A stretch of 64,000 nucleotides of DNA from contig CAIUOU010000159.1 in assembly GCA_903900845.1 (NCBI GenBank), positions 1 to 64,000 on the forward strand. Reading direction: 5' to 3'. The notes beneath the pieces are model-generated. The model was not told where the DNA came from. It worked only from the letters and a program-made list of their open reading frames with translations, and did no database searches. Positions 1 to 64,000 of the stretch are shown piece after piece (positions within the stretch are counted from its first letter, which is position 1; each line of letters starts with the position of its first letter). This DNA is from an uncultured Opitutia bacterium. Lineage in GTDB: Bacteria; Verrucomicrobiota; Verrucomicrobiia; Opitutales; Opitutaceae. Position numbers and translations under genes: made by a program.

Positions 1-164
1 AGGCCCTTCAGACCGTCATCCATCGCACGCAGCTTCCACTTGTATCCGGTCTTGCGGCTCACGCCGTATTCCCGGCACAGCGCCGCAAAGCTCTGGCCGG
101 CCTCCAGCGCCTTCATCACGAACTCTTTTCGCACTTCGTTCTGTTGGGTTTGTTGCCATGGCAT
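1..164 (-). CDS. IS481-like transposase, N-terminal fragment (cut by window edge)
   Basis: Only the first 54 codons lie in the window. The protein begins MPWQQTQQNEVRKEFVMKAL and continues with a helix-turn-helix, FAALCREYGVSRKTGYKWKL, at about residues 28-47. That wording is typical of IS481-family transposases, whose DDE catalytic domain would lie beyond position 1. The ATG at 162-164 is preceded by a GAGG ribosome-binding sequence a few bases upstream. An overlapping frame starting at the neighbouring ATG (157-159) has no recognisable protein and was not chosen. Whether the transposase is intact cannot be judged. Confidence 0.7.
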   Translation of the reverse strand, partial: MPWQQTQQNEVRKEFVMKALEAGQSFAALCREYGVSRKTGYKWKLRAMDDGLKG

Positions 165-203
165 CCTCGGTTCCTCTCAACCGCGCCCCTGCCTTGGCGA
201 TAG

Positions 204-245
204 TGTCACCCATGTCCTGACACTAAACTGTCACCCATGTCCTGA
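204..245. repeat. Two direct copies of a 17-bp motif at the IS end
   Basis: TGTCACCCATGTCCTGA occurs at 204-220 and again at 229-245, a 25-base period. Read on the minus strand the copies precede the transposase start, so they are probably the terminal repeat plus a subterminal transposase-binding copy. The promoter of the transposase would also lie here. Confidence 0.75.
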
Positions 246-634
246 AACCGTACCGGAAACACTCCAAAGGCGAGGAACCGCGCAGGGGTTGCCCACGGAA
301 GCCGCGAAACTGAGCGACGACTTCAAAACCTTCCGGGTTTGCCATGCGCTCGCTGGTCTCATCCGGCTCAGCCTGTGAGTTTCATCCCTCCAATGTCCCG
401 CGTTCCTGAGTTTCAGGTTCACCCGCGCCTTTGTGGTCTTCGTTTTCTCCGGTTTCCCCGGCTGGTTGCGCCCGGCGTGGCGGCTTACCTGCGGTCCTCC
501 GCGCGTCGATCGTCGGGCGAGATTCCGCGGTTTAGCCCAAACTTTTGGTTGCGTTCCGCGGCCGCGAACCTTTCTCCTGCCCCTCCTTCCATTACGCCTG
601 CCTCCAATCCCGGGGTGACAGGTGGAACGAAACC
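246..634. other. Intergenic region between IS end and rplY
   Basis: No coding sequence is supported in these roughly 390 bases; the open frames are short, disagree in codon use and resemble no known protein. The rplY promoter should lie in the right half, but I see no convincing -35/-10 pair. A short CCTGA-GTT-TCAGG inverted repeat occurs near 400-415 with no evident role. Confidence 0.6.
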
Positions 635-1405
635 ATGAGCAAAAAGTTCAGCCTAAACGTAGCCTCGCGTGGCCAAACCGGCCGCAGCGCCTCCCGCCGC
701 CTGCGCAAGGCGAATCGTGTGCCCGCCGTTTTGTACGGAAAGCACACCAAGCCCGAGTCCCTCTCGGTTGACGGTCCGGAGTTCGTTCGTCTTCTCAAGG
801 GTGTGGGTGACCGTGCGGTTCTGATCGAGCTGCAGCGCGCGGACAATTCCAACAAGGCCCTTTCCTTCCTCCAAGAGATCCAGCGTGATCCGATCACCGA
901 TAAGTTCCTGCACGTCGACCTGCAGGAGGTGAAGGACAACGAGACATTTGAGATCCAGATGCCCGTGCACGTTTCGGGCGAGTCGTTCGGGGTTAAGAAC
1001 CAGAGCGGCGTGCTTGAAATGGCGTCCCACACGCTGCGTATCCGCGTGCTGCCCAAGGATCTTCCTGAGGCCATCGTGGTGGATGTCACCGAGCTTAAGG
1101 TTGGGGAGACGATCAAGGTCGGTAGCCTCAAGGCCATTCCGGGGGTCAAGTTCCTTGATCCGCAGGGTCAGCCGGTCGTCTCGTGCGTCGAGCCGGTGGC
1201 CGAGATCGTTCAGGAGGTCGCCGCCGCTCCGTCGGCCGCCGCCGGTGCCGCTGCTCCCGCCGATGGTGCCGCTGCCGCCGCTGGTGCCGCCGCGCCCGCC
1301 GCGGGCGATGCCAAGGCTGCTGCTCCGGCCGCCGCTCCCGCCGCGGGGGCCAAGGCCGCCGCTCCGGCCGCCGGCGCGAAACCGGCCGCCCCGGCCAAGA
1401 AGTAA
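635..1405 (+). CDS. rplY: Large-subunit ribosomal protein bL25, CTC (long) form
   Basis: This is the 5S-rRNA-binding ribosomal protein bL25 in its long TL5/CTC form, 256 residues. The N-terminal 5S-binding beta domain covers about residues 1-95, with the family stretch RLRKANRVPAVLYGK near residue 23. A second beta domain follows to about residue 190. The last 60 or so residues are almost only Ala, Pro, Gly and a few Lys, a low-complexity tail. The start MSKKFSLNV was preferred to an upstream in-frame ATG at 545, because the extra 30 residues do not fit the family. rplY followed by pth is a common bacterial pairing, but a strong terminator separates them here. Confidence 0.95.
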   Translation: MSKKFSLNVASRGQTGRSASRRLRKANRVPAVLYGKHTKPESLSVDGPEFVRLLKGVGDRAVLIELQRADNSNKALSFLQEIQRDPITDKFLHVDLQEVKDNETFEIQMPVHVSGESFGVKNQSGVLEMASHTLRIRVLPKDLPEAIVVDVTELKVGETIKVGSLKAIPGVKFLDPQGQPVVSCVEPVAEIVQEVAAAPSAAAGAAAPADGAAAAAGAAAPAAGDAKAAAPAAAPAAGAKAAAPAAGAKPAAPAKK

Positions 1406-1418
1406 GCGTCTGTTTCCC

Positions 1419-1458
1419 CGGTCGCGCCGGCTTTCACCGGCGGGCGCGACCGTTTTGT
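1419..1458 (+). terminator. Intrinsic terminator after rplY
   Basis: A 10-bp arm CGGTCGCGCC (1419-1428) pairs with GGCGCGACCG (1443-1452), with further inner CCGG pairing. TTTTGTTCTTT follows immediately. It should end most transcripts before pth, unless read-through is used. Confidence 0.85.
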
Positions 1459-1468
1459 TCTTTGAGTC

Positions 1469-2050
1469 ATGTCCTTCTCCCTTGTCGCCGGCCTGGGTAA
1501 TCCGGGCCGGGTCCACGAGGGTACCCGCCACAATCTGGGTTGGGTCGTTCTCGACGCGTTCGCGCGGCGGCACGGTCTAGCCTGGAGACTCGCTCCCGAG
1601 TTCAAGGCCGAGGTCGCGCGCTGGGAAACTGGCGCGGGTCCGGTTTGGCTCGCCAAACCGCAGACGTTCATGAACGCGAGCGGTGAGTCGGTGGGTGCTC
1701 TCGCACGCTACTTCAAGGCCGGCCCCGAGTCGGTGATCGTGGTCCACGATGACCTCACCATCGACCTTGGTCTCCTGAAAGTGACCTCTGGCGGCAGCGC
1801 CGGGGGTCACAATGGCGTCGACAGCCTGATCCGCCACCTCGGACCTGGTTTCGCGCGCCTGCGCCTCGGCATCGGGCCGAAGCGGCCGCTGGAGATGGAC
1901 CTCGCCGATTTCGTGCTGGCCCGGTTTGCTCCCGACCAGCTCGCGATCGTAACTGGAAAAATCGACTTTTTCGTCCAAGGCCTCGAGTTGTTGCTCCAAC
2001 GCGGACTCGAGGCCGCCATGAATCAACTTAACCGCAGAGACCCAAAATGA
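1469..2050 (+). CDS. pth: Peptidyl-tRNA hydrolase
   Basis: Pth releases tRNA from peptidyl-tRNAs that drop off ribosomes. The 193-residue length matches the family. The N-terminal AGLGNPG motif (residues 7-13) is followed by the conserved H21 in TRHNLGW, the catalytic histidine. FMNASGESV, the HDDLTIDLG stretch and GGSAGGHNGV are the other family blocks. The gene sits 16 bases after the rplY terminator hairpin and its stop overlaps the rpsF start (ATGA), so translation of the two is coupled. Confidence 0.95.
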   Translation: MSFSLVAGLGNPGRVHEGTRHNLGWVVLDAFARRHGLAWRLAPEFKAEVARWETGAGPVWLAKPQTFMNASGESVGALARYFKAGPESVIVVHDDLTIDLGLLKVTSGGSAGGHNGVDSLIRHLGPGFARLRLGIGPKRPLEMDLADFVLARFAPDQLAIVTGKIDFFVQGLELLLQRGLEAAMNQLNRRDPK

Positions 2051-2343
2051 AATCCGACAACCGCAACTACCGCGCCTCCTTCATCCTCGACAACCGGGGG
2101 AAGGAGGAGTCCGTCGACCAGATCGTCGATGGGATCAAGAAGGTCATCACCGAGCTCAAGGGAGAGGTCTCGGCCGTGGAGAATGTCGGCAAGCGCGACT
2201 TCGCCCGCGTGACAGACCGCAAGCTCACGGGCGCGCACTATGTGCAGCTCGCCTTTGCCGCGCCGGCTGCCGCGCCGGCCCAGCTCCGCGAGAAGCTCCG
2301 CCTCAACGGCAGCGTTTACCGGACGCTGATTCAGAACGCCTGA
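2047..2343 (+). CDS. rpsF: Small-subunit ribosomal protein bS6
   Basis: bS6 is a small-subunit protein that pairs with bS18 in the 30S platform. The 98-residue sequence has the ferredoxin-like pattern YRASFILDNRG, a central helix (VDQIVDGIKKVITELKG) and closing strand AHYVQLAFAAP. The start overlaps the end of pth by four bases. ssb follows after 36 bases. The usual partner gene rpsR is not in this cluster. Confidence 0.9.
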   Translation: MKSDNRNYRASFILDNRGKEESVDQIVDGIKKVITELKGEVSAVENVGKRDFARVTDRKLTGAHYVQLAFAAPAAAPAQLREKLRLNGSVYRTLIQNA

Positions 2344-2379
2344 GCGCGTTTCCCCGCGTCCACCCCACTGCCTCCCGCC

Positions 2380-2841
2380 ATGCCCTCGCTCAACAAGGTG
2401 CTTCTGATGGGCAACCTGACGCGCGACCCCGAGCTGCGGGTCACGCCCAAGGGCACGCCCATCTGCCAGTTCGCTCTCGCGATCAACCGCAAGTTCAAGA
2501 TGGAGTCGGGTGAGTCGCGGGAGGAGGTCATCTACGTTGACGTCGAAGCCTGGGGGAAACAGGGCGAGACGATCGCCAAGTACGTCACGAAGGGCCGGCC
2601 GCTGTTCGTCGAGGGGCGTCTCCGCCTCGACCAGTGGGAGGACAAGAACACCAAGGAAAAGCGCAGCCGCATGAAGGTCGTGCTCGAGGCTTTTGAGTTC
2701 CTCGGCGAAGGACGGGGCGGTGGAGCGGGTGGGGCCGGAGAGGCTCCCGGCGGATCCTTCGAGCGCAACTCGCCCGCGCCCCGTGCCGCGCCACCGTCGG
2801 CGCCGGCCAAGGAAAGTCTCGACGAGGACGTTCCATTCTGA
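2380..2841 (+). CDS. ssb: Single-stranded DNA-binding protein
   Basis: SSB coats single-stranded DNA during replication and repair and recruits partners through its C-terminal tip. Residues 1 to about 110 form the OB fold: NKVLLMGNLTRDPELRVTPKG and the EVIYVDVEAWGKQGE stretch are diagnostic. A Gly/Ala/Pro-rich linker follows. The last residues are DEDVPF, close to the canonical DDDIPF tip. At 153 residues it has normal length. It lies between rpsF and rplI, a conserved neighbourhood. Confidence 0.95.
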   Translation: MPSLNKVLLMGNLTRDPELRVTPKGTPICQFALAINRKFKMESGESREEVIYVDVEAWGKQGETIAKYVTKGRPLFVEGRLRLDQWEDKNTKEKRSRMKVVLEAFEFLGEGRGGGAGGAGEAPGGSFERNSPAPRAAPPSAPAKESLDEDVPF

Positions 2842-2943
2842 GGAGTCCCCGAAAATTTTGGAGCGGCCCGCCCCGCGGTGCCGTCGGCGGCGAGGGCCGT
2901 CGTGAAACCCCGGAAACCACAATCATTTCAACCTGATACAAAC

Positions 2944-3495
2944 ATGGCCTCCACAGAAGTGCTCCTCGTCAAACCCGTCGAAGGTCTCGGCGGCGAAGGC
3001 GATCAAGTCAAAGTCCGCGCTGGCTTCGCCCGCAATTATCTCCTCCCCCGGAAGATTGCGGTGCCGCTCACGGTGTCCAATCGCAAGCACGTCGAGGCGC
3101 TGAAGAAGCGTCGCGCCGAGCGCGAGCAGAGCGAGCTGAACGGCGCCCAGGAAATGGGCCGTCGTCTGGAGAAGACCAGCTTCGCTTTCGCGGTTAAGAC
3201 CGGTGAGGGCGGCAAGATGTTCGGTGCCATCACCGCGCAGGACGTGCACGAGAAGCTGTCGGCCTCGGGCCTCGAGATCGACAAGCGGAAGGTTCACCTG
3301 TTCACGCCGGTGAAGTCCCTCGGCAAGCACACCGTGAAGATCAAGCTGCACGCCGAGGTGACCGTGGAGGTGTCGTTTGACGTGGTTTCCGAGAATCCGA
3401 TCGAGCCGGCCGCCACCGAGGTAGCCGCCGCCCCCGCGGGCGACAAGTTCGAGAAGCGCGCCGAGCGCCGCCCGCGCAAGGAGAACCGCGAGTAA
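2944..3495 (+). CDS. rplI: Large-subunit ribosomal protein bL9
   Basis: bL9 binds 23S rRNA and extends from the 50S subunit. The 183-residue protein has the N-terminal domain VLLVKPVEGLGGEGDQVKVR and GFARNYLLPRKIAVPLT, the long connecting helix (about residues 42-76) and the C-terminal domain with GGKMFGAITAQDV. A charged extension rich in Arg, Lys and Glu ends the protein. The start MASTEV was chosen because the 22 residues upstream, reachable from 2878, are unrelated to the family. A strong terminator follows at 3514. Confidence 0.95.
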   Translation: MASTEVLLVKPVEGLGGEGDQVKVRAGFARNYLLPRKIAVPLTVSNRKHVEALKKRRAEREQSELNGAQEMGRRLEKTSFAFAVKTGEGGKMFGAITAQDVHEKLSASGLEIDKRKVHLFTPVKSLGKHTVKIKLHAEVTVEVSFDVVSENPIEPAATEVAAAPAGDKFEKRAERRPRKENRE

Positions 3496-3513
3496 CCATT
3501 CCCGGCCCCGCGA

Positions 3514-3554
3514 GGCCGCGTTCCGTCCCCAGGACGGGCGCGGCCTTTCGTTTT
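3514..3554 (+). terminator. Intrinsic terminator after rplI
   Basis: GGCCGCG (3514-3520) pairs with CGCGGCC (3539-3545), and the inner TCCGTCC/GGACGG pairing extends the stem. TTTCGTTTT follows. It closes the ribosomal-protein part of the block before dnaB. Confidence 0.85.
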
Positions 3555-3623
3555 GCCGGGAATAGTTTGTTCAAAAGCGGGGGTTGCGGTGCTCCATCCG
3601 GAGCCGCTCACTCTCCTGCGTTC

Positions 3624-5018
3624 ATGGACCAGCCCGCGCCCGCCGCCAGTTCCGGCCGTCCGCCCGCCGCCGCCGCGGCTGGTCGGACTCTCCCGCACAG
3701 CCTCGAGGCGGAGGAGCACTTGCTGTCCTGCTGCCTGCTCGACGGCGCCGACGTGGTCGCGCGTTGCCTCGAGAGCCGGATCTCCCCGTCGTCGTTCTAC
3801 GACGCCCGGCACGGGGTGATCTTCGAGCAGCTGCTGGACATGTACAACCGGCAGGTGACGATCGATGTCGCGGTGGTGGCGGAGGAGTTGAAGACGGCCC
3901 GCAAGCTTGAGCAAGTGGGCGGCTACGCGTTCCTCACGCAGGTCAGTAGCCGGATCCCGACCACGGCGCAGGCCGGCTATTTCATCGACAAGGTGCGCGA
4001 ACTCGCGCTGCTGCGGGAGATCATCCGGGCGGCGACCGGCACCGTGGAGGAGTGCTACGGCTTCAGCGGCGGCATCGACGAATTCGTCGACCAGGTGGAG
4101 CAGCGGATTTTCGGGGTCACGCAGAGCCGGGTGAGCGAGAGCGCGAAGCAGATGCGCGATCCGACGCGCGAGGCGATGAACGTCATCACAAGGATGATGA
4201 TGAAGAAGGGGGAACTCACGGGCGTGACCTCCGGCTTCAAGGACCTCGACGCGCTTCTGTGGGGCTTCCAGCGCAACGACATGATCGTCCTCGCGGCCCG
4301 CCCCTCGATGGGAAAAACCTCGCTGGCGCTCAATTTTGCGGAGGCGGCGGCGATGCCGCGCAAAGCTGGGGTGGAGCCGCAGCGGGTGCTGATCTTCTCG
4401 CTCGAAATGGGAGCCTCGCAGCTCGCCTTGCGTATGCTGTGCTCCCGGGCGCGGGTGAACATGAAGCTGCTGCGCGACGGCCTCCTGTCCAAGAACGGTG
4501 AGGAGCAGAACCGGCTGCTGGAGGCCGCGGATGAGTTCACCAAGGCCCCCATCTTCATCGATGACTCCAGCGCGCTTTCCATCATGCAGCTGCGAGCCAA
4601 GGCACGGCGGGTCCATGCCCGTCACCCGCTCGGCTTCATCATGGTCGATTACCTGCAACTGCTCAGCCCGACCGATCCCCGGGTGCCTCGCGAACAGCAG
4701 GTGGCGGAGGCGTCGCGTGGATTAAAAGCGCTGGCGAAGGAACTTGGGGTCCCCGTGCTTGTTCTATCCCAGCTCAACCGCTCATCCGAAAAGGACAACC
4801 GCACGCCCCGACTCTCCGACCTCCGTGAATCCGGATCCATTGAGCAGGACGCCGACGTCGTGCTCATGCTTGCGCGCCCTCGCGATGCGGACGAAAAGTT
4901 CCAAGTCGCGAGCGACTCAGCCGAGTTAATCGTTGCCAAGCAGCGAAATGGACCGGTAGGAGAACTAAAACTCACCTTCCTCAGGGACATCACACGCTTT
5001 GAAAACTTTCACCAGTAG
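3624..5018 (+). CDS. dnaB: Replicative DNA helicase DnaB
   Basis: DnaB is the hexameric 5'-3' helicase that unwinds the replication fork. From the ATG at 3624 the protein has 464 residues: an Ala/Pro-rich leader (1-22), the N-terminal helical domain (LPHSLEAEEHLLSCCLLD onward) and the RecA-like C-terminal domain. The Walker A motif is ARPSMGKTS (about 225-233). The Walker B region is HPLGFIMVDYLQLL, followed by LSQLNRSSEKD and DLRESGSIEQDADVV. No intein is seen. A TTG at 3567 would add 19 residues; neither start has a clear ribosome-binding site. The 3' end overlaps the bamA start. Confidence 0.95.
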   Translation: MDQPAPAASSGRPPAAAAAGRTLPHSLEAEEHLLSCCLLDGADVVARCLESRISPSSFYDARHGVIFEQLLDMYNRQVTIDVAVVAEELKTARKLEQVGGYAFLTQVSSRIPTTAQAGYFIDKVRELALLREIIRAATGTVEECYGFSGGIDEFVDQVEQRIFGVTQSRVSESAKQMRDPTREAMNVITRMMMKKGELTGVTSGFKDLDALLWGFQRNDMIVLAARPSMGKTSLALNFAEAAAMPRKAGVEPQRVLIFSLEMGASQLALRMLCSRARVNMKLLRDGLLSKNGEEQNRLLEAADEFTKAPIFIDDSSALSIMQLRAKARRVHARHPLGFIMVDYLQLLSPTDPRVPREQQVAEASRGLKALAKELGVPVLVLSQLNRSSEKDNRTPRLSDLRESGSIEQDADVVLMLARPRDADEKFQVASDSAELIVAKQRNGPVGELKLTFLRDITRFENFHQ

Positions 5019-7392
5019 CCTCCGAGGGGGGGCGGCACGCATCCTATTTTTAATCGCTTGGTGCTCTCTGGCAGGGGTTTCCGTAAGTAAGGCGCAGGGG
5101 GGCGCCCAGGCGCCCCAGTCTACCCAAGCCATCCGGCCGATGGCGCCTGCCTACAAGGTTGGCACCGTCACGATCAAGTTTGTCGGCACGGCCAATGTGA
5201 ACGAGCAGGTGGTGCGCGCCAACATGCAGATCCGGGAGGGCGGGGAGTTCGACGAGGTCATCCTAGACCGCGATATCCGGTCCCTCTATCGCACCGGCCT
5301 TTTCGAGTTCATCGAGGTGAAGCACGAGGCGGTTGACGCCCAGACTTTCAATCTCGTGGTCGAGGTCACCCCCAAGTTCCGCGTGCTCGCGGTACGTTTC
5401 GAGGGCAACACCAAGGTCAAGTCGAACCGCCTCGAGAAGGAGGTTAAGGTCAAATCCAACCAGGCCCTCGACGAGCGCCAGATCAAGGAAGACGCGGAGA
5501 AGCTTCGGGAGTACTACCAGAAGGCCGGATACAATCAGGTCTCCGTCAATTACTCGGTTGAGAAGGACCGGGTCGGCGGTTTCGGCACGGTTATCTTCAA
5601 GATCCGCGAGGGTGAGAAGGTGCGGATCGGCGAGATCGCTTTCGCCGGCAACAAGAGCGTCCCAGCGCGCAAGCTGCGCGGGGCGATCGAGACCAAGAAG
5701 TGGTGGATCTTTTCCTGGCTCACAGGCTCCGGCCGTTTCAAGGACGACCAGTTCGAGGACGACCTCGACAAGCTGCGCGACCTCTACCGCGAGGAGGGAT
5801 TCCTCGACGTCGAGATTCCCCAGGACAAGGTCCAATTCAACTACCCGGCGCCGGGCCGCCTCGTGCTGGTGGTGAATATCGTCGAAGGGCGCCGGTACCG
5901 CGTCGGCGAGGTCAGTTTTTCCGGCAACAAGCTTTTCCCGTCGACCCTGCTTAAGCGGGTGGTGCGCCAGAAGACCGGCGTCGTGTTCGTGCCGTCTAAG
6001 CTGGACAAGGACGTCGAGCGTTTGGACGACTTCTATGGCAAGGACGGATATCTCGACACGCGCGTCCGCCTGAATCGCAAACCGAACGTCACCACCGGCG
6101 CGATCGATGTCGAGTATGTCATCGCCGAGGGCGAAAAATTCAGTGTCGAGTCAATCGTCATCGAAGGCAACACGAAGACCAAGAGTACCGTGCTCCTGCG
6201 CGAGCTCGTGCTCGGGCCCGGCGACGTGTTCAGCACGGTCCTGATGAAGATCAGCCAGCTCCGCCTGGAGAACACCCGCTTCTTCGAGAGTGTGAACGTC
6301 AACCACCAGGAGACGAATATTCCCGGCCGGCGGAATATGCGCATCGCGGTGCGCGAGGGGCGCACGGGCAACCTGACGTTCGGCGCGGGCTTCTCCTCGC
6401 TGGAGCGCGCCACGCTCTTCGCCGAGGTCTCGCAGTCCAATTTCGACATCTTCAACCGCCGCTCATTCTTCCAGGGCGACGGCCAGAAGTTCCGTCTGCG
6501 CATGCAGCTCGGATCGCTCTCCAGCGAGGTGGTTCTCTCCTTCGAGGAGCCGTGGCTGTTCCAGCGCCAGCTGGCGCTGGGCTTCTCGGTTTTCCGGACC
6601 AGTTCGGAATATAACAGCACGTTCTACAGCCAGATCCAGACCGGCTTCGAGGTGTACCTGCGTAAGCACCTGTTCGAGCTTTGGAACGGCCGGCTTTCGT
6701 ACACCTACGAGGTTTTCGACATCAACAACATCTCTCCCAGCGCTTCGGCGGTGATCCGCGCCCTCGAGGGCAGCAACGCCTCCTCCAGCATCGGCTTCCA
6801 GCTGGAGCGGGACACGCGCGACAAGATCATCAACACCACCAGCGGCAACCGCGTGGAGGTAAACTTGCGCTTCGCCGGCGGCCCGCTCGGCGGAAGCAAC
6901 ATCAACAACAATTACAGCGTGGAGTTCCGCGGTTCCCAGTTCTTCCCGATCTTCGAGACCCAGGCCCAGGTGCTCTCCCTCATCGCGCGCGGGGGCGTCA
7001 TCCAGAACTTCGGCGACTCCAACGACGTACCCTACTACAACAAGTACTACCTCGGCGGCCCCCAGACCCTGCGCGGTTTCGAGTTCCGCGAAGTTTCGCC
7101 GCGCGATCCGTTCAACGAGCCCATCGGCGGCAAGACTTACGGTTTCTTCAGCGCCGAGTACTCCGCCGACATCGTGAGCCCGATCCGCTTCGCGATCTTC
7201 TACGACGCCGGCTTCGTGAACAAGGGGGCCTACGACTTCAACCCCTCTAAATACCACGACAACTTCGGCTTCGGCCTGCGTCTGTTTGTGGCGGGCGCCC
7301 CCCTGAGCCTCGATTTCGGCATTCCGATCACGGGTTCCAAGGAGGCCATGAAGGGCAACCAGTTCAATTTTTCCTTTGGCACCCGATTCTGA
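4999..7392 (+). CDS. bamA: Outer-membrane protein assembly factor BamA
   Basis: BamA is the core of the machine that folds beta-barrel proteins into the outer membrane. The 797-residue protein has a signal peptide (1 to about 33, ending SVSKAQG), five POTRA domains (about 50-400; starts such as YKVGTVTIKFVGTANV and YRVGEVSFSGNKLF are visible) and a C-terminal barrel. The barrel carries LGGPQTLRGFEFREVSP and ends FNFSFGTRF, with the terminal Phe typical of Bam substrates. The start codon is TTG, lying inside the last codons of dnaB (20-base overlap). ompH and lpxD follow, the classic envelope-biogenesis order. Confidence 0.95.
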   Translation: MKTFTSSLRGGAARILFLIAWCSLAGVSVSKAQGGAQAPQSTQAIRPMAPAYKVGTVTIKFVGTANVNEQVVRANMQIREGGEFDEVILDRDIRSLYRTGLFEFIEVKHEAVDAQTFNLVVEVTPKFRVLAVRFEGNTKVKSNRLEKEVKVKSNQALDERQIKEDAEKLREYYQKAGYNQVSVNYSVEKDRVGGFGTVIFKIREGEKVRIGEIAFAGNKSVPARKLRGAIETKKWWIFSWLTGSGRFKDDQFEDDLDKLRDLYREEGFLDVEIPQDKVQFNYPAPGRLVLVVNIVEGRRYRVGEVSFSGNKLFPSTLLKRVVRQKTGVVFVPSKLDKDVERLDDFYGKDGYLDTRVRLNRKPNVTTGAIDVEYVIAEGEKFSVESIVIEGNTKTKSTVLLRELVLGPGDVFSTVLMKISQLRLENTRFFESVNVNHQETNIPGRRNMRIAVREGRTGNLTFGAGFSSLERATLFAEVSQSNFDIFNRRSFFQGDGQKFRLRMQLGSLSSEVVLSFEEPWLFQRQLALGFSVFRTSSEYNSTFYSQIQTGFEVYLRKHLFELWNGRLSYTYEVFDINNISPSASAVIRALEGSNASSSIGFQLERDTRDKIINTTSGNRVEVNLRFAGGPLGGSNINNNYSVEFRGSQFFPIFETQAQVLSLIARGGVIQNFGDSNDVPYYNKYYLGGPQTLRGFEFREVSPRDPFNEPIGGKTYGFFSAEYSADIVSPIRFAIFYDAGFVNKGAYDFNPSKYHDNFGFGLRLFVAGAPLSLDFGIPITGSKEAMKGNQFNFSFGTRF

Positions 7393-7432
7393 TTCTGCCT
7401 CCTTCAACGGTTTAACTCCTCCCATTCCTCCC

Positions 7433-8104
7433 ATGAAGCACGCATCCCGCTCCCTTCTCGCCCTCGCGGCGTTCGTCGCGGCCGCCGCCATTGCCGGCGC
7501 GCAGCCCGCGCTCAAGCTCGCCACGGTCGACATGGCGAAGCTCTACGACAACCACTTCAAGACCATCGAGCAGAACGCCAAGATCCAGGCCGATGACCAG
7601 AAGGCCCAGGAGGAGGTCGAGAAGATGAACAAAGAGGGCAACACCCTCGTCGAGGAATACAAGACGCTCAACGAGCAGGCGAATAGCCCGGCCCTCTCCG
7701 CCGAGGCTAAGTCCAAGGCCCAGAACGAGGCGCAGAAGAAGCTCGAATCCATCCAGAACAAGCAGCGCGAGGTCCAGACGTTCATCCAGAACACCCGCAA
7801 CTCCCTTGGCCAGCGCCTCAATACCTTCCGCAGCCTGATGCTCGAGGAGATCACGAAGGTCGTGTCCGACGTCGCCAAGCGCAAGGGCACCACCCTCGTG
7901 CTCGACAAGGCTGGCCCCACGGCCATCGGCATCTCCAACCTGGTTTATGCCGACGGCGCTTACGACATCACCGACGACGTGATGAAGGAGATCAACAAGG
8001 ACCGCCCTGCCGCTCCGGCCGCCCCTGCCGCGGCCCCGGCGGCCGCCCCGGCCGCGGCTCCCACCGCCCCGATCACGGTTCCCGGCGTCTCGCCCAAAAA
8101 GTAA
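7433..8104 (+). CDS. ompH: OmpH/Skp-family periplasmic chaperone
   Basis: Skp-type chaperones hold unfolded outer-membrane proteins in the periplasm and hand them to BamA. The 223-residue protein has a signal peptide ending AAAAIAGAQPA. Strand KLATVDMAKLYDNHF follows, then a long highly charged coiled-coil region (about 45-130, rich in Lys, Glu, Gln). The body ends at about residue 190 and is followed by an Ala/Pro-rich tail of about 30 residues not usual for Skp. The start MKHASRS was preferred to an upstream frame start at 7376, since it opens directly on the signal peptide. A terminator follows. Confidence 0.9.
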   Translation: MKHASRSLLALAAFVAAAAIAGAQPALKLATVDMAKLYDNHFKTIEQNAKIQADDQKAQEEVEKMNKEGNTLVEEYKTLNEQANSPALSAEAKSKAQNEAQKKLESIQNKQREVQTFIQNTRNSLGQRLNTFRSLMLEEITKVVSDVAKRKGTTLVLDKAGPTAIGISNLVYADGAYDITDDVMKEINKDRPAAPAAPAAAPAAAPAAAPTAPITVPGVSPKK

Positions 8105-8132
8105 GGCGCAGTTCCGTTCCCGCACCTTTCGA

Positions 8133-8160
8133 GCCCCGCCCATCCGGCGGGGCTTTTTAT
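8133..8160 (+). terminator. Intrinsic terminator after ompH
   Basis: GCCCCGCC (8133-8140) and GGCGGGGC (8146-8153) form a perfect 8-bp stem with a 5-base loop, followed directly by TTTTTAT. Confidence 0.92.
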
Positions 8161-8227
8161 TTGCCGGATCGACGCGCGATCCGCGCTGCGGAATTGCACG
8201 CGGCCCGCAAACCCCCACGCTCGAGCC

Positions 8228-9310
8228 ATGGAGTTTGAGCTTTCGGCCGCCGACCTAGTCGCGATCACCTCGGCCTGTGGACAAAGGGGAGGAACCCGGG
8301 AGCAGGTCCGCGGCCTCGCCGCACTCTCGGAGGCCGGTCCGGGCGACCTCAGTTTCCTCGGCAACCCGCGTTACAAGGCGGAGGTCGCCACGACGAAGGC
8401 CAGCGTGGTGTTGCTACCGAGGGATCACGCGGGCGATCCGGCCCCCGGTCAGCTCTTTCTGCTGGTGGATAATCCGTCGATCGCGTTGGCGCAGGTCTGC
8501 GCGCGTCTGGAGCAGCGGTTGTGGCCGCGGCCTGCGGCCGGCATCCATCCCAGCGCGGTGGTTTCCGCCTCCGCCCGGGTGGCCCCCTCGGCCACCGTGG
8601 GTCCTCTGTGCGTGGTCGAGGACGGCGCGATCGTCGAGGAACGTGCCTTCTTGCAGGCGCAGGTGTTCGTCGGTCGCGGAGCCTCGGTCGGTGAGGGCTC
8701 GTGGTTGATGCCGGGGGTCGTGGTCACCGCCGAGTGCGTTGTCGGCCGGCGCGTTCGCCTGCACGCGGGCGTGGTGGTGGGGTCCGACGGTTTCGGTTAC
8801 GAATTCGTCGCGGGCCGCCATGAGAAGGTTCCGCAGATCGGTGCCGTGGAGATCGGTGACGACGTCGAGATCGGGGCCAACACGACCCTGGATCGGGCGC
8901 GGTTCGGCCGCACGACGATCGGCGAGGGCTCCAAGATAGATAATCTGGTGCAGGTGGCGCACAATGTGCGCGTCGGAAAACATTGCATCCTCTGCGCGCA
9001 CGTCGGCATTTCCGGCAGCACGACGATCGGCGACTATGCGGTGCTGGGCGGTCAGGCCGGGGTGGCGGGCCACCTTTCGTTGGGCAAGGGCGCCAAGGTG
9101 GGCGGCGGGGCGGCGGTCACCGCGGATGTCGCTCCCGGGGCCTTCGTCAACGGCAGCCCGGCCATTCCTTTCATGCTGGAGCGCAGGGTCGCGGTGCTGC
9201 GGGAGCGCCTGCCCGACCTTTTCCGGCGCGTGGACGGGCTCGAGGCGGCGATCGGCGATCTGAAAAAGCTTTCTCCTGGAGATGCCGGCCGCAAGATGCC
9301 GCCCGCATGA
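8228..9310 (+). CDS. lpxD: UDP-3-O-(3-hydroxyacyl)glucosamine N-acyltransferase
   Basis: LpxD adds the second hydroxyacyl chain in lipid A synthesis. The 360-residue protein has the N-terminal uridine-binding domain ([21 protein letters not shown]) and a long left-handed beta helix of hexapeptide repeats (about 110-320; for example [20 protein letters not shown]). The catalytic histidine is in [15 protein letters not shown]-terminal helix follows. Its stop overlaps the start of prs by four bases. The presence of this gene shows a lipid-A-bearing outer membrane. Confidence 0.95.
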
Positions 9311-10254
9311 CCGACTCGCGGCTCAAAATCTTCTCCGGAAATTCCAATCGCGCGCTGGCGGAAGAGATCTGCCGTTCGATCGGCGAGCCGCTGGGCGAGG
9401 CCACGGTCACGAGTTTCCCGGACGGCGAGACGTTCGTTAAGATCAACGAGAACATCCGCGGTCACGACGTCTTCATCATCCAGTCGACCTGCCCGCCGAC
9501 GAACCACCATCTCGTCGAGTTGCTGATCATGATCGACGCCGCCAAGCGGGCGTCGGCCCAGCGTATCACCGCTGTGCTGCCGTTCTACGGTTATGCCCGG
9601 CAGGATCGCAAAGACCAGCCCCGCGTGCCGATCACCGCCAAACTCGTAGCCAACCTCATCGTGGCCGCGGGTGCGAACCGGATTCTCACGATGGACCTGC
9701 ACAGCCAGCAGATCCAGGGGTTCTTCGACATCCCGGTCGACCACCTCTACGCCTCCCCGGTCTTTTTCGAGCATCTGGCCCGGGCCAAGCCCGAGGGTCT
9801 CGTGGTCTGCTCGCCCGACGTCGGCGGAATGAAGATGGCTGCCGCCTACGCCGACGTGCTCGGCGCCGGCCTCGCTCTCGTCGCCAAGAAGCGGAAGAGC
9901 GCCACCAATGTGGAGGCGATCAACGTCGTCGGTGACGTCGACGGTTGCGACGTGCTGCTCGTCGACGATATCACCGAGACCGCCGGCACTCTTTGCGCCG
10001 CCGCCAAGATCCTGCGCGAGCACGGCGCCCGCAGCATCCGTGCGGCCGTGAGCCACTGCATTCTCAACGATGTTGCCGTGGATCGTCTGCGCTCGGGCCT
10101 GATCGACGAGTTGATCACCACCAACTCCACCCCGATCGATACCAAGGGTCTGCCGGTGACGGTCCTCAGCATCGCCTCGCTCCTCGGCAAGGCCATCCAG
10201 CGTATCAACAGCAACGAGAGCGTCACCGGCTTGTTCCGCGTGAAGGGCTTCTGA
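9307..10254 (+). CDS. prs: Ribose-phosphate pyrophosphokinase
   Basis: Prs makes PRPP from ribose 5-phosphate and ATP, feeding nucleotide, His and Trp synthesis. The protein has 315 residues, the usual length. Motifs seen are [13 protein letters not shown], the flexible loop [42 protein letters not shown] and the PRPP loop [11 protein letters not shown]. The start overlaps the end of lpxD (ATGA). The frame is open far upstream through lpxD, but that part is a shadow. A GC hairpin lies just after the stop. Confidence 0.96.
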
Positions 10255-10261
10255 GCCTCGT

Positions 10262-10279
10262 CCCGCCCAACGGGGCGGG
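10262..10279 (+). other. GC-rich hairpin after prs
   Basis: CCCGCCC (10262-10268) pairs with GGGCGGG (10273-10279) around a 4-base loop. No T-run follows, so it is at best a weak or factor-assisted terminator or an mRNA 3' stabiliser. Confidence 0.4.
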
Positions 10280-10314
10280 TTGCGGCGCGCGGGTAGGGCG
10301 TCCAAGGTCTCGGA

Positions 10315-11763
10315 ATGAAGCGCGCATCGTTTCGTTCCGTTCAGTTCGCTTTGGCGTTCATCGGTTCCGGGTTCATCTCCGCTTCGGCCGCGGCACCGCG
10401 CGATTCCCGCCGTGAGCCGCCGCGGGGCAGTCCGCCGTCGGTCACGGTCGATAAGTCCGAGCTTGGAGCGGGGGCCGATGCTGCCGGCCGGGTGCAGAGC
10501 TACGCCGATGTCTTAGAACCCGTCCAGCGGGCGGTCGTTTCAGTCTACTCGACCAAGATCATCAAGGAGCGCATCGCAATAAATCCATTCTTCCGGCAGT
10601 TCTTCGGCAACATTCCCGACCAGGAACGGGAAAGCCGGCAGGAAGGGCTGGGCTCCGGCGTCATCGTCTCCTCCGACGGCTACATCCTGACCAACAACCA
10701 CGTGGTCGAGGGCGCTGACGAGTTGAAGGTCACGCTCGCCGACGATCGTGACTTCATGGCCAAGGTCGTGGGCACCGATCCCAAGACCGATGTCGCGGTG
10801 CTGAAGATCGAGGCCGAGGGTCTGCCGACGGTCACGCTGGCCGACAGCGACAAGCTTCGCGTGGGCGATGTGGTCTTCGCCGTTGGTAACCCCCTCGGCG
10901 TTGGCCAGACCGTCACCATGGGCATCATCTCCGCCCGGGGCCGCAGCAAGCTGGGCCTGCTGGAGAACGTTTCCGGTTACGAGGACTTCATCCAAACCGA
11001 CGCCGCGATCAACATGGGCAACTCCGGCGGCGCGCTGGTGGACACCCGTGGCCGGTTGATCGGCATCAACAGCGCCATCATCACGCCGTCGCGCGGCAGC
11101 GTCGGCATCGGCTTCGCCATTCCGGTCAACCTCGCTCGCTTCATCATGAACAGCCTCGTCGAAACCGGCGCGGTGGCGCGGGGATTCCTCGGTGTGACGG
11201 GAGGCGACGCCCTCGCGGCCGACCTAGCCGAACAACTCGGCCTGAAGCGGGATGCTCGCGGAGTGGTGGTCACCGAGATTGAACCCGGGAGCCCGGCCGA
11301 CGAAGCCGGCCTGCGCCGGTCCGACGTGGTCGTGGCCCTTAATGGCCAGACGGTGAGCTCTTGGGAGGAACTGCGGCTCCTCGTTGCCCAGACGTTGCCC
11401 GGTTCGGAGGCGAAACTCCGCATCCTGCGCGACGGCAAGCCGCGCGATCTCAAGGTCACCCTGGGCCGCGTGGTCGAGAATCCGGATGAGCTTTTCGCGG
11501 GCGTCGATGTCGCGCCGCTCGCGCCGGATGCGCGACGAAGGCTCGGCCTAAACGATCCGCGCATCACTGGCTTGGTCGTCACGCGCGTGGCGGAAGACTC
11601 GCCCCACCGCGACCGTCTGGGCCAAGGTCAGGTGATCCTGGAGGTCAACCGTGGTCCCGTACCCGATCTGAAATCGGCCCGTGAGCGGGTCCGCCTCGGC
11701 CGCAATCTGGTCGCCGTCTTCGATGGCCGAGGAGTACGCTACGTCGTGGTCAACGTGCGCTGA
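10315..11763 (+). CDS. HtrA/DegP-family periplasmic serine protease
   Basis: A periplasmic protease/chaperone for misfolded envelope proteins. The 482-residue protein has an N-terminal export signal (ending about residue 27, ISASAAAPR), a trypsin-like domain (about 60-290) and two PDZ domains (about 290-385 and 390-482). The catalytic triad is readable: H129 in TNNHVVEGAD, D159 in DPKTDVAVLKIE and S237 in MGNSGGALVD. The layout matches DegP/DegQ/MucD; which subtype cannot be told. It follows prs and converges with pyrE. Lying downstream of bamA-ompH-lpxD, it fits an envelope quality-control role. Confidence 0.93.
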   Translation: MKRASFRSVQFALAFIGSGFISASAAAPRDSRREPPRGSPPSVTVDKSELGAGADAAGRVQSYADVLEPVQRAVVSVYSTKIIKERIAINPFFRQFFGNIPDQERESRQEGLGSGVIVSSDGYILTNNHVVEGADELKVTLADDRDFMAKVVGTDPKTDVAVLKIEAEGLPTVTLADSDKLRVGDVVFAVGNPLGVGQTVTMGIISARGRSKLGLLENVSGYEDFIQTDAAINMGNSGGALVDTRGRLIGINSAIITPSRGSVGIGFAIPVNLARFIMNSLVETGAVARGFLGVTGGDALAADLAEQLGLKRDARGVVVTEIEPGSPADEAGLRRSDVVVALNGQTVSSWEELRLLVAQTLPGSEAKLRILRDGKPRDLKVTLGRVVENPDELFAGVDVAPLAPDARRRLGLNDPRITGLVVTRVAEDSPHRDRLGQGQVILEVNRGPVPDLKSARERVRLGRNLVAVFDGRGVRYVVVNVR

Positions 11764-11777
11764 ACGCCGAGGGCGGC

Positions 11778-12371
11778 TCAGCTGCCCGGTTTTTGGACCG
11801 GCAGCGCCGCGAGCTCCGGCGGCAGGGCGTCGGCCGCGTAGGTGGGGAAGCTCAGCTCCAGCAACGACAAGGCCGGGACCTCGAACTTCGTCGTGCCCGC
11901 GCTGCGGTCGACCAGCATCGCGATGCCGGCGGCCTTGCCCCCGGCTTTGCGGATGATGTCTAGGCACTCGACGACACGACCGCCCCGCGTGACGACGTCC
12001 TCGACGACCAGCACGGCCTCGCCGGGGGCCATCGTGAAGCCGCGCCGCAGGACGAGCACATTATTTTCCTTTTCGGCGAAGATGAACCGGGCCTTGGCCT
12101 GCCGCGCGACCTCCTGGCCGATCACGAGACCGCCCATCGCCGGAGCGAGCACGGTCTGGAATTGAATGCCGTGGGCACGGATCTTCTGCACGAGAAGTTC
12201 AGCGAGCCGCTCGACGGCGTCCATGCGCTGGCAGACCTGGGCGCATTGGAAGTAGTGCCCGCTGTGCAGGCCGGAGCGCAGCACGAAGTGGCCGCTGAGC
12301 AGCGCGCCGGTGCGCTGGAAAATGCCGAGGATCTCGCGCTGGGATTCGTCCTTGATCGTGAGCTGGGACAT
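11778..12371 (-). CDS. pyrE: Orotate phosphoribosyltransferase
   Basis: PyrE joins orotate to PRPP to make OMP in pyrimidine synthesis. The 197-residue protein has the type I phosphoribosyltransferase fold: LLSGHFVLRSGLHSGHYFQC near the N-terminus, LAPAMGGLVIGQEVAR, the flexible-loop region FIFAEKENN and the PRPP-binding loop VLVVEDVVTRGG. Length is slightly short but normal for the group that includes thermophile-type PyrE. It converges on the htrA-like gene, with no clear terminator in the 14 bases between. Confidence 0.93.
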   Translation of the reverse strand: MSQLTIKDESQREILGIFQRTGALLSGHFVLRSGLHSGHYFQCAQVCQRMDAVERLAELLVQKIRAHGIQFQTVLAPAMGGLVIGQEVARQAKARFIFAEKENNVLVLRRGFTMAPGEAVLVVEDVVTRGGRVVECLDIIRKAGGKAAGIAMLVDRSAGTTKFEVPALSLLELSFPTYAADALPPELAALPVQKPGS

Positions 12372-12411
12372 GGCGGGTAAAGGGAAAGCCGCTAGCGATG
12401 CGGTGGAGGAA

Positions 12412-12488
<77 letters not shown>

Positions 12489-12610
12489 ACATTCAATCCG
12501 AGCCCGCTTGCGCAGCGGGGTGGCGAGGAGGCCGCAGCGGTTGGGGTGGCGCAAGCAGAAAAGCGCCTTTCTTCGCGCGGCGATGCGGCGACGCACGCGG
12601 GCGCGTGCCT

Positions 12611-13528
12611 TCAGTCTGCTTCCGGATCTTTCCGCGCCGCGGCCGCGAGGAACGCGCCCAGGGCTGGGTCGAGCGCTGGCAGCGGTTTCCAACCCAGAAC
12701 GAGCCGGCTTTCCGGCGCGGGGCCGATCAATCGACGGCAAACGACCTCGGGTGGCAGGTGCCGGCTCTCCGAGGGCGTTATGAAGGTGGCGCCGAGTCCG
12801 GCGCGGACGAGGCCAACGCCATTGGCACGCGGCCACACCTCCTCGGTGATTTTGGGCGCGACTCCCGCTTCCGCGAAGGCGGCGAGGATTCGGTCGTAGA
12901 AGCCGGGGTTGTGCTGTCGCGGAAACAGCACGAACGGCGTGTCGGCCAGCTCGCGCAACCGCAAGGTGCGCCGGCGGGCGAGGGGATCGGCAGCGGAAAG
13001 GAGGATGCCGTTCCGTTCGCGTAGCAGGACCCGTGTCTCCAAGCCCGGTGAAGGGGCGTCGGGGTGAAAGAACCCGCACGCGAGGTCGCCGGCCTGCAGC
13101 GCCGCCAGCTGGGCGGAAGTGGGCATTTCGGTCAGCTCCAGGCGGATTCCGGGATGCGCCGCGTGAAACGCGCGCAGGATACCCGGAAGCACCGTGGCCA
13201 TCGCCAACCCCGTGAATCCCACGCGCACCGTGCCGACCTGGCCCTCCGCGAGCGCCCGCAGGTCGCCAGGCAACGCGGCGAGGCCACGGAGCAGCGGCTC
13301 GCTTCGCTCCAGCAGCATTTGGCCGGCCGGAGTCAGTTCGACCCCGCGGCGCGTGCGGTTGAGGAGCCGCGCGCCAAGGTCTTCCTCCAGCTGGGCGATT
13401 GCCCGGCTCAACGCCGGTTGGGCGATCGCCAGCGCCTCCGCGGCGCGGCGGAAATGCAGCCGGCGCGCCACTTCGCGGAAGTAGGTGAGCTGGCGCAGGG
13501 AAAACGGAAGCTGATGCTCAGCGGGCAT
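12611..13528 (-). CDS. LysR-family transcriptional regulator
   Basis: The 305-residue protein has the LysR winged helix-turn-helix at the N-terminus (FSLRQLTYFREVARRLHFRRAAEALAIAQPALSRAIAQLEEDLGARLL split across about residues 10-57). A two-lobe effector-binding domain follows (about 90-300). It is transcribed away from leuCD with only 62 bases between start codons, a usual place for a LysR regulator of the neighbouring operon, so leucine-pathway control is inferred. The ATG at 13528 was chosen over a GTG immediately before it. The effector is unknown. Confidence 0.85.
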   Translation of the reverse strand: MPAEHQLPFSLRQLTYFREVARRLHFRRAAEALAIAQPALSRAIAQLEEDLGARLLNRTRRGVELTPAGQMLLERSEPLLRGLAALPGDLRALAEGQVGTVRVGFTGLAMATVLPGILRAFHAAHPGIRLELTEMPTSAQLAALQAGDLACGFFHPDAPSPGLETRVLLRERNGILLSAADPLARRRTLRLRELADTPFVLFPRQHNPGFYDRILAAFAEAGVAPKITEEVWPRANGVGLVRAGLGATFITPSESRHLPPEVVCRRLIGPAPESRLVLGWKPLPALDPALGAFLAAAARKDPEAD

Positions 13529-13550
13529 CACCGAGGACTAAAAGAGTACT

Positions 13551-13569
13551 TCCGGTTATGACAAGCGGA
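13551..13569. promoter_or_regulatory. Candidate LysR-type operator between the regulator and leuC
   Basis: TCCG (13551-13554) and CGGA (13566-13569) are inverted around 11 bases, the spacing usual for a LysR T-N11-A box. It sits mid-way in the divergent intergenic region. The arms are short, so chance is possible. Confidence 0.35.
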
Positions 13570-13590
13570 TGGTAAGATCCTGTCCTCGTC

Positions 13591-15015
13591 ATGACCACGC
13601 CCAAGTCCCTCTTCGAAAAAGTCTGGGAGGCCCACGCCGTCCGCACGCTCGCCAACGGCCAGACCCAGCTCCTGATCGGCACCCACCTCATCCACGAGGT
13701 CACCAGCCCGCAGGCTTTCGGCATGCTCCGCGACCTCGGCCTGAAGGTCGCGATGCCGCACCGCACGTTCGCCACGGTCGACCACATCGTGCCCACCGAC
13801 CAGCTGGTCGAGCCCTACCGCGACCCGCTCGCGCAGGCGATGATGGACGAGCTGCGCCGCAATTGCGCGGAGTTCGGCATCACGTTCTTCGACCGCGCCA
13901 CCGGCAAGCAGGGCATCGTGCACATCGTCGGTCCCGAGCAGGGCATCACCCAGCCGGGCACCACGATCGCCTGCGGTGACTCGCACACCAGCACCCACGG
14001 GGCGTTCGGCGCCGTCGCCTTCGGCATCGGCACCACCCAGATCCGCGACGTGCTCGCCACGCAGACCATGGCGCTGGGTCGCCTCAAGGTCCGCCGCATC
14101 AACGTCAACGGACGCCTGCGGCCGGGCGTCTACGCCAAGGACGTCATCCTCCACATCATCCGCGTGCTCGGGGTCAATGGCGGTACCGGTTTCGCCTACG
14201 AGTACGGCGGCGAGGTCTTCGACCGTTTCTCGATGGAGGAGCGCATGACCGTGTGCAATATGTCCATCGAGGGCGGCGCCCGCGCGGGTTACGTCAACCC
14301 GGACCAGACCACCTTTGCCTACCTCAAGGGCCGGCCTTACTCGCCGTCCGGCGCTGCATGGGAGGAGGCCGTGATCCGCTGGAAATCCTTCGCGAGCGAT
14401 CCGGGGTGCCATTACGACGATGTCGTCACGATTGACGCCGCGTCCATCGCCCCGACCGTCACCTGGGGCATCAATCCCGGGCAGGGCATCTCGATCGACG
14501 AGCGCGTACCTGATCCGACGCAGGCCAAGGCGGTCGACGAGCGCACCTCCATCGAGGAGGCGCTCGCCTACATGAAGCTCCGCCCCGGTACGCCGATCAA
14601 GGGCACGCGGATCGACGTCGCCTTCCTCGGTTCCTGCACCAACGGCCGCCTCAGCGACTTCCAGGAGGTCGCGCGTTTCCTCAAGGGGCGGCGGGTCGCT
14701 CCGGGGGTCAAGGCCATCGCCGTCCCCGGTTCCCAGATCGTGGCGCTCCAATGCGAGAAGCTCGGTCTCGACCGCATCTTCGCCGACGCCGGCTTCGAGT
14801 GGCGCGCCGCGGGCTGCTCAATGTGCCTCGCGATGAACCCCGACAAACTCGTCGGCGACCAACTCTGCGCGAGTTCCTCGAACCGCAACTTCAAGGGCCG
14901 GCAGGGAAGCCCCACCGGCCGCACCGTCCTCATGAGCCCGCTGATGGTCGCCGCCGCGGCCGTCACCGGCGCCGTGGCCGACGCCCGCGAGGTGTTCGCC
15001 GTCAACCAAAACTGA
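13591..15015 (+). CDS. leuC: 3-isopropylmalate dehydratase, large subunit
   Basis: LeuC with LeuD isomerises isopropylmalate in leucine synthesis. It is an aconitase-family enzyme of 474 residues. The 4Fe-4S ligands are visible as C349 in [10 protein letters not shown] and C409/C412 in [39 protein letters not shown] and the C-terminal [11 protein letters not shown] stretch are family blocks. leuD follows 14 bases downstream, so the two subunits are co-transcribed. Confidence 0.96.
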
Positions 15016-15029
15016 TCCCGTCTAACGCC

Positions 15030-15632
15030 ATGGCCCTTGCCAAAATCCCTTCCGTCACTGGCCGCGCCGTCAACGTGCCCGGCAACGACATCGACACCGA
15101 CCGCATCATCCCGGCGCGCTTCATGAAGTGCGTCACGTTCGACGGCCTCGGGGAGTTTCTCTTCCACGACGTCCGCAAGAACGACGATGGTAGCGACAAG
15201 CCGCACCCGCTGAACGAGCCGCGCTTCAAGGGCGCGACAATTCTGCTCTCCGGCGCCAACTTCGGTTGCGGTTCCTCCCGTGAGCACGCGCCGCAGGCGA
15301 TCCAGAAGTATGGTTTCCGCGCCATCATCGCGGAGAACTTCGCGGAGATCTTCTTCGGTAACTGCACGACCCTCGGCATCCCCTGCGCCACGGCGGCGCG
15401 GTCGGACATCGCCCGGGTTGCCGCGGCCGTCGAGGCCAACCCGGCGACCGAGGTTGTCCTCGACGTCGCCGCGCAGGAGGTTCGCTTCGGCGGCCAGCGC
15501 ATCGTCGTCGAGGTCCGCGCCACCGCGCGCGACGCTCTGGTGCACGGCCGCTGGGACGCGATCGGCGAACTGCTCGACGGCCTGCCCGCGGTGCAGTCCC
15601 GCGCCCGGGCCTTGCCTTACCTCGCAGCCTGA
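15030..15632 (+). CDS. leuD: 3-isopropylmalate dehydratase, small subunit
   Basis: LeuD is the swivelling small subunit that completes the isopropylmalate isomerase active site with LeuC. The 200-residue protein shows NDIDTDRIIPARFMK near the N-terminus, the substrate-binding stretch GANFGCGSSREHAPQAI, and FAEIFFGNCTTLGIP. Length is normal. The ATG at 15030 was chosen; the frame is open further upstream inside leuC, but only as a shadow. No other leu genes are in the window. Confidence 0.95.
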   Translation: MALAKIPSVTGRAVNVPGNDIDTDRIIPARFMKCVTFDGLGEFLFHDVRKNDDGSDKPHPLNEPRFKGATILLSGANFGCGSSREHAPQAIQKYGFRAIIAENFAEIFFGNCTTLGIPCATAARSDIARVAAAVEANPATEVVLDVAAQEVRFGGQRIVVEVRATARDALVHGRWDAIGELLDGLPAVQSRARALPYLAA

Positions 15633-15709
15633 TCGTGCCGCGCGGGAAGTTTGATTGAACTTTTCCCTCGCGGGGCCGTCTCACGCGCTCAGGTTAATCC
15701 TGTTTCCCC

Positions 15710-16288
15710 ATGTATTTCGCCATGATCGAGGTCCTCAAGGGAGCCGGCGTGCTCATCTACCCGCTGGGCATCTGCTCGGCCGCCGCGGTGTTCATCATCT
15801 TCGAGCGCGCCTACGCCCTGCGGAAGGCGGCCGTGATGCCGCAGGACCTGGCCGACGCGGTCGTGGAGGGTCGTCCGTTGGTGGGCGGTAAGCACACCGT
15901 CCTCGCTCGGATCGTCGAGTTCGCCGAGCAGCACCAGCATGATGAGGGTGCGGTCAAGGCCTTTGCCCGCCTTGAGGTCAACCGGATGGAGCGTGGCATT
16001 CCGTATCTCGATGTCATCTACGCCGCTGCACCGCTCATCGGCCTCACCGGCACGGTTACCGGCTTGCTGCAGGTTTTCTCTCAGATCTCGCCCGACACCG
16101 GCCTGCCGGATCCCGTGGCGTTCACCAAGGGCGTCGCGCTCGCGCTCTCCGCTACGGTGATCGGCCTCTGCATCGCCATCCCCTCGCTCGTCGGCAGCGG
16201 CTACCTGCAGCGCAAGATCGAGAATTACGCCGCCCAGCTCGACGTGCTCCTCGAACGCATTCTCCAGCGGAAGCCCGGCGCGCAATGA
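15710..16288 (+). CDS. exbB: ExbB/TolQ/MotA-family proton channel protein
   Basis: ExbB-type proteins form, with ExbD, the proton-driven motor that energises TonB (or TolA) for outer-membrane transport. The 192-residue protein has three membrane segments: about 10-30 (VLIYPLGICSAAAVFIIFE), about 105-128 (YAAAPLIGLTGTVTGLLQVF) and about 145-168 (ALALSATVIGLCIAIPSLVG). The second and third carry the family's GLTGTV and Thr-containing motifs. The stop overlaps exbD (ATGA). With two TonB receptors in the window a TonB role is more likely than Tol, but tonB itself is not here. Confidence 0.85.
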   Translation: MYFAMIEVLKGAGVLIYPLGICSAAAVFIIFERAYALRKAAVMPQDLADAVVEGRPLVGGKHTVLARIVEFAEQHQHDEGAVKAFARLEVNRMERGIPYLDVIYAAAPLIGLTGTVTGLLQVFSQISPDTGLPDPVAFTKGVALALSATVIGLCIAIPSLVGSGYLQRKIENYAAQLDVLLERILQRKPGAQ

Positions 16289-16683
16289 GCCTGCTCGCCC
16301 ACAAGCGACGCAAGCGGCCCGAGATGAACCTCGTGCCGCTGATCGACGTGCTCGTGATGCTGATCTTCTTCGCGTTCGTCTCGATGCAGTTCAAGTCGGC
16401 CGCGACGCTCAATATCACCCTCCCCAAGGTGGAGACCGCGGGTAAGAATGAGTTCCGCGGCAGCGTCACCATCGGCATCGCGAAGGACGGGGCGATCACC
16501 TTCAACGGTAAGCCCGTGAGCGACGCTGAGTTGCCGGGCGTGTTGGCGCAGGTGAAGAACGTCGACAAGGACATCCCCGTGCTCATCCGTTCTGACGAGA
16601 AGGCGACGCTGGAACGCCTGACCTTTGTCTGGGACGCCTGCCGCAAGGCCGGTCTGAACAAGCATCACCTGCAGAGCAGGTGA
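16285..16683 (+). CDS. exbD: ExbD/TolR-family biopolymer transport protein
   Basis: The 132-residue partner of ExbB has one N-terminal membrane helix and a periplasmic domain. The basic cytoplasmic leader (LLAHKRRKRPEMNLVPLIDV) contains the conserved D of the helix start, which carries protons in this family. The helix spans about 18-38. The periplasmic part has VLIRSDEKATLERLTFVWDACRKAGL, typical of ExbD/TolR. It is translationally coupled to exbB. No tonB or tolA follows; glgB is next. Confidence 0.85.
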   Translation: MSLLAHKRRKRPEMNLVPLIDVLVMLIFFAFVSMQFKSAATLNITLPKVETAGKNEFRGSVTIGIAKDGAITFNGKPVSDAELPGVLAQVKNVDKDIPVLIRSDEKATLERLTFVWDACRKAGLNKHHLQSR

Positions 16684-16701
16684 GGGTTCCCCCGAGGGGG
16701 G

Positions 16702-16721
16702 TTCGCGGGCTTATCCGCGAA
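16702..16721. repeat. Short inverted repeat between exbD and glgB
   Basis: TTCGCGG (16702-16708) and CCGCGAA (16715-16721) form a perfect 7-bp inverted repeat with a 6-base spacer. There is no T-run, so it is either a weak 3' hairpin of exbD or a protein-binding site ahead of glgB. Confidence 0.4.
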
Positions 16722-16777
16722 TGCGGGCTAGACGCCGTTCGTGCGTGGGCGCACCGTCGTGCCTGCAAAACCGCATC

Positions 16778-19000
<2,223 letters not shown>

Positions 19001-19017
19001 CCAACGGGAATTCTCCC

Positions 19018-19518
19018 TCAGGGCTTCGCGGGGGCTGACGGCTTTGCGAACCTGGGAGACGTCGGCGGGGCAGCGGTGATTTCCGCGGGAAGGCGGCCCT
19101 GTGAGAGGGCGAGGGCCGAACGCAGGCGGCGAAAGGCCTCGGACAACTTTTCCGCTTCGGCACGGCGGGCCGCGTCGAGCACTTGGTCGGCCAGCCGCGC
19201 CGCCTGCAGCAAGGCGCCGTCGAGCCGCCTTTTCCGCTCGGCGTCCGGCAGCTTCACCTGGTCGGTGAGCGCGTGGGCCGCGAGATGGATGGTTTCCGCC
19301 CAGTCCGCCACCCCTTCGGTCCGGCCTGCGGCGAGTGCCGAGGTGATCCGCTCCGCAGCGGCCTGGGCACTTTGCCAGGCTACAGCCGGCGCGACGTCGC
19401 CAAAAAGTTCCGCCCACTCCGGCTTTTCCGTCGTCGTCGCCTCGGCCGCGAGGAAATCAGCCTGGACGGAACACAATGCAAAGCAGGTGAGCAGGACCGG
19501 CAGGAGTCGGGATTTCAT
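19018..19518 (-). CDS. Small exported protein of unknown function, downstream of the efflux genes
   Basis: I do not recognise this 166-residue protein. It has a signal peptide (1 to about 20, LLPVLLTCFALCSVQADF) and a mature part predicted to be almost all helix, rich in Ala, Glu and Arg, with no Cys after the signal. It ends in a short Ala/Pro stretch. It is 14 bases after the czcA-like gene on the same strand, so it is likely the last gene of the efflux run. A periplasmic helper or metal-stress protein is possible, but no motif shows this. Confidence 0.7.
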   Translation of the reverse strand: MKSRLLPVLLTCFALCSVQADFLAAEATTTEKPEWAELFGDVAPAVAWQSAQAAAERITSALAAGRTEGVADWAETIHLAAHALTDQVKLPDAERKRRLDGALLQAARLADQVLDAARRAEAEKLSEAFRRLRSALALSQGRLPAEITAAPPTSPRFAKPSAPAKP

Positions 19519-19532
19519 GGTTCTTCGATGAT

Positions 19533-22500
19533 TCAGGATGAGGATGGGGAGGTGCCCGGTGATCCGGCCGGCGCGGCGTCGAGCGGGTCTTGGCGGAAGC
19601 GGGCGAGCGCCCGTTCCGCGGCACGCCGGCCGAACCGCAGGAAAACGGCCGGGGTGACGGCGAGGTCGAGCAGGGTGGAGCTGATTAAACCGCCGAGGAT
19701 GACGACGGCCACCGGGTACAGGATCTCCTTCCCGGGTTCATGCGCGGATAGAACCAGAGGAATCAGGGCAAGGCCGGCCGTGAGGGCGGTCATGGTCACA
19801 GGCACAAGCCGCTCAAGCGAACCGCGGATGACCATCCGTTCGCCGAATTTCTCACCTTCGTGCTCCATCAGATGGAGATAGTGCGAGATCATCATGATGG
19901 TGTTACGGGTCGCGATGCCCGTGAGCGTGATGAGGCCCACCAAGGTCGCGACGGAGATGGTGCCCACCAGCAAGTGGGTCAGCGCGAGGGCGCCCGCATA
20001 GGCGAGGGGGATGTTCAGCAGGATCTGCCCGACGATCATCGCGGAATGAAAGTGCGCGTACAGCAGCAGGAAGATCACCCCGAGCGTCACCACCGCGAGG
20101 ATGCCGATAAGCCGCGTCGCCTGCTGCTGGCTCTGAAACTGGCCCTCGAAGGCCGTGAAGTAGCCGCCCGGCATGGGCACGGCCTTCTTTAGTTCAGTTT
20201 GGATCCGCGCCACCACGGAGCCGAGATCGCGGCCCGCCACGTTGGCTGAGATCACGATCCGGCGCATCGCGTCCTCGCGCTGGATCGAGTTGGGGCCCGC
20301 GCCTTCCCGGACGTGCGCGATCGCGCCGAGCGGGACGCTTTTGCCATCCGTCGTGTCGACCGGCAGGTCGCGGAGCCGGCTGGCATCGGAGCGGGAATCG
20401 TCGGAAAATCTCAGAACAAGGTCCATCGTCCTCGTTCCCTCGAGCACCTGGCCGGCGATGCGACCGTTGAGCCCGGTCTCGAGTCGACGCGCAAGTTCGC
20501 CCGGCTGCACGCCGTGGAGAGCGGCGAGTTCCCGGTCGACGTCGATGCGCACCTGCGGGATCGCGACCTGCCGCTCGATCTGCAGGTCGACCACTCCGGG
20601 GATCGCGCGCATGGCGGCCTCCGCTTCCGTCGCGAGGCGACGCAGGGTCGCAAGGTCCGGACCAAATATCTTCACCGCCACCGCCGCCTGCACTCCGGAG
20701 AGTATATGGTCCAGGCGGTGCGAGATCGGCTGTCCCACACTGACAAGGACCCCCGGCAGTCCGCCCAGCTTCTCGCGGATCTGCCCGAGGATCGCGGCGC
20801 GCCCGCGGCCCGAGCTGGAGAGGTCCACGTCGATTTCCGAGCGGTGCACGCCCTCGGCGTGTTCGTCGAGTTCGGCTCGGCCGGTCCGCCGCCCGGTCAG
20901 CTTGATCTCGGGTACCGTGAGAAGCAGGCGCTCGGCGATCCGCCCCATGCGGTCGCTTTCGTCCAGCGAGGTTCCCGGCGCCATGGTCAGCGAAATCACC
21001 GCGGTGCCCTCGTTGAATTCGGGCAGGAAGGTCCGTCCCATCCGGGGAACCAGCAGGAGGGAGCCGGCGACGATCCCGAGCGCGATCGCGATGACCAGAC
21101 CGGGATGACGCAGCGAAGGCCCCAGGATGAGCCGCTCGTCGAGTCGCTTCAGTCGCGAGACCAGCCAGCCGTCGCCGGCCTCGAGCCGGCCAAGTCGCGG
21201 GAGGAGGTACGACGAGAGCACGGGGATCACCGACAGCGACACGACAAACGAGGCGAGCATGGCGACAATCGTCGCGATGCCGATCGGTGCGAACAGCCGG
21301 CCCTCGATGCCGTCCAGCGCGAACAGGGGAAGAAAAACGAGCACGATCACCAGCGTGGCGAGGAGGATGGAGTTGCGGACCTCGCCCGAGGCTTCGGCGA
21401 TCACGCGCAGCTCGGGTCGCGGTGCGGGGGAGTGCCGGTTTTCCCGCAACCGCCGGAAGACGTTCTCCACATCAACGATCGCGTCGTCCACCACCATGCC
21501 CACCGCGACCGCGAGGCCGCCCAGGGTCATGGTGTTCATGGAGATTCCCAGCCAGTGGAAGACCAGGGCGGACACCGCGAAGCTGAGCGGAATGGCCGTC
21601 AAGGTGATCAGCGTCGTGCGGAGATTAAGCAGGAAGAGGAGCAGCACAATGAGCACCATGATCGCGCCGTCCCGGATGGCTTCCCGCACGTTCTCCACTG
21701 CGGTTTCGATGAAGGTCGCCTGACGGAAGAGGACATCGAGACGCACGTCCGCCGGCAGCCCCGGCCCTAGCTCCGCCAGCGCCGCCTCGAGGCGTGCCGT
21801 CAGGCGGGTCGTGTCCGCGCCGGGCTGCTTCTGCACCCCCAGAATCACGCCCGGGCGGCCGGACACACCGGCGAGCCCGCGCATGGGCTGGATGCCGGGG
21901 GCGACTTCAGCGACGTCCCGGAGCAGCACCGGAGCGCCCTCGCGATACCGCACGACGGTGGCGCCGATCTCCGTGGGGTCGGCGGCGCGCGCTAGATTCC
22001 TCAACAGCAGCTCCCGCGGCCCGTCATTCATGAAACCGCCGCCGGTGCCAGCCTGGGCGCGGTCCACCGCGGACTCGATTTCGCTGAATGTCACGCCATG
22101 GGCCGCACCCATCTCCGGGCGCACGTTCACATGCATTTGCCGGCGGCCGCCACCGATCGCGATCACCTGGGAAATTCCCGGAATCGTCAGCAGGCGGGGT
22201 GCTATCCGCCAGTCGGCGATCGTGCGCAGATCGGGCGGGGACGTCCTGCCGTCCGAGGATGACAGTCCGACCAGCAGGATCTCTCCCATGAGGGATGAGA
22301 TGGGTCCGAGGTGGACCTCAGTGCCGGCCGGAAGCTTGCCTTTCGTGAGGTCGATCCGCTCCTGGACGAGCTGGCGGGCTCGGTAGATGTCCTGTCCCCA
22401 GTCGAACTCCACTTGGATGATCGAAAGACCGACACCGCAGTTTGCGCGCACGCGTCGAACCCCGGGCGCACCGTTGAGCGCGGTTTCCAGCGGCAGGGAA

Positions 22501-22694
22501 ATCAGTGTCTCCACCTCCTCCGGCGCAAGGCCGGGCGCCTCGGTCATCAGTGTCACCGTCGGACGGTTGAGGTCGGGGAAGACGTCGACCGGCAGGCGAA
22601 GTGTCACGTGGAGACCGTAGGCGAGCAGCGCCACCGCCGCGGCGAGCACAAACAGCCGGTTGCGGAGGGAAAACCGTATCAGATGGTCGAGCAT
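19533..22694 (-). CDS. CzcA/CusA-family heavy-metal RND efflux pump
   Basis: This is the inner-membrane pump of a tripartite metal exporter, driven by protons. At 1053 residues it has the RND size. TM1 lies at about 10-30; the first periplasmic loop contains the RND stretch LPVDVFPDLNRPTVTLMTEAPGLAPEEVE. The TM4 proton-relay motif reads GMVVDDAIVDVENVFRRL. Twelve membrane segments in two halves can be traced. The family distinguishes Co/Zn/Cd (CzcA) from Cu/Ag (CusA), but the substrate cannot be decided here. It is preceded by the adaptor and outer-membrane genes on the same strand. Confidence 0.9.
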   Translation of the reverse strand: MLDHLIRFSLRNRLFVLAAAVALLAYGLHVTLRLPVDVFPDLNRPTVTLMTEAPGLAPEEVETLISLPLETALNGAPGVRRVRANCGVGLSIIQVEFDWGQDIYRARQLVQERIDLTKGKLPAGTEVHLGPISSLMGEILLVGLSSSDGRTSPPDLRTIADWRIAPRLLTIPGISQVIAIGGGRRQMHVNVRPEMGAAHGVTFSEIESAVDRAQAGTGGGFMNDGPRELLLRNLARAADPTEIGATVVRYREGAPVLLRDVAEVAPGIQPMRGLAGVSGRPGVILGVQKQPGADTTRLTARLEAALAELGPGLPADVRLDVLFRQATFIETAVENVREAIRDGAIMVLIVLLLFLLNLRTTLITLTAIPLSFAVSALVFHWLGISMNTMTLGGLAVAVGMVVDDAIVDVENVFRRLRENRHSPAPRPELRVIAEASGEVRNSILLATLVIVLVFLPLFALDGIEGRLFAPIGIATIVAMLASFVVSLSVIPVLSSYLLPRLGRLEAGDGWLVSRLKRLDERLILGPSLRHPGLVIAIALGIVAGSLLLVPRMGRTFLPEFNEGTAVISLTMAPGTSLDESDRMGRIAERLLLTVPEIKLTGRRTGRAELDEHAEGVHRSEIDVDLSSSGRGRAAILGQIREKLGGLPGVLVSVGQPISHRLDHILSGVQAAVAVKIFGPDLATLRRLATEAEAAMRAIPGVVDLQIERQVAIPQVRIDVDRELAALHGVQPGELARRLETGLNGRIAGQVLEGTRTMDLVLRFSDDSRSDASRLRDLPVDTTDGKSVPLGAIAHVREGAGPNSIQREDAMRRIVISANVAGRDLGSVVARIQTELKKAVPMPGGYFTAFEGQFQSQQQATRLIGILAVVTLGVIFLLLYAHFHSAMIVGQILLNIPLAYAGALALTHLLVGTISVATLVGLITLTGIATRNTIMMISHYLHLMEHEGEKFGERMVIRGSLERLVPVTMTALTAGLALIPLVLSAHEPGKEILYPVAVVILGGLISSTLLDLAVTPAVFLRFGRRAAERALARFRQDPLDAAPAGSPGTSPSSS

Positions 22695-22709
22695 GAACGT
22701 GGAGTCGGC

Positions 22710-23669
22710 TCAGTGCTGGTGCCCGCCCGGACCGTGGGAATGGCCGTGGTCCTCCTCGATCCTGGCGGCTCCTCTGCCGGCGAACTGCAACGGATGGCCG
22801 CCGCGCGTCACCACGCGGTCTCCCGGCAGCACCCCTTCGATGATCTCGATGAAGCGGTCGTCGCGCAAACCGGTCACAATCGGGGTGCGTTCAAAGGTGA
22901 ACGGAGCCGTCATCACCTGGCGGAAAACGAACAGATCACCATGCTCGCCGAGCACCGCTTCGCGCGGCACGACCACGCCGTCGTCGAGCGATTCGGTCAC
23001 GAAGGTCGTCTGGGCGCGCATGCCGGGCAGGAGTTTCCCTTCCCGATTTTCCACCTCCACGAAGATCCGCAGCGTGCCTTTTTCACGGTCGAGCGCGGAC
23101 GCGGTTGACTTCACCTTGCCGGAAAAGACGTCGCCCGGATGAGCGAGCGGGCGGAGGCGCACGGTCTGGCCGGTTCGAACTTGTGCGATCCGGCTTTCCG
23201 GGACCTGCGCCACCACCTCGATGTCCGCGGCTGTCACCAAGGACACCAGCGCGCGATCCGGCTCGACCGCGCCTCCCGGCAGCACGTGCACGGCTTGCAC
23301 GATGCCCTCCGCGGGAGCGGTGAACATAAGGCGGGGAGGCGGATCGGCGACGACGCGCGACTCGATTTCCACGAGGAAGTCGCCCGCCTTCACGCGCTGG
23401 CCCTCACGGGCACCCAGGCGGGTGACACGCCCCGCCACGCGGGAGGTCACCGCGGTGAGGGATCCGGGTGCATGCTCAACCTGACCGAGGGCTGGAAAGG
23501 TTCTTTCCATCACCCGGAGTTCCACGGCACTGGTCTGCAGCCCGAGGTTCTCCACAATGAAACGATTCAGGCGCACGAGGCCGGCGTCCGCCGCCGGGGC
23601 GTGCGCGTGATCCGGTCCGGAGAAGGCGGAGGTGGCGCTCAAGGCGAGGAGGAGAAAGTGAGGTTTCAT
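22710..23669 (-). CDS. CzcB-type RND periplasmic adaptor with a His-rich tail
   Basis: Membrane-fusion adaptor linking the pump to the outer-membrane channel. The 319-residue protein has a signal peptide (about 1-17, LLLALSATSAFSG) followed by DHAHAPA. It then shows lipoyl/hairpin segments (AVTSRVAGRVTRLGAREGQRVKAG; FTAPAEGIVQAVHVLPGGAV) and a beta-barrel domain with GKLLPGMRAQTTFV. The last 12 residues contain five His, so metal binding is inferred at both ends. The start at 23669 opens on the signal peptide; the frame runs further upstream only as a shadow of czcC. Fifteen bases separate it from the pump gene. Confidence 0.88.
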   Translation of the reverse strand: MKPHFLLLALSATSAFSGPDHAHAPAADAGLVRLNRFIVENLGLQTSAVELRVMERTFPALGQVEHAPGSLTAVTSRVAGRVTRLGAREGQRVKAGDFLVEIESRVVADPPPRLMFTAPAEGIVQAVHVLPGGAVEPDRALVSLVTAADIEVVAQVPESRIAQVRTGQTVRLRPLAHPGDVFSGKVKSTASALDREKGTLRIFVEVENREGKLLPGMRAQTTFVTESLDDGVVVPREAVLGEHGDLFVFRQVMTAPFTFERTPIVTGLRDDRFIEIIEGVLPGDRVVTRGGHPLQFAGRGAARIEEDHGHSHGPGGHQH

Positions 23670-23677
23670 GGAGTTTT

Positions 23678-24925
23678 TCAGGGTAGGGTGGGAACAATGC
23701 CCGCGGCGGTTTCCGCTTCGGCGAGGGCGGCGAGATAGCGGGAGACGGCGGAAAAGTAGTCGGATTCGACCGAAATCTGCTGCTGGCGAGCCTGCGCCAG
23801 TTGCAGCCCGGAGATTTCCCCTCGCGCGAAGGCCGCGGCGAGTCGAAGGGGTAGCTCCGAGGCGTCCTTGATCAAGGCGCGGTAGCCCTCGAGTGCAGAC
23901 CGGAGGGAGCGCAGGGCGGACAGGGTGGCCGACAGTTCCGCCATGAACTCCTCGCGCCGCGCCTCCCGCGTGGCTGCGGAGATGCGGAGGGCGGCCTCGC
24001 GCTCGAGGACTTCGCCCCGGTTGAAAGGACGGGCTCCCGGCCATGGCTTCGAAGCTTGCACGCTCAGACGAGGCTCCGTCTCCAGCTTTCCGGTGGCGTC
24101 GTTGGCCCGCCGCTCGAAATCGAGACCCGCTCCGATACTCCACACTGGCCGGCTACTGGCGCGAGCGAGGGCAAGGGCGGTCTCGGCGCGACGCACCTCG
24201 AGGTTGGAAAGCTCCAGCGACGTCTGCCCTGCCGGTGCGTCCGAAATCTCGGGTGGCGGTCGTTCCAGCAGCGCCGGTAGCCCGGTTTCAATTCGCGGCG
24301 CGGAACCAGCCGGGAGTCGTAGGCGGATGCGCAACCGCTGGCTTCCTCCCTCCGCTTCGGCTTCCGCGATGGCACGGGCGTTTTCGGCACGCGCGAGGTC
24401 GAGGCGCAACAGATCGAGCTCGAGGTCGGGCGTTTCCCCGGCGGCGCGCCGTCTTTCCGCGGAACGCAGGATTTCCCTTTGGGTCTCCGCCGCGCGCAGC
24501 GCCGCCTGTTCCCGCGCCTGTTGCACGGCGAGTTCATACCAGAGGCGGCGTACTTCGCCCGCGACCAGCCGGCGACGCTCGCGGAGTTCAAAGGGCAGGG
24601 AATCGCCTTCGAGCCGGGCGTAGGCGCGGGCAAGTTCCACCCGTTCAGCTTGCGGCAATCGGCGGGTAACTCCCACGCCAACGGACCACTCGCTGTCCTT
24701 GGCCAGGGGGGCCGAGCCTCGAACCTCCACCTCCGGCACCGGCGGCTGGGCGGCTTGCGTCTCGCGAGCTCGCGTGAGCTCCGGTGCCAAGGCCATGGCC
24801 GCGACCGCGGGGTCGTTGGACCAGGCGGTGCGAATGGCGGAGTCGAGCGTGAGGGGGGGGATTGGAGCGGCGGCCACGACGGCGAAGCCGGTGAAGAAAA
24901 GGAATATTTGGCGGCGAATGGACAT
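23678..24925 (-). CDS. CzcC-type outer-membrane efflux channel (TolC family)
   Basis: Outer-membrane factor of the tripartite exporter. The 415-residue protein has a signal peptide (about 1-20, FFTGFAVVAAAPIPP) and then the TolC-like start LTLDSAIRTAWSNDPAV. Long Ala/Glu/Arg-rich helices follow in two repeats (about 60-200 and 230-410), with the strand segments expected of the barrel between them. The closing ISGLQLAQARQQQISVESDYFSAVSRYLAALAEAE is typical of the family. It is the first of the three efflux genes, 8 bases before the adaptor. Confidence 0.85.
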   Translation of the reverse strand: MSIRRQIFLFFTGFAVVAAAPIPPLTLDSAIRTAWSNDPAVAAMALAPELTRARETQAAQPPVPEVEVRGSAPLAKDSEWSVGVGVTRRLPQAERVELARAYARLEGDSLPFELRERRRLVAGEVRRLWYELAVQQAREQAALRAAETQREILRSAERRRAAGETPDLELDLLRLDLARAENARAIAEAEAEGGSQRLRIRLRLPAGSAPRIETGLPALLERPPPEISDAPAGQTSLELSNLEVRRAETALALARASSRPVWSIGAGLDFERRANDATGKLETEPRLSVQASKPWPGARPFNRGEVLEREAALRISAATREARREEFMAELSATLSALRSLRSALEGYRALIKDASELPLRLAAAFARGEISGLQLAQARQQQISVESDYFSAVSRYLAALAEAETAAGIVPTLP

Positions 24926-25035
24926 GAGGGCAACGGGAGCGAAGCGGAGTAAAGCGGGAGGGCTGCGCCCTAGTCAGGGCGGGCGGCGCGCGAGGGCGCT
25001 AAGGTCTCACCCTTTCCGGGCGAACCTTGTATAGC

Positions 25036-25443
25036 TCAGACCTCGACGGGAGGAGCCGTTGCCTCCGGCGCGCATCTCCGTGCGAACAACCAGCCTGGAC
25101 CTGAATCCTGCGAAGGCGGTGGACGCCAGATCGCGGAGCTCAAGGCGGCGTCGGTTTCACGCGCTGGGGAATGGAAGTCGCCCGGCTCCGGCGGATGTCC
25201 TGAAAGGGCAGCGTCCAGCGCCTGCCGAGAGTCATCGGAGCGTTCCCGAGCCCAGACCGGATCGTGTTCGTCCCCGACTTCGGCGTGATGATGTTCCTCC
25301 GGATGTTCGCCCGTGGTCGAAGCCGTGTGATGATGGTGGGTGTGCTCCGGCAACCAGCCCGCCGCCTCCAGCCCCTCGTGCCAAGCGCAGCAGCACCAGC
25401 TCAGAACGATGAGCCCGGCTAGAGTAAATCGGCCTGGGAGCAT
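25036..25443 (-). CDS. Small exported His-rich protein of the metal cluster
   Basis: Not a family I recognise. The 135-residue protein opens with a hydrophobic export segment containing three adjacent Cys (17-19). Clusters of His follow: 34, 36-39, 47, 51-53 and 60, with acidic residues between. The rest is low complexity. The start is 9 bases after the CNNM-like gene on the same strand and the stop is about 110 bases before czcC, so a shared operon is likely. Metal buffering or delivery to the pump is inferred from composition and place only. A lipoprotein is possible (Cys 17). Confidence 0.65.
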   Translation of the reverse strand: MLPGRFTLAGLIVLSWCCCAWHEGLEAAGWLPEHTHHHHTASTTGEHPEEHHHAEVGDEHDPVWARERSDDSRQALDAALSGHPPEPGDFHSPARETDAALSSAIWRPPPSQDSGPGWLFARRCAPEATAPPVEV

Positions 25444-25452
25444 GCGGAGGAG

Positions 25453-26841
25453 TCAGACCTTGTCCCCGATCACGGGGCAAGGGGCTTTATCTTGGACTGG
25501 CCGCGAGGATCTCCCATCGGCGGGGCTGGCAACGTCGGCAGCGCTGGTCGCGCCTCCGCTGACGAGCACTTTGTCCACGCGGTGACGGTCCATGTCGACG
25601 ACCTCGAAGCGGGTGCCGTTCCAGGTGAAGTGCTCCCCGGTCCCGGGAATCCGGCCGAGCCGGTCGACCATGAAGCCCCCCACGGTCTCGAAGTCTCCCG
25701 AATCCTCCCGAGGCAGGGCGGGCAGACCGAAACGCTCCCGGAACTCGCCGATGGTCATGCTGCCGTCGACGAGCCAGGAGCCGTCGTCCCTTTGCACGGC
25801 CGCGGGTGCGGGGCGGCCGCCCGGTTCCGGCAATTCACCCACGATCGCCTCCATCACGTCGATGAGCGTCACGAGGCCCTGCACGCTGCCGAACTCATCG
25901 GCCACCAGCGCGAGGTGCTTGCCAGTGCGTTTGAAGGTATCCAGCAGCTGGGTCGCGTTGATCGACATCGGGACCACCAGGGGTTTCACCAAGTGGGGCC
26001 GGACGCTGTTGGGCGCGCCGGCCGCGGCATTGGCCCAGAGGGACTTCACGCTGACGAGCCCGAGCACATGGTCGCGCGTCCCCTCGTAGACGGGAAAGTG
26101 CGAGTGGCCGCTCGCGACGATCTTCCGCCAGTTGATCTCGTCCGGGTCGGCGACGTTGAGCCAGACGATGCGCGTCCGGCGCGTCATGATCTCGGTCACC
26201 GGGCGCTCGTCGAGCCGCAGCACTCCCTCGACCATGGCACGTTCGGCGTGGTGGAACACGCCGGCGGACGTGCCCTGCTCGAGCATGTGGGTGACCTCCT
26301 CCTCGGAAGGAGGAGCGACGGAGCTCTCGCCCAACCGGAACGCCTTCAGTACCCCGTTGGTGGAGGCGGTGAGGAACCACACGAAGGGCGAAGCGAGCCT
26401 CGCCAGTCCAGCCATGGGACGCGCGATCAGCATGGCGCGCCCCTCCGGATCGGCCAGCGCCACCCTTTTAGGCACCAGCTCGCCGATGATCAGCGAGAAA
26501 TAGGTGATACCGCTCACCACGATGAAAATCGCGACGGGCGCCGCGTAGGGGGCGAGGGGAGGATAGGAGGCGATGAGGGGCGACAGCCGGCCTGAAAGCG
26601 TCGCGCCTCCGAAGGCCCCCGCGAGGATGCCGACGAGCGTGATGCCGATCTGGACCGCCGAAAGAAATCGCTCCGGCGATTCCGCGAGTTCCAAGGCGGC
26701 CCGGGCCGGTACGGAACCCTCGTCGGCCAGCTTGCGCAGGCGGGCCTTGCGGGCGGAGACCACGGCGATCTCGGCCATGGCGAACAAGCCGTTCGCGACC
26801 AGTAGGAGCAGGATGATGAGAATCTCGGTGAAAGCGTTCAT
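25453..26841 (-). CDS. CNNM/CorC-type membrane protein with CBS domains (hemolysin-C family)
   Basis: Members of this family (CorC, YfjD, CNNM) are linked to Mg/Co export or its control. The 462-residue protein has the DUF21 membrane domain (about 1-180; LLLLVANGLFAMAEIAVVSARKARL is diagnostic, with three to four helices). A CBS pair follows (about 215-340, for example MTRRTRIVWLNVADPDEINWRKI and ALVADEFGSVQGLVTLIDVMEAIVGE). The CorC_HlyC domain (about 355-440) ends it. The C-terminal extension of about 25 residues is unusual. The gene lies between the rhodanese and His-rich genes, suggesting a divalent-metal role. Confidence 0.88.
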   Translation of the reverse strand: MNAFTEILIILLLLVANGLFAMAEIAVVSARKARLRKLADEGSVPARAALELAESPERFLSAVQIGITLVGILAGAFGGATLSGRLSPLIASYPPLAPYAAPVAIFIVVSGITYFSLIIGELVPKRVALADPEGRAMLIARPMAGLARLASPFVWFLTASTNGVLKAFRLGESSVAPPSEEEVTHMLEQGTSAGVFHHAERAMVEGVLRLDERPVTEIMTRRTRIVWLNVADPDEINWRKIVASGHSHFPVYEGTRDHVLGLVSVKSLWANAAAGAPNSVRPHLVKPLVVPMSINATQLLDTFKRTGKHLALVADEFGSVQGLVTLIDVMEAIVGELPEPGGRPAPAAVQRDDGSWLVDGSMTIGEFRERFGLPALPREDSGDFETVGGFMVDRLGRIPGTGEHFTWNGTRFEVVDMDRHRVDKVLVSGGATSAADVASPADGRSSRPVQDKAPCPVIGDKV

Positions 26842-26917
26842 CAGACCGGGGTTGTTCGCCCCTCAGCCGACCGCCTGAATCCGGAATCGTCGCGGGCCTG
26901 GGCGCGGGCGCGGCGCC

Positions 26918-27316
26918 TCACGGGGCGCCTTTTTCGACGGACGCCCCCGAGGCGCGCCAGCCGGCGATGCCCGGGGAGTAGTGCCTCACGTTCGTGTAGC
27001 CGAGCGCCGTGACGGCCTTGGCGGCCGTCCGGTACGCCTGGCACTTTTCATTACCGCAATAGGCCACCACGAGCGCGCTCTTGTCCTTGGGCAGCGCCGC
27101 GGGGAGGTCTCCGCGCAGGGTCGCGTAGTCGATCGCCCCGGGTATGCGACCGTTGCGGTAGGAGGAGGTGCCGTTGACGTCGATGAGGGTCACTTTCTTC
27201 GCGGCCATCGCGGCGGTGAGCTCGGCGTGGCTGATCGCGGGAAACTCGTCCTGGCCGGCGGCGATCATGGAGGAAACCAAGCCGAGGCAGCAGAGAAACG
27301 CGGTCACGATTTTCAT
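26918..27316 (-). CDS. Exported single-domain rhodanese
   Basis: Single-domain sulfurtransferase-fold protein of 132 residues with a signal peptide (about 1-20, FLCCLGLVSSMIAAGQD). The rhodanese domain runs from FPAISHAELTAAMAAKKVTLIDVN to the end. The active-site loop starts with Cys in VAYCGNEKCQAYRTAA; a second Cys in the loop is less common. Export means it works in the periplasm. It leads the minus-strand run toward the CNNM and efflux genes (76 bases to the next start), so sulfur or metal handling is likely, but the substrate is unknown. Confidence 0.85.
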   Translation of the reverse strand: MKIVTAFLCCLGLVSSMIAAGQDEFPAISHAELTAAMAAKKVTLIDVNGTSSYRNGRIPGAIDYATLRGDLPAALPKDKSALVVAYCGNEKCQAYRTAAKAVTALGYTNVRHYSPGIAGWRASGASVEKGAP

Positions 27317-27427
27317 CGTGCCGAGCCTAACGGGACGCGGATTTTCCGCAAGCGGGCCGTGGGCGGCCCCGGCCAGGAATTCGTGGTGACATCCCCGCCG
27401 GCGCCACGCAGCTTCCGTGACCCCACC

Positions 27428-28033
27428 GTGACCCTCTTCGCCTTTCACGCCGTCGTAGTTGTTCTGGGCATCCTGAGCATGGGCTTCCAGTTGCTGGCCT
27501 CCCGGCTGCTGAACCCCCATTTCGGCTCCTCCATTGTCGTCTGGGCGTGGCTGATCTCGACGTTCCTGGCGGCGTTTTCGGCCGGATCGATGATCGGCGG
27601 TTCGATCAGCAACCTCCCGGCCGCTTCCCGCCGGAAGGCGGCGGGGATCGGGGCCGTGGTCGCCGTCGTCACGCTGGCGCTGGTCGCCGTCTTCGGTCGC
27701 CCGCTGCTCGCGGCGATCGAGACGACCTTCACGGACGTCAGCGTCGCGATCGCCGTGTCCTGCGTGGGCATCTTTTTCCTGCCGGTCACCGCGCTGTCCA
27801 CGTTCGGACCGCAATGCGTGCAGTTCCTTGCGTCCCGTGGAACGCCGCCCGGCAAGGCATCCGGCGTCGTCTATGGCGTGAGCACCCTGGGCAACATCGC
27901 CGGCGTGATGCTCACCGCCTTCGTGCTCATTCCCAATCTCCGTGTTTCCACGCTGCTGCAGCTTTGGCTGGCGGTCGCCGTGGTGAGCCTCGTGGTCCTG
28001 CTCCGCCTGCTCCGCTCCGCCCCTGCCGAATGA
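27428..28033 (+). CDS. Membrane protein matching the N-terminal half of fused spermidine-synthase proteins
   Basis: The 201-residue protein is almost entirely membrane spanning, with about six helices. The opening (FHAVVVVLGILSMGFQLLAS then RLLNPHFGSSIVVWAWLIST) has the wording of the membrane half found in fused membrane/spermidine-synthase proteins. Start is taken at GTG 27428; in-frame GTG codons at 27383 and 27386 are possible. The stop overlaps the next gene by four bases (ATGA), so the two halves are separate but coupled. Function unknown; a transporter or scaffold for the synthase-like partner is inferred. Confidence 0.75.
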   Translation: MTLFAFHAVVVVLGILSMGFQLLASRLLNPHFGSSIVVWAWLISTFLAAFSAGSMIGGSISNLPAASRRKAAGIGAVVAVVTLALVAVFGRPLLAAIETTFTDVSVAIAVSCVGIFFLPVTALSTFGPQCVQFLASRGTPPGKASGVVYGVSTLGNIAGVMLTAFVLIPNLRVSTLLQLWLAVAVVSLVVLLRLLRSAPAE

Positions 28034-28950
28034 ACTCCCCGATCCGTTTTCTGGTTTCCGTCGCCGGCGCGGTGTTTGCCGCGGCCGCGGTTTCCGCGCA
28101 GGATTCCGTCGAGCGCTTCGACACCGCGTACAACAGCATCACGCTCCAGCGTTCCGGCGACATCGTGGAACTGCGGGCGCGGTACCGTGGCAACGACACG
28201 CTGGAATCGGCCGTCGACCTTTCCGACCCGCTCAAGCTGGTCGTGGCCTACACCCGGTCGCTCTACGGCGCGCTGTTCATCGAGCCCAACCCCAGGCGCG
28301 TCCTCATGGTCGGGCTCGGCGGCGCCGGATTTCACCGGCTTTTCGCGGCGGCTTATCCCGACACCCTTCTGCACACGGTCGAACTCGACCCGATGGTCAA
28401 CGAGCTCAGCCGCTCGCGGATGAAGTTCGCGCCCACCGCCAACACACCGGTCACCATCATGGATGGCCGCATGTTCATCAAACGCGACCGCGAGCGCTGG
28501 GACTGGATTGTCCTGGACGCCTTCCGCGGCGACTCCGTGCCTCCGCACCTGAAGACCGAGGAATTCTACCGCGAGTGCGCCGCGCGCCTCACCGACCGCG
28601 GCGTGTTTGTCAGCAACCTGCACGCGACGACCGAGCTCTACTACTCCGACCTCCGCACGATGCAGGCGGTCTTCCCGCAGGTCGTGCTGCTGGGCGTGGA
28701 CGGCCGCGGCAACGTGATCGCGCTCGCCGTGAAGTACTCGTCGCCGTCGATCACCGATCCCTCGAAGTGGCCGGATCCGGCTTCCCTGCAAAAGCCCGTG
28801 TTCAAAGGCCGGCTGGACCTTGCGCAGATCAAGGGAGAGGTGATGCCGTTCCCGACCGCCCGCGTGAAGCGGGCGCGGGTGCTCACCGACGATTTCGCCC
28901 CCGTCGAGTTCCTGACAACGGTTAAGGACAACAACACCCGCAACGAGTGA
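28030..28950 (+). CDS. Exported spermidine-synthase-like (aminopropyltransferase-fold) protein
   Basis: The 306-residue protein resembles the soluble half of fused spermidine-synthase proteins. It has the nucleotide-fold glycine loop VLMVGLGGAGFHRLF (about 94-108), the acidic strand end TVELDPMVNELSR, and WIVLDAFRGDSVPPHLKTEEFY at the position of the catalytic Asp loop. What is odd is a clean signal peptide at the N-terminus (about 1-25, VAGAVFAAAAVSAQDS), which predicts location outside the cytoplasm. The glycine loop differs from the GGGDG of true synthases, so it may not make spermidine. It is coupled to the membrane gene before it. Confidence 0.75.
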   Translation: MNSPIRFLVSVAGAVFAAAAVSAQDSVERFDTAYNSITLQRSGDIVELRARYRGNDTLESAVDLSDPLKLVVAYTRSLYGALFIEPNPRRVLMVGLGGAGFHRLFAAAYPDTLLHTVELDPMVNELSRSRMKFAPTANTPVTIMDGRMFIKRDRERWDWIVLDAFRGDSVPPHLKTEEFYRECAARLTDRGVFVSNLHATTELYYSDLRTMQAVFPQVVLLGVDGRGNVIALAVKYSSPSITDPSKWPDPASLQKPVFKGRLDLAQIKGEVMPFPTARVKRARVLTDDFAPVEFLTTVKDNNTRNE

Positions 28951-29037
28951 ACCAGCGGATTGCCCCCGGGGGCGATCCGGGGGAAGTCCGGCTTGCCCCG
29001 ACCCGGGGGATTCGCCGCGATGGGGGAAATTTCCCGC

Positions 29038-30558
<1,521 letters not shown>

Positions 30559-30585
30559 CCGCGGCGGACCGGCGGGAGCGCCGGC

Positions 30586-32280
30586 TCAGACCCGGAAGAT
30601 CGCGCCGAGCTTCTTGCCGAGCAGGATGCTGAGACCGGCGATGGTGACGCCGAGGAAGGCCATGGCCCAGACGCCGAGCGCGCTGGCGATGAACTTGCCG
30701 TCACCGAGGAGCTGGAAGAGCTCGAGGATGGCCTTGGTGATCGGGTAGTAGGCCTGTTTCTGCGCGAGGATGAGCGAGTCGCTGACCTCGAGCATCGCGA
30801 ACGCGAAAGCCAGCAGGCCGCCGGCGATGAGATTGGCGGTGATGAGGGGCAGCGTGATGCGGAAAAGCACCTTCAACGGCGGCGCGCCGAGGTTCTGCCC
30901 GGCCTCCTCCAGCGTCTCGCTGGTTTGCTGGAAACCCGCCGCGGCCGAGCGCACGACGTAGGGCAGGCGGCGCACCGAGTAGGCGATAATCAGCAGCACC
31001 GTGGGGTCGCGCGTGGGGTTGAGGAAGCCGAACAGGCGGCCGTCCTGCGCCATCGCCAGATAACCGAAGGCGAGGACCAGGCCCGGCACGGCGAGCGGCA
31101 TCATCGCGAGGAAGTCGAGGATCTGGCGGCCGCGGACGCGGCTGCGCACGACCACGTAGGCGATCGCCACGCCAAGCACGAGGTCGACGATGGTGGAAAT
31201 GCTCGCGAAGCGGAGGCTGTTGGCGATGGCCGGCACCGTGAGGTTGTGGCCGAGCGCCAGTTCGAAGTTCTCCAGCGTGTAGCGCTCCGGCAGCACCGAG
31301 CCGTACCAGTCCTGCGAGAACGCCACCAGGATCACGCCGAGGTGGGGCAGCACCGCGAGGAACGTCACGCCGCCGAACAGCGCCGTGCACAGCCACGCGC
31401 GCCCCGCCGGTAGCGCGCGAGCCCCGCCGGCCGAGGTGGCCTTGGCCATCATCGCGTGGTGCGAACGGCCGAAGAGCGTCTTGCTCAGCGCGTACAGCGC
31501 GACCGAACACGTGAGGAGCACGGCCACCAGCGCGTAGGGCAGGGGATTCGCGCCGATATCCTTCAAACCGTAGTAGATCTGGACGCTCGTCACGCGGTCG
31601 TAGTCAAAGACCAGCGGGGTGCCGAGTTCCGTGAAGGTCCAGATGAAGACGATCGTGCCACCGGCGAACAGGCCGGGGCGGATGAGGGGCAGCGTCACGC
31701 GGAAGAACCGGCGCAGGCCCGTGCAGCCGAGGTTCTGCGCCGCCTCCTCGAGCGCCGGGTCGATGTTGGCCAGCGCCGCGACCGCGTTCAGGTAGATGAT
31801 CGGGTAGAGGGAGAACGCCTCCACCACCGCGATACCCCAGAACTGGCTTCGCGCCAGCCAGTCGATCGTCTCGCCGGCGCCCAGCAACCCGGCGTGGTGC
31901 AGCAGCGCGTTCAGCGCGCCGTACTGCCCGAAGATCTGCTTGATGCCGATCGCGCCCACGAAGGGCGGCAGAATCATGGGGATGAGGATCACCGACCCCA
32001 GCAGCGCCTTGCCGGGGAAGAGATAACGGTCGCTCACCACCGCGAGCGGCAGCGCGATCAGCAGCGCGAGGCTCGTCGCCGCCGTCGCCAGCAGGAACGA
32101 GTTGAGCAACCCGCCCAGGTAGAGCGGATCGCGCAGCAGCGCGCCGAGGTACGCGAGCGTCAGTTGCCCGTCGTCGTTCACAAACCCGCCGCGCAGGATC
32201 TGCAGCACCGGCCAGACGAAGAACGCGGCGAAGAACAGCGCCGTGACGGCGAAGACGGTGCGCGCGAGGGTCTGCGACAT
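30586..32280 (-). CDS. Fused two-domain ABC permease, ferric-iron (FbpB/SfuB) type
   Basis: The 564-residue protein joins two copies of the binding-protein-dependent permease domain, each of about six membrane helices. Each has an EAA loop: EEAAQNLGCTGLRRFFRVTLP in the first and EEAGQNLGAPPLKVLFRITLP in the second. This fused layout is typical of Fe(III) permeases such as FbpB/SfuB, but also of some other importers. No ATPase or binding-protein gene lies nearby, so it must work with subunits coded elsewhere. The ATG at 32280 was chosen over a GTG-type start 36 bases upstream. Confidence 0.85.
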   Translation of the reverse strand: MSQTLARTVFAVTALFFAAFFVWPVLQILRGGFVNDDGQLTLAYLGALLRDPLYLGGLLNSFLLATAATSLALLIALPLAVVSDRYLFPGKALLGSVILIPMILPPFVGAIGIKQIFGQYGALNALLHHAGLLGAGETIDWLARSQFWGIAVVEAFSLYPIIYLNAVAALANIDPALEEAAQNLGCTGLRRFFRVTLPLIRPGLFAGGTIVFIWTFTELGTPLVFDYDRVTSVQIYYGLKDIGANPLPYALVAVLLTCSVALYALSKTLFGRSHHAMMAKATSAGGARALPAGRAWLCTALFGGVTFLAVLPHLGVILVAFSQDWYGSVLPERYTLENFELALGHNLTVPAIANSLRFASISTIVDLVLGVAIAYVVVRSRVRGRQILDFLAMMPLAVPGLVLAFGYLAMAQDGRLFGFLNPTRDPTVLLIIAYSVRRLPYVVRSAAAGFQQTSETLEEAGQNLGAPPLKVLFRITLPLITANLIAGGLLAFAFAMLEVSDSLILAQKQAYYPITKAILELFQLLGDGKFIASALGVWAMAFLGVTIAGLSILLGKKLGAIFRV

Positions 32281-32390
32281 GGCGCGAGTGTGCGAAGGCC
32301 CGCTTCGCGCCCGCAAGCGGGTTCTGGCCCGCTTCGCGCGCCGCCGACTTTCGGCTCGCGGCGCACGGGGCCGCCGCAGAAAACGGGCCC

Positions 32391-33161
32391 GTGATCCCGC
32401 GGTTTCCCCGTATCTTCATCCTCGTCGCCTGCGGCGCGCTCGCGGGGGCTTTGCGCGCGCAATTCGCCGAGACGCCCATCACGGTCGAACCGGGGCGGTT
32501 CCTCGCCGAGATCGACGGCATTCGTTTCGCGGTCGACCAACCGGACAACGGCCCCAAGGTCACCGCCCTGGCGGTCGCCTCCACGCTCCTCACCGCCGGA
32601 CTCACCCCGCGCGTCGACATCCAGGTGGGGGCGGATTTCTACGTGCGCCGTACCATCGAGCTGAAAGGGTTCAGCGACGCCCGGTCGGGGGTGGGCGACG
32701 TCTTTTTTCGCACCAAGTGGAACTTCTGGCGCGACGCCTCCACGGGCGGGGCGGCGGCCGTGATCCCCTATGTCATCGTGCCCACCGCGAACTCGCTGGT
32801 GGGCGGCAAGGCGTTGCGCGGGGGCGTGATCGTGCCTTGGGAAATCAAGCCTTCCGAGAGCTTCACTGCCGGCGCGAATTTCGCCTGGGATCTGGTACGC
32901 AATGACGCCGACGACGGTTACGATTCCCACTTCGTCCTGAACTCGATCGCGCACCAGCAGATTACCCGGTCCTTCTCCCTTTACGCCGAGGCGTCCTTAT
33001 CCGCCACTTCCGCGGGTCTTTCGTTGTGGGAGGGCCGAGCCGGCGCGGGTGCGCTCCTGCGGATCACCCGGCACCTCCAGCTCGATTACGAAATCGTGCG
33101 CGGACTCAACCGCCGCGCGACCGACTGGGAGCACGTGTTCCGCGTGAACTGGGGCTGGTGA
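32391..33161 (+). CDS. Predicted outer-membrane beta-barrel protein (possible MetA-pathway phenol degradation-type)
   Basis: The 256-residue protein starts at a GTG, with a signal peptide (about 1-23, FILVACGALAGALRAQF). The mature part alternates polar and hydrophobic residues like a barrel, with strands such as VDIQVGADFYVRRTIELKG and GDVFFRTKWNFW. It ends in HVFRVNWGW, a terminal aromatic as in Bam substrates. It resembles the Phenol_MetA_deg transporter-like family in outline, but this is a weak match by eye. It diverges from the permease gene; any functional tie is unproven. Confidence 0.6.
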   Translation: MIPRFPRIFILVACGALAGALRAQFAETPITVEPGRFLAEIDGIRFAVDQPDNGPKVTALAVASTLLTAGLTPRVDIQVGADFYVRRTIELKGFSDARSGVGDVFFRTKWNFWRDASTGGAAAVIPYVIVPTANSLVGGKALRGGVIVPWEIKPSESFTAGANFAWDLVRNDADDGYDSHFVLNSIAHQQITRSFSLYAEASLSATSAGLSLWEGRAGAGALLRITRHLQLDYEIVRGLNRRATDWEHVFRVNWGW

Positions 33162-33177
33162 AAGGGCGCCGGCGGGC

Positions 33178-33840
33178 TCAGCCCCGCGGTTCGACGAGGA
33201 TCTTCCCGGCCGCGGCGACGCCGAGCGCGACCGTGCCGCCGTCGGGGCGGTCGAGGGCGACGAGCCCGGAGACGAGGTTGCGCTCGGTGACGCTCAGTTC
33301 GGCGCCGGGGCGCAACCCGCTGCCCTCCGCGAAGCGCAGGAACTCCTCCGACTGTTCGGTCACGCGCACGATGCGCAGGCGCCGGCCGGTGGCGCACGTG
33401 GCGAGTGTGGCGTAAACCTGGGAATCGATCTTGCCGGCGCGGCTGGGAATGGGGTCCCCGTGCGGATCCTGGCGCGGATGCCCGAGCAGGGCGTCGAGCC
33501 GGTCCAGCACCTCGTCGGAGACGGCGTGCTCCAACTGCTCGGCCTCGGCGTGGACCTTCGACCAGTCCATCTTCAGCGTCTCGACGAGGAAGGTTTCCAC
33601 CAACCGGTGCTTGCGCAGCACGTTGAGGGCGATGCGGCGCCCGCGGGTCGTGAGGCGCACGCCGAGTCGCGGCTGGTGCTCGAGCAGGCCATCGTCGGCC
33701 AGCGCCTTGACCATCGCGGTGGCAGTGCCCGGCACCACGGCCAGGGCGGCGGCCAGCGACCCCATCGGCACGAGTTCCTCCGCGCCGTCCGAAAGGAGCA
33801 GCACGTGCTTGAGGTAGTTCTCGACGGCCACCGTCGCCAT
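33178..33840 (-). CDS. DtxR/MntR-family metal-dependent repressor
   Basis: The 220-residue protein has the winged helix DNA-binding domain (about 1-65, GSLAAALAVVPGTATAMVKALADDGLLEHQ). The metal-binding and dimerisation domain follows (HRLVETFLVETLKMDWSKVHAEAEQLEHAVSDE split over about 78-110, with LLGHPRQDPHGDPIPS). A C-terminal FeoA/SH3-like domain ends it (about 145-220). It diverges from the feo genes with a perfect palindrome in between. Fe(II) or Mn(II) control of both directions is inferred from the family; which metal cannot be told. Confidence 0.88.
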   Translation of the reverse strand: MATVAVENYLKHVLLLSDGAEELVPMGSLAAALAVVPGTATAMVKALADDGLLEHQPRLGVRLTTRGRRIALNVLRKHRLVETFLVETLKMDWSKVHAEAEQLEHAVSDEVLDRLDALLGHPRQDPHGDPIPSRAGKIDSQVYATLATCATGRRLRIVRVTEQSEEFLRFAEGSGLRPGAELSVTERNLVSGLVALDRPDGGTVALGVAAAGKILVEPRG

Positions 33841-33884
33841 GCGAGCAGGCCTACGGTTCCCCTCGGCTGAGGCAACAAAAGAGT

Positions 33885-33904
33885 TATTTTGACTAATCAA
33901 AATA
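33885..33904. promoter_or_regulatory. Perfect palindrome, probable DtxR-type operator of the feo locus
   Basis: TATTTTGA (33885-33892) and TCAAAATA (33897-33904) are perfect inverted arms around CTAA. It is AT-rich in a GC-rich setting, 44 bases from the repressor start and 19 bases from the start of the DtxR-FeoA fusion. An operator for the divergent repressor is the simplest reading. Its closeness to the feo start places it in the promoter or leader. Confidence 0.75.
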
Positions 33905-33923
33905 GTTGGGGTTTCGTCGGCCG

Positions 33924-34946
33924 ATGGAATATCTCGCGCTCCTGGCTGGCGCCGCCGCCGGTTCCGCCCTGCTCGGGTGGCCGCGGCACGGCCTGCTGGC
34001 CCGTTGGCGCGCGGCGCGGGACGCATCGGAGCGCGTTCGCCGCGAGGATGCCCTGAAGCACCTGCTGAAGTGCGACGCCAATCGCGCGCCCGCCACGGCG
34101 CTCAGTCTCGGCGGCGCCCTCGGCCTGCGCGAGGCGGAGGCGGCTGCGCTCCTGCGCGATCTCGAGGCCCGCGGGCTGGTTTCGTTCGCCGAGGGCCGGC
34201 TGGCGCTGCAGCCCGACGGGCGTGAGATCGCCCTGCACGTGGTCCGCGCGCACCGGTTATGGGAGCGTCACCTCGCCGAGGAGACCGGAATCTCCGAGGC
34301 GCGTTGGCACCGGCTGGCCGAGCGGCAGGAGCACCGGCTTACCCCGGCCGAGGCCGACGCCCTCGCCGCGCGCCTGGGGCACCCCCTGAGCGATCCGCAC
34401 GGCGATGCCATTCCGTCGCCCGGCGGGGAACTGTCCGCGGACGACGGCCAGCCGCTCAACGCCATCGGCACCGGCCAGCCTTTCATGCTCGTCCACATCG
34501 AGGATGAGCCGGAGGACGTCTACGCGGATATTCTCCGGCTGGGCCTGCGGCCGGGAATGCGCGGCTATGTGATGGGACGCTCCTCCGCGGTGCTGCGCCT
34601 CTGGATCGAAGGGAGGGAGGTCGAACTTCGCCCCAGCATGGCGCAACAATTGTCGGCGCGGGAGTTGGACGCGGTCTCGCGGGCGGACCTGCGCGGGGAG
34701 CGGACGCTGGCCGAGCTTTTCCCTGGCGCCCGTGGCGGCGTCATCGGCCTGAGCGCCTCGTGCCGTGGTGCGGAGCGGCGCCGGCTGCTTGATCTGGGCT
34801 TTGTTCCGGGGTCCGTGGTCGAGGCGCGGTTCGCGAGTCCTGCCGGCGACCCGACGGCTTACGAAGTTAGGGGTGCGCTCGTCGCCTTGCGGCGCGACCA
34901 GGCGCGGTATGTTCGTATCGCGCCCGAGGGGGAAGTCGCCGCATGA
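33924..34946 (+). CDS. Membrane-anchored DtxR-like protein fused to FeoA
   Basis: The 340-residue protein has three parts. An N-terminal membrane helix (about 3-20) is followed by a winged helix and DtxR-type metal domain (about 45-170; [22 protein letters not shown] and [15 protein letters not shown]). A C-terminal FeoA domain (about 270-340; [35 protein letters not shown] in pieces) ends it. FeoA aids FeoB in Fe(II) uptake. The fusion suggests an iron-sensing regulator tied to the transporter. It overlaps the FeoB GTPase gene by four bases. An earlier TTG at 33906 is possible. Confidence 0.8.
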
Positions 34947-35791
34947 GCGCCGATCCCGCCAACACGGCGGCGCCGTCCGAAGCCTGCGCTGCGTGCGACG
35001 TCTACCGCGCCGCGCAATTGCGGAAGCTCGGGCTGGCCGAGGGTGAGTTCGACTTTGTCGTGGCGCTCGCTGGCAACCCCAACACCGGCAAGAGCACGGT
35101 CTTCAACGCCCTCACCGGCTTGCGCCAGCACACCGGAAACTGGCCTGGCAAGACCGTGGCGCGGGCGGAGGGCGGCTTCAGTTACCGCGACCGGCGCTAC
35201 AAGCTCGTCGACCTGCCCGGCACCTACTCGTTGCTCTCCACGAGCGTCGACGAGGAGATTGCGCGCGACTTCCTGTTGTTCGGACGGCCGGATGTGACCG
35301 TGGTGGTCGCCGACGCGACGCGCCTCGAACGCAACCTGAACCTGGTGCTCCAGGTGCTGGAGATCACCGGGCGGGCCGTGCTTTGCCTCAACCTCATGGA
35401 CGAGGCGGAGCGGCATGGCGTGAAGGTTGACGATCGTCAGCTGGCGCGCGACCTCGGCGTCCCCGTGGTGCCTGCGTCGGCCCGCTTCGGCCGCGGGTTG
35501 CCCGAATTACTCGCCGCGATCGGGCAGGTGGCGCTGGCGCCGGTTTCCGGCCGGGTGCATCGGCTCAGCGAAGAGCCGCCGGCCATCCGCGCCGCCCTCG
35601 GCGATCTCACCGCGCGTCTCCGGACCGCGTATCCCGACCTGCCGAACGCGCGCTGGATCGCGATGCGGTTGCTCGGGGGCGACGACCGCGTCGCCTCGGC
35701 GTTGCGCCGGGGTGAATTGTCGGGGTTGGCGGACCGCGCCCGGGGCGCCCGCGAGGGTCTTTTCAACGAGGCGAAGGAGGCGGTCCGATGA
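34943..35791 (+). CDS. feoB: FeoB GTPase subunit (split FeoB, N-terminal part)
   Basis: The soluble part of the Fe(II) transporter as its own 282-residue protein. The G motifs are present: G1 GNPNTGKS (44-51), G3 DLPG (90-93) and G4 NLMD (150-153). The FeoB stretch [11 protein letters not shown] is at 62-72. A helical GDI region follows (about 200-280). An N-terminal C15-x2-C18 pair precedes the G domain. The reading frame ends where FeoB normally continues into the membrane domain, which is coded by the next gene (ATGA overlap). Both ends overlap neighbours, so the three feo genes are one unit. Confidence 0.88.
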
Positions 35792-37242
35792 GCGTCCCGC
35801 CGGAAGCCGGTGCCGCCGGCGCTCCCGCCGGGTCGGGAGAGGAGATTTTCCAGGTCTCGCGACGCCTGCGGACGGGCATCGAGGGAGATGTGCACGAGCA
35901 CTTGGTCGAGGCCCTTTACGCCGACGCCGGCCGGATAGCCGCGCGCGCGGTCTCCCGACCGGGCCGCGAGCGGCGGGCGACGTTCGACGCCACGCTGGAC
36001 CGCATCGTCACGAGCCGCTTGTGGGGTTTTCCGGTGATGCTCGGGTTGTTCGCGCTGATGTTCTGGCTTACGATCAGCGGTGCCAACGTGCCCTCCGCGC
36101 TGCTGGCTGACCTGCTCGTGGGCAAAGGGTATCCCTGGCTGCAGGAACTCGCCCTGGCCGCGGGTCTGCCGGCGTGGCTGCGCGGGCTCACCATCGACGG
36201 GATGTACCTCGCCACCGCCTGGGTCGTGAGCGTGATGCTGCCTCCGATGGCGATCTTCTTCCCGCTGTTCACGCTGCTGGAGGACTTCGGTTACCTGCCG
36301 CGCGTCGCGTTCAACCTCGACCGGTTGTTCCAGCGCGCGGGTGCGCACGGCCGGCAGGCGATGAGCACGATGATGGGGTTCGGCTGCAACGCCGCCGGAG
36401 TCGTTGCCACCCGCATCATCGACAGCCCGCGCGAGCGTCTGATCGCGATCCTCACCAACAACTTCGCGCTCTGCAACGGCCGCTGGCCCACGCAGATCCT
36501 CGTCGCGACGATCTTCATCGGGGGTCTGGTGCCCGCGCATCTGGCGGGCCTGGTCTCGGCCGCGGCGGTGACGGGTGTGGCGATGCTCGGGGTCGGTTTC
36601 ACCTTCGCGACCGCGTGGCTGCTCTCGCGCACGATCCTCAAGGGCGAGGTATCCACTTTCAGCCTGGAACTTCCGCCGTACCGTCCGCCCCGTTTCTGGC
36701 GCACCCTCTACACCTCGCTCATCGACCGCACGCTGTTCGTGCTGTGGCGAGCGGTGTTGTTCGCCCTGCCGTCCGGCGCGGTGATCTGGTTGAGCACCAA
36801 CGTGGAAATCGGCGGGCGCAGCCTCGCGGAGCAGGCGATCACCGGGCTGGATCCGCTCGGGCTGGCGCTCGGTTTGAACGGCGTGATCCTGCTCGCCTAC
36901 GTCATCGCGATCCCCGCCAACGAGATCATCATCCCGACGGTGCTGATGCTGACGGTGCTTTCCGCGAAGATGACCGGCGTCGGCGGCGAGGCCGGCGTGA
37001 TCTTCGAGCTCGACTCGCCGGAGGAGATCAAGCGCGTGCTCACGGCCGGTGGCTGGACGGTCCTCACCGGGGTGAATCTCATGCTCTTCAGTCTCCTGCA
37101 CAATCCGTGCAGCACCACGATCTACACGATCTACAAGGAGACGCGGAGCGCCCGCTGGGCCGCGCTCGCCACCCTGTTACCCTTGTTCATCGGCTTCGCG
37201 GTCACCGCGCTGGTGGCCTTCCTCTGGCGCGCGCTATCTTGA
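35788..37242 (+). CDS. feoB: FeoB membrane channel subunit (split FeoB, C-terminal part)
   Basis: The 484-residue protein is the ferrous-iron channel half. After a cytoplasmic stretch (1-75) come membrane helices with the two Gate regions: about 185-240 ([53 protein letters not shown]) and about 335-440. The CNAAG and [16 protein letters not shown] blocks are the Cys-bearing motifs thought to line the iron path. It starts inside the stop of the GTPase gene. No frameshift or stop debris is seen at the join, so the split looks stable rather than a mutation. Confidence 0.88.
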
Positions 37243-37443
37243 ACAAAAATCGTCCGGCGGCACTCCGTGGCGCTGGAAAAAGTCGAGAGCAAGCGCCAGG
37301 GCGGTTGGGAAAAGCGGCTCGATTGAACTTCCAAAAAGAGGCGGCCCGCGGAACGGATGGAATACGCGGGATTCCCCAACACTTACCGCCGTCCGGACCC
37401 TTTTGGCCGCGGATTCCGCACGCGGAAGAAGCATATGTTTCTT

Positions 37444-37474
37444 CTCCGGCCTTCCCGGTCTTCGGTTCAAAACC
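37444..37474 (+). repeat. Direct repeat copy 1 (31 bp)
   Basis: Matches 37689-37719 at 27 of 31 positions. Both begin CTCCGGCCTTCC and end TTCAAAACC. The copies are 245 bases apart in the intergenic region after the feo genes. Confidence 0.7.
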
Positions 37475-37520
37475 TGCCGGGCCGTGATGAAGACCCGTCC
37501 AGCTCCGCGCAGTTTCAACT

Positions 37521-37547
37521 ACGGATGCACACGGATGCACACGGATG
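37521..37547 (+). repeat. 10-bp tandem repeat, 2.7 copies
   Basis: ACGGATGCAC occurs at 37521-37530 and 37531-37540, and ACGGATG begins a third copy at 37541. Confidence 0.8.
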
Positions 37548-37688
37548 GGTTGGGAGCCATGAAGCGCCGCGAAATCGCTCCGCGTGGTGAACCACGAATG
37601 GAATCACGAGTCGTCACGACTGACTCCGCGATATAGCCGCGGCTGCTGCCGCCGATCCAGTCGTTGGTGGATGGCGCAAAATTTCCAT

Positions 37689-37719
37689 CTCCGGCCTTCC
37701 GGGTCTCCACTTCAAAACC
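37689..37719 (+). repeat. Direct repeat copy 2 (31 bp)
   Basis: Second copy of the 31-base repeat described at 37444-37474, lying about 90 bases before the HTH gene. Confidence 0.7.
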
Positions 37720-37807
37720 GGCCTTGTCGTCCCCTTTCTCCGAGCCCTTTGATAACGCCGGGCAAGTTGGACATTGCCAAGGCCGTGGGTGGCGCATGGA
37801 TGGGGGC

Positions 37808-38245
37808 ATGAAGCAAAGACGGCGTGCGCGAGCGGCGGTTGAGCCATGGGGGGCGGAGCGGGGGGCGCTCGAGGCGGCGCGCGACGTGGCTAAAACGCCG
37901 GCCGGCGGATGGCTCCGTGTGGTGCGCGACTGGCGGGGCACCCGGCAGAAGGATCTCGCGGCGCAGCTTGGCACCCAGCGGCAGGCTTGGGCGCAGTTGG
38001 AACTGTCAGAGCAGCGCGACGCCATCTCCCTCTACTCACTGCGCAAGGCGGCGAAGGCGCTCGGTTGCGACGTCGTCTACTATCTCGTGCCGGCGAAAGG
38101 GGAACAGGCGGCGACCGCCGTCGCGCCTGCCGAAGCCTCCGTTCCGGGGTCCGTTGCCACGCCATCCACCACGGTTCCCCCGGTGGCCAAGGAGGCCCCG
38201 TCGGGTAGCTGGTTTGACGGCGAGTTGCGGACCGAACTGCTCTGA
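37808..38245 (+). CDS. HTH protein resembling mobile mystery protein A
   Basis: The 145-residue protein has a Cro/XRE-like helix-turn-helix in the middle (about 35-90): GGWLRVVRDWRGTRQKDLAA, then QLELSEQRDAISLYSLRKAA and LGCDVVYYLVP. This wording is that of mobile mystery protein A, a mobile-element-associated regulator that normally precedes a Fic-domain partner, protein B. No partner gene follows: rhaA lies next on the opposite strand. The C-terminal third is low complexity. The ATG at 37808 was chosen for its GGGGG leader; an ATG at 37796 is 4 codons earlier. The upstream region has repeats. Confidence 0.7.
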   Translation: MKQRRRARAAVEPWGAERGALEAARDVAKTPAGGWLRVVRDWRGTRQKDLAAQLGTQRQAWAQLELSEQRDAISLYSLRKAAKALGCDVVYYLVPAKGEQAATAVAPAEASVPGSVATPSTTVPPVAKEAPSGSWFDGELRTELL

Positions 38246-38259
38246 CCCCGTGCGCAGCG

Positions 38260-39525
38260 TCAGCCGCGCCGGCTGAGTACGTCGCGTTCGTGGCGTTTAA
38301 CCTCGGCCAGCCAGCGTTCGCCGACGGGCACTTCCGCGGTTTCGCAGTAATAATCCCATACCGCGGCGAACGGCAGCGTCTTGGCCTCCTCGAGCAGCGC
38401 GAGACGCGCGGTACGGTCTCCCGACTGTTCCGCTTCGCGGATACGTTCCACGGGCGCGACCAGCGCTGAGAGCAGGGCGCGTTGCATATTGCGGGTGCCT
38501 ATCACCCAAGCGGCGATGCGATTGATGCTCGCATCGAAGTAATCGAGGCCGATGCGCACGCGATCCGTGTAACCGCCCCAGACGATCTCCTGCGCGATCG
38601 ACTGCAGGTCGTCCGTCAGCGTGACGACGTGGTCGCTGTCCCAACGCACGCCGCGGCTCACGTGCAGTGCGATCTCGGGCAGGAATTGCAGCACGGCGGA
38701 GATCTTGTCGGCGATGCCCTCGGTCGGGTGGTAGTGCCCGGCATCCAGGGTGAGCAGCTTCCCGCGGCTGACCGCGTAACCGAGGTAGAACTCGTGGGAA
38801 CCGGCGACGTAACTCTCCGACCCGAGGCCGAACAGCTTGGGCTCCACCGCGTCCACGTTTAGCCGCGGATCAATACGCTTCCGGAAGATCGCGTCGAGTG
38901 ACTCCACGAGCCGCTCGCGCGGACCGCGGCGATCGGCGGGGGTGTCCTTCGCGCCGTCCGGAATCCAGAGGTTGGTGAGGCAGGTGCGGCCCGTTCCACG
39001 CCCCATCGCGGCGCCGATCTCGCGGCAGCGGATGCCGTGCTGGATCCAAAAGCGCCTGATCGCCGGATCAGGGTGGGAGAGGGTGCAGCCGTCCTTCACC
39101 AGCGGGTGGGAAAAGTACGTCTGATTGAAATCCAGCCCGAGGCCCAGGCCGCGCGCCCAGCTGATCCAGTTGGAGAACTGCTCCGGCCCGAGCCGGTCGC
39201 GGTCGACGCGGCGGCCGTTCGTCTCGGCGTAGCAGGCGTGGAGGTTAAGCCGCTGCGTGCCCGGGATCAGCGCGCGGGCTTGCTCGAAGTCGGCGCGGAG
39301 TTCATCCGCGGTGCGCGCCTTGCCCGGATAATTTCCAGTCACGGCGAGACCATCGCCCAACGCCGCCCCGGCGCCCTCGAAGCCGCCGACGTCGTCCCCC
39401 TGCCAGCAATGCATGGAGACCGGGATGCGCGCCGCCGCGCGCAGCGCGCGATCGGTTTCGACGCCGAGCTCCGCGTAACGATCGCGGGCGAGCCGGTAGG
39501 CGGTTTCGAGGGAACGGCGGGTCAT
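38260..39525 (-). CDS. rhaA: L-rhamnose isomerase
   Basis: RhaA converts L-rhamnose to L-rhamnulose. The 421-residue protein matches the enzyme along its whole length, for example IPVSMHCWQGDDVGGFEG, TGNYPGKA, LNLHACYAETNG, VEPKLFGLGSESYVAGSHEFYLGYA split over about 220-245, and RVRIGLDYFDASINRIAAWV. Metal-ligand residues lie in LDAGHYHPTEGIADKISA and RWDSDHVV. The start MTRRSLETAYRLA fits the family; an upstream open frame is not used. It stands apart from other rhamnose genes. Downstream is the HTH gene, convergent. Confidence 0.95.
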   Translation of the reverse strand: MTRRSLETAYRLARDRYAELGVETDRALRAAARIPVSMHCWQGDDVGGFEGAGAALGDGLAVTGNYPGKARTADELRADFEQARALIPGTQRLNLHACYAETNGRRVDRDRLGPEQFSNWISWARGLGLGLDFNQTYFSHPLVKDGCTLSHPDPAIRRFWIQHGIRCREIGAAMGRGTGRTCLTNLWIPDGAKDTPADRRGPRERLVESLDAIFRKRIDPRLNVDAVEPKLFGLGSESYVAGSHEFYLGYAVSRGKLLTLDAGHYHPTEGIADKISAVLQFLPEIALHVSRGVRWDSDHVVTLTDDLQSIAQEIVWGGYTDRVRIGLDYFDASINRIAAWVIGTRNMQRALLSALVAPVERIREAEQSGDRTARLALLEEAKTLPFAAVWDYYCETAEVPVGERWLAEVKRHERDVLSRRG

Positions 39526-39721
39526 GGGAAGAGAAAGTGCGGGGCGGGGCAGGGAAGCGCGCCTTTTCGCGCTCGGCCAGTCCGCTGGGTGTGAAAGCAG
39601 CCATTCCGCTTCCGTTTCAACGGCGAAAATGAAGCCGCCGCGGCGCATTCCCCGTCCGGCGCGAGTCCCGCGCTTGCCTCCGCCGCCCGCTCCGGCGTGG
39701 CTGCTCTTCATCCGTCCCGCC

Positions 39722-40480
39722 ATGCGCCTCCTCAATCGCCTTCTCCTTGGTTACCTCGTGTGTTTTGCCGGATGCTTGTCCGGCCCGGCCGCGCAGACGT
39801 TTCCCGAACAGGGACGGCGCGACGAGGCGGGATTCGAGCGCATCTTCGACGGAAGCACCCTCGCGGGTTGGGAAGGCGACCCGGTGTACTGGCGGGTCGA
39901 AGGCGGCGCGCTGGTCGGCGAGGTCACCCCGGCGACGTTACTGAAGCAGAACTCCTTCATCATCTGGCGCGGCGGCACCACGCGCGATTTCGAGCTGAAG
40001 CTCGAGTACCGCGTATCCGATCGTGGCAACAGCGGGATCAATTACCGCAGCGAGGAGATCGCCGGGCAGCGGTTCGCGCTCAAAGGGTATCAGTCCGATA
40101 TCGACGGACAGCAGCGGCACACCGGTCAGAACTATGAGGAGAAGGGCCGCACGTTCCTGGCGCTGCGGGGCGACATCAGCCGCGTCGACGCCGACGGCAA
40201 GGCGCGCGTCATCGGTTCCGTGGGTCTCAAAGACGAGCTCGCCGGGAAAGTTAAGAACGGAGACTGGAACGAGGTCCACCTCATCGCCCGCGGCAACGTG
40301 CTCACTCATCTGGTCAACGGGCAGGTGATGAGCGTGGTGGTGGACGACGACGCGGCGCGGCGAAAATTTGACGGCCTGCTCGGCGTGCAGGTGCACGTCG
40401 GCCCACCGATGAGGATCGAGTTTCGCGACATCCGGCTGAAGTGCCTGAAGCCCGAGGTGGTGCCGGCGCGCGGCGGTTGA
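39722..40480 (+). CDS. Exported DUF1080 (3-keto-disaccharide hydrolase-like) protein
   Basis: DUF1080 proteins have a concanavalin-like beta-sandwich and are common in PVC bacteria and Bacteroidetes, where some act on 3-keto-sugars. The 252-residue protein has an export signal with FAGC at about 15-18, a possible lipobox. The domain starts FERIFDGSTLAGWEGDPVYW and includes NSGINYRSEE, GYQSDIDG and WNEVHLIARGNVLTHLVNG. It begins 196 bases from rhaA in the opposite direction and is followed by a sulfatase gene on the same strand. Substrate unknown. Confidence 0.85.
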   Translation: MRLLNRLLLGYLVCFAGCLSGPAAQTFPEQGRRDEAGFERIFDGSTLAGWEGDPVYWRVEGGALVGEVTPATLLKQNSFIIWRGGTTRDFELKLEYRVSDRGNSGINYRSEEIAGQRFALKGYQSDIDGQQRHTGQNYEEKGRTFLALRGDISRVDADGKARVIGSVGLKDELAGKVKNGDWNEVHLIARGNVLTHLVNGQVMSVVVDDDAARRKFDGLLGVQVHVGPPMRIEFRDIRLKCLKPEVVPARGG

Positions 40481-40765
40481 AGCGAGAGGGCCGCGGAGAG
40501 GCGCACCAGCCGCAAGAGGGCCGCGCGGTGGGATGCTTGGGTGTAGCCGAGGGCGCCCGCCTCGGATGACTCCAAAGCCTGTGCCTCCAACGGAACGCGT
40601 GAAGCTACGGCGGCTCACCGCGGATCGCGCGGATGTCGCAGATGACCCGACGAGGAGCGCATTCCAGCGCAGGGTGAGCGGCTCCTCGCAAAGGCCGAAG
40701 CGCGGCGTTGCCTCCGTGGTTTCGGGGGCGTGCAATTTTTCCCGCGTCACTTTACCTAATCCGCC

Positions 40766-42172
40766 ATGCCCCTGAAGATTTTTTCCAGACTCCGCTCCAT
40801 CGTCCAAGCCCCGCTGCTGGCCGTGGCGACGGGGTGCGCTTCGGTCGCCGCCGAGACCGCGCCCGCGGCACCGCTCAATGTTGTCATCCTGTACACGGAC
40901 GACTGGCGGCACGACACGCTGGGTTGCGCGGGTAATCCGGTGGTGCTCACGCCGCGGTTGGACGCACTTGCGCGCGAGGGACTGCGGTTCACGAACAGCT
41001 TCGTGACGACCTCGATCTGCGGCGTCAGCCGGGCGACGCTTTTGACCGGCCAGTGGATGGCGCGGCACGGCAATCGCGCCTTTGAGATGTTCCGCACGCC
41101 CTGGTCGGAAACGTACCCAGGGCAGCTGCGGGAGCGCGGCTACTGGGTCGGCCACGTGGGCAAATGGCACAACGGGCAGTTTCCGGCCGAACGCTATGAT
41201 TTCGGGCGCGGCACGATCACGCCGATGCGGCACTGGCTGAAGCAGCCCGACGGCACCGAGATCCATGTCACCCGGAAGAACGAGAACGACGCGATGGAGT
41301 TCCTGCGCCGCCGGCCGGCGGACCGCCCGTTCTGCCTCACGGTGGCGTTCGTCGCGACCCACGCCGAGGACCAGCACCCGAAGCAGTTTCTGCCACAGCC
41401 GGAGAGCATGGCGCTGTACCGCGACGTCACGGTGCCGGTTCCGCGCACCGCGACAGAGGAGCACTTCCGCCGGCTGCCTCCGTTCCTGGCGAATGACCGC
41501 AACGAGGGTCGCAACCGCTGGAAGTGGCGCTTCGACACGCCGGAGAAGTACCAGGAGTACATGAAGAACTATTACCGTCTCGCGACGGAGGCCGATGCGG
41601 CCTGCGGGCGGCTGGTCGACGAGCTGCGGCGGCAGGGGGTGTTGGACCGCACGTTGATCATCTTCACGTCCGACAACGGCTATTTCCACGGTGAGCATGG
41701 CCTCGCCGACAAATGGTACCCGCACGAGGAGAGTATCCGGGTGCCGCTGATCGTACGTGATCCGCGCATTCCCGCCGTGCGGCGCGGCGCCACCGAAGCG
41801 GCGTTCGCGCTCAACGTTGATCTTGCCCCCACCATCCTCGGCGCCGCCGGGGTGGCCGCTCCGCGCGGCATGCAGGGCGGAAATCTCGCCGCGTTGTATG
41901 CCGGCGGGACGCCGGCGGCCTGGCGGAAGGAGTTTTTCTACGAGCATGGCGTCATCCGAAGCGTCGATTTCATCCCGGCCTCGGAGGCGCTCGTGCGGAA
42001 GGATTGGAAGTACATGTTCTGGCCCGATCACGGACGGGAGCAGCTCTTCCACCTCGCGGCCGATCCGGGGGAGGAGCGCGATCTCGCCGCCGCCCCGGCT
42101 CACGCGGCGGTGCTGGCCGAGATGCGCGCGCGTTTCCGCGAAGTGAAGACGGCCGCGGGCGCTCCCCTGTGA
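40766..42172 (+). CDS. Formylglycine-type sulfatase with a C-G-V-S-R signature
   Basis: Arylsulfatase-family hydrolase of 468 residues, exported (signal to about residue 30, possible lipobox ATGC). Metal ligands D45/D46 are in LYTDDWRHD. The site that is oxidised to formylglycine reads [14 protein letters not shown]85 to R89; Val replaces the usual Pro or Ala. [35 protein letters not shown] in parts and the C-terminal [15 protein letters not shown] are family blocks. Substrate is probably a sulfated glycan. fmt follows after 4 bases, probably by chance. Confidence 0.88.
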
Positions 42173-42176
42173 ACGG

Positions 42177-43151
42177 ATGACCCCGCTGCGGATCGTCTTC
42201 CTCGGGTCCGACGCCATCGCGCGGCCGCTGCTTGATTTCCTGGGCGCGGAGCCCGCGGTCGAGCTGGCCGGTGTTTTCACGCAGCCGGATCGGCCCGTCG
42301 GCCGCGGTCAGCACGTGCAATCCAATGCGATCAAGCAGTGGGCGCTGGGGCGCGGCCTGCCGGTTTTCCAGCCCGAGCGTCTCACCGAGGAAGTCCGGCA
42401 GACGCTGCTCGCCTGGCGTCCTGACCTCGCGCTGGTGATGGCCTACGGCCACATCCTCCGCGACGACTTCATCGCCACCGCTCGTCTCGGCACGCTGAAT
42501 TTCCACACCTCGCTGCTACCGAGGTACCGGGGGGCCTCGCCGATCCAGACCGCGGTGGCCTGCGGGGAACGCGAAACCGGCGTCACGCTGATGCGCATCG
42601 TGCGGCGGCTGGACGCCGGACCAGTGGTGGATGCCGAGAAGGTTCCCGTGGCCCAGCTCGACACCGCGCTGGATGTGGAGGCGCGGCTGGCGGCGGCCTG
42701 CGTGCCGCTCGTCGCCCGCGCGTTGCCGGCCCTGCGACGTGGCGAATTGCCGGCGCGGGATCAGGACGAGACCGCGGCGACCTTCTGCCGGAAATTGGTG
42801 AAGGAGGACGGAGTCCTCGATTTCTCGGTGCCCGCCGCGGAACTGGCCGCGCGCATCAATGGTCTGTTTCCGTGGCCCTGCTGCTCGGTCGAGATCAACG
42901 GGCAGCCAATCAAACTCGGTCAGGCCGATGCCGGGCCGGGTGGGGACGAGGCGGTTGCTCCCGGTACCGTGCTGGGTCCCGATACGGAGGGGCTGCGCGT
43001 CCGGTGCGGCACGGGGATCCTGCGGCTGCGGCGATTGCAGCGTGCCGGTGGGCGGATGCTCCCGGCCGCCGAGTTCCTGCGGGGTTTTCCGGTCGCCCCC
43101 GGTGGGGTGCTGCCCTCCCGGCCGATGCCGTCGCTGCTGGTGAAGCGCTAG
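42177..43151 (+). CDS. fmt: Methionyl-tRNA formyltransferase
   Basis: Fmt formylates the initiator Met-tRNA. The 324-residue protein has the N-terminal formyltransferase domain (IVFLGSDAIARPLLDFL; the catalytic stretch LNFHTSLLPRYRGASPIQTAV at about 104-124) and the C-terminal OB-like domain (about 210-310). Catalytic N/H lie in the HTSLLP region, as in the family. The gene begins 4 bases after the sulfatase stop. def is not adjacent. Confidence 0.92.
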   Translation: MTPLRIVFLGSDAIARPLLDFLGAEPAVELAGVFTQPDRPVGRGQHVQSNAIKQWALGRGLPVFQPERLTEEVRQTLLAWRPDLALVMAYGHILRDDFIATARLGTLNFHTSLLPRYRGASPIQTAVACGERETGVTLMRIVRRLDAGPVVDAEKVPVAQLDTALDVEARLAAACVPLVARALPALRRGELPARDQDETAATFCRKLVKEDGVLDFSVPAAELAARINGLFPWPCCSVEINGQPIKLGQADAGPGGDEAVAPGTVLGPDTEGLRVRCGTGILRLRRLQRAGGRMLPAAEFLRGFPVAPGGVLPSRPMPSLLVKR

Positions 43152-43257
43152 CGCAGGCGCTCGAGGCACGCGTCCGGCCGCGTCCGGCGTCGGCTCCGAG
43201 GCGTCCCTTGACGCGCGCGCGGCGCGCATGCCACGGTCTGGCCGAATTTTCCGCCGA

Positions 43258-45453
43258 ATGCCCAAGAAGAATCCCCGCCCGCAAGACGACCAGCCCGAGC
43301 TTCCCCTGGGGAGCGACGCCGTTCCCGCCGCTTCCGACCCCAAGGTGAAGGCATCGGGCGCGAAGGCGGAGTCGAAAGTCCCCCCCAAGAGCGAGGAGAG
43401 TGCGGTGGTGCCGGCCGCGGCCGATCCGGCGACTCCGGCGACCCCCGCGGAAGCCCCGGCCCCGCGCCCGCGCGTGGGCAAGGTGCAGGATGAGCCCGCG
43501 CCACTCGCACGGAGTTACCGGAGCTGGTTCCTCGAGTACGCCAGTTACGTCATCCTTGATCGTGCGGTTCCGCATCTCGACGACGGCTTGAAGCCGGTCC
43601 AGCGGCGGATCCTGCACACGCTTTGGGACATGGACGACGGCCGATTCCACAAGGTGGCCAACGTGGTCGGCCGCACCATGTCGCTGCACCCGCACGGCGA
43701 CGCCTCGATCGGCGCCGCGCTGGTCGCGATCGGCCAGCGGGCGTTCCTGATCGAGCCGCAGGGCAATTTCGGCAACTCGCTCACGGGTGATGACGCGGCG
43801 GCGCCGCGTTACATCGAGGCGCGGCTCACGGGCCTCGCGAAGGAGGTGCTCTTCAACCCGAAGACCACGACTTGGCAGCTCAGCTACGACGGCCGCGCTC
43901 GCGAGCCCGTCACGTTGCCGGCGAAGTTCCCGATCGTGTTGCTCGAGGGCGCCGAGGGCATCGCGGTGGGGCTCGCGACCAAGATCCTCCCGCACAATTT
44001 CAACGACCTCTGCCGGGCGGCCATCAACCACCTCCAGGGAAAAACCTTCCGCATCTATCCCGATTTCCCGTCGGGCGGCATCGCCGATTTCTCGGAGTAC
44101 AACGACGGCGAACGAGGCGGTAAGGTGAAGGTGCGCGCGCGCATCGAGGTGCGCTCCAAGCAACTCCTCGCCATCACGGAATTGCCGTACGGGATGACGA
44201 CCGAGTCGCTCATCGAGTCGATCCTCGCCGCCAACGCGAAGGGCAAGATCAAGGTCCGCCACGTCGACGACAACACGGCCGACAAGGTCGAGATCCTCGT
44301 CCACCTGCCGCAGGGGGCCGATCCCGAGCAGGTGACGCAGCAGCTCTACGTGTTCACCGGCTGCCAGCAGAACCTGTCGCCGGCGGCCTGCGTGATCGTC
44401 ACCGATGAAAAGACCGGCGAGGAGCGCCCCGAGTTCCTCGGCACCCGCGAGATCCTCAAGCGCTCGGTCGACCGCACCAGGGAGCTGCTCAAGCAGGAGC
44501 TCGAGATCCGTCTGGGCGAGCTCGAGCAGCAGTGGCACTGGGACTCGCTCGAGCGGATCTTCATCGAGGAACGCATCTACCGGCGGATCGAGAAATCGAA
44601 GACTTGGGAGAGCGTGCTGGAGGAGATCCGCGAGGGCCTGAAGCCCTTCGTGAAGAACCTCCGCCGCGAGGTGACCGACGACGACATCACCCGTCTCACG
44701 GAGATCCGCATCAAGCGCATCTCGGCCTACAACCGCTTCCAGGCCGACGAGCAGATCAAGCGCATCGAGGAGGACATCCGCGAGACGAAGGCCAACCTGC
44801 GGAACCTCACCGCGTTCGCCGTCGCCTGGTTCGAGATGCTCCAGGACAAATACGGCAAGGGCCTCAAGCGCCGCACGGAGTACGACGAGATCGAGCAGAT
44901 CAACGCCGCCGAGGTCGTGTCCGTCAACCAGCGCCTCTACGTCAACCGCGAGGACGGCTTCATCGGCCTGAACTGGCGCCAGCACGAGTTCGTCCAGGAG
45001 TGCACGATCCTCGACAGCGCGCTCACGCTTATGCGCGACGGCTCGCTCAAGGTGTCCAAGGTGGCCGACAAGGTCTTCATGGGCCGCGACATCATCCATT
45101 GCGCGGTCTTGCCGAAGGATGGCGACACGAACTTCTACACGATGGTCTACCAGGACAAGGAGTCCGGGAAAGCCTTCGCGAAACGGTTCCAGATCGGCGG
45201 ACTTTCGCGCGACAAGCTCTACCCGCTGGTGAAGAGCGAGGGCTCCAAGGTCATCTACCTGGAGGTCAGCCGCAGCGAGAAGGATATGCCGAAGAAACTC
45301 ACCATCTTCATCGACGGCCGCAGCGGCGCGCGCGTGCGCGAGCTCGAGTTCGACCTCACGCCGCTCCCGGTAAGCCACCGCGCCGCCAAGGGCGTGACGG
45401 TGACGAAGTGGCAGGTGAAGGAAGTGAAGCGCGCCGACCTTGCCCTGCGCTGA
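43258..45453 (+). CDS. parC: Type IIA topoisomerase A subunit, ParC-like
   Basis: The 731-residue protein has an Ala/Pro/Glu-rich N-terminal extension (about 1-80), then the DNA-breakage domain (SYRSWFLEYASYVILDRAVPHLDDGLKPVQRRIL over about 86-120; MSLHPHGDASIGAALV). The catalytic pair R184-Y185 lies in AAPRYIEARLTG. A long coiled-coil region (about 440-510) and a C-terminal part without a GyrA box follow. It fits the ParC-like subunits of Bacteroidetes and PVC bacteria better than GyrA. The start ATG at 43258 is preferred to one 30 bases before. parE is not in the window. Confidence 0.88.
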   Translation: MPKKNPRPQDDQPELPLGSDAVPAASDPKVKASGAKAESKVPPKSEESAVVPAAADPATPATPAEAPAPRPRVGKVQDEPAPLARSYRSWFLEYASYVILDRAVPHLDDGLKPVQRRILHTLWDMDDGRFHKVANVVGRTMSLHPHGDASIGAALVAIGQRAFLIEPQGNFGNSLTGDDAAAPRYIEARLTGLAKEVLFNPKTTTWQLSYDGRAREPVTLPAKFPIVLLEGAEGIAVGLATKILPHNFNDLCRAAINHLQGKTFRIYPDFPSGGIADFSEYNDGERGGKVKVRARIEVRSKQLLAITELPYGMTTESLIESILAANAKGKIKVRHVDDNTADKVEILVHLPQGADPEQVTQQLYVFTGCQQNLSPAACVIVTDEKTGEERPEFLGTREILKRSVDRTRELLKQELEIRLGELEQQWHWDSLERIFIEERIYRRIEKSKTWESVLEEIREGLKPFVKNLRREVTDDDITRLTEIRIKRISAYNRFQADEQIKRIEEDIRETKANLRNLTAFAVAWFEMLQDKYGKGLKRRTEYDEIEQINAAEVVSVNQRLYVNREDGFIGLNWRQHEFVQECTILDSALTLMRDGSLKVSKVADKVFMGRDIIHCAVLPKDGDTNFYTMVYQDKESGKAFAKRFQIGGLSRDKLYPLVKSEGSKVIYLEVSRSEKDMPKKLTIFIDGRSGARVRELEFDLTPLPVSHRAAKGVTVTKWQVKEVKRADLALR

Positions 45454-45501
45454 AGCCCGCCCCCCGGTTGACAGCGGTTTTGGTTCGGTTGGGCTCGCGC
45501 G

Positions 45502-46074
45502 ATGAATGCCGCGCAGGAGCGAGAGTTCGACGCGCTCGTCGTCGCGAATCTGGAGCGTTGGTTCCGGGGCAATAGTCGCGTCCAGCCGGGGGCGGAAGCT
45601 TTCGCCGGGGCCGCTTCGCGCTTGCGCGCCCTCGTGGCCGAACGCGGGTTGCCGGCGGTGCCGCCCTGCGGCCGGCCGGAGGCGGCGCCGGAGTTGATCG
45701 CGGAGGAGTGCGCGCCCCTCGAACGTCGCGTCCTCGGGCCGCTCGTGGCGGACGCCCGCTGGGCCACCCCGGTGCGACAATTGTTGAAAGCCTGCCTGCA
45801 GCCCGAGTTCCGTCGCTGCCGGGATTCGTACCGGGAGCGCGACACGGACGGCTCCTGCCGGCGGCAACAGGCGGACAAGGCGCGCGGGCGCCTGAGCGGT
45901 TCGCCGTGCGTCGATTGTCCGTATTGGCTCGAGCTGACACCGGATCAGCACGCGCGCGCCCTGCGGGACGGCTGGGCGGGGGAACGCGACGCCTTCGAGT
46001 CCGACCCGGAACTTTACCTGCCTGCGGACTTCCGCGCGCTCCGACGCCTGGTGCGCGCGATCGCCAGCGGGTGA
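45502..46074 (+). CDS. Cys-containing protein of unknown function after parC
   Basis: Not recognised. The 190-residue protein has no signal or membrane helix. Six Cys in the middle (about 100-150) include FRRCRDSYRERDTDGSCRRQ and SPCVDCPYW, with a final C-x2-C; a metal or Fe-S centre is possible but not shown. Arg and Glu are frequent. It starts 48 bases after parC on the same strand and may be co-transcribed. I see no enzymatic motif. Confidence 0.65.
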   Translation: MNAAQEREFDALVVANLERWFRGNSRVQPGAEAFAGAASRLRALVAERGLPAVPPCGRPEAAPELIAEECAPLERRVLGPLVADARWATPVRQLLKACLQPEFRRCRDSYRERDTDGSCRRQQADKARGRLSGSPCVDCPYWLELTPDQHARALRDGWAGERDAFESDPELYLPADFRALRRLVRAIASG

Positions 46075-46099
46075 GGCCATCCGCCCCGCGGCTGATGTT

Positions 46100-46291
46100 T
46101 CAAAGCACCGGCCGACCGGTGAGCTGATCCCAGAGTTCCAGCAGGAGGTCCTCCTCTTCGGGGTGGGCCGCTAGTTCCCCGTGGAAGAGCGGTGCCAGGG
46201 CCCCACGCGGATCCTCCTCGCGTTCCCGCGACTCCGCGAACCGCGCCAAGGCGGCACGTTTGAAGGTGGAGCGTTCCCATTCCGTTCGCAT
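46100..46291 (-). CDS. Short hypothetical protein
   Basis: A 63-residue acidic, helix-favouring protein, MRTEWERSTFKRAALARFAE onward, with EEEDLLLELWDQL near the end. A strong AGAGGA ribosome-binding sequence lies 5 bases before the ATG. The frame is open well upstream, but that part has no protein-like character. It converges on the Cys-containing gene. Function unknown; existence is supported mainly by the ribosome-binding site. Confidence 0.45.
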   Translation of the reverse strand: MRTEWERSTFKRAALARFAESREREEDPRGALAPLFHGELAAHPEEEDLLLELWDQLTGRPVL

Positions 46292-46689
46292 CTTATCCTC
46301 TGACAGACGCGTCAGGTCTCGAAAGGTTTTGTCGGTTGCGCTCCGAACCAGCGGAAAAGCAGCGGTTGACCGAAAGTTTTCCGGCTTCGAAGTTCGCTGA
46401 CTTGCACAGGGGACGACGAACAAGGGGAACCTGAGCCCGGTGATCCGGGATCTACGCGCGCCGGCCGGGCGGAGGTGAGGTTGCGGTTGGTTCACCAGCA
46501 GGCCGGCGGGGCTTGCGGGCGCCTGAGTTTCGATGATCTCCGTCTCCACGCGAAGCAGCCGACCTGGCCTGGCGCGCCAGTGGCGAACTGCCGCTGAGTC
46601 CCGGTCCCTGGTGTCTAGGCGGAATGTGTTGCCCGGACCGTGTAACAGACGCGCTATAAGATAGTTCTTCCCCAAACCTTCCCCCAACC
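46292..46689. other. Intergenic region before the TonB-dependent receptor
   Basis: No gene is supported in these 398 bases. A TATAAG sequence at 46655-46660 is a reasonable -10 for the receptor gene, but a -35 at the right distance is not clear (TTGCCC at 46629 is 20 bases away). Confidence 0.5.
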
Positions 46690-49548
46690 GTGAAATATCC
46701 CACCTTTTCTCGGCGGCATCTCGCCGCCTTTGCCGCCTTCGGCGGCCTGTTCTCCCCGCTTGCCGCCCAGACCGCTCCCAAGGCCCCGGCTTTGCCGTCC
46801 GCCCCGGCCGATGCGTCGGCACCGCTGGTGCTTTCCGCCTTCGAGGTGAACGCTGAGTCCGACCGCGGTTATCTCGCTTCGAGCGCGATGAGCGCGACGC
46901 GCACGAACGAGAAGCTGGAGAACCTGCCGAACTCGATCTCGGTGATGACCCAGGACCTGCTGCAGGATCTCGCGATCACGGACTACTTCGGCGCGGTGGA
47001 TTTCGCGGTGGGCGCGGAGAATATCTACAACGACCAGGGCACCATCGGGTCGCCGGTCGGCAACCGCGGCGGCAACCAGATCAGCTTCCGCGGTTTCGCG
47101 TCGATCCGGCAGCTGCGCGACGGATTCGAGTGGTTCATGCCGCAAGACGTCTACAACACGGAGCGCATCGAGTTCAACCGAGGCGCGGGCGGGCTCGCCT
47201 ACGGTGACGTCGATCCGGGCGGCATCATCAACGTCGGCACCAAGCGCGCCGGCTTCGGGCGGAAGGGGAGCGCTCAGTTCCGCACGGACACTTATGGCTC
47301 GCGGCGGGCGTCGCTCGATCTCACGCAGCCTCTCCTGCGGGACCGCCTGGGCGTGCGGCTGAACCTGGTCGAGAGCCGCATTGACTCCGTGACCCAGCGC
47401 AAGGACCGCTCGCTCACGGGAGTGGCCGGGGCGATCCGCTGGGAGCCGTTCACGCACCGTCGCACTCAGATCGATGCCGTCTTCGAGCGGGGCGACACGG
47501 TCAACCGTCTGGGACATCTGCAGTTGAACGACCACGCGTCGGTCTACCGTCTCGGCACGGGCACGAACGCCCTAGACGGGAATCCGAATCTGGCCGGCGT
47601 GCAGGCCAACGGTCCCGGCATGCGGCAGATCGTGGTCAACGCGAACGGCCTCCGCTCCTGGTTCGATCTCGGAGGCAAGCTCCACGACATGAGCCCGACG
47701 CCCACCGCCGTGTTCCGCACTTCGTTCACCAACATCGCCGCCGCGGCCGCCACCGGGACCGATCCGCAGAACCCGGAGCGCATCCTCGCGATCCGCATCC
47801 CGTATTCCATCATGCCGCTCTACGAGGATTGGGGCGGGCCCAATCTGCGCCATGATTCGGTCTACGACGTCTACACCGTCGAGCTGAAGCACGCGTTCAC
47901 CGGAGGTCTGAGTGTGTTGGCCGGCTACAACCACCAGAAGGACGACGCGAAGCGCCTCCAGACCTACGCGTCCAACGGCTGGCAGGCCACCAACTCGCGC
48001 GGGGTTTTCATCGACGTGAACCGTGTGCTGCCGAATCCGGACGGCCCGGGCACGATACCGAACCCGAGGTTCGAGAAGTATTTCGTCACTCACATTCCGA
48101 GCTACAATCGCCAGCGCCACGACATCGATAACTGGCGCGCGATGGCGGTGTACGACGCGCGCGCTCGCCTGCCGTTGCTCGGTGATTTTTCGCAGCGCAT
48201 GATCCTGAACGGCACCTACCGTCACGAGTTGTACGGCTCCGACGACTACAACCGCAGTCTTTCCCCGGCGGAGATCGCGGCGCGCCGCGCCGCCAACCCG
48301 GCGGTCAGTCCGGCTTTCAACCGCAACGAGGTCGTCACGATCCACTACCTCGAGGATGGCAATTCCGAGGAGAAGCTGCGGATCACTCCGCTCGGCAACC
48401 GGTTCGCTTATTACCGGACGGGAGGCTCCCGTTTCGACCAGACGCTGGGCTCGGCGAGCTTCTCGGCGGTCGGCCGGTATCTGGGAGGGCGGCTGCACAG
48501 CAGCGTGGGAATCAGCCGGGACTATTTCCGCAGCAACCGCAACGCGGCCAACGGCACCGATCCGGTGACCGGCGAGACCTTCTTCACCGGAACCAGCGGC
48601 GCGCGAATTCCGGCCGGCGAGAATCCCGATGTGCCCGTAGTCCGGTTTTCCCGTCTCTACGGCACCAACCAGACCTACGGCGGCGTCTACCGCATCCTGC
48701 CGTGGCTCGGGATCGGCGCGGGCTACTTCGAGTCATCGCTTTTCACCGACAGCAATTCCTCCGATCTGCTGAACCGCCCGCGGGCGCAGCGCACCGGCGA
48801 GGGTACCGATTACAGCCTGCGCTTCGGCACTCCGGACGGCCGGTTGGCGGCTAATCTGACCTATTTTTCGACCGTGTCGGAGAATCAGGCCGTCGCTATC
48901 AGCGGCGGGGCGCGCGATGAACTGAACAACCTGTTGAGCCCTTCGGTGGGGCAACCAGCCATCCCGGCGAACGGGGACTACCGCGATCAAACGTCCAGCG
49001 GTGTAGAGTTCGAGTTGGTGGGCAACGTGATGCGGAATCTCACGCTACGCGGGACCTATTCCTACAACAGTGTCATCAACGTGCGTTTCTTTCCGCTGGT
49101 GCGCCCGTTCCTCGCGGCGGCGCAGACGGCCGCGCGCGCCCGCGGGCTGGATCCTGATCTCGCGACGCAGATCACCCAGGACTTCCTCGAGGCCCAGGAA
49201 AATAATCTCGCGAAGAACATCCGCCGCACCGCGAACCTCGTGGCGCGCTACTCCTTCACGCAGGGCGCCCTTCGCGGTGTCGCGGCCGGAGCGGCCGCGC
49301 GTTGGACCGCTGGGCGGCCGCGCGGTGCGCTGGGTGGCGTGGCGACGCTTCCGGCCACCACCATGCCCGACTTCGTCGTCGTGAACCCCTTCGTCAGTTA
49401 TCGCACGCGGATCGGGAAGCTCGGTTGGAGCTTCCAGCTCAACGTGAACAATGTGTTCAACGACGACACCGACTCCGGTAACAGCTACACTTGGACGCGG
49501 TACACAGAGCCGCGGCATTTCATTTCCACGGTTTCCGTCGAGTTTTGA
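46690..49548 (+). CDS. TonB-dependent receptor, siderophore-receptor type
   Basis: Outer-membrane receptor of 952 residues. The start is GTG at 46690; a signal peptide follows (about 1-27, FGGLFSPLAAQT). The TonB-box region is LVLSAFEVNAESDRGYLA (about 46-63). The plug (about 70-210) has NLPNSISVMTQDLLQDL, QISFRGFASIR and the block ERIEFNRGAGGLAYGDVDPG. The barrel fills the rest and ends HFISTVSVEF, with terminal Phe. The plug wording is like FhuE/FpvA-type siderophore receptors, but the ligand is unknown. It is a single gene with no transporter beside it. Confidence 0.88.
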   Translation: MKYPTFSRRHLAAFAAFGGLFSPLAAQTAPKAPALPSAPADASAPLVLSAFEVNAESDRGYLASSAMSATRTNEKLENLPNSISVMTQDLLQDLAITDYFGAVDFAVGAENIYNDQGTIGSPVGNRGGNQISFRGFASIRQLRDGFEWFMPQDVYNTERIEFNRGAGGLAYGDVDPGGIINVGTKRAGFGRKGSAQFRTDTYGSRRASLDLTQPLLRDRLGVRLNLVESRIDSVTQRKDRSLTGVAGAIRWEPFTHRRTQIDAVFERGDTVNRLGHLQLNDHASVYRLGTGTNALDGNPNLAGVQANGPGMRQIVVNANGLRSWFDLGGKLHDMSPTPTAVFRTSFTNIAAAAATGTDPQNPERILAIRIPYSIMPLYEDWGGPNLRHDSVYDVYTVELKHAFTGGLSVLAGYNHQKDDAKRLQTYASNGWQATNSRGVFIDVNRVLPNPDGPGTIPNPRFEKYFVTHIPSYNRQRHDIDNWRAMAVYDARARLPLLGDFSQRMILNGTYRHELYGSDDYNRSLSPAEIAARRAANPAVSPAFNRNEVVTIHYLEDGNSEEKLRITPLGNRFAYYRTGGSRFDQTLGSASFSAVGRYLGGRLHSSVGISRDYFRSNRNAANGTDPVTGETFFTGTSGARIPAGENPDVPVVRFSRLYGTNQTYGGVYRILPWLGIGAGYFESSLFTDSNSSDLLNRPRAQRTGEGTDYSLRFGTPDGRLAANLTYFSTVSENQAVAISGGARDELNNLLSPSVGQPAIPANGDYRDQTSSGVEFELVGNVMRNLTLRGTYSYNSVINVRFFPLVRPFLAAAQTAARARGLDPDLATQITQDFLEAQENNLAKNIRRTANLVARYSFTQGALRGVAAGAAARWTAGRPRGALGGVATLPATTMPDFVVVNPFVSYRTRIGKLGWSFQLNVNNVFNDDTDSGNSYTWTRYTEPRHFISTVSVEF

Positions 49549-49573
49549 CGGCGGGTTGGCGGCGCCGGCCCCG

Positions 49574-49636
49574 AAGGGGTCAGGGCGTTGAGTGTTTTTT
49601 CGGGAGCCGCCGAAACGCCCAACGCCCTGACCCCTT
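49574..49636. repeat. Long nested hairpin after the TonB receptor
   Basis: A 17-base arm (49574-49590, AAGGGGTCAGGGCGTTG) is perfectly inverted at 49620-49636. The 29-base loop contains an inner TTTCGG/CCGAAA hairpin. There is no T-run after either side. It may be a two-way transcription end, an mRNA 3' stabiliser or a REP-like element. Confidence 0.8.
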
Positions 49637-49822
49637 GGGTGGCGGGGTGGCGTCGGGGCGGCCCGAGGAGTGGGTCGGGAAAAGCCGTAAAGACGGCCTA
49701 TGGGGGGTGGATTCGGCCGGAATCGGTCGAGTTTATCGGATCCGTTCGTTCACCATGCGGGTTTATTCCGAAAAAGATCAGCCGTTTGAAACTCCCGCCT
49801 GACAGGTCCGTCATTTAAGCGA

Positions 49823-51052
49823 ATGCCGCCATTTAAAACCCACGGAAGCGCCCTGAGGATGAGATGCTTAGGGATGCACTGGGCGGGCTTCGTCTCGCTC
49901 GTTATCCTTGGGCCTAGTGCTTTTCTTCCTGGTTCAACCGTGCCTGCTGGCCTGGCTGGGATGGCGGTTTCAGCGCACGGGCGAGTTGAGGTCTCTCACT
50001 TCTACCTGGAGGCGCCCGACGAGTTGCTTCGACTGGGGACGATGCCGGATCAGAGGCCTGTATGGCGGATGCCCGGGACCGATCCTCAGGCGGCGCTTTC
50101 GGCGCTCGCTGCCGCGGGACTGGATGCGCGCAGTGTTGCGAACTTGGCTTCCGCGGGGGTCGTTTCGATCGACGGCGACAAGATCACGATTCTGCCACCC
50201 TTGGATTTGCTCATGTCCGTGTCCCCGGCGGCGCGGCAGGGGGTTTACACCGTTTTGGCCGGCAACGGGCTGAACCCCCACCACGAAAGGCCGCAGATCA
50301 TCGCCGGAGATTTGGAGGAGTGGATGCGAACCTCCGCGCTCTCCGTGCTGCAGAAACAGGTTATGCAGGCCCTGATCTGGTGGCCGAATGGAGCGCAGGC
50401 ATTCAGCGACGTCTCCGCCCTCGTGGCGGCGGCGGAATCCGCCGCCCAAGCCGAGGAGGCCCGCCGGGTGATGACCCGGGTCCGGACCCTCCGGGTGCGG
50501 GTGGTGCCTCCGCCGGCGGAGGCCAAAGCGCGTTTCGCGGAATACTGGACGGCAGGTGGATTGAGTCGGTCGGCTGCCCCTCTGGTCAGTTCGTCGATCG
50601 AGGAGGCGGCCGGTGTCGGGATCGACCTTGCGCTGCTGCTGCCTCCGCTGGCGCGTGAAAGGATCTACACCTATCCGTCGTTTGAAGACGCGATCGGCGG
50701 CAGGATGCCGGACTGCAACTGGACCGCGCTCAACTTTTTCGCCCTCCGCCCGCAGCCTTATTACCTCGACAGCAAAATTTCCTACACGGCCCTGATGCAG
50801 GAGTACGAGACGGTGCCGCGGACGGAGCGTTTCGGCGATGTCATCGCTTTTGTGTCATCCGGGGGGAACGTTTTGCACACCTGCGTGCACGTGGCGGAGG
50901 ATATCGTTTTCACCAAAAACGGGCAGAGTGCTTTCGCCCCCTGGCTGTTGCAGCGGTTGGCGGACGTATCCGCCATCTACGGAGGACCGGAACGCACGGT
51001 GCGGGTATTCCGCCTGCGGGCCCCGCCTCCGGCCCAGACGATGCCGCGTTAG
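49823..51052 (+). CDS. Exported protein of unknown function with a possible NlpC/P60-like Cys/His core
   Basis: Not firmly recognised. The 409-residue protein has a hydrophobic N-terminus (about 15-45). A middle region is rich in helices (about 150-240). The C-terminal part (about 280-400) has MPDCNWTALNFF and then DVIAFVSSGGNVLHTCVHVAEDIVFTKNG in pieces; a Cys followed by His-containing strand is like NlpC/P60 cysteine peptidases. A hydrophobic segment better suited to an export signal lies in another frame at about 49908-49970, so an N-terminal frameshift is possible. The gene stands alone after the hairpin. Confidence 0.65.
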   Translation: MPPFKTHGSALRMRCLGMHWAGFVSLVILGPSAFLPGSTVPAGLAGMAVSAHGRVEVSHFYLEAPDELLRLGTMPDQRPVWRMPGTDPQAALSALAAAGLDARSVANLASAGVVSIDGDKITILPPLDLLMSVSPAARQGVYTVLAGNGLNPHHERPQIIAGDLEEWMRTSALSVLQKQVMQALIWWPNGAQAFSDVSALVAAAESAAQAEEARRVMTRVRTLRVRVVPPPAEAKARFAEYWTAGGLSRSAAPLVSSSIEEAAGVGIDLALLLPPLARERIYTYPSFEDAIGGRMPDCNWTALNFFALRPQPYYLDSKISYTALMQEYETVPRTERFGDVIAFVSSGGNVLHTCVHVAEDIVFTKNGQSAFAPWLLQRLADVSAIYGGPERTVRVFRLRAPPPAQTMPR

Positions 51053-51085
51053 CGCGGGCTGGGAGCGGGTCGGGTCCTCCGGTGA

Positions 51086-54000
51086 TCAGCGGGCGGCGGC
51101 CTTCAGGGCGTTCTCCAACTCGAGGTCCGTCCACGGTCTGGACCTTTGCGTGGTGGCGGAGCGGATCGCGGCGACTCTTTCGGGTGCAACCGCGGCCGGC
51201 TGGCTGCCGAACTCGCGGCCGACGTAGGTGAGGATGGCGGCGACCTGGGTGTCGTCGAGTTGCGGCCAAGGGGGCATGACGAGGCCCCGGCCGGGGTTTT
51301 CCTTTCCGTGGAGGATGATGCGCACCAGCGCCTCGTCGCCGCGTTGCAGCCAGGGCGAGCCGACAAGCGCGGGGGCGAGCATGGCGAGTCCTCCGCCGGA
51401 CTCCTGGTGGCAGGGTGCGCAGGTCAGGTTGTAGGCTGCGCGGCCGGATTCGAAGAGCCGCTGGGCGGTCTGCTGCGCGGGATCCTCGGAATTCCGCTGC
51501 TGGTAGCTCGTGAGCAGCGAGTCGAGGCGCGGGTCCGCGTGCGCGCGGATCAGCGCGGCGTTCGCCGAACTCAACGCGCCGGGATTGAAGGAACCTGCGA
51601 TCATTCGCTGCAGCATGACGCCGGCCCAGGACGGACGTTCGCTCAGCATGCGCTGGGCGGTGTTCTGCAGTCGCGGAGGCAGCGACGGGTAAGCCGCTAG
51701 CACGCCCTCCGCGGCGGCCGCGTCTTCAAAATGGCCCAGCGTGGAGAGGCGGTGCGCCCGCCGGGTCTCGTTCTTTTCCGTTCGCAGCAGGCCGAGCAGG
51801 ATGTTCCGGGCCTCCGGCAAACGGAGAGAAGCCGTTACGTCGAGGAGGCGCTGCAGGTCTTCCTCCTTCAGCTTCGCGTCGCCGAGACGTTTCAACGCCT
51901 CCGCGGCGGCGCCCTCGAGGCCGAGCCGGGCGGCGAAGGCCACAATATCGGCGAAGCGCCTCGCCCCGGTCCACGCCGCGGTGACGCGCTCCCTCAGCAG
52001 GGCGGGAATCACTTCGACGCGCGGCCCGGTGAGGCCGCGGGCCATGCCCTGCAGGAGTATTTCCGCCTCGGCGAGGCCGGGGGCCGCCTCAAGCAGACGG
52101 CCGCAGTAGTCGAGGTTCCGGGCGAGGTGTTCGGGCGCGCGGTCGATGATCCAGGCGGAATACACGCCTTGCCGCAGCGTATAATGTCGCCGCGGTCCCT
52201 GATCGGCCGTGAAGCGCATGCCGAGACGCTCGGCGAGGTGTCCCCGGAAAAGCGCTGAACGCCAGACCGCGGGGTCGCGAACAAGCGCGAGGATCTCCTC
52301 GCGCCCCGCGATGGCCTTGCTCTCCAACGCCCACCAGAGGAGCAGGGGAAGGTGCAGATCGGTCGCGTCCTCCGCGCGAAGGACCAGCTCGCGGATGATC
52401 GGAATCGCCTGCCCTGCCGGGAGGCGTTTCGCGGAACTGGCCAGCTGGCTGCGCACCTCAACGTCGGTCTCTTCCCGGGCGAGCGCCGCGAGGGCGGCGG
52501 CGGTCAACGCTTTCACGCTGTTGCTGTCGCCGAGCAGGCGCACGGCCCAGCGCCGCACGTGGGCGTAAGGGTGGCGCACGGCGGACCGCAACGCGGTTTC
52601 GTCGAGCTCGCCGCGGAGGTTAAGCACCCAGAAGGCCTCGAGCGCGGCGGGGGCGTTGTCGCGGACTAGGGTGCGGAGGGATTCACCGACCGCTTCGGGG
52701 TGACGCGCCAGCACACGTCGGGCTTGCTCGCGGAGTTCGCGGTTGGGGGACGCGAGCGTGGAAATGAGGTCCTGGCTCGAGAGACGGCGCAGGTCGCGGA
52801 CCGGCGGCAGTTTCCGGTCGGCGGGCACAATTCGGAAGATGCGGCCGTTGGTTTTGTCCCAAGTGTCGGCGGGATTAAGATGGCTCAGGCGGAGGTCGGT
52901 CCAGTCGGCGAGGTAGATGGCGCCGTCGGGCCCCTGCTCGATGTCGACCGGCCGGAAGCCCTTGTCGTCCGTCGTGATCAGCGCGTCGGTGTCGACGGTG
53001 CGGAAGGAGGAGGTGTCCTTAAGGACGCGGCTGGCTTGGACGCGGTTGGTGAGCGACATGCCGACCACAATCTGTCCGTTGAGGTCGGGCAGGGTGTCGG
53101 CCTCGTACCGGATAAAAGTCTGCGGGAAGCGCTGGGAATAGCCTTCGTGGCGCATGTGCTCGAAGAAGCCGAAGATGAACGGATTCATGGCGGGCCCGTG
53201 CTTGGTCCAACCCTTCACATGCGTCGCGCCCTGCGTGTAGTGCAGACCGCGGGTGGCTCCGTTGTTGGTGCCGGAGAAGGCGTGCCCGTGGCGGTCGAAT
53301 TCGAGACTGAAAGTGTTGCCGCCTCCCTCCGCGAAGATCTCGAACACGCGGATGCCGGGATGATAGCGCCAGATTCCCTGGCCGAGCAGGCGGGTTCCCT
53401 GGATCTCGAGGTTGGTGGTGCTGCCGGTGGCCCCGTAAATCCAGCCGTCGGGTCCCCAGTGGAGGCTGGTCGCGAGCGAATGGGTGTCCTCCAGTCCGAA
53501 GCCCGTCAGATGCACCTCGGGGTCGCCATCCGGCGCATCGTCTCCGTCCCGGTCGGGGTAGAAGAGCAGATAGGGCGACATCAAAACCCAGGCGCCGCCG
53601 TCGCCGGGGAGCACGCTGGTGGCCAGGTTGAGTCCTTCAAGAAAGGTCTTGGTGGTCTCGAAGTTTCCGTCGCTATCGCGATCCTCGAGGATCGTGATGC
53701 GGTCGGCGCCGCGGGTGTGGTGGGGGGGAGGTGGGGGCAGCCGGTCGAACTCCGCGCGGATGTACTGGTCGTACGCCGTCACGGTGAGTCCGGCGGGAAA
53801 AGGGTATTGGATGTACTGCACCACCCACAGTCTGCCGCGCTCGTCGAAGCGCAGGTCGATGGGCTGGCGTACGGCCGGTTCGCTCGCAACCAACTCCACC
53901 GCGTAACCCGGGGGCAGCTTCATCGCGCGCATCGCGTCCAGGGGCGGAAGCAGACGCGCCTGACCCGTAAGGTCCTGGCCACCCGGCTTGAAGTTGCGCA

Positions 54001-54109
54001 CGAATTCGGTGACCTCGGGCGTGAAGCGGGGAGGCTCGCCGGCGGTGAGCACCGCGGGAAGGAGCGCGAGGAGGAGTCGCGGGAGGGAAGATGTTTTTCG
54101 GGGCGTCAC
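51086..54109 (-). CDS. PVC-type membrane-bound dehydrogenase with HEAT repeats and cytochrome c domain
   Basis: The 1007-residue protein has a signal peptide (about 1-23), a beta-propeller dehydrogenase domain (about 60-440, MKLPPGYAVELVASEPAVRQ and VDIEQGPDGAIYLADWTD), alpha/HEAT repeats (about 460-860) and a C-terminal cytochrome c domain. The heme site is CAPCH, 897-901, with a likely axial Met945 in LVMPPWP. These proteins are typical of PVC bacteria and probably oxidise a sugar or its derivative in the periplasm. The GTG at 54109 lies 5 bases after the sulfatase stop; the longer open frame upstream is shadow. It is the last gene of the five-gene unit. Confidence 0.88.
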   Translation of the reverse strand: MTPRKTSSLPRLLLALLPAVLTAGEPPRFTPEVTEFVRNFKPGGQDLTGQARLLPPLDAMRAMKLPPGYAVELVASEPAVRQPIDLRFDERGRLWVVQYIQYPFPAGLTVTAYDQYIRAEFDRLPPPPPHHTRGADRITILEDRDSDGNFETTKTFLEGLNLATSVLPGDGGAWVLMSPYLLFYPDRDGDDAPDGDPEVHLTGFGLEDTHSLATSLHWGPDGWIYGATGSTTNLEIQGTRLLGQGIWRYHPGIRVFEIFAEGGGNTFSLEFDRHGHAFSGTNNGATRGLHYTQGATHVKGWTKHGPAMNPFIFGFFEHMRHEGYSQRFPQTFIRYEADTLPDLNGQIVVGMSLTNRVQASRVLKDTSSFRTVDTDALITTDDKGFRPVDIEQGPDGAIYLADWTDLRLSHLNPADTWDKTNGRIFRIVPADRKLPPVRDLRRLSSQDLISTLASPNRELREQARRVLARHPEAVGESLRTLVRDNAPAALEAFWVLNLRGELDETALRSAVRHPYAHVRRWAVRLLGDSNSVKALTAAALAALAREETDVEVRSQLASSAKRLPAGQAIPIIRELVLRAEDATDLHLPLLLWWALESKAIAGREEILALVRDPAVWRSALFRGHLAERLGMRFTADQGPRRHYTLRQGVYSAWIIDRAPEHLARNLDYCGRLLEAAPGLAEAEILLQGMARGLTGPRVEVIPALLRERVTAAWTGARRFADIVAFAARLGLEGAAAEALKRLGDAKLKEEDLQRLLDVTASLRLPEARNILLGLLRTEKNETRRAHRLSTLGHFEDAAAAEGVLAAYPSLPPRLQNTAQRMLSERPSWAGVMLQRMIAGSFNPGALSSANAALIRAHADPRLDSLLTSYQQRNSEDPAQQTAQRLFESGRAAYNLTCAPCHQESGGGLAMLAPALVGSPWLQRGDEALVRIILHGKENPGRGLVMPPWPQLDDTQVAAILTYVGREFGSQPAAVAPERVAAIRSATTQRSRPWTDLELENALKAAAR

Positions 54110-54114
54110 GGTGT

Positions 54115-55527
54115 TCAGAAGTTGCGGAAGGGGCCGCGTGGCTCCGTCGCCTCCATCTCGGCGCGCCAGGCTTGGAAGCGCGCCTTCACACGCTGGAGGT
54201 CGGCGGGGCGCGTCGCGGCAAGATCCCGTTTTTCGCCGGGATCCTGCGCCACATCGTAGAGTTCCTCCTTCGGCGGGACCTCCCCGCGGCGGCCGCGCGG
54301 GGTGTAGGAGACCCACTTCAGGTCGCCGACGCGCGCGACCTGGAACGCCGACGGCCAGTCCCAGAACATCTCCGAGCGCGGAGACTTCAACCGGCCCTGC
54401 AGCACTGGCAGGAGGTTGAAGCCGTCGAGCGTGAGGTCGGTCGGCAGCCGGGCGCCGGCGACGGCGGCGAAGGTGGGTAGCAACTCGAGTGAGGTGAGGA
54501 ACTCTCGGGTGGTGGACCCCGCGGGGATCACGCCCGGCCACCAGGCGATGAAGGGCGTACGCAGGCCGCCCTCGAACGGGCTGCTCTTGCCGCCGCGGAG
54601 CGACACCCCGTCGATTTGGCCGCCGTTGCGGCCGTTGTCGGCGAGAAAGCAGACCAGCGTGTCACGATCGAGCTTCAGCTCGCGCAGCGTCGCGAAAACG
54701 TCACCGATGGCCTCGTCCATCGCCGAGACCATCCCGGCGTACTTGGTGCGGGCATCCGCCGGATCGCGGTCCGGGTAATAGCGACGCAGGTAGGACTCGG
54801 GCACCTGGTTCGAGTCCTTCTGGAGGTTGGAGGCCGAGTGCGGCGCGTTGAACGGCAGGTAGAGGAAGAACGGCTTCGCGGCGCTGTCGCGGATGAAGCG
54901 CACGGCCTCGCGGCGGAAGATGTCCGTGGCGTAGGTGCCCTTTTCCGCGGTGCTCAGCTCGTTGCCGCGGAAGAGCGAGGGCGCGCCGTAGCGCTCGTGC
55001 GTGTAGTAATCGATGCCGTTGTTCCCGTGGCCGACGAAGACATCGAAACCGCGCTGCAGCGGCAGAAAGCGGCGGGCCTGCCCCATGTCCCATTTCCCGA
55101 ACACGGCGTTCCGGTAGCCGGCGGAGCGGAGGATGTCGCCGAACGTCGTTTCGCGCACGTCGAGTCCGAGCGTCATCTCCGGCGACATCGCGTATTCGGT
55201 CGGCGTGTAGCGGTGGCCGTAGTTCACCATGTCGTTGCGGATCATCTCGTAGGTGCCGTTCCGCAGGGGTTGCCGGCCGGTGATCAACCCGCTGCGTGAC
55301 GGGGTGCAAACGGAGCCGGTGTTGTAGAAGCTGGTGGCGCGGATCCCCTCGGCGGCCATCCGGTCGAGGTGGGGTGTCACGAACTCCTTCTTGCCGAAGC
55401 AGGCCAGGTCGAAGCCCTGGTCGTCGCTCACGACCAGGATGATGTTCGGCGGCCGCGCGGCGGTGGCGCCGGCGGCGAGGAGCGACGCCCAAAGTAACGG
55501 GCGCAGGACATGGAGGAGCAGGTGCAT
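54115..55527 (-). CDS. Formylglycine-type sulfatase
   Basis: Exported sulfatase of 470 residues (signal to about 23, WASLLAAGATAARPP). Metal ligands D35/D36 lie in VVSDDQGFD. The formylglycine site is the canonical C74-T-P-S-R78 in GSVCTPSRSGLITG. FGKWDMG, LADNGRNGGQIDG and FEGGLRTPFIAWWPG are further family blocks. Probable substrate is a sulfated polysaccharide fragment. The start is 2 bases after the DUF1501 gene stop and its stop 5 bases before the dehydrogenase start, so they form one message. Confidence 0.92.
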   Translation of the reverse strand: MHLLLHVLRPLLWASLLAAGATAARPPNIILVVSDDQGFDLACFGKKEFVTPHLDRMAAEGIRATSFYNTGSVCTPSRSGLITGRQPLRNGTYEMIRNDMVNYGHRYTPTEYAMSPEMTLGLDVRETTFGDILRSAGYRNAVFGKWDMGQARRFLPLQRGFDVFVGHGNNGIDYYTHERYGAPSLFRGNELSTAEKGTYATDIFRREAVRFIRDSAAKPFFLYLPFNAPHSASNLQKDSNQVPESYLRRYYPDRDPADARTKYAGMVSAMDEAIGDVFATLRELKLDRDTLVCFLADNGRNGGQIDGVSLRGGKSSPFEGGLRTPFIAWWPGVIPAGSTTREFLTSLELLPTFAAVAGARLPTDLTLDGFNLLPVLQGRLKSPRSEMFWDWPSAFQVARVGDLKWVSYTPRGRRGEVPPKEELYDVAQDPGEKRDLAATRPADLQRVKARFQAWRAEMEATEPRGPFRNF

Positions 55528-55529
55528 GT

Positions 55530-56984
55530 TCAGGAGAGGATCGGCTTCACCACCTCGCCGTGGACGTCCGTCAGGCGGTAATCGCGGCCCTGGAACCGGA
55601 AGGTGAGCCGCGTGTGATCGACTCCCAGGAGGTGGAGGAGGGTGGCGTTCAGGTCATGCACGTGCACGGGGTCGCGCGTGATATTGTAGCAGAAGTCGTC
55701 GGTTTCCCCGTGCAGGTGGCCCGCCCGGACGCCGCCGCCGGCGAGCCACATCGTGAAACAGCGGCCGTGGTGGTCGCGGCCGTAGTTCGCCGCCTCGAGC
55801 TTGCCCTGGCTGTAGGTGGTGCGGCCGAACTCGCCGCCCCAGATCACCAGCGTGTCATCGAGCAGGCCGCGCTGCCGGAGGTCGCGCACGAGCGCGGCGG
55901 CGGGCTGGTCGATGTCGGCGCATTGCAGCCGCAGGTCGCTCGGCAGGTTGTAATGCTGATCCCAGCCGCGGTGGTAGAGCTGGATGAAGCGCACGTCGCG
56001 CTCGGCGAGGCGGCGGGCGAGCAGGCAGTTGGCGGCGAAGGTGCCGGGTACGCGCGCTTGCGGGCCGTAGGCATCGAACGTCGCCGCGGTTTCGCCGGAA
56101 AGGTCCAGCAGGCCCGGAACCGAGGTCTGCATCCGGTATGCCATCTCGTACTGCGAGATGCGGGTCTCGATCTCGGGGTCGATCTCGCGCGCGGCGGCGC
56201 GGCGGTTGAGCGCGGCGACGGCGTCGAGCTGGTCGCGGCGCGCCGCGGCGCCGAGGCCGGCCGGGTTGGAGAGGTAGAGGACGGGATCGCCGCCGCTGCG
56301 GAAACTCACACCTTGGTGGTTGGAGGGCAGGAAACCCGACCCCCACAGGCGCGCGTAGAGCGGATCGGCCGGGCGCGCGGCGCTGCCGCGCGAGGTGAGC
56401 ACGACGAAGGAGGGCAGGTCGCGGTTGACGCTGCCGAGGCCGTAGCTGGTCCAAGCGCCGAAGCTGGGGCGTCCCGGTTGTTGGTGGCCGGTCTGGAGCA
56501 TCGTCACCGCCGGGTCATGGTTGATGGCCTCGGTGTGCAGCGAGCGGATGACGCAGAGCTCGTCCACGATCCCTGCGGTGTACGGCAGCAACTCGCTCAC
56601 CCACATCCCCGACCGGCCGTGCCGCGCGAAACGGAAGATCGACGGTGTGACCGGGAAGTTCTTCTGGCCGCTGGTCATGCCGGTCAGCCGCTGCGTGCCG
56701 CGCACGGAATCGGGCAGCTCCTCGCCCCGCCGCGCCGCTAGGTCCGGCTTGTGGTCGAACAGGTCGAGCTGCGAGGGCCCGCCGTGCATGAAAAGATAGA
56801 TCACCCGCTTCGCCCTCGGCGCGAAATGTGTGGCGGTCCCCCCGGGGGCCGCCCGCAGCAGGATCGGGTTCAGCAGCGAGGCCAGCGCGGCTCCCCCGAT
56901 GCCGGCCGACGTGCGCCCGAAGAACTGCCGGCGCGACAACTGCAGGTCGGCCGGTGGGGGATGGGCAGGGGCGGCGGGGGACAT
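55530..56984 (-). CDS. Tat-exported DUF1501 protein
   Basis: The 484-residue protein carries a twin-arginine signal ([10 protein letters not shown], about 16-24) and the DUF1501 domain, a sulfatase/phosphatase-like fold. The family blocks are [22 protein letters not shown] (in pieces), [15 protein letters not shown]-like [13 protein letters not shown], and [12 protein letters not shown] with [19 protein letters not shown] near the end. Genes of this type sit next to DUF1549/DUF1553 genes in PVC genomes, as here (4-base gap). The activity is not established. Confidence 0.9.
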
Positions 56985-56988
56985 TATT

Positions 56989-59900
56989 TCAGCGGCGGGT
57001 GACGACCTCGTCGAGGTTCAGGACCGCTTGGGCGACGGCAGTCCACGGTGCGAGTTCCCGCGGGTCAAGGTCCCGGCCCGCCGGCGCGCTTCCGACGGCC
57101 GTGAGACGCTCCGCCGCCGCGGGTTCCGCCGCGTACCGGTCGCGCAGTCGGCCAAGCAGCGTGCCCAGCAGGCCGGTCTCGACCGGGTCGGGCGGTCGCT
57201 GGGTCACGCGCAGGAACAGCGCGCGTAACAATGCCGCGTCGCCGCCACCCCGCTCCGCCCGCAGCACGGCCGCGGCGAGGGAGCGGGCGGCCTCCACTTG
57301 CGTCTCATCGTTCAGGAGCAACAACGCCTGCAGGGGAGTGTTGGTGCGCGGACGGCGCAGGGTGCACGTCTCGCGGGTCGGGCCGTCGAGCATCTGGATA
57401 CCCGGCGGTGGAGCGGTCCTTTTCCAATAAGAGTAGACGGAGCGGCGCCAGCGGCCCTCCCCGTTGTCGGGTTCGTAGGAGAGTTCGCCGTTGTAGGAGA
57501 CCGCCTCCCAAAGTCCTGGCGGCTGGAACGGCTTCACGGGCGGACCGCCGAGCCGGTCGACGAGTAGGCCGGAGACGGCGAGCGCCTGGTCGCGGAGCAT
57601 CTCGCCCGGCAGGCGGAAGCGCGGCCCTCGCGCGAGGATTTGGTTTTCCGGGTCGCGGGCCAGCAGCGCGGGAGTGGCGGCGGAGTTTTGCCGATAGGTG
57701 GCGCTGGTGACGATCAGCCGCAGGAGGGCCTTCACATCCCAGCCGGACTCGACGAAGCGGTGGGCGAGCCAATCGAGGAGCTCCGGATGGTGCGGCGGTT
57801 GTCCCTGCGTGCCGAAGTCGGCGGGCGTGGTCACAAGGCCTTCGCCGAAACACTGTTGCCACAGGCGGTTCACGGCGACCCGGGCGGTGAGCGGGTGGTC
57901 CGGCGCGACCAGCCAGCGCGCAAGGGCAAGACGGTCCGGCGGGACCCCGACGGGCAGTGGAGGCAACCACGCCGGCACGCCCGCGGTGACCGGCTCCCCG
58001 GGTTGGTCGTACTGCCCGCGCTTCAGGACACGGGTCACCCGCGGTGCGGCGGAGTCCTGCATCACCAAGGTCTTCGGGATCGCCGCCCGATAGGCGGCCT
58101 CCTCCTCGGCCGCGTGCCGCGCGAGGTCCTGCGCCGCGCGCACCGCGGGGTCGCCCTCGCTTTCGATGTAAGCCTCGAGAATTCGTTGTCTGGCGCGCGC
58201 GTCTCGTTTCGCCGGTTCCTGCGTCAGCGCGTCGTGGAGACGCTCGGCCCAGAACCAGGTCCGCGCCTCCGCGGGTTCCAAGGCGCGCGAGAGCACGCGG
58301 AACTCGTCCAGCAGGCCGTGGTAGCCAAGTCCGGCGTCGCGCCGGCCCAGCAACAAGGGGCGGTCGTTGCCGATCGGGCCGCGCAGGGTGTCCCGCGTGA
58401 CCTGGGTGGCCTGACGCAGACCGTCCACGTACACCGCGACGCCGGCCGCCCGCGAGGAGCCGTCGTAACTCACGACCACGTGTCGCCAGTCGGAGCCGCG
58501 CAGCGCGGGACGCGTCGTGATCTCGATCGCGTTCGCCACCCAGCGGTGGACGAGGTTCACCTGCAGTTGTCCTTTGGCCCAGATGACCTCCACGCCCCGG
58601 CGGTCCTCGTCCGCGGTCGCTTTCGCGAGCACGCCGACCAGGTTGGCGGTCGGTTTCATCCACACACCCAGCGTCCAAGGGCGGTCGGCCTCGAGGGGAA
58701 TGGACGCCGGAAACTCAAGGTGCTGCACGCCGCCGAAGACGGCTGCCTTGCCGACCACGCCGTGGTCGTTGGAAAACGCGCCCGAGACGACGGGGCGGTG
58801 CGCCGGACCGGAAGTTTCCGTCACGTCGTAATCGAGCGCCGCCTGCGTCAGGAGTCCCGCCGCGGGCGGCTGGAGCGCACGGGCGGCCCCGGCGGTCCAG
58901 GCCGCGGCCGGCTCCTGCAGCGCGTCGGTAAGGGCCTTTAGTTTCCGGTCTGCGCTCGCGTGCGCGGATCCCAGCGCCGCAAGGCGCGCTTTTTGCTCGG
59001 GCGACGCGACGATCATGACCGGGGGCGGATCGTCGGGATTGACGAGCCCCTTCTCGACGGAGCGGTCGAAGAACGCGAAGAGCCGGTAGTAATCCGCGTG
59101 GGTGACGGGGTCGTACTTGTGGTCGTGGCAACGGGCGCAGCCCAGCGTGAGCCCCATCCAGACCGAGGCGGTGGTTTCGATCTGATCGGCGACGTACTCC
59201 ACGCGGTACTCCTCGTCGATGACGCCGGTTTCTCCGGTGACCATATGGTTGCGATTGAAGCCGGTCGCGATGCGCTGCTCATCGGTGGGGGCGGGGAGCA
59301 GGTCGCCGGCCAGCTGCTCGACGGTGAACTGGTCGAAGGGCTGGTTGCCGTTGAAGGCGCGGATCACCCAGTCGCGCCAGGGCCAGATCTGCCGAGTGTT
59401 GTCGCGAAAATACCCGTTGGAGTCCGCGTACCGGGCCGCGTCGAGCCAGTCGACGGCCATGCGTTCGCCGTAGGCGGGGGAGGCGAGCAGCCGGTCAACC
59501 GCGCGCTCGTAGGCGCCGGGCGCGGCATCGGCGAGAAACGCGCGCAAATCCTCCGGGCGCGGCGGCAGCCCGGTGAGATCAAGGCTGACGCGGCGGAGCA
59601 GCCGGGCGGGGTCGGCCTCGGGTGACGGCCGCAGGCCCTCCCGTTCCATCCGCGCCAACGTGAAGTGGTCAAGCGGCTGGCGAACCCAGCGGGCGTCCCG
59701 CACCGCGGGCTCGGCCGGCCGCGCGGGTGCCGTGAATGCCCAGTGCGGCCGGTACTCGGCACCGGTCGCGATCCAACGGCGGAGGATGTCGACCTCGCCG
59801 GCAGTGAGACGCTTGCCGGTCTCGGCCGGAGGCATCGGGTCGGCGGAGTCGGTGACGCGGAGCAGCAGTTCGCTGGATTCCGGGTGGCCGGGCACGATGG

Positions 59901-60114
59901 CGCGCGCGCCGGACTTGGCGGGAAGGAGCGCGGCGGCGCGGTCATCGAGGCGGAGGCCGGCCTTGCGCGCGCCGGCGTCGAACCCGTGGCAGTTGAAGCA
60001 ATGCGCGGCGAGGATCGGGCGGACCTCCCGGACGAAGTCGGGCGCATCGGCGGCGCGGCCGGCGAGGGCCGACGCCACGAGCAGGACGGGCGGGAGGGCC
60101 GCGCGCAGCCTCAC
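56989..60114 (-). CDS. PSCyt1/DUF1549/DUF1553 cytochrome protein with a LamG-like domain
   Basis: The 1041-residue protein has a signal peptide (about 1-22). A PSCyt1 cytochrome domain with heme site C39-F-N-C42-H43 comes first. DUF1549 (about 145-345) holds a second C326-A-R-C329-H330 site. A LamG/concanavalin-like domain (about 420-600, [19 protein letters not shown] and [16 protein letters not shown]) and DUF1553 (about 750-1020) follow. This order is a PVC signature, found beside DUF1501. A periplasmic redox or polysaccharide-binding role is inferred. It starts at GTG 60114, overlapping the TonB receptor stop by four bases. The open frame further upstream is shadow. Confidence 0.88.
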
Positions 60115-63100
60115 AGGCGACCGTTGAGGCCGAACATGAATTGCGGCCGCATCTGGTGGGTGGTCTGGGGCCGGCCGTAGCCGAACTGCGTCTCGCGGTC
60201 GGGCTGCATGAGGACGTTGTTCACGTCCAGGTAGAGGCTGTACGCGCGGCTGAGGTTGTAGAGCAGCTTGAGGTCCAGGACCGGGCGGCGGGCGAAGTAG
60301 ACGGCGCGGGACTCGTTGGCGTTGAAGGAGGACAGGTAGCGGTGGCGGTAGCTGAAGCTTGCGCGCAGGTTCACCTTGGAGCGGATGTAGGAGACGCCGG
60401 TGTTGGCGATGAACGGATTGAAGCCGGCGATCCGCGGGTTCGGCGCGAGGGAGATGGCGCTGCCGGCGCCGTAGTTGCCTCGTGCGTTCATCCAGGTGGC
60501 GTTGGCGAAGGCGCCCAGCCCCTTCCAGATCCCGGGCAGGAAGGTGAACTGCTGGTTGTAGCCAAGCTCGAGTCCCCGCACCCGCGCGAAGCCGCCGTTG
60601 TACTGGGTCGTGAGCGAATAGCCCGCGTACTCGCCGTTGAAACCGTTGTCGGTGCCGGTCGGTATGGTGGCGCCACCCGACGTGTAGATGAACTTGCGGA
60701 TCTGCTTCTCGAAGACTCCGAACGTGAACATGCCGGCCGGCTCGAAGTAGAGCTCGCCGGTGACGTCGAAGTTCTTCGCCCATTGCGGCAGCAACGAGGG
60801 GTTGCTGGTGGAGACGGTCTGGTTGTCGTAGTTGACCGTGGTGCGGGGGATCAGCTGGCCGATGCCGGGACGGCCGATGTTCTCGGTGTAGCCGGCGCGC
60901 GCGATCAGGTTGGGCGTGAAGCGGTACTTCAGGTGGACACCGGGGAAGACGCTGCGGTAGTCGCCGGAGCGGGTCTGGCGCCGGCCGAACTCCTCGCGGG
61001 TGCGGCGCAGGATCTCCGCGTCAGTGAGCGGCGCGGCGCCCCACGCGGCACGACGGGCCTTCTCCTCCGGCGTCACAATCTGGAGGGAGCCGGTGCCGTC
61101 GGTCGCGGTGTTCTCGATCCGCACGCCGGTGAGGACGTTCAGGCGCCCGAATTGCGCGCTGCCCATCACGTAGGCCGCGTGGATCTCCTCCTGGAACTGC
61201 TGGTTGTTGATCAACGCCGCTTGGAGATTCGCGGCCAGCTGCGGCCGCCACCAGTCGGGCCGCGCGGCGATGTCGCCGTCGACGTCGTCGATGCGGCCGA
61301 CCGCCTGGAACGCGGGGAACGGCGGCGTGGCGTACTTGCCGAGCTTCGTGTTGGGGAAGGGGCGGTTCATCAGGCCGAACTGCGCGAGATTGTCGTCGTT
61401 CCGCCCGGCCGCCGCGGCGTTGGGTCCCATCACGCCGTCCGGCCCGACGTAGACGGTGTTGTACGGGGTGTTGTCGAGGTAGCGGCTCTGGCGGCGAAAA
61501 CGCAGGCCGGCCTTCAGGTAGGAGGAAAATGGCGAGGTGAACGACTGCTTCACGTTCAGGGACGCGCCGAGGTAGTTGTCCCAGCCGACCGACCGCGCGC
61601 TGGCGTAGAGGTTGTCGGTGTAGTTCGAGAGATTGAGCCAGTCGGGTCCGGCGGTCTGCGTGATGCGGGGAAACAGCGGATCGTCCCGCGTGATCGTCCA
61701 GCCGGCCCCGCGCAGCGTGTAGGTGAAGGTGTTGTTGCCGGGGTAGTGGGCCTTGGACTGCGAGGTGTACGCGTCGTAGTCGAGGGCGAGGGTGCGGTAG
61801 CGGTGCACGCCGCCGAGATTGAAGGTCTTGGTGTCCCCAAGCTTGTATAAAGCCTGTGAGTTGATCGCCACGATACTGGCCGCCACCGGTCGCACCCGCG
61901 TCTCGGTGTCGGTGTAGCCCGGCAGAATGCCGTTGGTACCGGTCGGGTTGCCCGCGGCGTCGAGGGTCGCGACGGCCTGGTTGGTCTGCCAGGTCACCTG
62001 GTTGTGGTCGGAGTGCTCCGTGTGCTTGTTGAGCTGGTAGTTGGCGAAGAACCGGACCTGATCGCTCCACTTGAAGTCGAGACGCAGGCCGGCGCCCGAG
62101 CGCGTGCGCACGTTGCGGAAATCCTGGAGCGAAAGGGAATGCTGGTAAGCCGGGCCGGTGCGGTCGGCGGGCAGTTGCTCGTGCGCCTGCGTCGACATGT
62201 CGATGATCGAGCCGTGCGGGCGGTAGGCGAGGTTCAGGTTCACGCCGAGCCGGCCGAAGAAAACCTCCGAGTACGAGAGCGAGGCGTTCGGCCGCGCCGG
62301 ATCGCGCGGGTCGGTGGCGCGCCAGATGCCGCCGATCGAGCCGCGGATGCGGCGCTCGGGCGAGGAGTCGAACGCGCTCTTCGAGATGAGGTTCACCGCG
62401 CCGCCGATCGAGTCGCCATCCATGTCGGGGGTCGGCGATTTCGTGACCTCGATGCGTTCGATGGAGTCGGATCCCACGGTTTGGAACTGGAACTCGCGCG
62501 TCGAGCCGGCCGAACCCGCGTCCGCCAGCCGGTTGCCGTCCTGCGTGATGGAGCTGAGATTCTGGTGCAGGCCGCGGACGCGGAGATAGCGCATGTCGCC
62601 GCCCACGGATTCGCCCTCGACGCCGGGCAGGCGCGCGGCGAGGTCCGCGGGGTTGCCGGCGAGCCCGCCGAAGGCGTCGGCCGACACGATGCTTTTCACG
62701 CCGTCGGAGAGGCGCTGCAGCGTGATGGCCTTGGCGTTACCCTCGCGCTCGCTGCCGACCACGAAGGCGCTCAGGCGGTAGATGTCGGCGGTGAGGCTGA
62801 TGTCCTTCCGCGCGCGGCCGCTCGCCGGGACCTCGGCCGCGGCCTCGGCCGGAGCGAGGCCGGTGTACGTCGCGACCAGCACCACGGGGCCCGGCGCGAG
62901 GTCCTCGAAGGTGAAGTAGCCGAGGTTGTCGGTGACGGTCTCAAGGTTGCGGTCCTTGATGATGAGGCGCGCGCCCTCGAGGGTGGCACCCGTCGCGGCG
63001 TTGGTCACGAGGCCGGTCAGGGAGCCGGCAACCGCGTACGGGGAGGTGAGGGCGAGCAGCGCGCCGGCAAGGAGCCAGGTGGCGAAGGGCGCACGAGTGC

Positions 63101-63116
63101 GGAAAGATGGTTTCAT
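60111..63116 (-). CDS. TonB-dependent receptor with N-terminal carboxypeptidase-like domain
   Basis: Outer-membrane receptor of 1001 residues. A signal peptide (about 1-30, AGALLALTSPYAVAGS) is followed by a carboxypeptidase-regulatory-like beta-sandwich (about 31-110, GLVTNAATGATLEGARLIIKD), the plug (about 115-250; LAARLPGVEGESVGGDMRYL and VTKSPTPDMDGDSIGGAV) and the barrel. The final residues [12 protein letters not shown] end without a terminal Phe. This SusC-like layout is typical of receptors for larger substrates. It leads the five-gene unit; its stop overlaps the PSCyt1 start. Confidence 0.9.
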   Translation of the reverse strand: MKPSFRTRAPFATWLLAGALLALTSPYAVAGSLTGLVTNAATGATLEGARLIIKDRNLETVTDNLGYFTFEDLAPGPVVLVATYTGLAPAEAAAEVPASGRARKDISLTADIYRLSAFVVGSEREGNAKAITLQRLSDGVKSIVSADAFGGLAGNPADLAARLPGVEGESVGGDMRYLRVRGLHQNLSSITQDGNRLADAGSAGSTREFQFQTVGSDSIERIEVTKSPTPDMDGDSIGGAVNLISKSAFDSSPERRIRGSIGGIWRATDPRDPARPNASLSYSEVFFGRLGVNLNLAYRPHGSIIDMSTQAHEQLPADRTGPAYQHSLSLQDFRNVRTRSGAGLRLDFKWSDQVRFFANYQLNKHTEHSDHNQVTWQTNQAVATLDAAGNPTGTNGILPGYTDTETRVRPVAASIVAINSQALYKLGDTKTFNLGGVHRYRTLALDYDAYTSQSKAHYPGNNTFTYTLRGAGWTITRDDPLFPRITQTAGPDWLNLSNYTDNLYASARSVGWDNYLGASLNVKQSFTSPFSSYLKAGLRFRRQSRYLDNTPYNTVYVGPDGVMGPNAAAAGRNDDNLAQFGLMNRPFPNTKLGKYATPPFPAFQAVGRIDDVDGDIAARPDWWRPQLAANLQAALINNQQFQEEIHAAYVMGSAQFGRLNVLTGVRIENTATDGTGSLQIVTPEEKARRAAWGAAPLTDAEILRRTREEFGRRQTRSGDYRSVFPGVHLKYRFTPNLIARAGYTENIGRPGIGQLIPRTTVNYDNQTVSTSNPSLLPQWAKNFDVTGELYFEPAGMFTFGVFEKQIRKFIYTSGGATIPTGTDNGFNGEYAGYSLTTQYNGGFARVRGLELGYNQQFTFLPGIWKGLGAFANATWMNARGNYGAGSAISLAPNPRIAGFNPFIANTGVSYIRSKVNLRASFSYRHRYLSSFNANESRAVYFARRPVLDLKLLYNLSRAYSLYLDVNNVLMQPDRETQFGYGRPQTTHQMRPQFMFGLNGRL

Positions 63117-63355
63117 CAGGCGATTTTTTCGGGGTGGAGGCGTGAAGCCGGCCCGAAATGGGCCCGGCGTCCGGGGATCATCGAGGGCGTCGCGCGTTCG
63201 GCCAAGCTGGAAGTTCCGCCAGGACGCGTTCGCGTGCTGTCCGTCCCGGTCTTTTGCCGTCGGTGGAGTAGCGTACGGTTGTCTACCGAACGAAAGGTCG
63301 TGGTGGATACGCGAACGGCCGCGCTCGGTTCCCGGAGGTCGCTGTCGTGGACGGC

Positions 63356-64000
63356 TCAATGAAAGTCATGCGACGCCCCGGCGGGAACCGCGGGCTCGCC
63401 GAGCGCCTCGATCACCTCCGCCTTCACGTGGATCACGCCGTGGCGGTTCTGCAGGCGGCCGGTGACGCGCAGCGCCGGCTCCTGCGTGATGACCAGCCGG
63501 CGCTCCTCGAACAATTGCGGCGTCACCACCACGTTTGCGATGCCCGTCTCGTCCTCGAGGCTCACGAAGAGGAATCCTTTCGCCGTGCCCGGGCGCTGCC
63601 GGCAGATCACGGCGCCCGCCACCGTGAGCCGCGCGCCTTCCTCCGCCAGTGTGAGGTCCGTGGCGCGCCATGCCTCGGGTAACCGCGCGCGCACCAGTGC
63701 CATCGGGTGCGCGCCGGTCGTCACGCCCGTGCCATCGAAGTCGGCCCGCACGCGTTCCGCGAGGGACATCGCGGCGAGCGGCGATTCCGCCGGAGGTGCG
63801 GTCTCGTCCGCGGCGGGGGCCGCACGGAAGAGTTCGTCCCCGTCCTTCCACGCCGCCTCGACCTGCCAGAGCGCGGCGCGGCGGTGCGGGGCGAGGGCGT
63901 TGAGCGCCCCGGCCGCGGCGAGCGCGCGGCGCTCCGCGGCTTGGAGCGGGGTGCGCCGGAGGAAGTCGTCCAGCGAGGTGAACGGCCGCTCCGTGCGCGC
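63356..64000 (-). CDS. dnaE2: Error-prone DNA polymerase, C-terminal part (cut by window edge)
   Basis: The visible 214 codons are the end of a DnaE2/ImuC-type C-family polymerase used in SOS mutagenesis. The part TERPFTSLDDFLRRTPLQAA matches the helix-hairpin-helix region. SLAERVRADFDGTGVTTGAHP and the OB-fold stretch VICRQRPGTAKGFLFVSLED with ANVVVTPQLFEERR are specific for this group. The protein ends GASHDFH. The polymerase active site lies beyond 64000. imuA/imuB partners, if present, would also be outside. Confidence 0.9.
   Translation of the reverse strand, partial: ARTERPFTSLDDFLRRTPLQAAERRALAAAGALNALAPHRRAALWQVEAAWKDGDELFRAAPAADETAPPAESPLAAMSLAERVRADFDGTGVTTGAHPMALVRARLPEAWRATDLTLAEEGARLTVAGAVICRQRPGTAKGFLFVSLEDETGIANVVVTPQLFEERRLVITQEPALRVTGRLQNRHGVIHVKAEVIEALGEPAVPAGASHDFH

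Follow-up and report, generated by a model that had tools for sequence, protein, structure and literature searches.

The nearest characterised counterpart found for the locus described here is a fungal enzyme, NHMT (AN4663), a single-chain, seven-transmembrane N-terminal histidine methyltransferase (PMC10349129). As described there, a 7TM domain is joined to a spermidine-synthase-like methyltransferase domain, the protein resides in the ER and acts on secreted LPMOs, and removal of the membrane part abolishes methylation. NHMT is described as being without the acid of the GxG(D/E)G loop and as keeping a SAM-binding Glu, and its 7TM region was called unique to filamentous fungi by its authors (PMC10349129). 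Human METTL13 (PDB 5wcj), also cited there, is the N-terminal methyltransferase of eEF1A (PMC10349129). Another related group, the NCBIfam family NF037959 (MFS_SpdSyn), consists of single fused chains, and its name implies polyamine activity. METTL13 is cytoplasmic and has no membrane partner; SAM-using enzymes in bacteria are assumed to act inside the cell. No description of an exported bacterial member of the spermidine-synthase-like class was found in full-text searches of the open-access literature.

The window (i.e. the whole stretch of 64,000 nucleotides that was analysed) contains two overlapping genes, A and B, whose products correspond to a membrane part and a spermidine-synthase-like domain, respectively (Table 1). 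By the published description, NHMT shares this combination, although its ER location does not specify the side of the membrane on which its enzyme domain lies, and B resembles NHMT in its residues, having a spermidine-synthase-like domain, no loop acid (G98) and the SAM-binding Glu (E118). NHMT differs in being one chain, fungal and active on LPMOs (PMC10349129). LPMO_10, the family searched for this substrate class, was found in none of 57 genomes and in one of 14 controls; LPMO methylation as in fungi was rejected, with LPMO_10 not being the substrate.

Table 1. Positions of the A/B genes, their sequence features and the flanking genes in the window
Feature	Position	Strand	Remarks
Rhodanese	26918..27316	-	Signal-peptide-like N-terminus; Pfam Rhodanese 6.9e-14; transcribed away from A, with about 110 bases between
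Gene A	27428..28033	+	GTG 27428 to TGA 28033; 201 aa; six membrane helices and half-MFS fold (predicted); homology to the N-terminal half of the fused MFS/spermidine-synthase chains
ATGA overlap	28030..28033	+	4 bases shared by the A stop and the B start; read from sequence
Gene B	28030..28950	+	ATG 28030 to TGA 28950; 306 aa; predicted exported spermidine-synthase-fold protein
Signal peptide of B	28030..28098	+	Predicted; residues 1-23; probable cut between VSA and QD, judged by eye
Rossmann-type catalytic domain of B	28102..28929	+	About residues 25-300; AlphaFold2 and structure alignment
Glycine loop G95-L-G-G-A-G100	28312..28329	+	G98 replaces Asp of GGGDG; alignment to 1inl
E118	28381..28383	+	31 E and 4 D among 35 sequences
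D145-G-R147 motif	28462..28470	+	35 of 35 sequences
D163-A-F	28516..28524	+	In place of speE DS(S/T)D; D and A in 35 of 35 sequences
Xylulokinase (XylB equivalog)	28960-30558	+	3' of B

The gene pair and its distribution

A split spermidine-synthase-like pair with a four-base overlap had been proposed in a first-pass annotation of this DNA, and both the coordinates and the family assignment were found to be right. Against a cut-off of 40 bits for NF037959, A alone scored 72.5 bits (profile positions 7-180 of 480) and B alone 83.9 bits (profile positions 273-480 of 480); B also matched Pfam Spermine_synth (E 7e-08). The two halves occur in the same order as in this family and the fused relatives that were aligned likewise lack the glycine-loop acid. 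The window pair differs from the family in being two genes rather than a single fused chain, and in having a predicted signal peptide where fused proteins have their seventh helix. The polyamine activity implied by the family name is not supported by the residues in the window.

The starts of both genes were examined. For A, many homologues leave no start open other than a GTG or ATG at the position equivalent to 27428; further GTGs lie just 5' of this start in the window. The N-terminus of B reads MNSPIRFLVSVAGAVFAAAAVSA followed by QDS. A start-site error had been raised previously as a possible source of a spurious signal peptide. The next ATG after 28030 falls within the enzyme domain, and an in-frame GTG at codon 15, which is not common to most orthologues, would cost the charged start and half of the hydrophobic core.

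Close matches to B (E <= 1e-50) were present in 23 of the 57 genomes searched, this one included. Of the other loci from this search, 21 have an intact B start; in 20 of these, A and B overlapped by 1-4 bases or had a 2-base gap, and in the last the gap was 17 bases. A scan of named genomes produced 55 loci, many of them on the same contigs as in the 57-genome search, so the two sets are not independent. Among 42 Opitutaceae-type loci, A was directly upstream (its end no more than 400 bases from the B domain) in 39 and about 1 kb away in one, and was not present within the examined sequence in two. The four-base overlap occurred in 30 of these 42 loci and, by a separate analysis, also in L072. 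Mean column identities of the orthologue alignments were 71% for B and 80% for A. The A/B pair is a conserved, true feature and not a broken gene.

A search for split pairs with a signal peptide in other PVC genomes had been suggested; split pairs with a signal peptide or a lipobox were found in several phyla, not only PVC. The A-B order was observed in Gemmatimonadota (L078, L079 and L082), Latescibacterota (L080) and an alphaproteobacterium (L087), and the reverse order, B-A, in Nitrospirae (L081, L085 and L086) and Desulfobulbaceae (L083). All of these split B proteins outside the Opitutaceae have a hydrophobic, export-type N-terminus. A fused protein from Syntrophorhabdaceae (L084) shares 51% identity in the enzyme half and 53% in the membrane half with the split alphaproteobacterial pair; its seventh helix occupies the place of the signal peptide of L087 and ends much like one.

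Predicted export of B and of its fused relatives

The catalytic-like half had been credited with its own signal peptide, and this was borne out by a simple signal-peptide rule that fitted 18 of 21 B orthologues. Under the same rule, fits were obtained for 197 of 10,500 shuffled copies of the B orthologues, 343 of 4,356 internal B stretches and none of 27 N-termini of the neighbouring xylulokinase. As the controls were low, chance or a start error is an unlikely source of the B signal. When a start codon was required, 47 of 53 B-like proteins fitted, the window and the fused L084 included; these 53 are the 55 scanned loci minus two sequences cut by contig ends. The six misses (L038, L051, L060, L065, L079 and L082) arose mostly from stray charges or an unclear start, and a hydrophobic stretch was still visible by eye. 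A looser search for a core within 45 residues upstream, with no start codon required, was passed by 51 of 53, a figure that includes L038 and L084, in which the chosen core is neither the signal nor the seventh helix.

The N-termini of B have a positive charge ahead of the core and ends that are SPase I-like or carry a lipobox. Ten matches to the lipobox pattern were obtained, of which six were judged to be well placed (L045, L072, L078, L079, L080 and L082) and four lay too early or within the hydrophobic core. Genomes of Opitutaceae type carry some of the well-placed lipoboxes, and genomes labelled Gemmatimonadota or Latescibacterota carry the others. On these sequence features, an extracytoplasmic location of B is likely.

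Predicted export extends beyond the split form to the fused relatives. Exactly seven hydrophobic segments were predicted in 23 of 27 fused proteins (i.e. 26 of the 29 loci L106-L134, three being not fused, plus L084; L106-L134 scored best among the loci of the 65 genomes, out of 297, that had a match). A crude positive-inside rule placed the enzyme domain outside in 24 of the 27 and inside in three (L108, L119 and L125). Given the export signals on the split forms and the outside topology of the fused relatives, export of the enzyme seems to be a general trait of the class annotated as 'fused MFS/spermidine synthase'. Two long fused relatives are encoded in the window's own genome (L135 and L136, on G000:C169 and G000:C14), with open frames of 755 and 866 codons and 15 predicted hydrophobic segments, an odd number, ahead of the enzyme domain.

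Folds, conserved residues and candidate functions

All 21 A orthologues have six hydrophobic segments with both ends predicted inside, i.e. not the twelve helices in one chain that are expected of an MFS transporter, and an excess of K/R on the N-terminal side, which is weak in the window's own A (5 versus 3 K/R). The AlphaFold2 model of A (pLDDT 95.0) superposed on one six-helix half of MFS transporters (e.g. FLVCR1/2 and G6PT), with VIA-align Z-scores of 15.6-18.0 among the 50 matches listed, all of which look like MFS transporters by title; the match to FLVCR2 had a Z of 18.0 and an rmsd of 2.9 over 185 of 201 residues. Foldseek alone gave weak E-values (best 0.009), and no solved structure matched the A family by sequence at E <= 1. 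Pfam MFS_1 matched nine of the 52 members of the A family alignment, A itself not being among them. Judged from the model, the label 'MFS' for A seems fair as a fold, at half size.

The AlphaFold2 model of B had a mean pLDDT of 88.9. Its top structural match by VIA-align was 3gjy (Z 26.6, rmsd 3.1, 249 residues), with Z-scores of up to 24.9 for other SpeE structures and of 23.9 for METTL13 in complex with SAH (5wcj; rmsd 2.0, 189 residues, model residues 70-260); METTL13 and most SpeE entries were tied in this comparison. SpeE (PDB 1inl, 2o06 and 1uir) resembles B in overall fold, including the N-terminal hairpin region, and METTL13 resembles it in a GLGGG loop and in the close superposition, although the METTL13 alignment begins only at residue 70 of B. 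Comparison of folds, made here with a predicted model, cannot by itself tell methyl from aminopropyl transfer. Searches of PDB sequences with the B family profile ranked METTL13 best (1.1e-31), ahead of 3gjy (7.3e-27) and other SpeE entries (8e-21 and weaker), whereas the window B alone ranked 3gjy first (1.5e-09), then 1inl (1.5e-08) and then METTL13 (2.8e-08), so the ranking is not one-sided. The entry 3gjy is a Corynebacterium 'probable spermidine synthase' with an Ala aligned to the loop Asp of SpeE, and its name may be wrong too.

The loop VGLGGAG had been noted as unlike GGGDG. This reading was confirmed by the alignment, in which G98 takes the place of the Asp that speE requires in the GxG(D/E)G loop, and points to a different chemistry. 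Across 35 sequences, the column of the decarboxy-SAM acid held G in 29, A in three, V in two and I in one, with D or E in none. The GGGD and DS(S/T)D motifs that set SpeE apart from B are kept in two speE-like controls (L093 and L104) as GGGD and DSTD, and the acid was present in none of 37 other aligned relatives, fused ones included; the motifs of both controls were read by eye, since the alignment places their Asp in an insert column, and L104 is speE-like by motifs only. D145, D163, P171, T176, E178 and N196 are invariant in 35 of 35 sequences. The D145-G-R147 motif is presumably the donor adenine region. We take E118 to correspond to the ribose-binding residue for a SAM-type donor (see also PMC10349129). 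By the alignment, contacts to a SAM-type donor are kept in B.

Our preferred reading, to which we give about even chances, is of A and B as two halves of one SAM-dependent transferase that is bound to the membrane, works outside the cytoplasm and is most likely a methyltransferase. From the computed gene pair, export signal, conservation, folds and lost decarboxy-SAM acid, we infer methyl transfer, SAM as the donor and a role for A. B would be exported via its signal peptide and would fold outside the cytoplasmic membrane beside A, which, as a six-helix half-MFS protein, probably docks or anchors B and, perhaps as a dimer with twelve helices, may carry SAM, SAH or the acceptor through the membrane. 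B could then bind SAM or a close relative via E118 and D145; the group it transfers would most likely be methyl, and the acceptor would be an amine on a molecule that is secreted or belongs to the membrane or the cell wall, in the manner of NHMT on secreted LPMOs. Gene linkage in both orders and the kinship of fused L084 with split L087 count in favour of a natural A/B pair. Free SAM is, to our knowledge, not known from the bacterial periplasm, which counts against an extracytoplasmic SAM-dependent transferase. Also counted against it were the three fused proteins with the domain inside, the weak charge bias of A, the three of 42 loci without an adjacent A, the absence of LPMO_10 in the genomes searched, the lack of a shared pathway in the neighbourhoods and the fact that all structures are predicted. 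A wider version is put forward tentatively, as possible but somewhat doubtful: the locus would encode an envelope methylation machine in which half-MFS proteins pass SAM out across the cytoplasmic membrane and SAH back, and the exported methyltransferase modifies secreted proteins or lipoproteins at their N-termini. This machine would be a bacterial counterpart of NHMT, and the whole 'fused MFS/spermidine synthase' class would consist of extracytoplasmic SAM enzymes under a wrong name. A conserved exported SAM-fold enzyme with half a transporter, in several phyla, would mean either a supply of SAM beyond the inner membrane or a different donor acquired by the fold there, and many 'spermidine synthase' annotations would need correcting. 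The pair raises the questions of which molecule crosses the membrane and which is modified.

The first-pass annotation had suggested a polyamine-type enzyme outside the cytoplasm; the predicted export was retained and the polyamine part was not. That B is a true aminopropyltransferase, making extracytoplasmic polyamines from decarboxy-SAM and an amine, is very unlikely, even though this would fit the spermidine-synthase fold with its high Z-scores to 3gjy and other SpeE structures, the retention of D145 and D163, and the placing of 3gjy and 1inl ahead of METTL13 with B alone as the query. The best NCBIfam match by E-value was likewise to a family named polyamine aminopropyltransferase (7.2e-39), but it reached 133 bits against a cut-off of 304, and the score against speE TIGR00417 was 40 bits against a cut-off of 249.55. 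B had no match to Spermine_synt_N at E <= 1, a domain found in one of the 57 genomes (G018), and the decarboxy-SAM position is, as described above, never acidic. The SAM decarboxylase search covered the PF02675 family, which was detected in none of the 23 B-carrying genomes, in four others of the 57 and in eight of 14 control genomes. G018 is a B carrier that has a speE-like protein without PF02675, so a missing PF02675 does not prove that decarboxy-SAM is missing. A carboxyspermidine route was considered and rejected as showing no link: nspC was above its cut-off in nine of the 57 genomes, none of them B carriers, while matches at E <= 0.001 extended to 31 of 57, among them the genome of the window. 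As the loop acid is missing, the family cut-offs were not reached and no PF02675 was found in B carriers, B is probably not a polyamine enzyme.

Other readings give B a different activity or place. As a non-catalytic exported sensor or binding protein for a nucleoside or an amine, exchanging a small molecule with A, B would accord with the half-MFS fold and strong conservation of A (80% mean column identity), with the lack of pathway context and with periplasmic SAM being unproven; this is nevertheless unlikely, as the many invariant positions across the domain, the six named above included, resemble an active site and not a binding cleft alone. Spermidine-synthase-like enzymes often act on small amines. 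B might accordingly be an exported SAM-fold enzyme for a small secreted metabolite with A as the transporter of that metabolite, which the half-MFS fold of A and the absence of a common protein substrate in the neighbourhoods examined would also suit; we rate this as decidedly unlikely, given that METTL13, the top PDB match of the family profile, and NHMT act on protein N-termini (PMC10349129). The hydrophobic N-terminus of B could instead anchor the protein in the membrane with its domain on the cytoplasmic side. Export of B is a prediction and six of 53 B-like proteins miss the start-linked rule, but the positive charge before the core, the SPase I-like or lipobox ends, the count of seven segments in most of the fused proteins (23 of 27) and the twin-arginine-type N-termini of a second family make such an anchor extremely improbable.

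Neighbouring genes and a second exported family

Gene neighbourhoods were considered as a guide to function and set aside, since xylulokinase, lgt, flavoprotein, cytochrome and transporter genes offered no common theme or pathway. A match to the xylulokinase was present in 25 of 41 related loci, whereas the rhodanese was found beside A in one of these 41, the very close L034, and is probably not part of the A/B system. A small His-rich protein (25036-25443, - strand) is encoded beside TolC-like and HlyD-like efflux genes, the names being given by reading the sequence. In two of the Nitrospirae loci, with the gene order lgt-B-A, lgt directly precedes the B homologue with overlapping ends (L085:5105-6792, Pfam LGT 1.9e-79; L086:3802-5486, by eye); this position next to B would fit a function connected with lipoproteins or the envelope. 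Close to the pair, L081 (3423-5288) and L086 (6223-8118) both encode a flavoprotein-like product (NAD_binding_8) whose N-terminus is of the RR type.

A second spermidine-synthase-like protein with predicted export is encoded in the same genome as the window (L137:5494-6360, on G000:C40). No A gene was detected beside this second family in the short loci available (L002 and L027-L030), the single match having an E of 0.3. Twin-arginine-type N-termini were present in four of the five members seen, i.e. in the versions from four sister genomes (L027-L030), which start with SRRxF. Such a start would suit the export of a folded, ligand-loaded enzyme.
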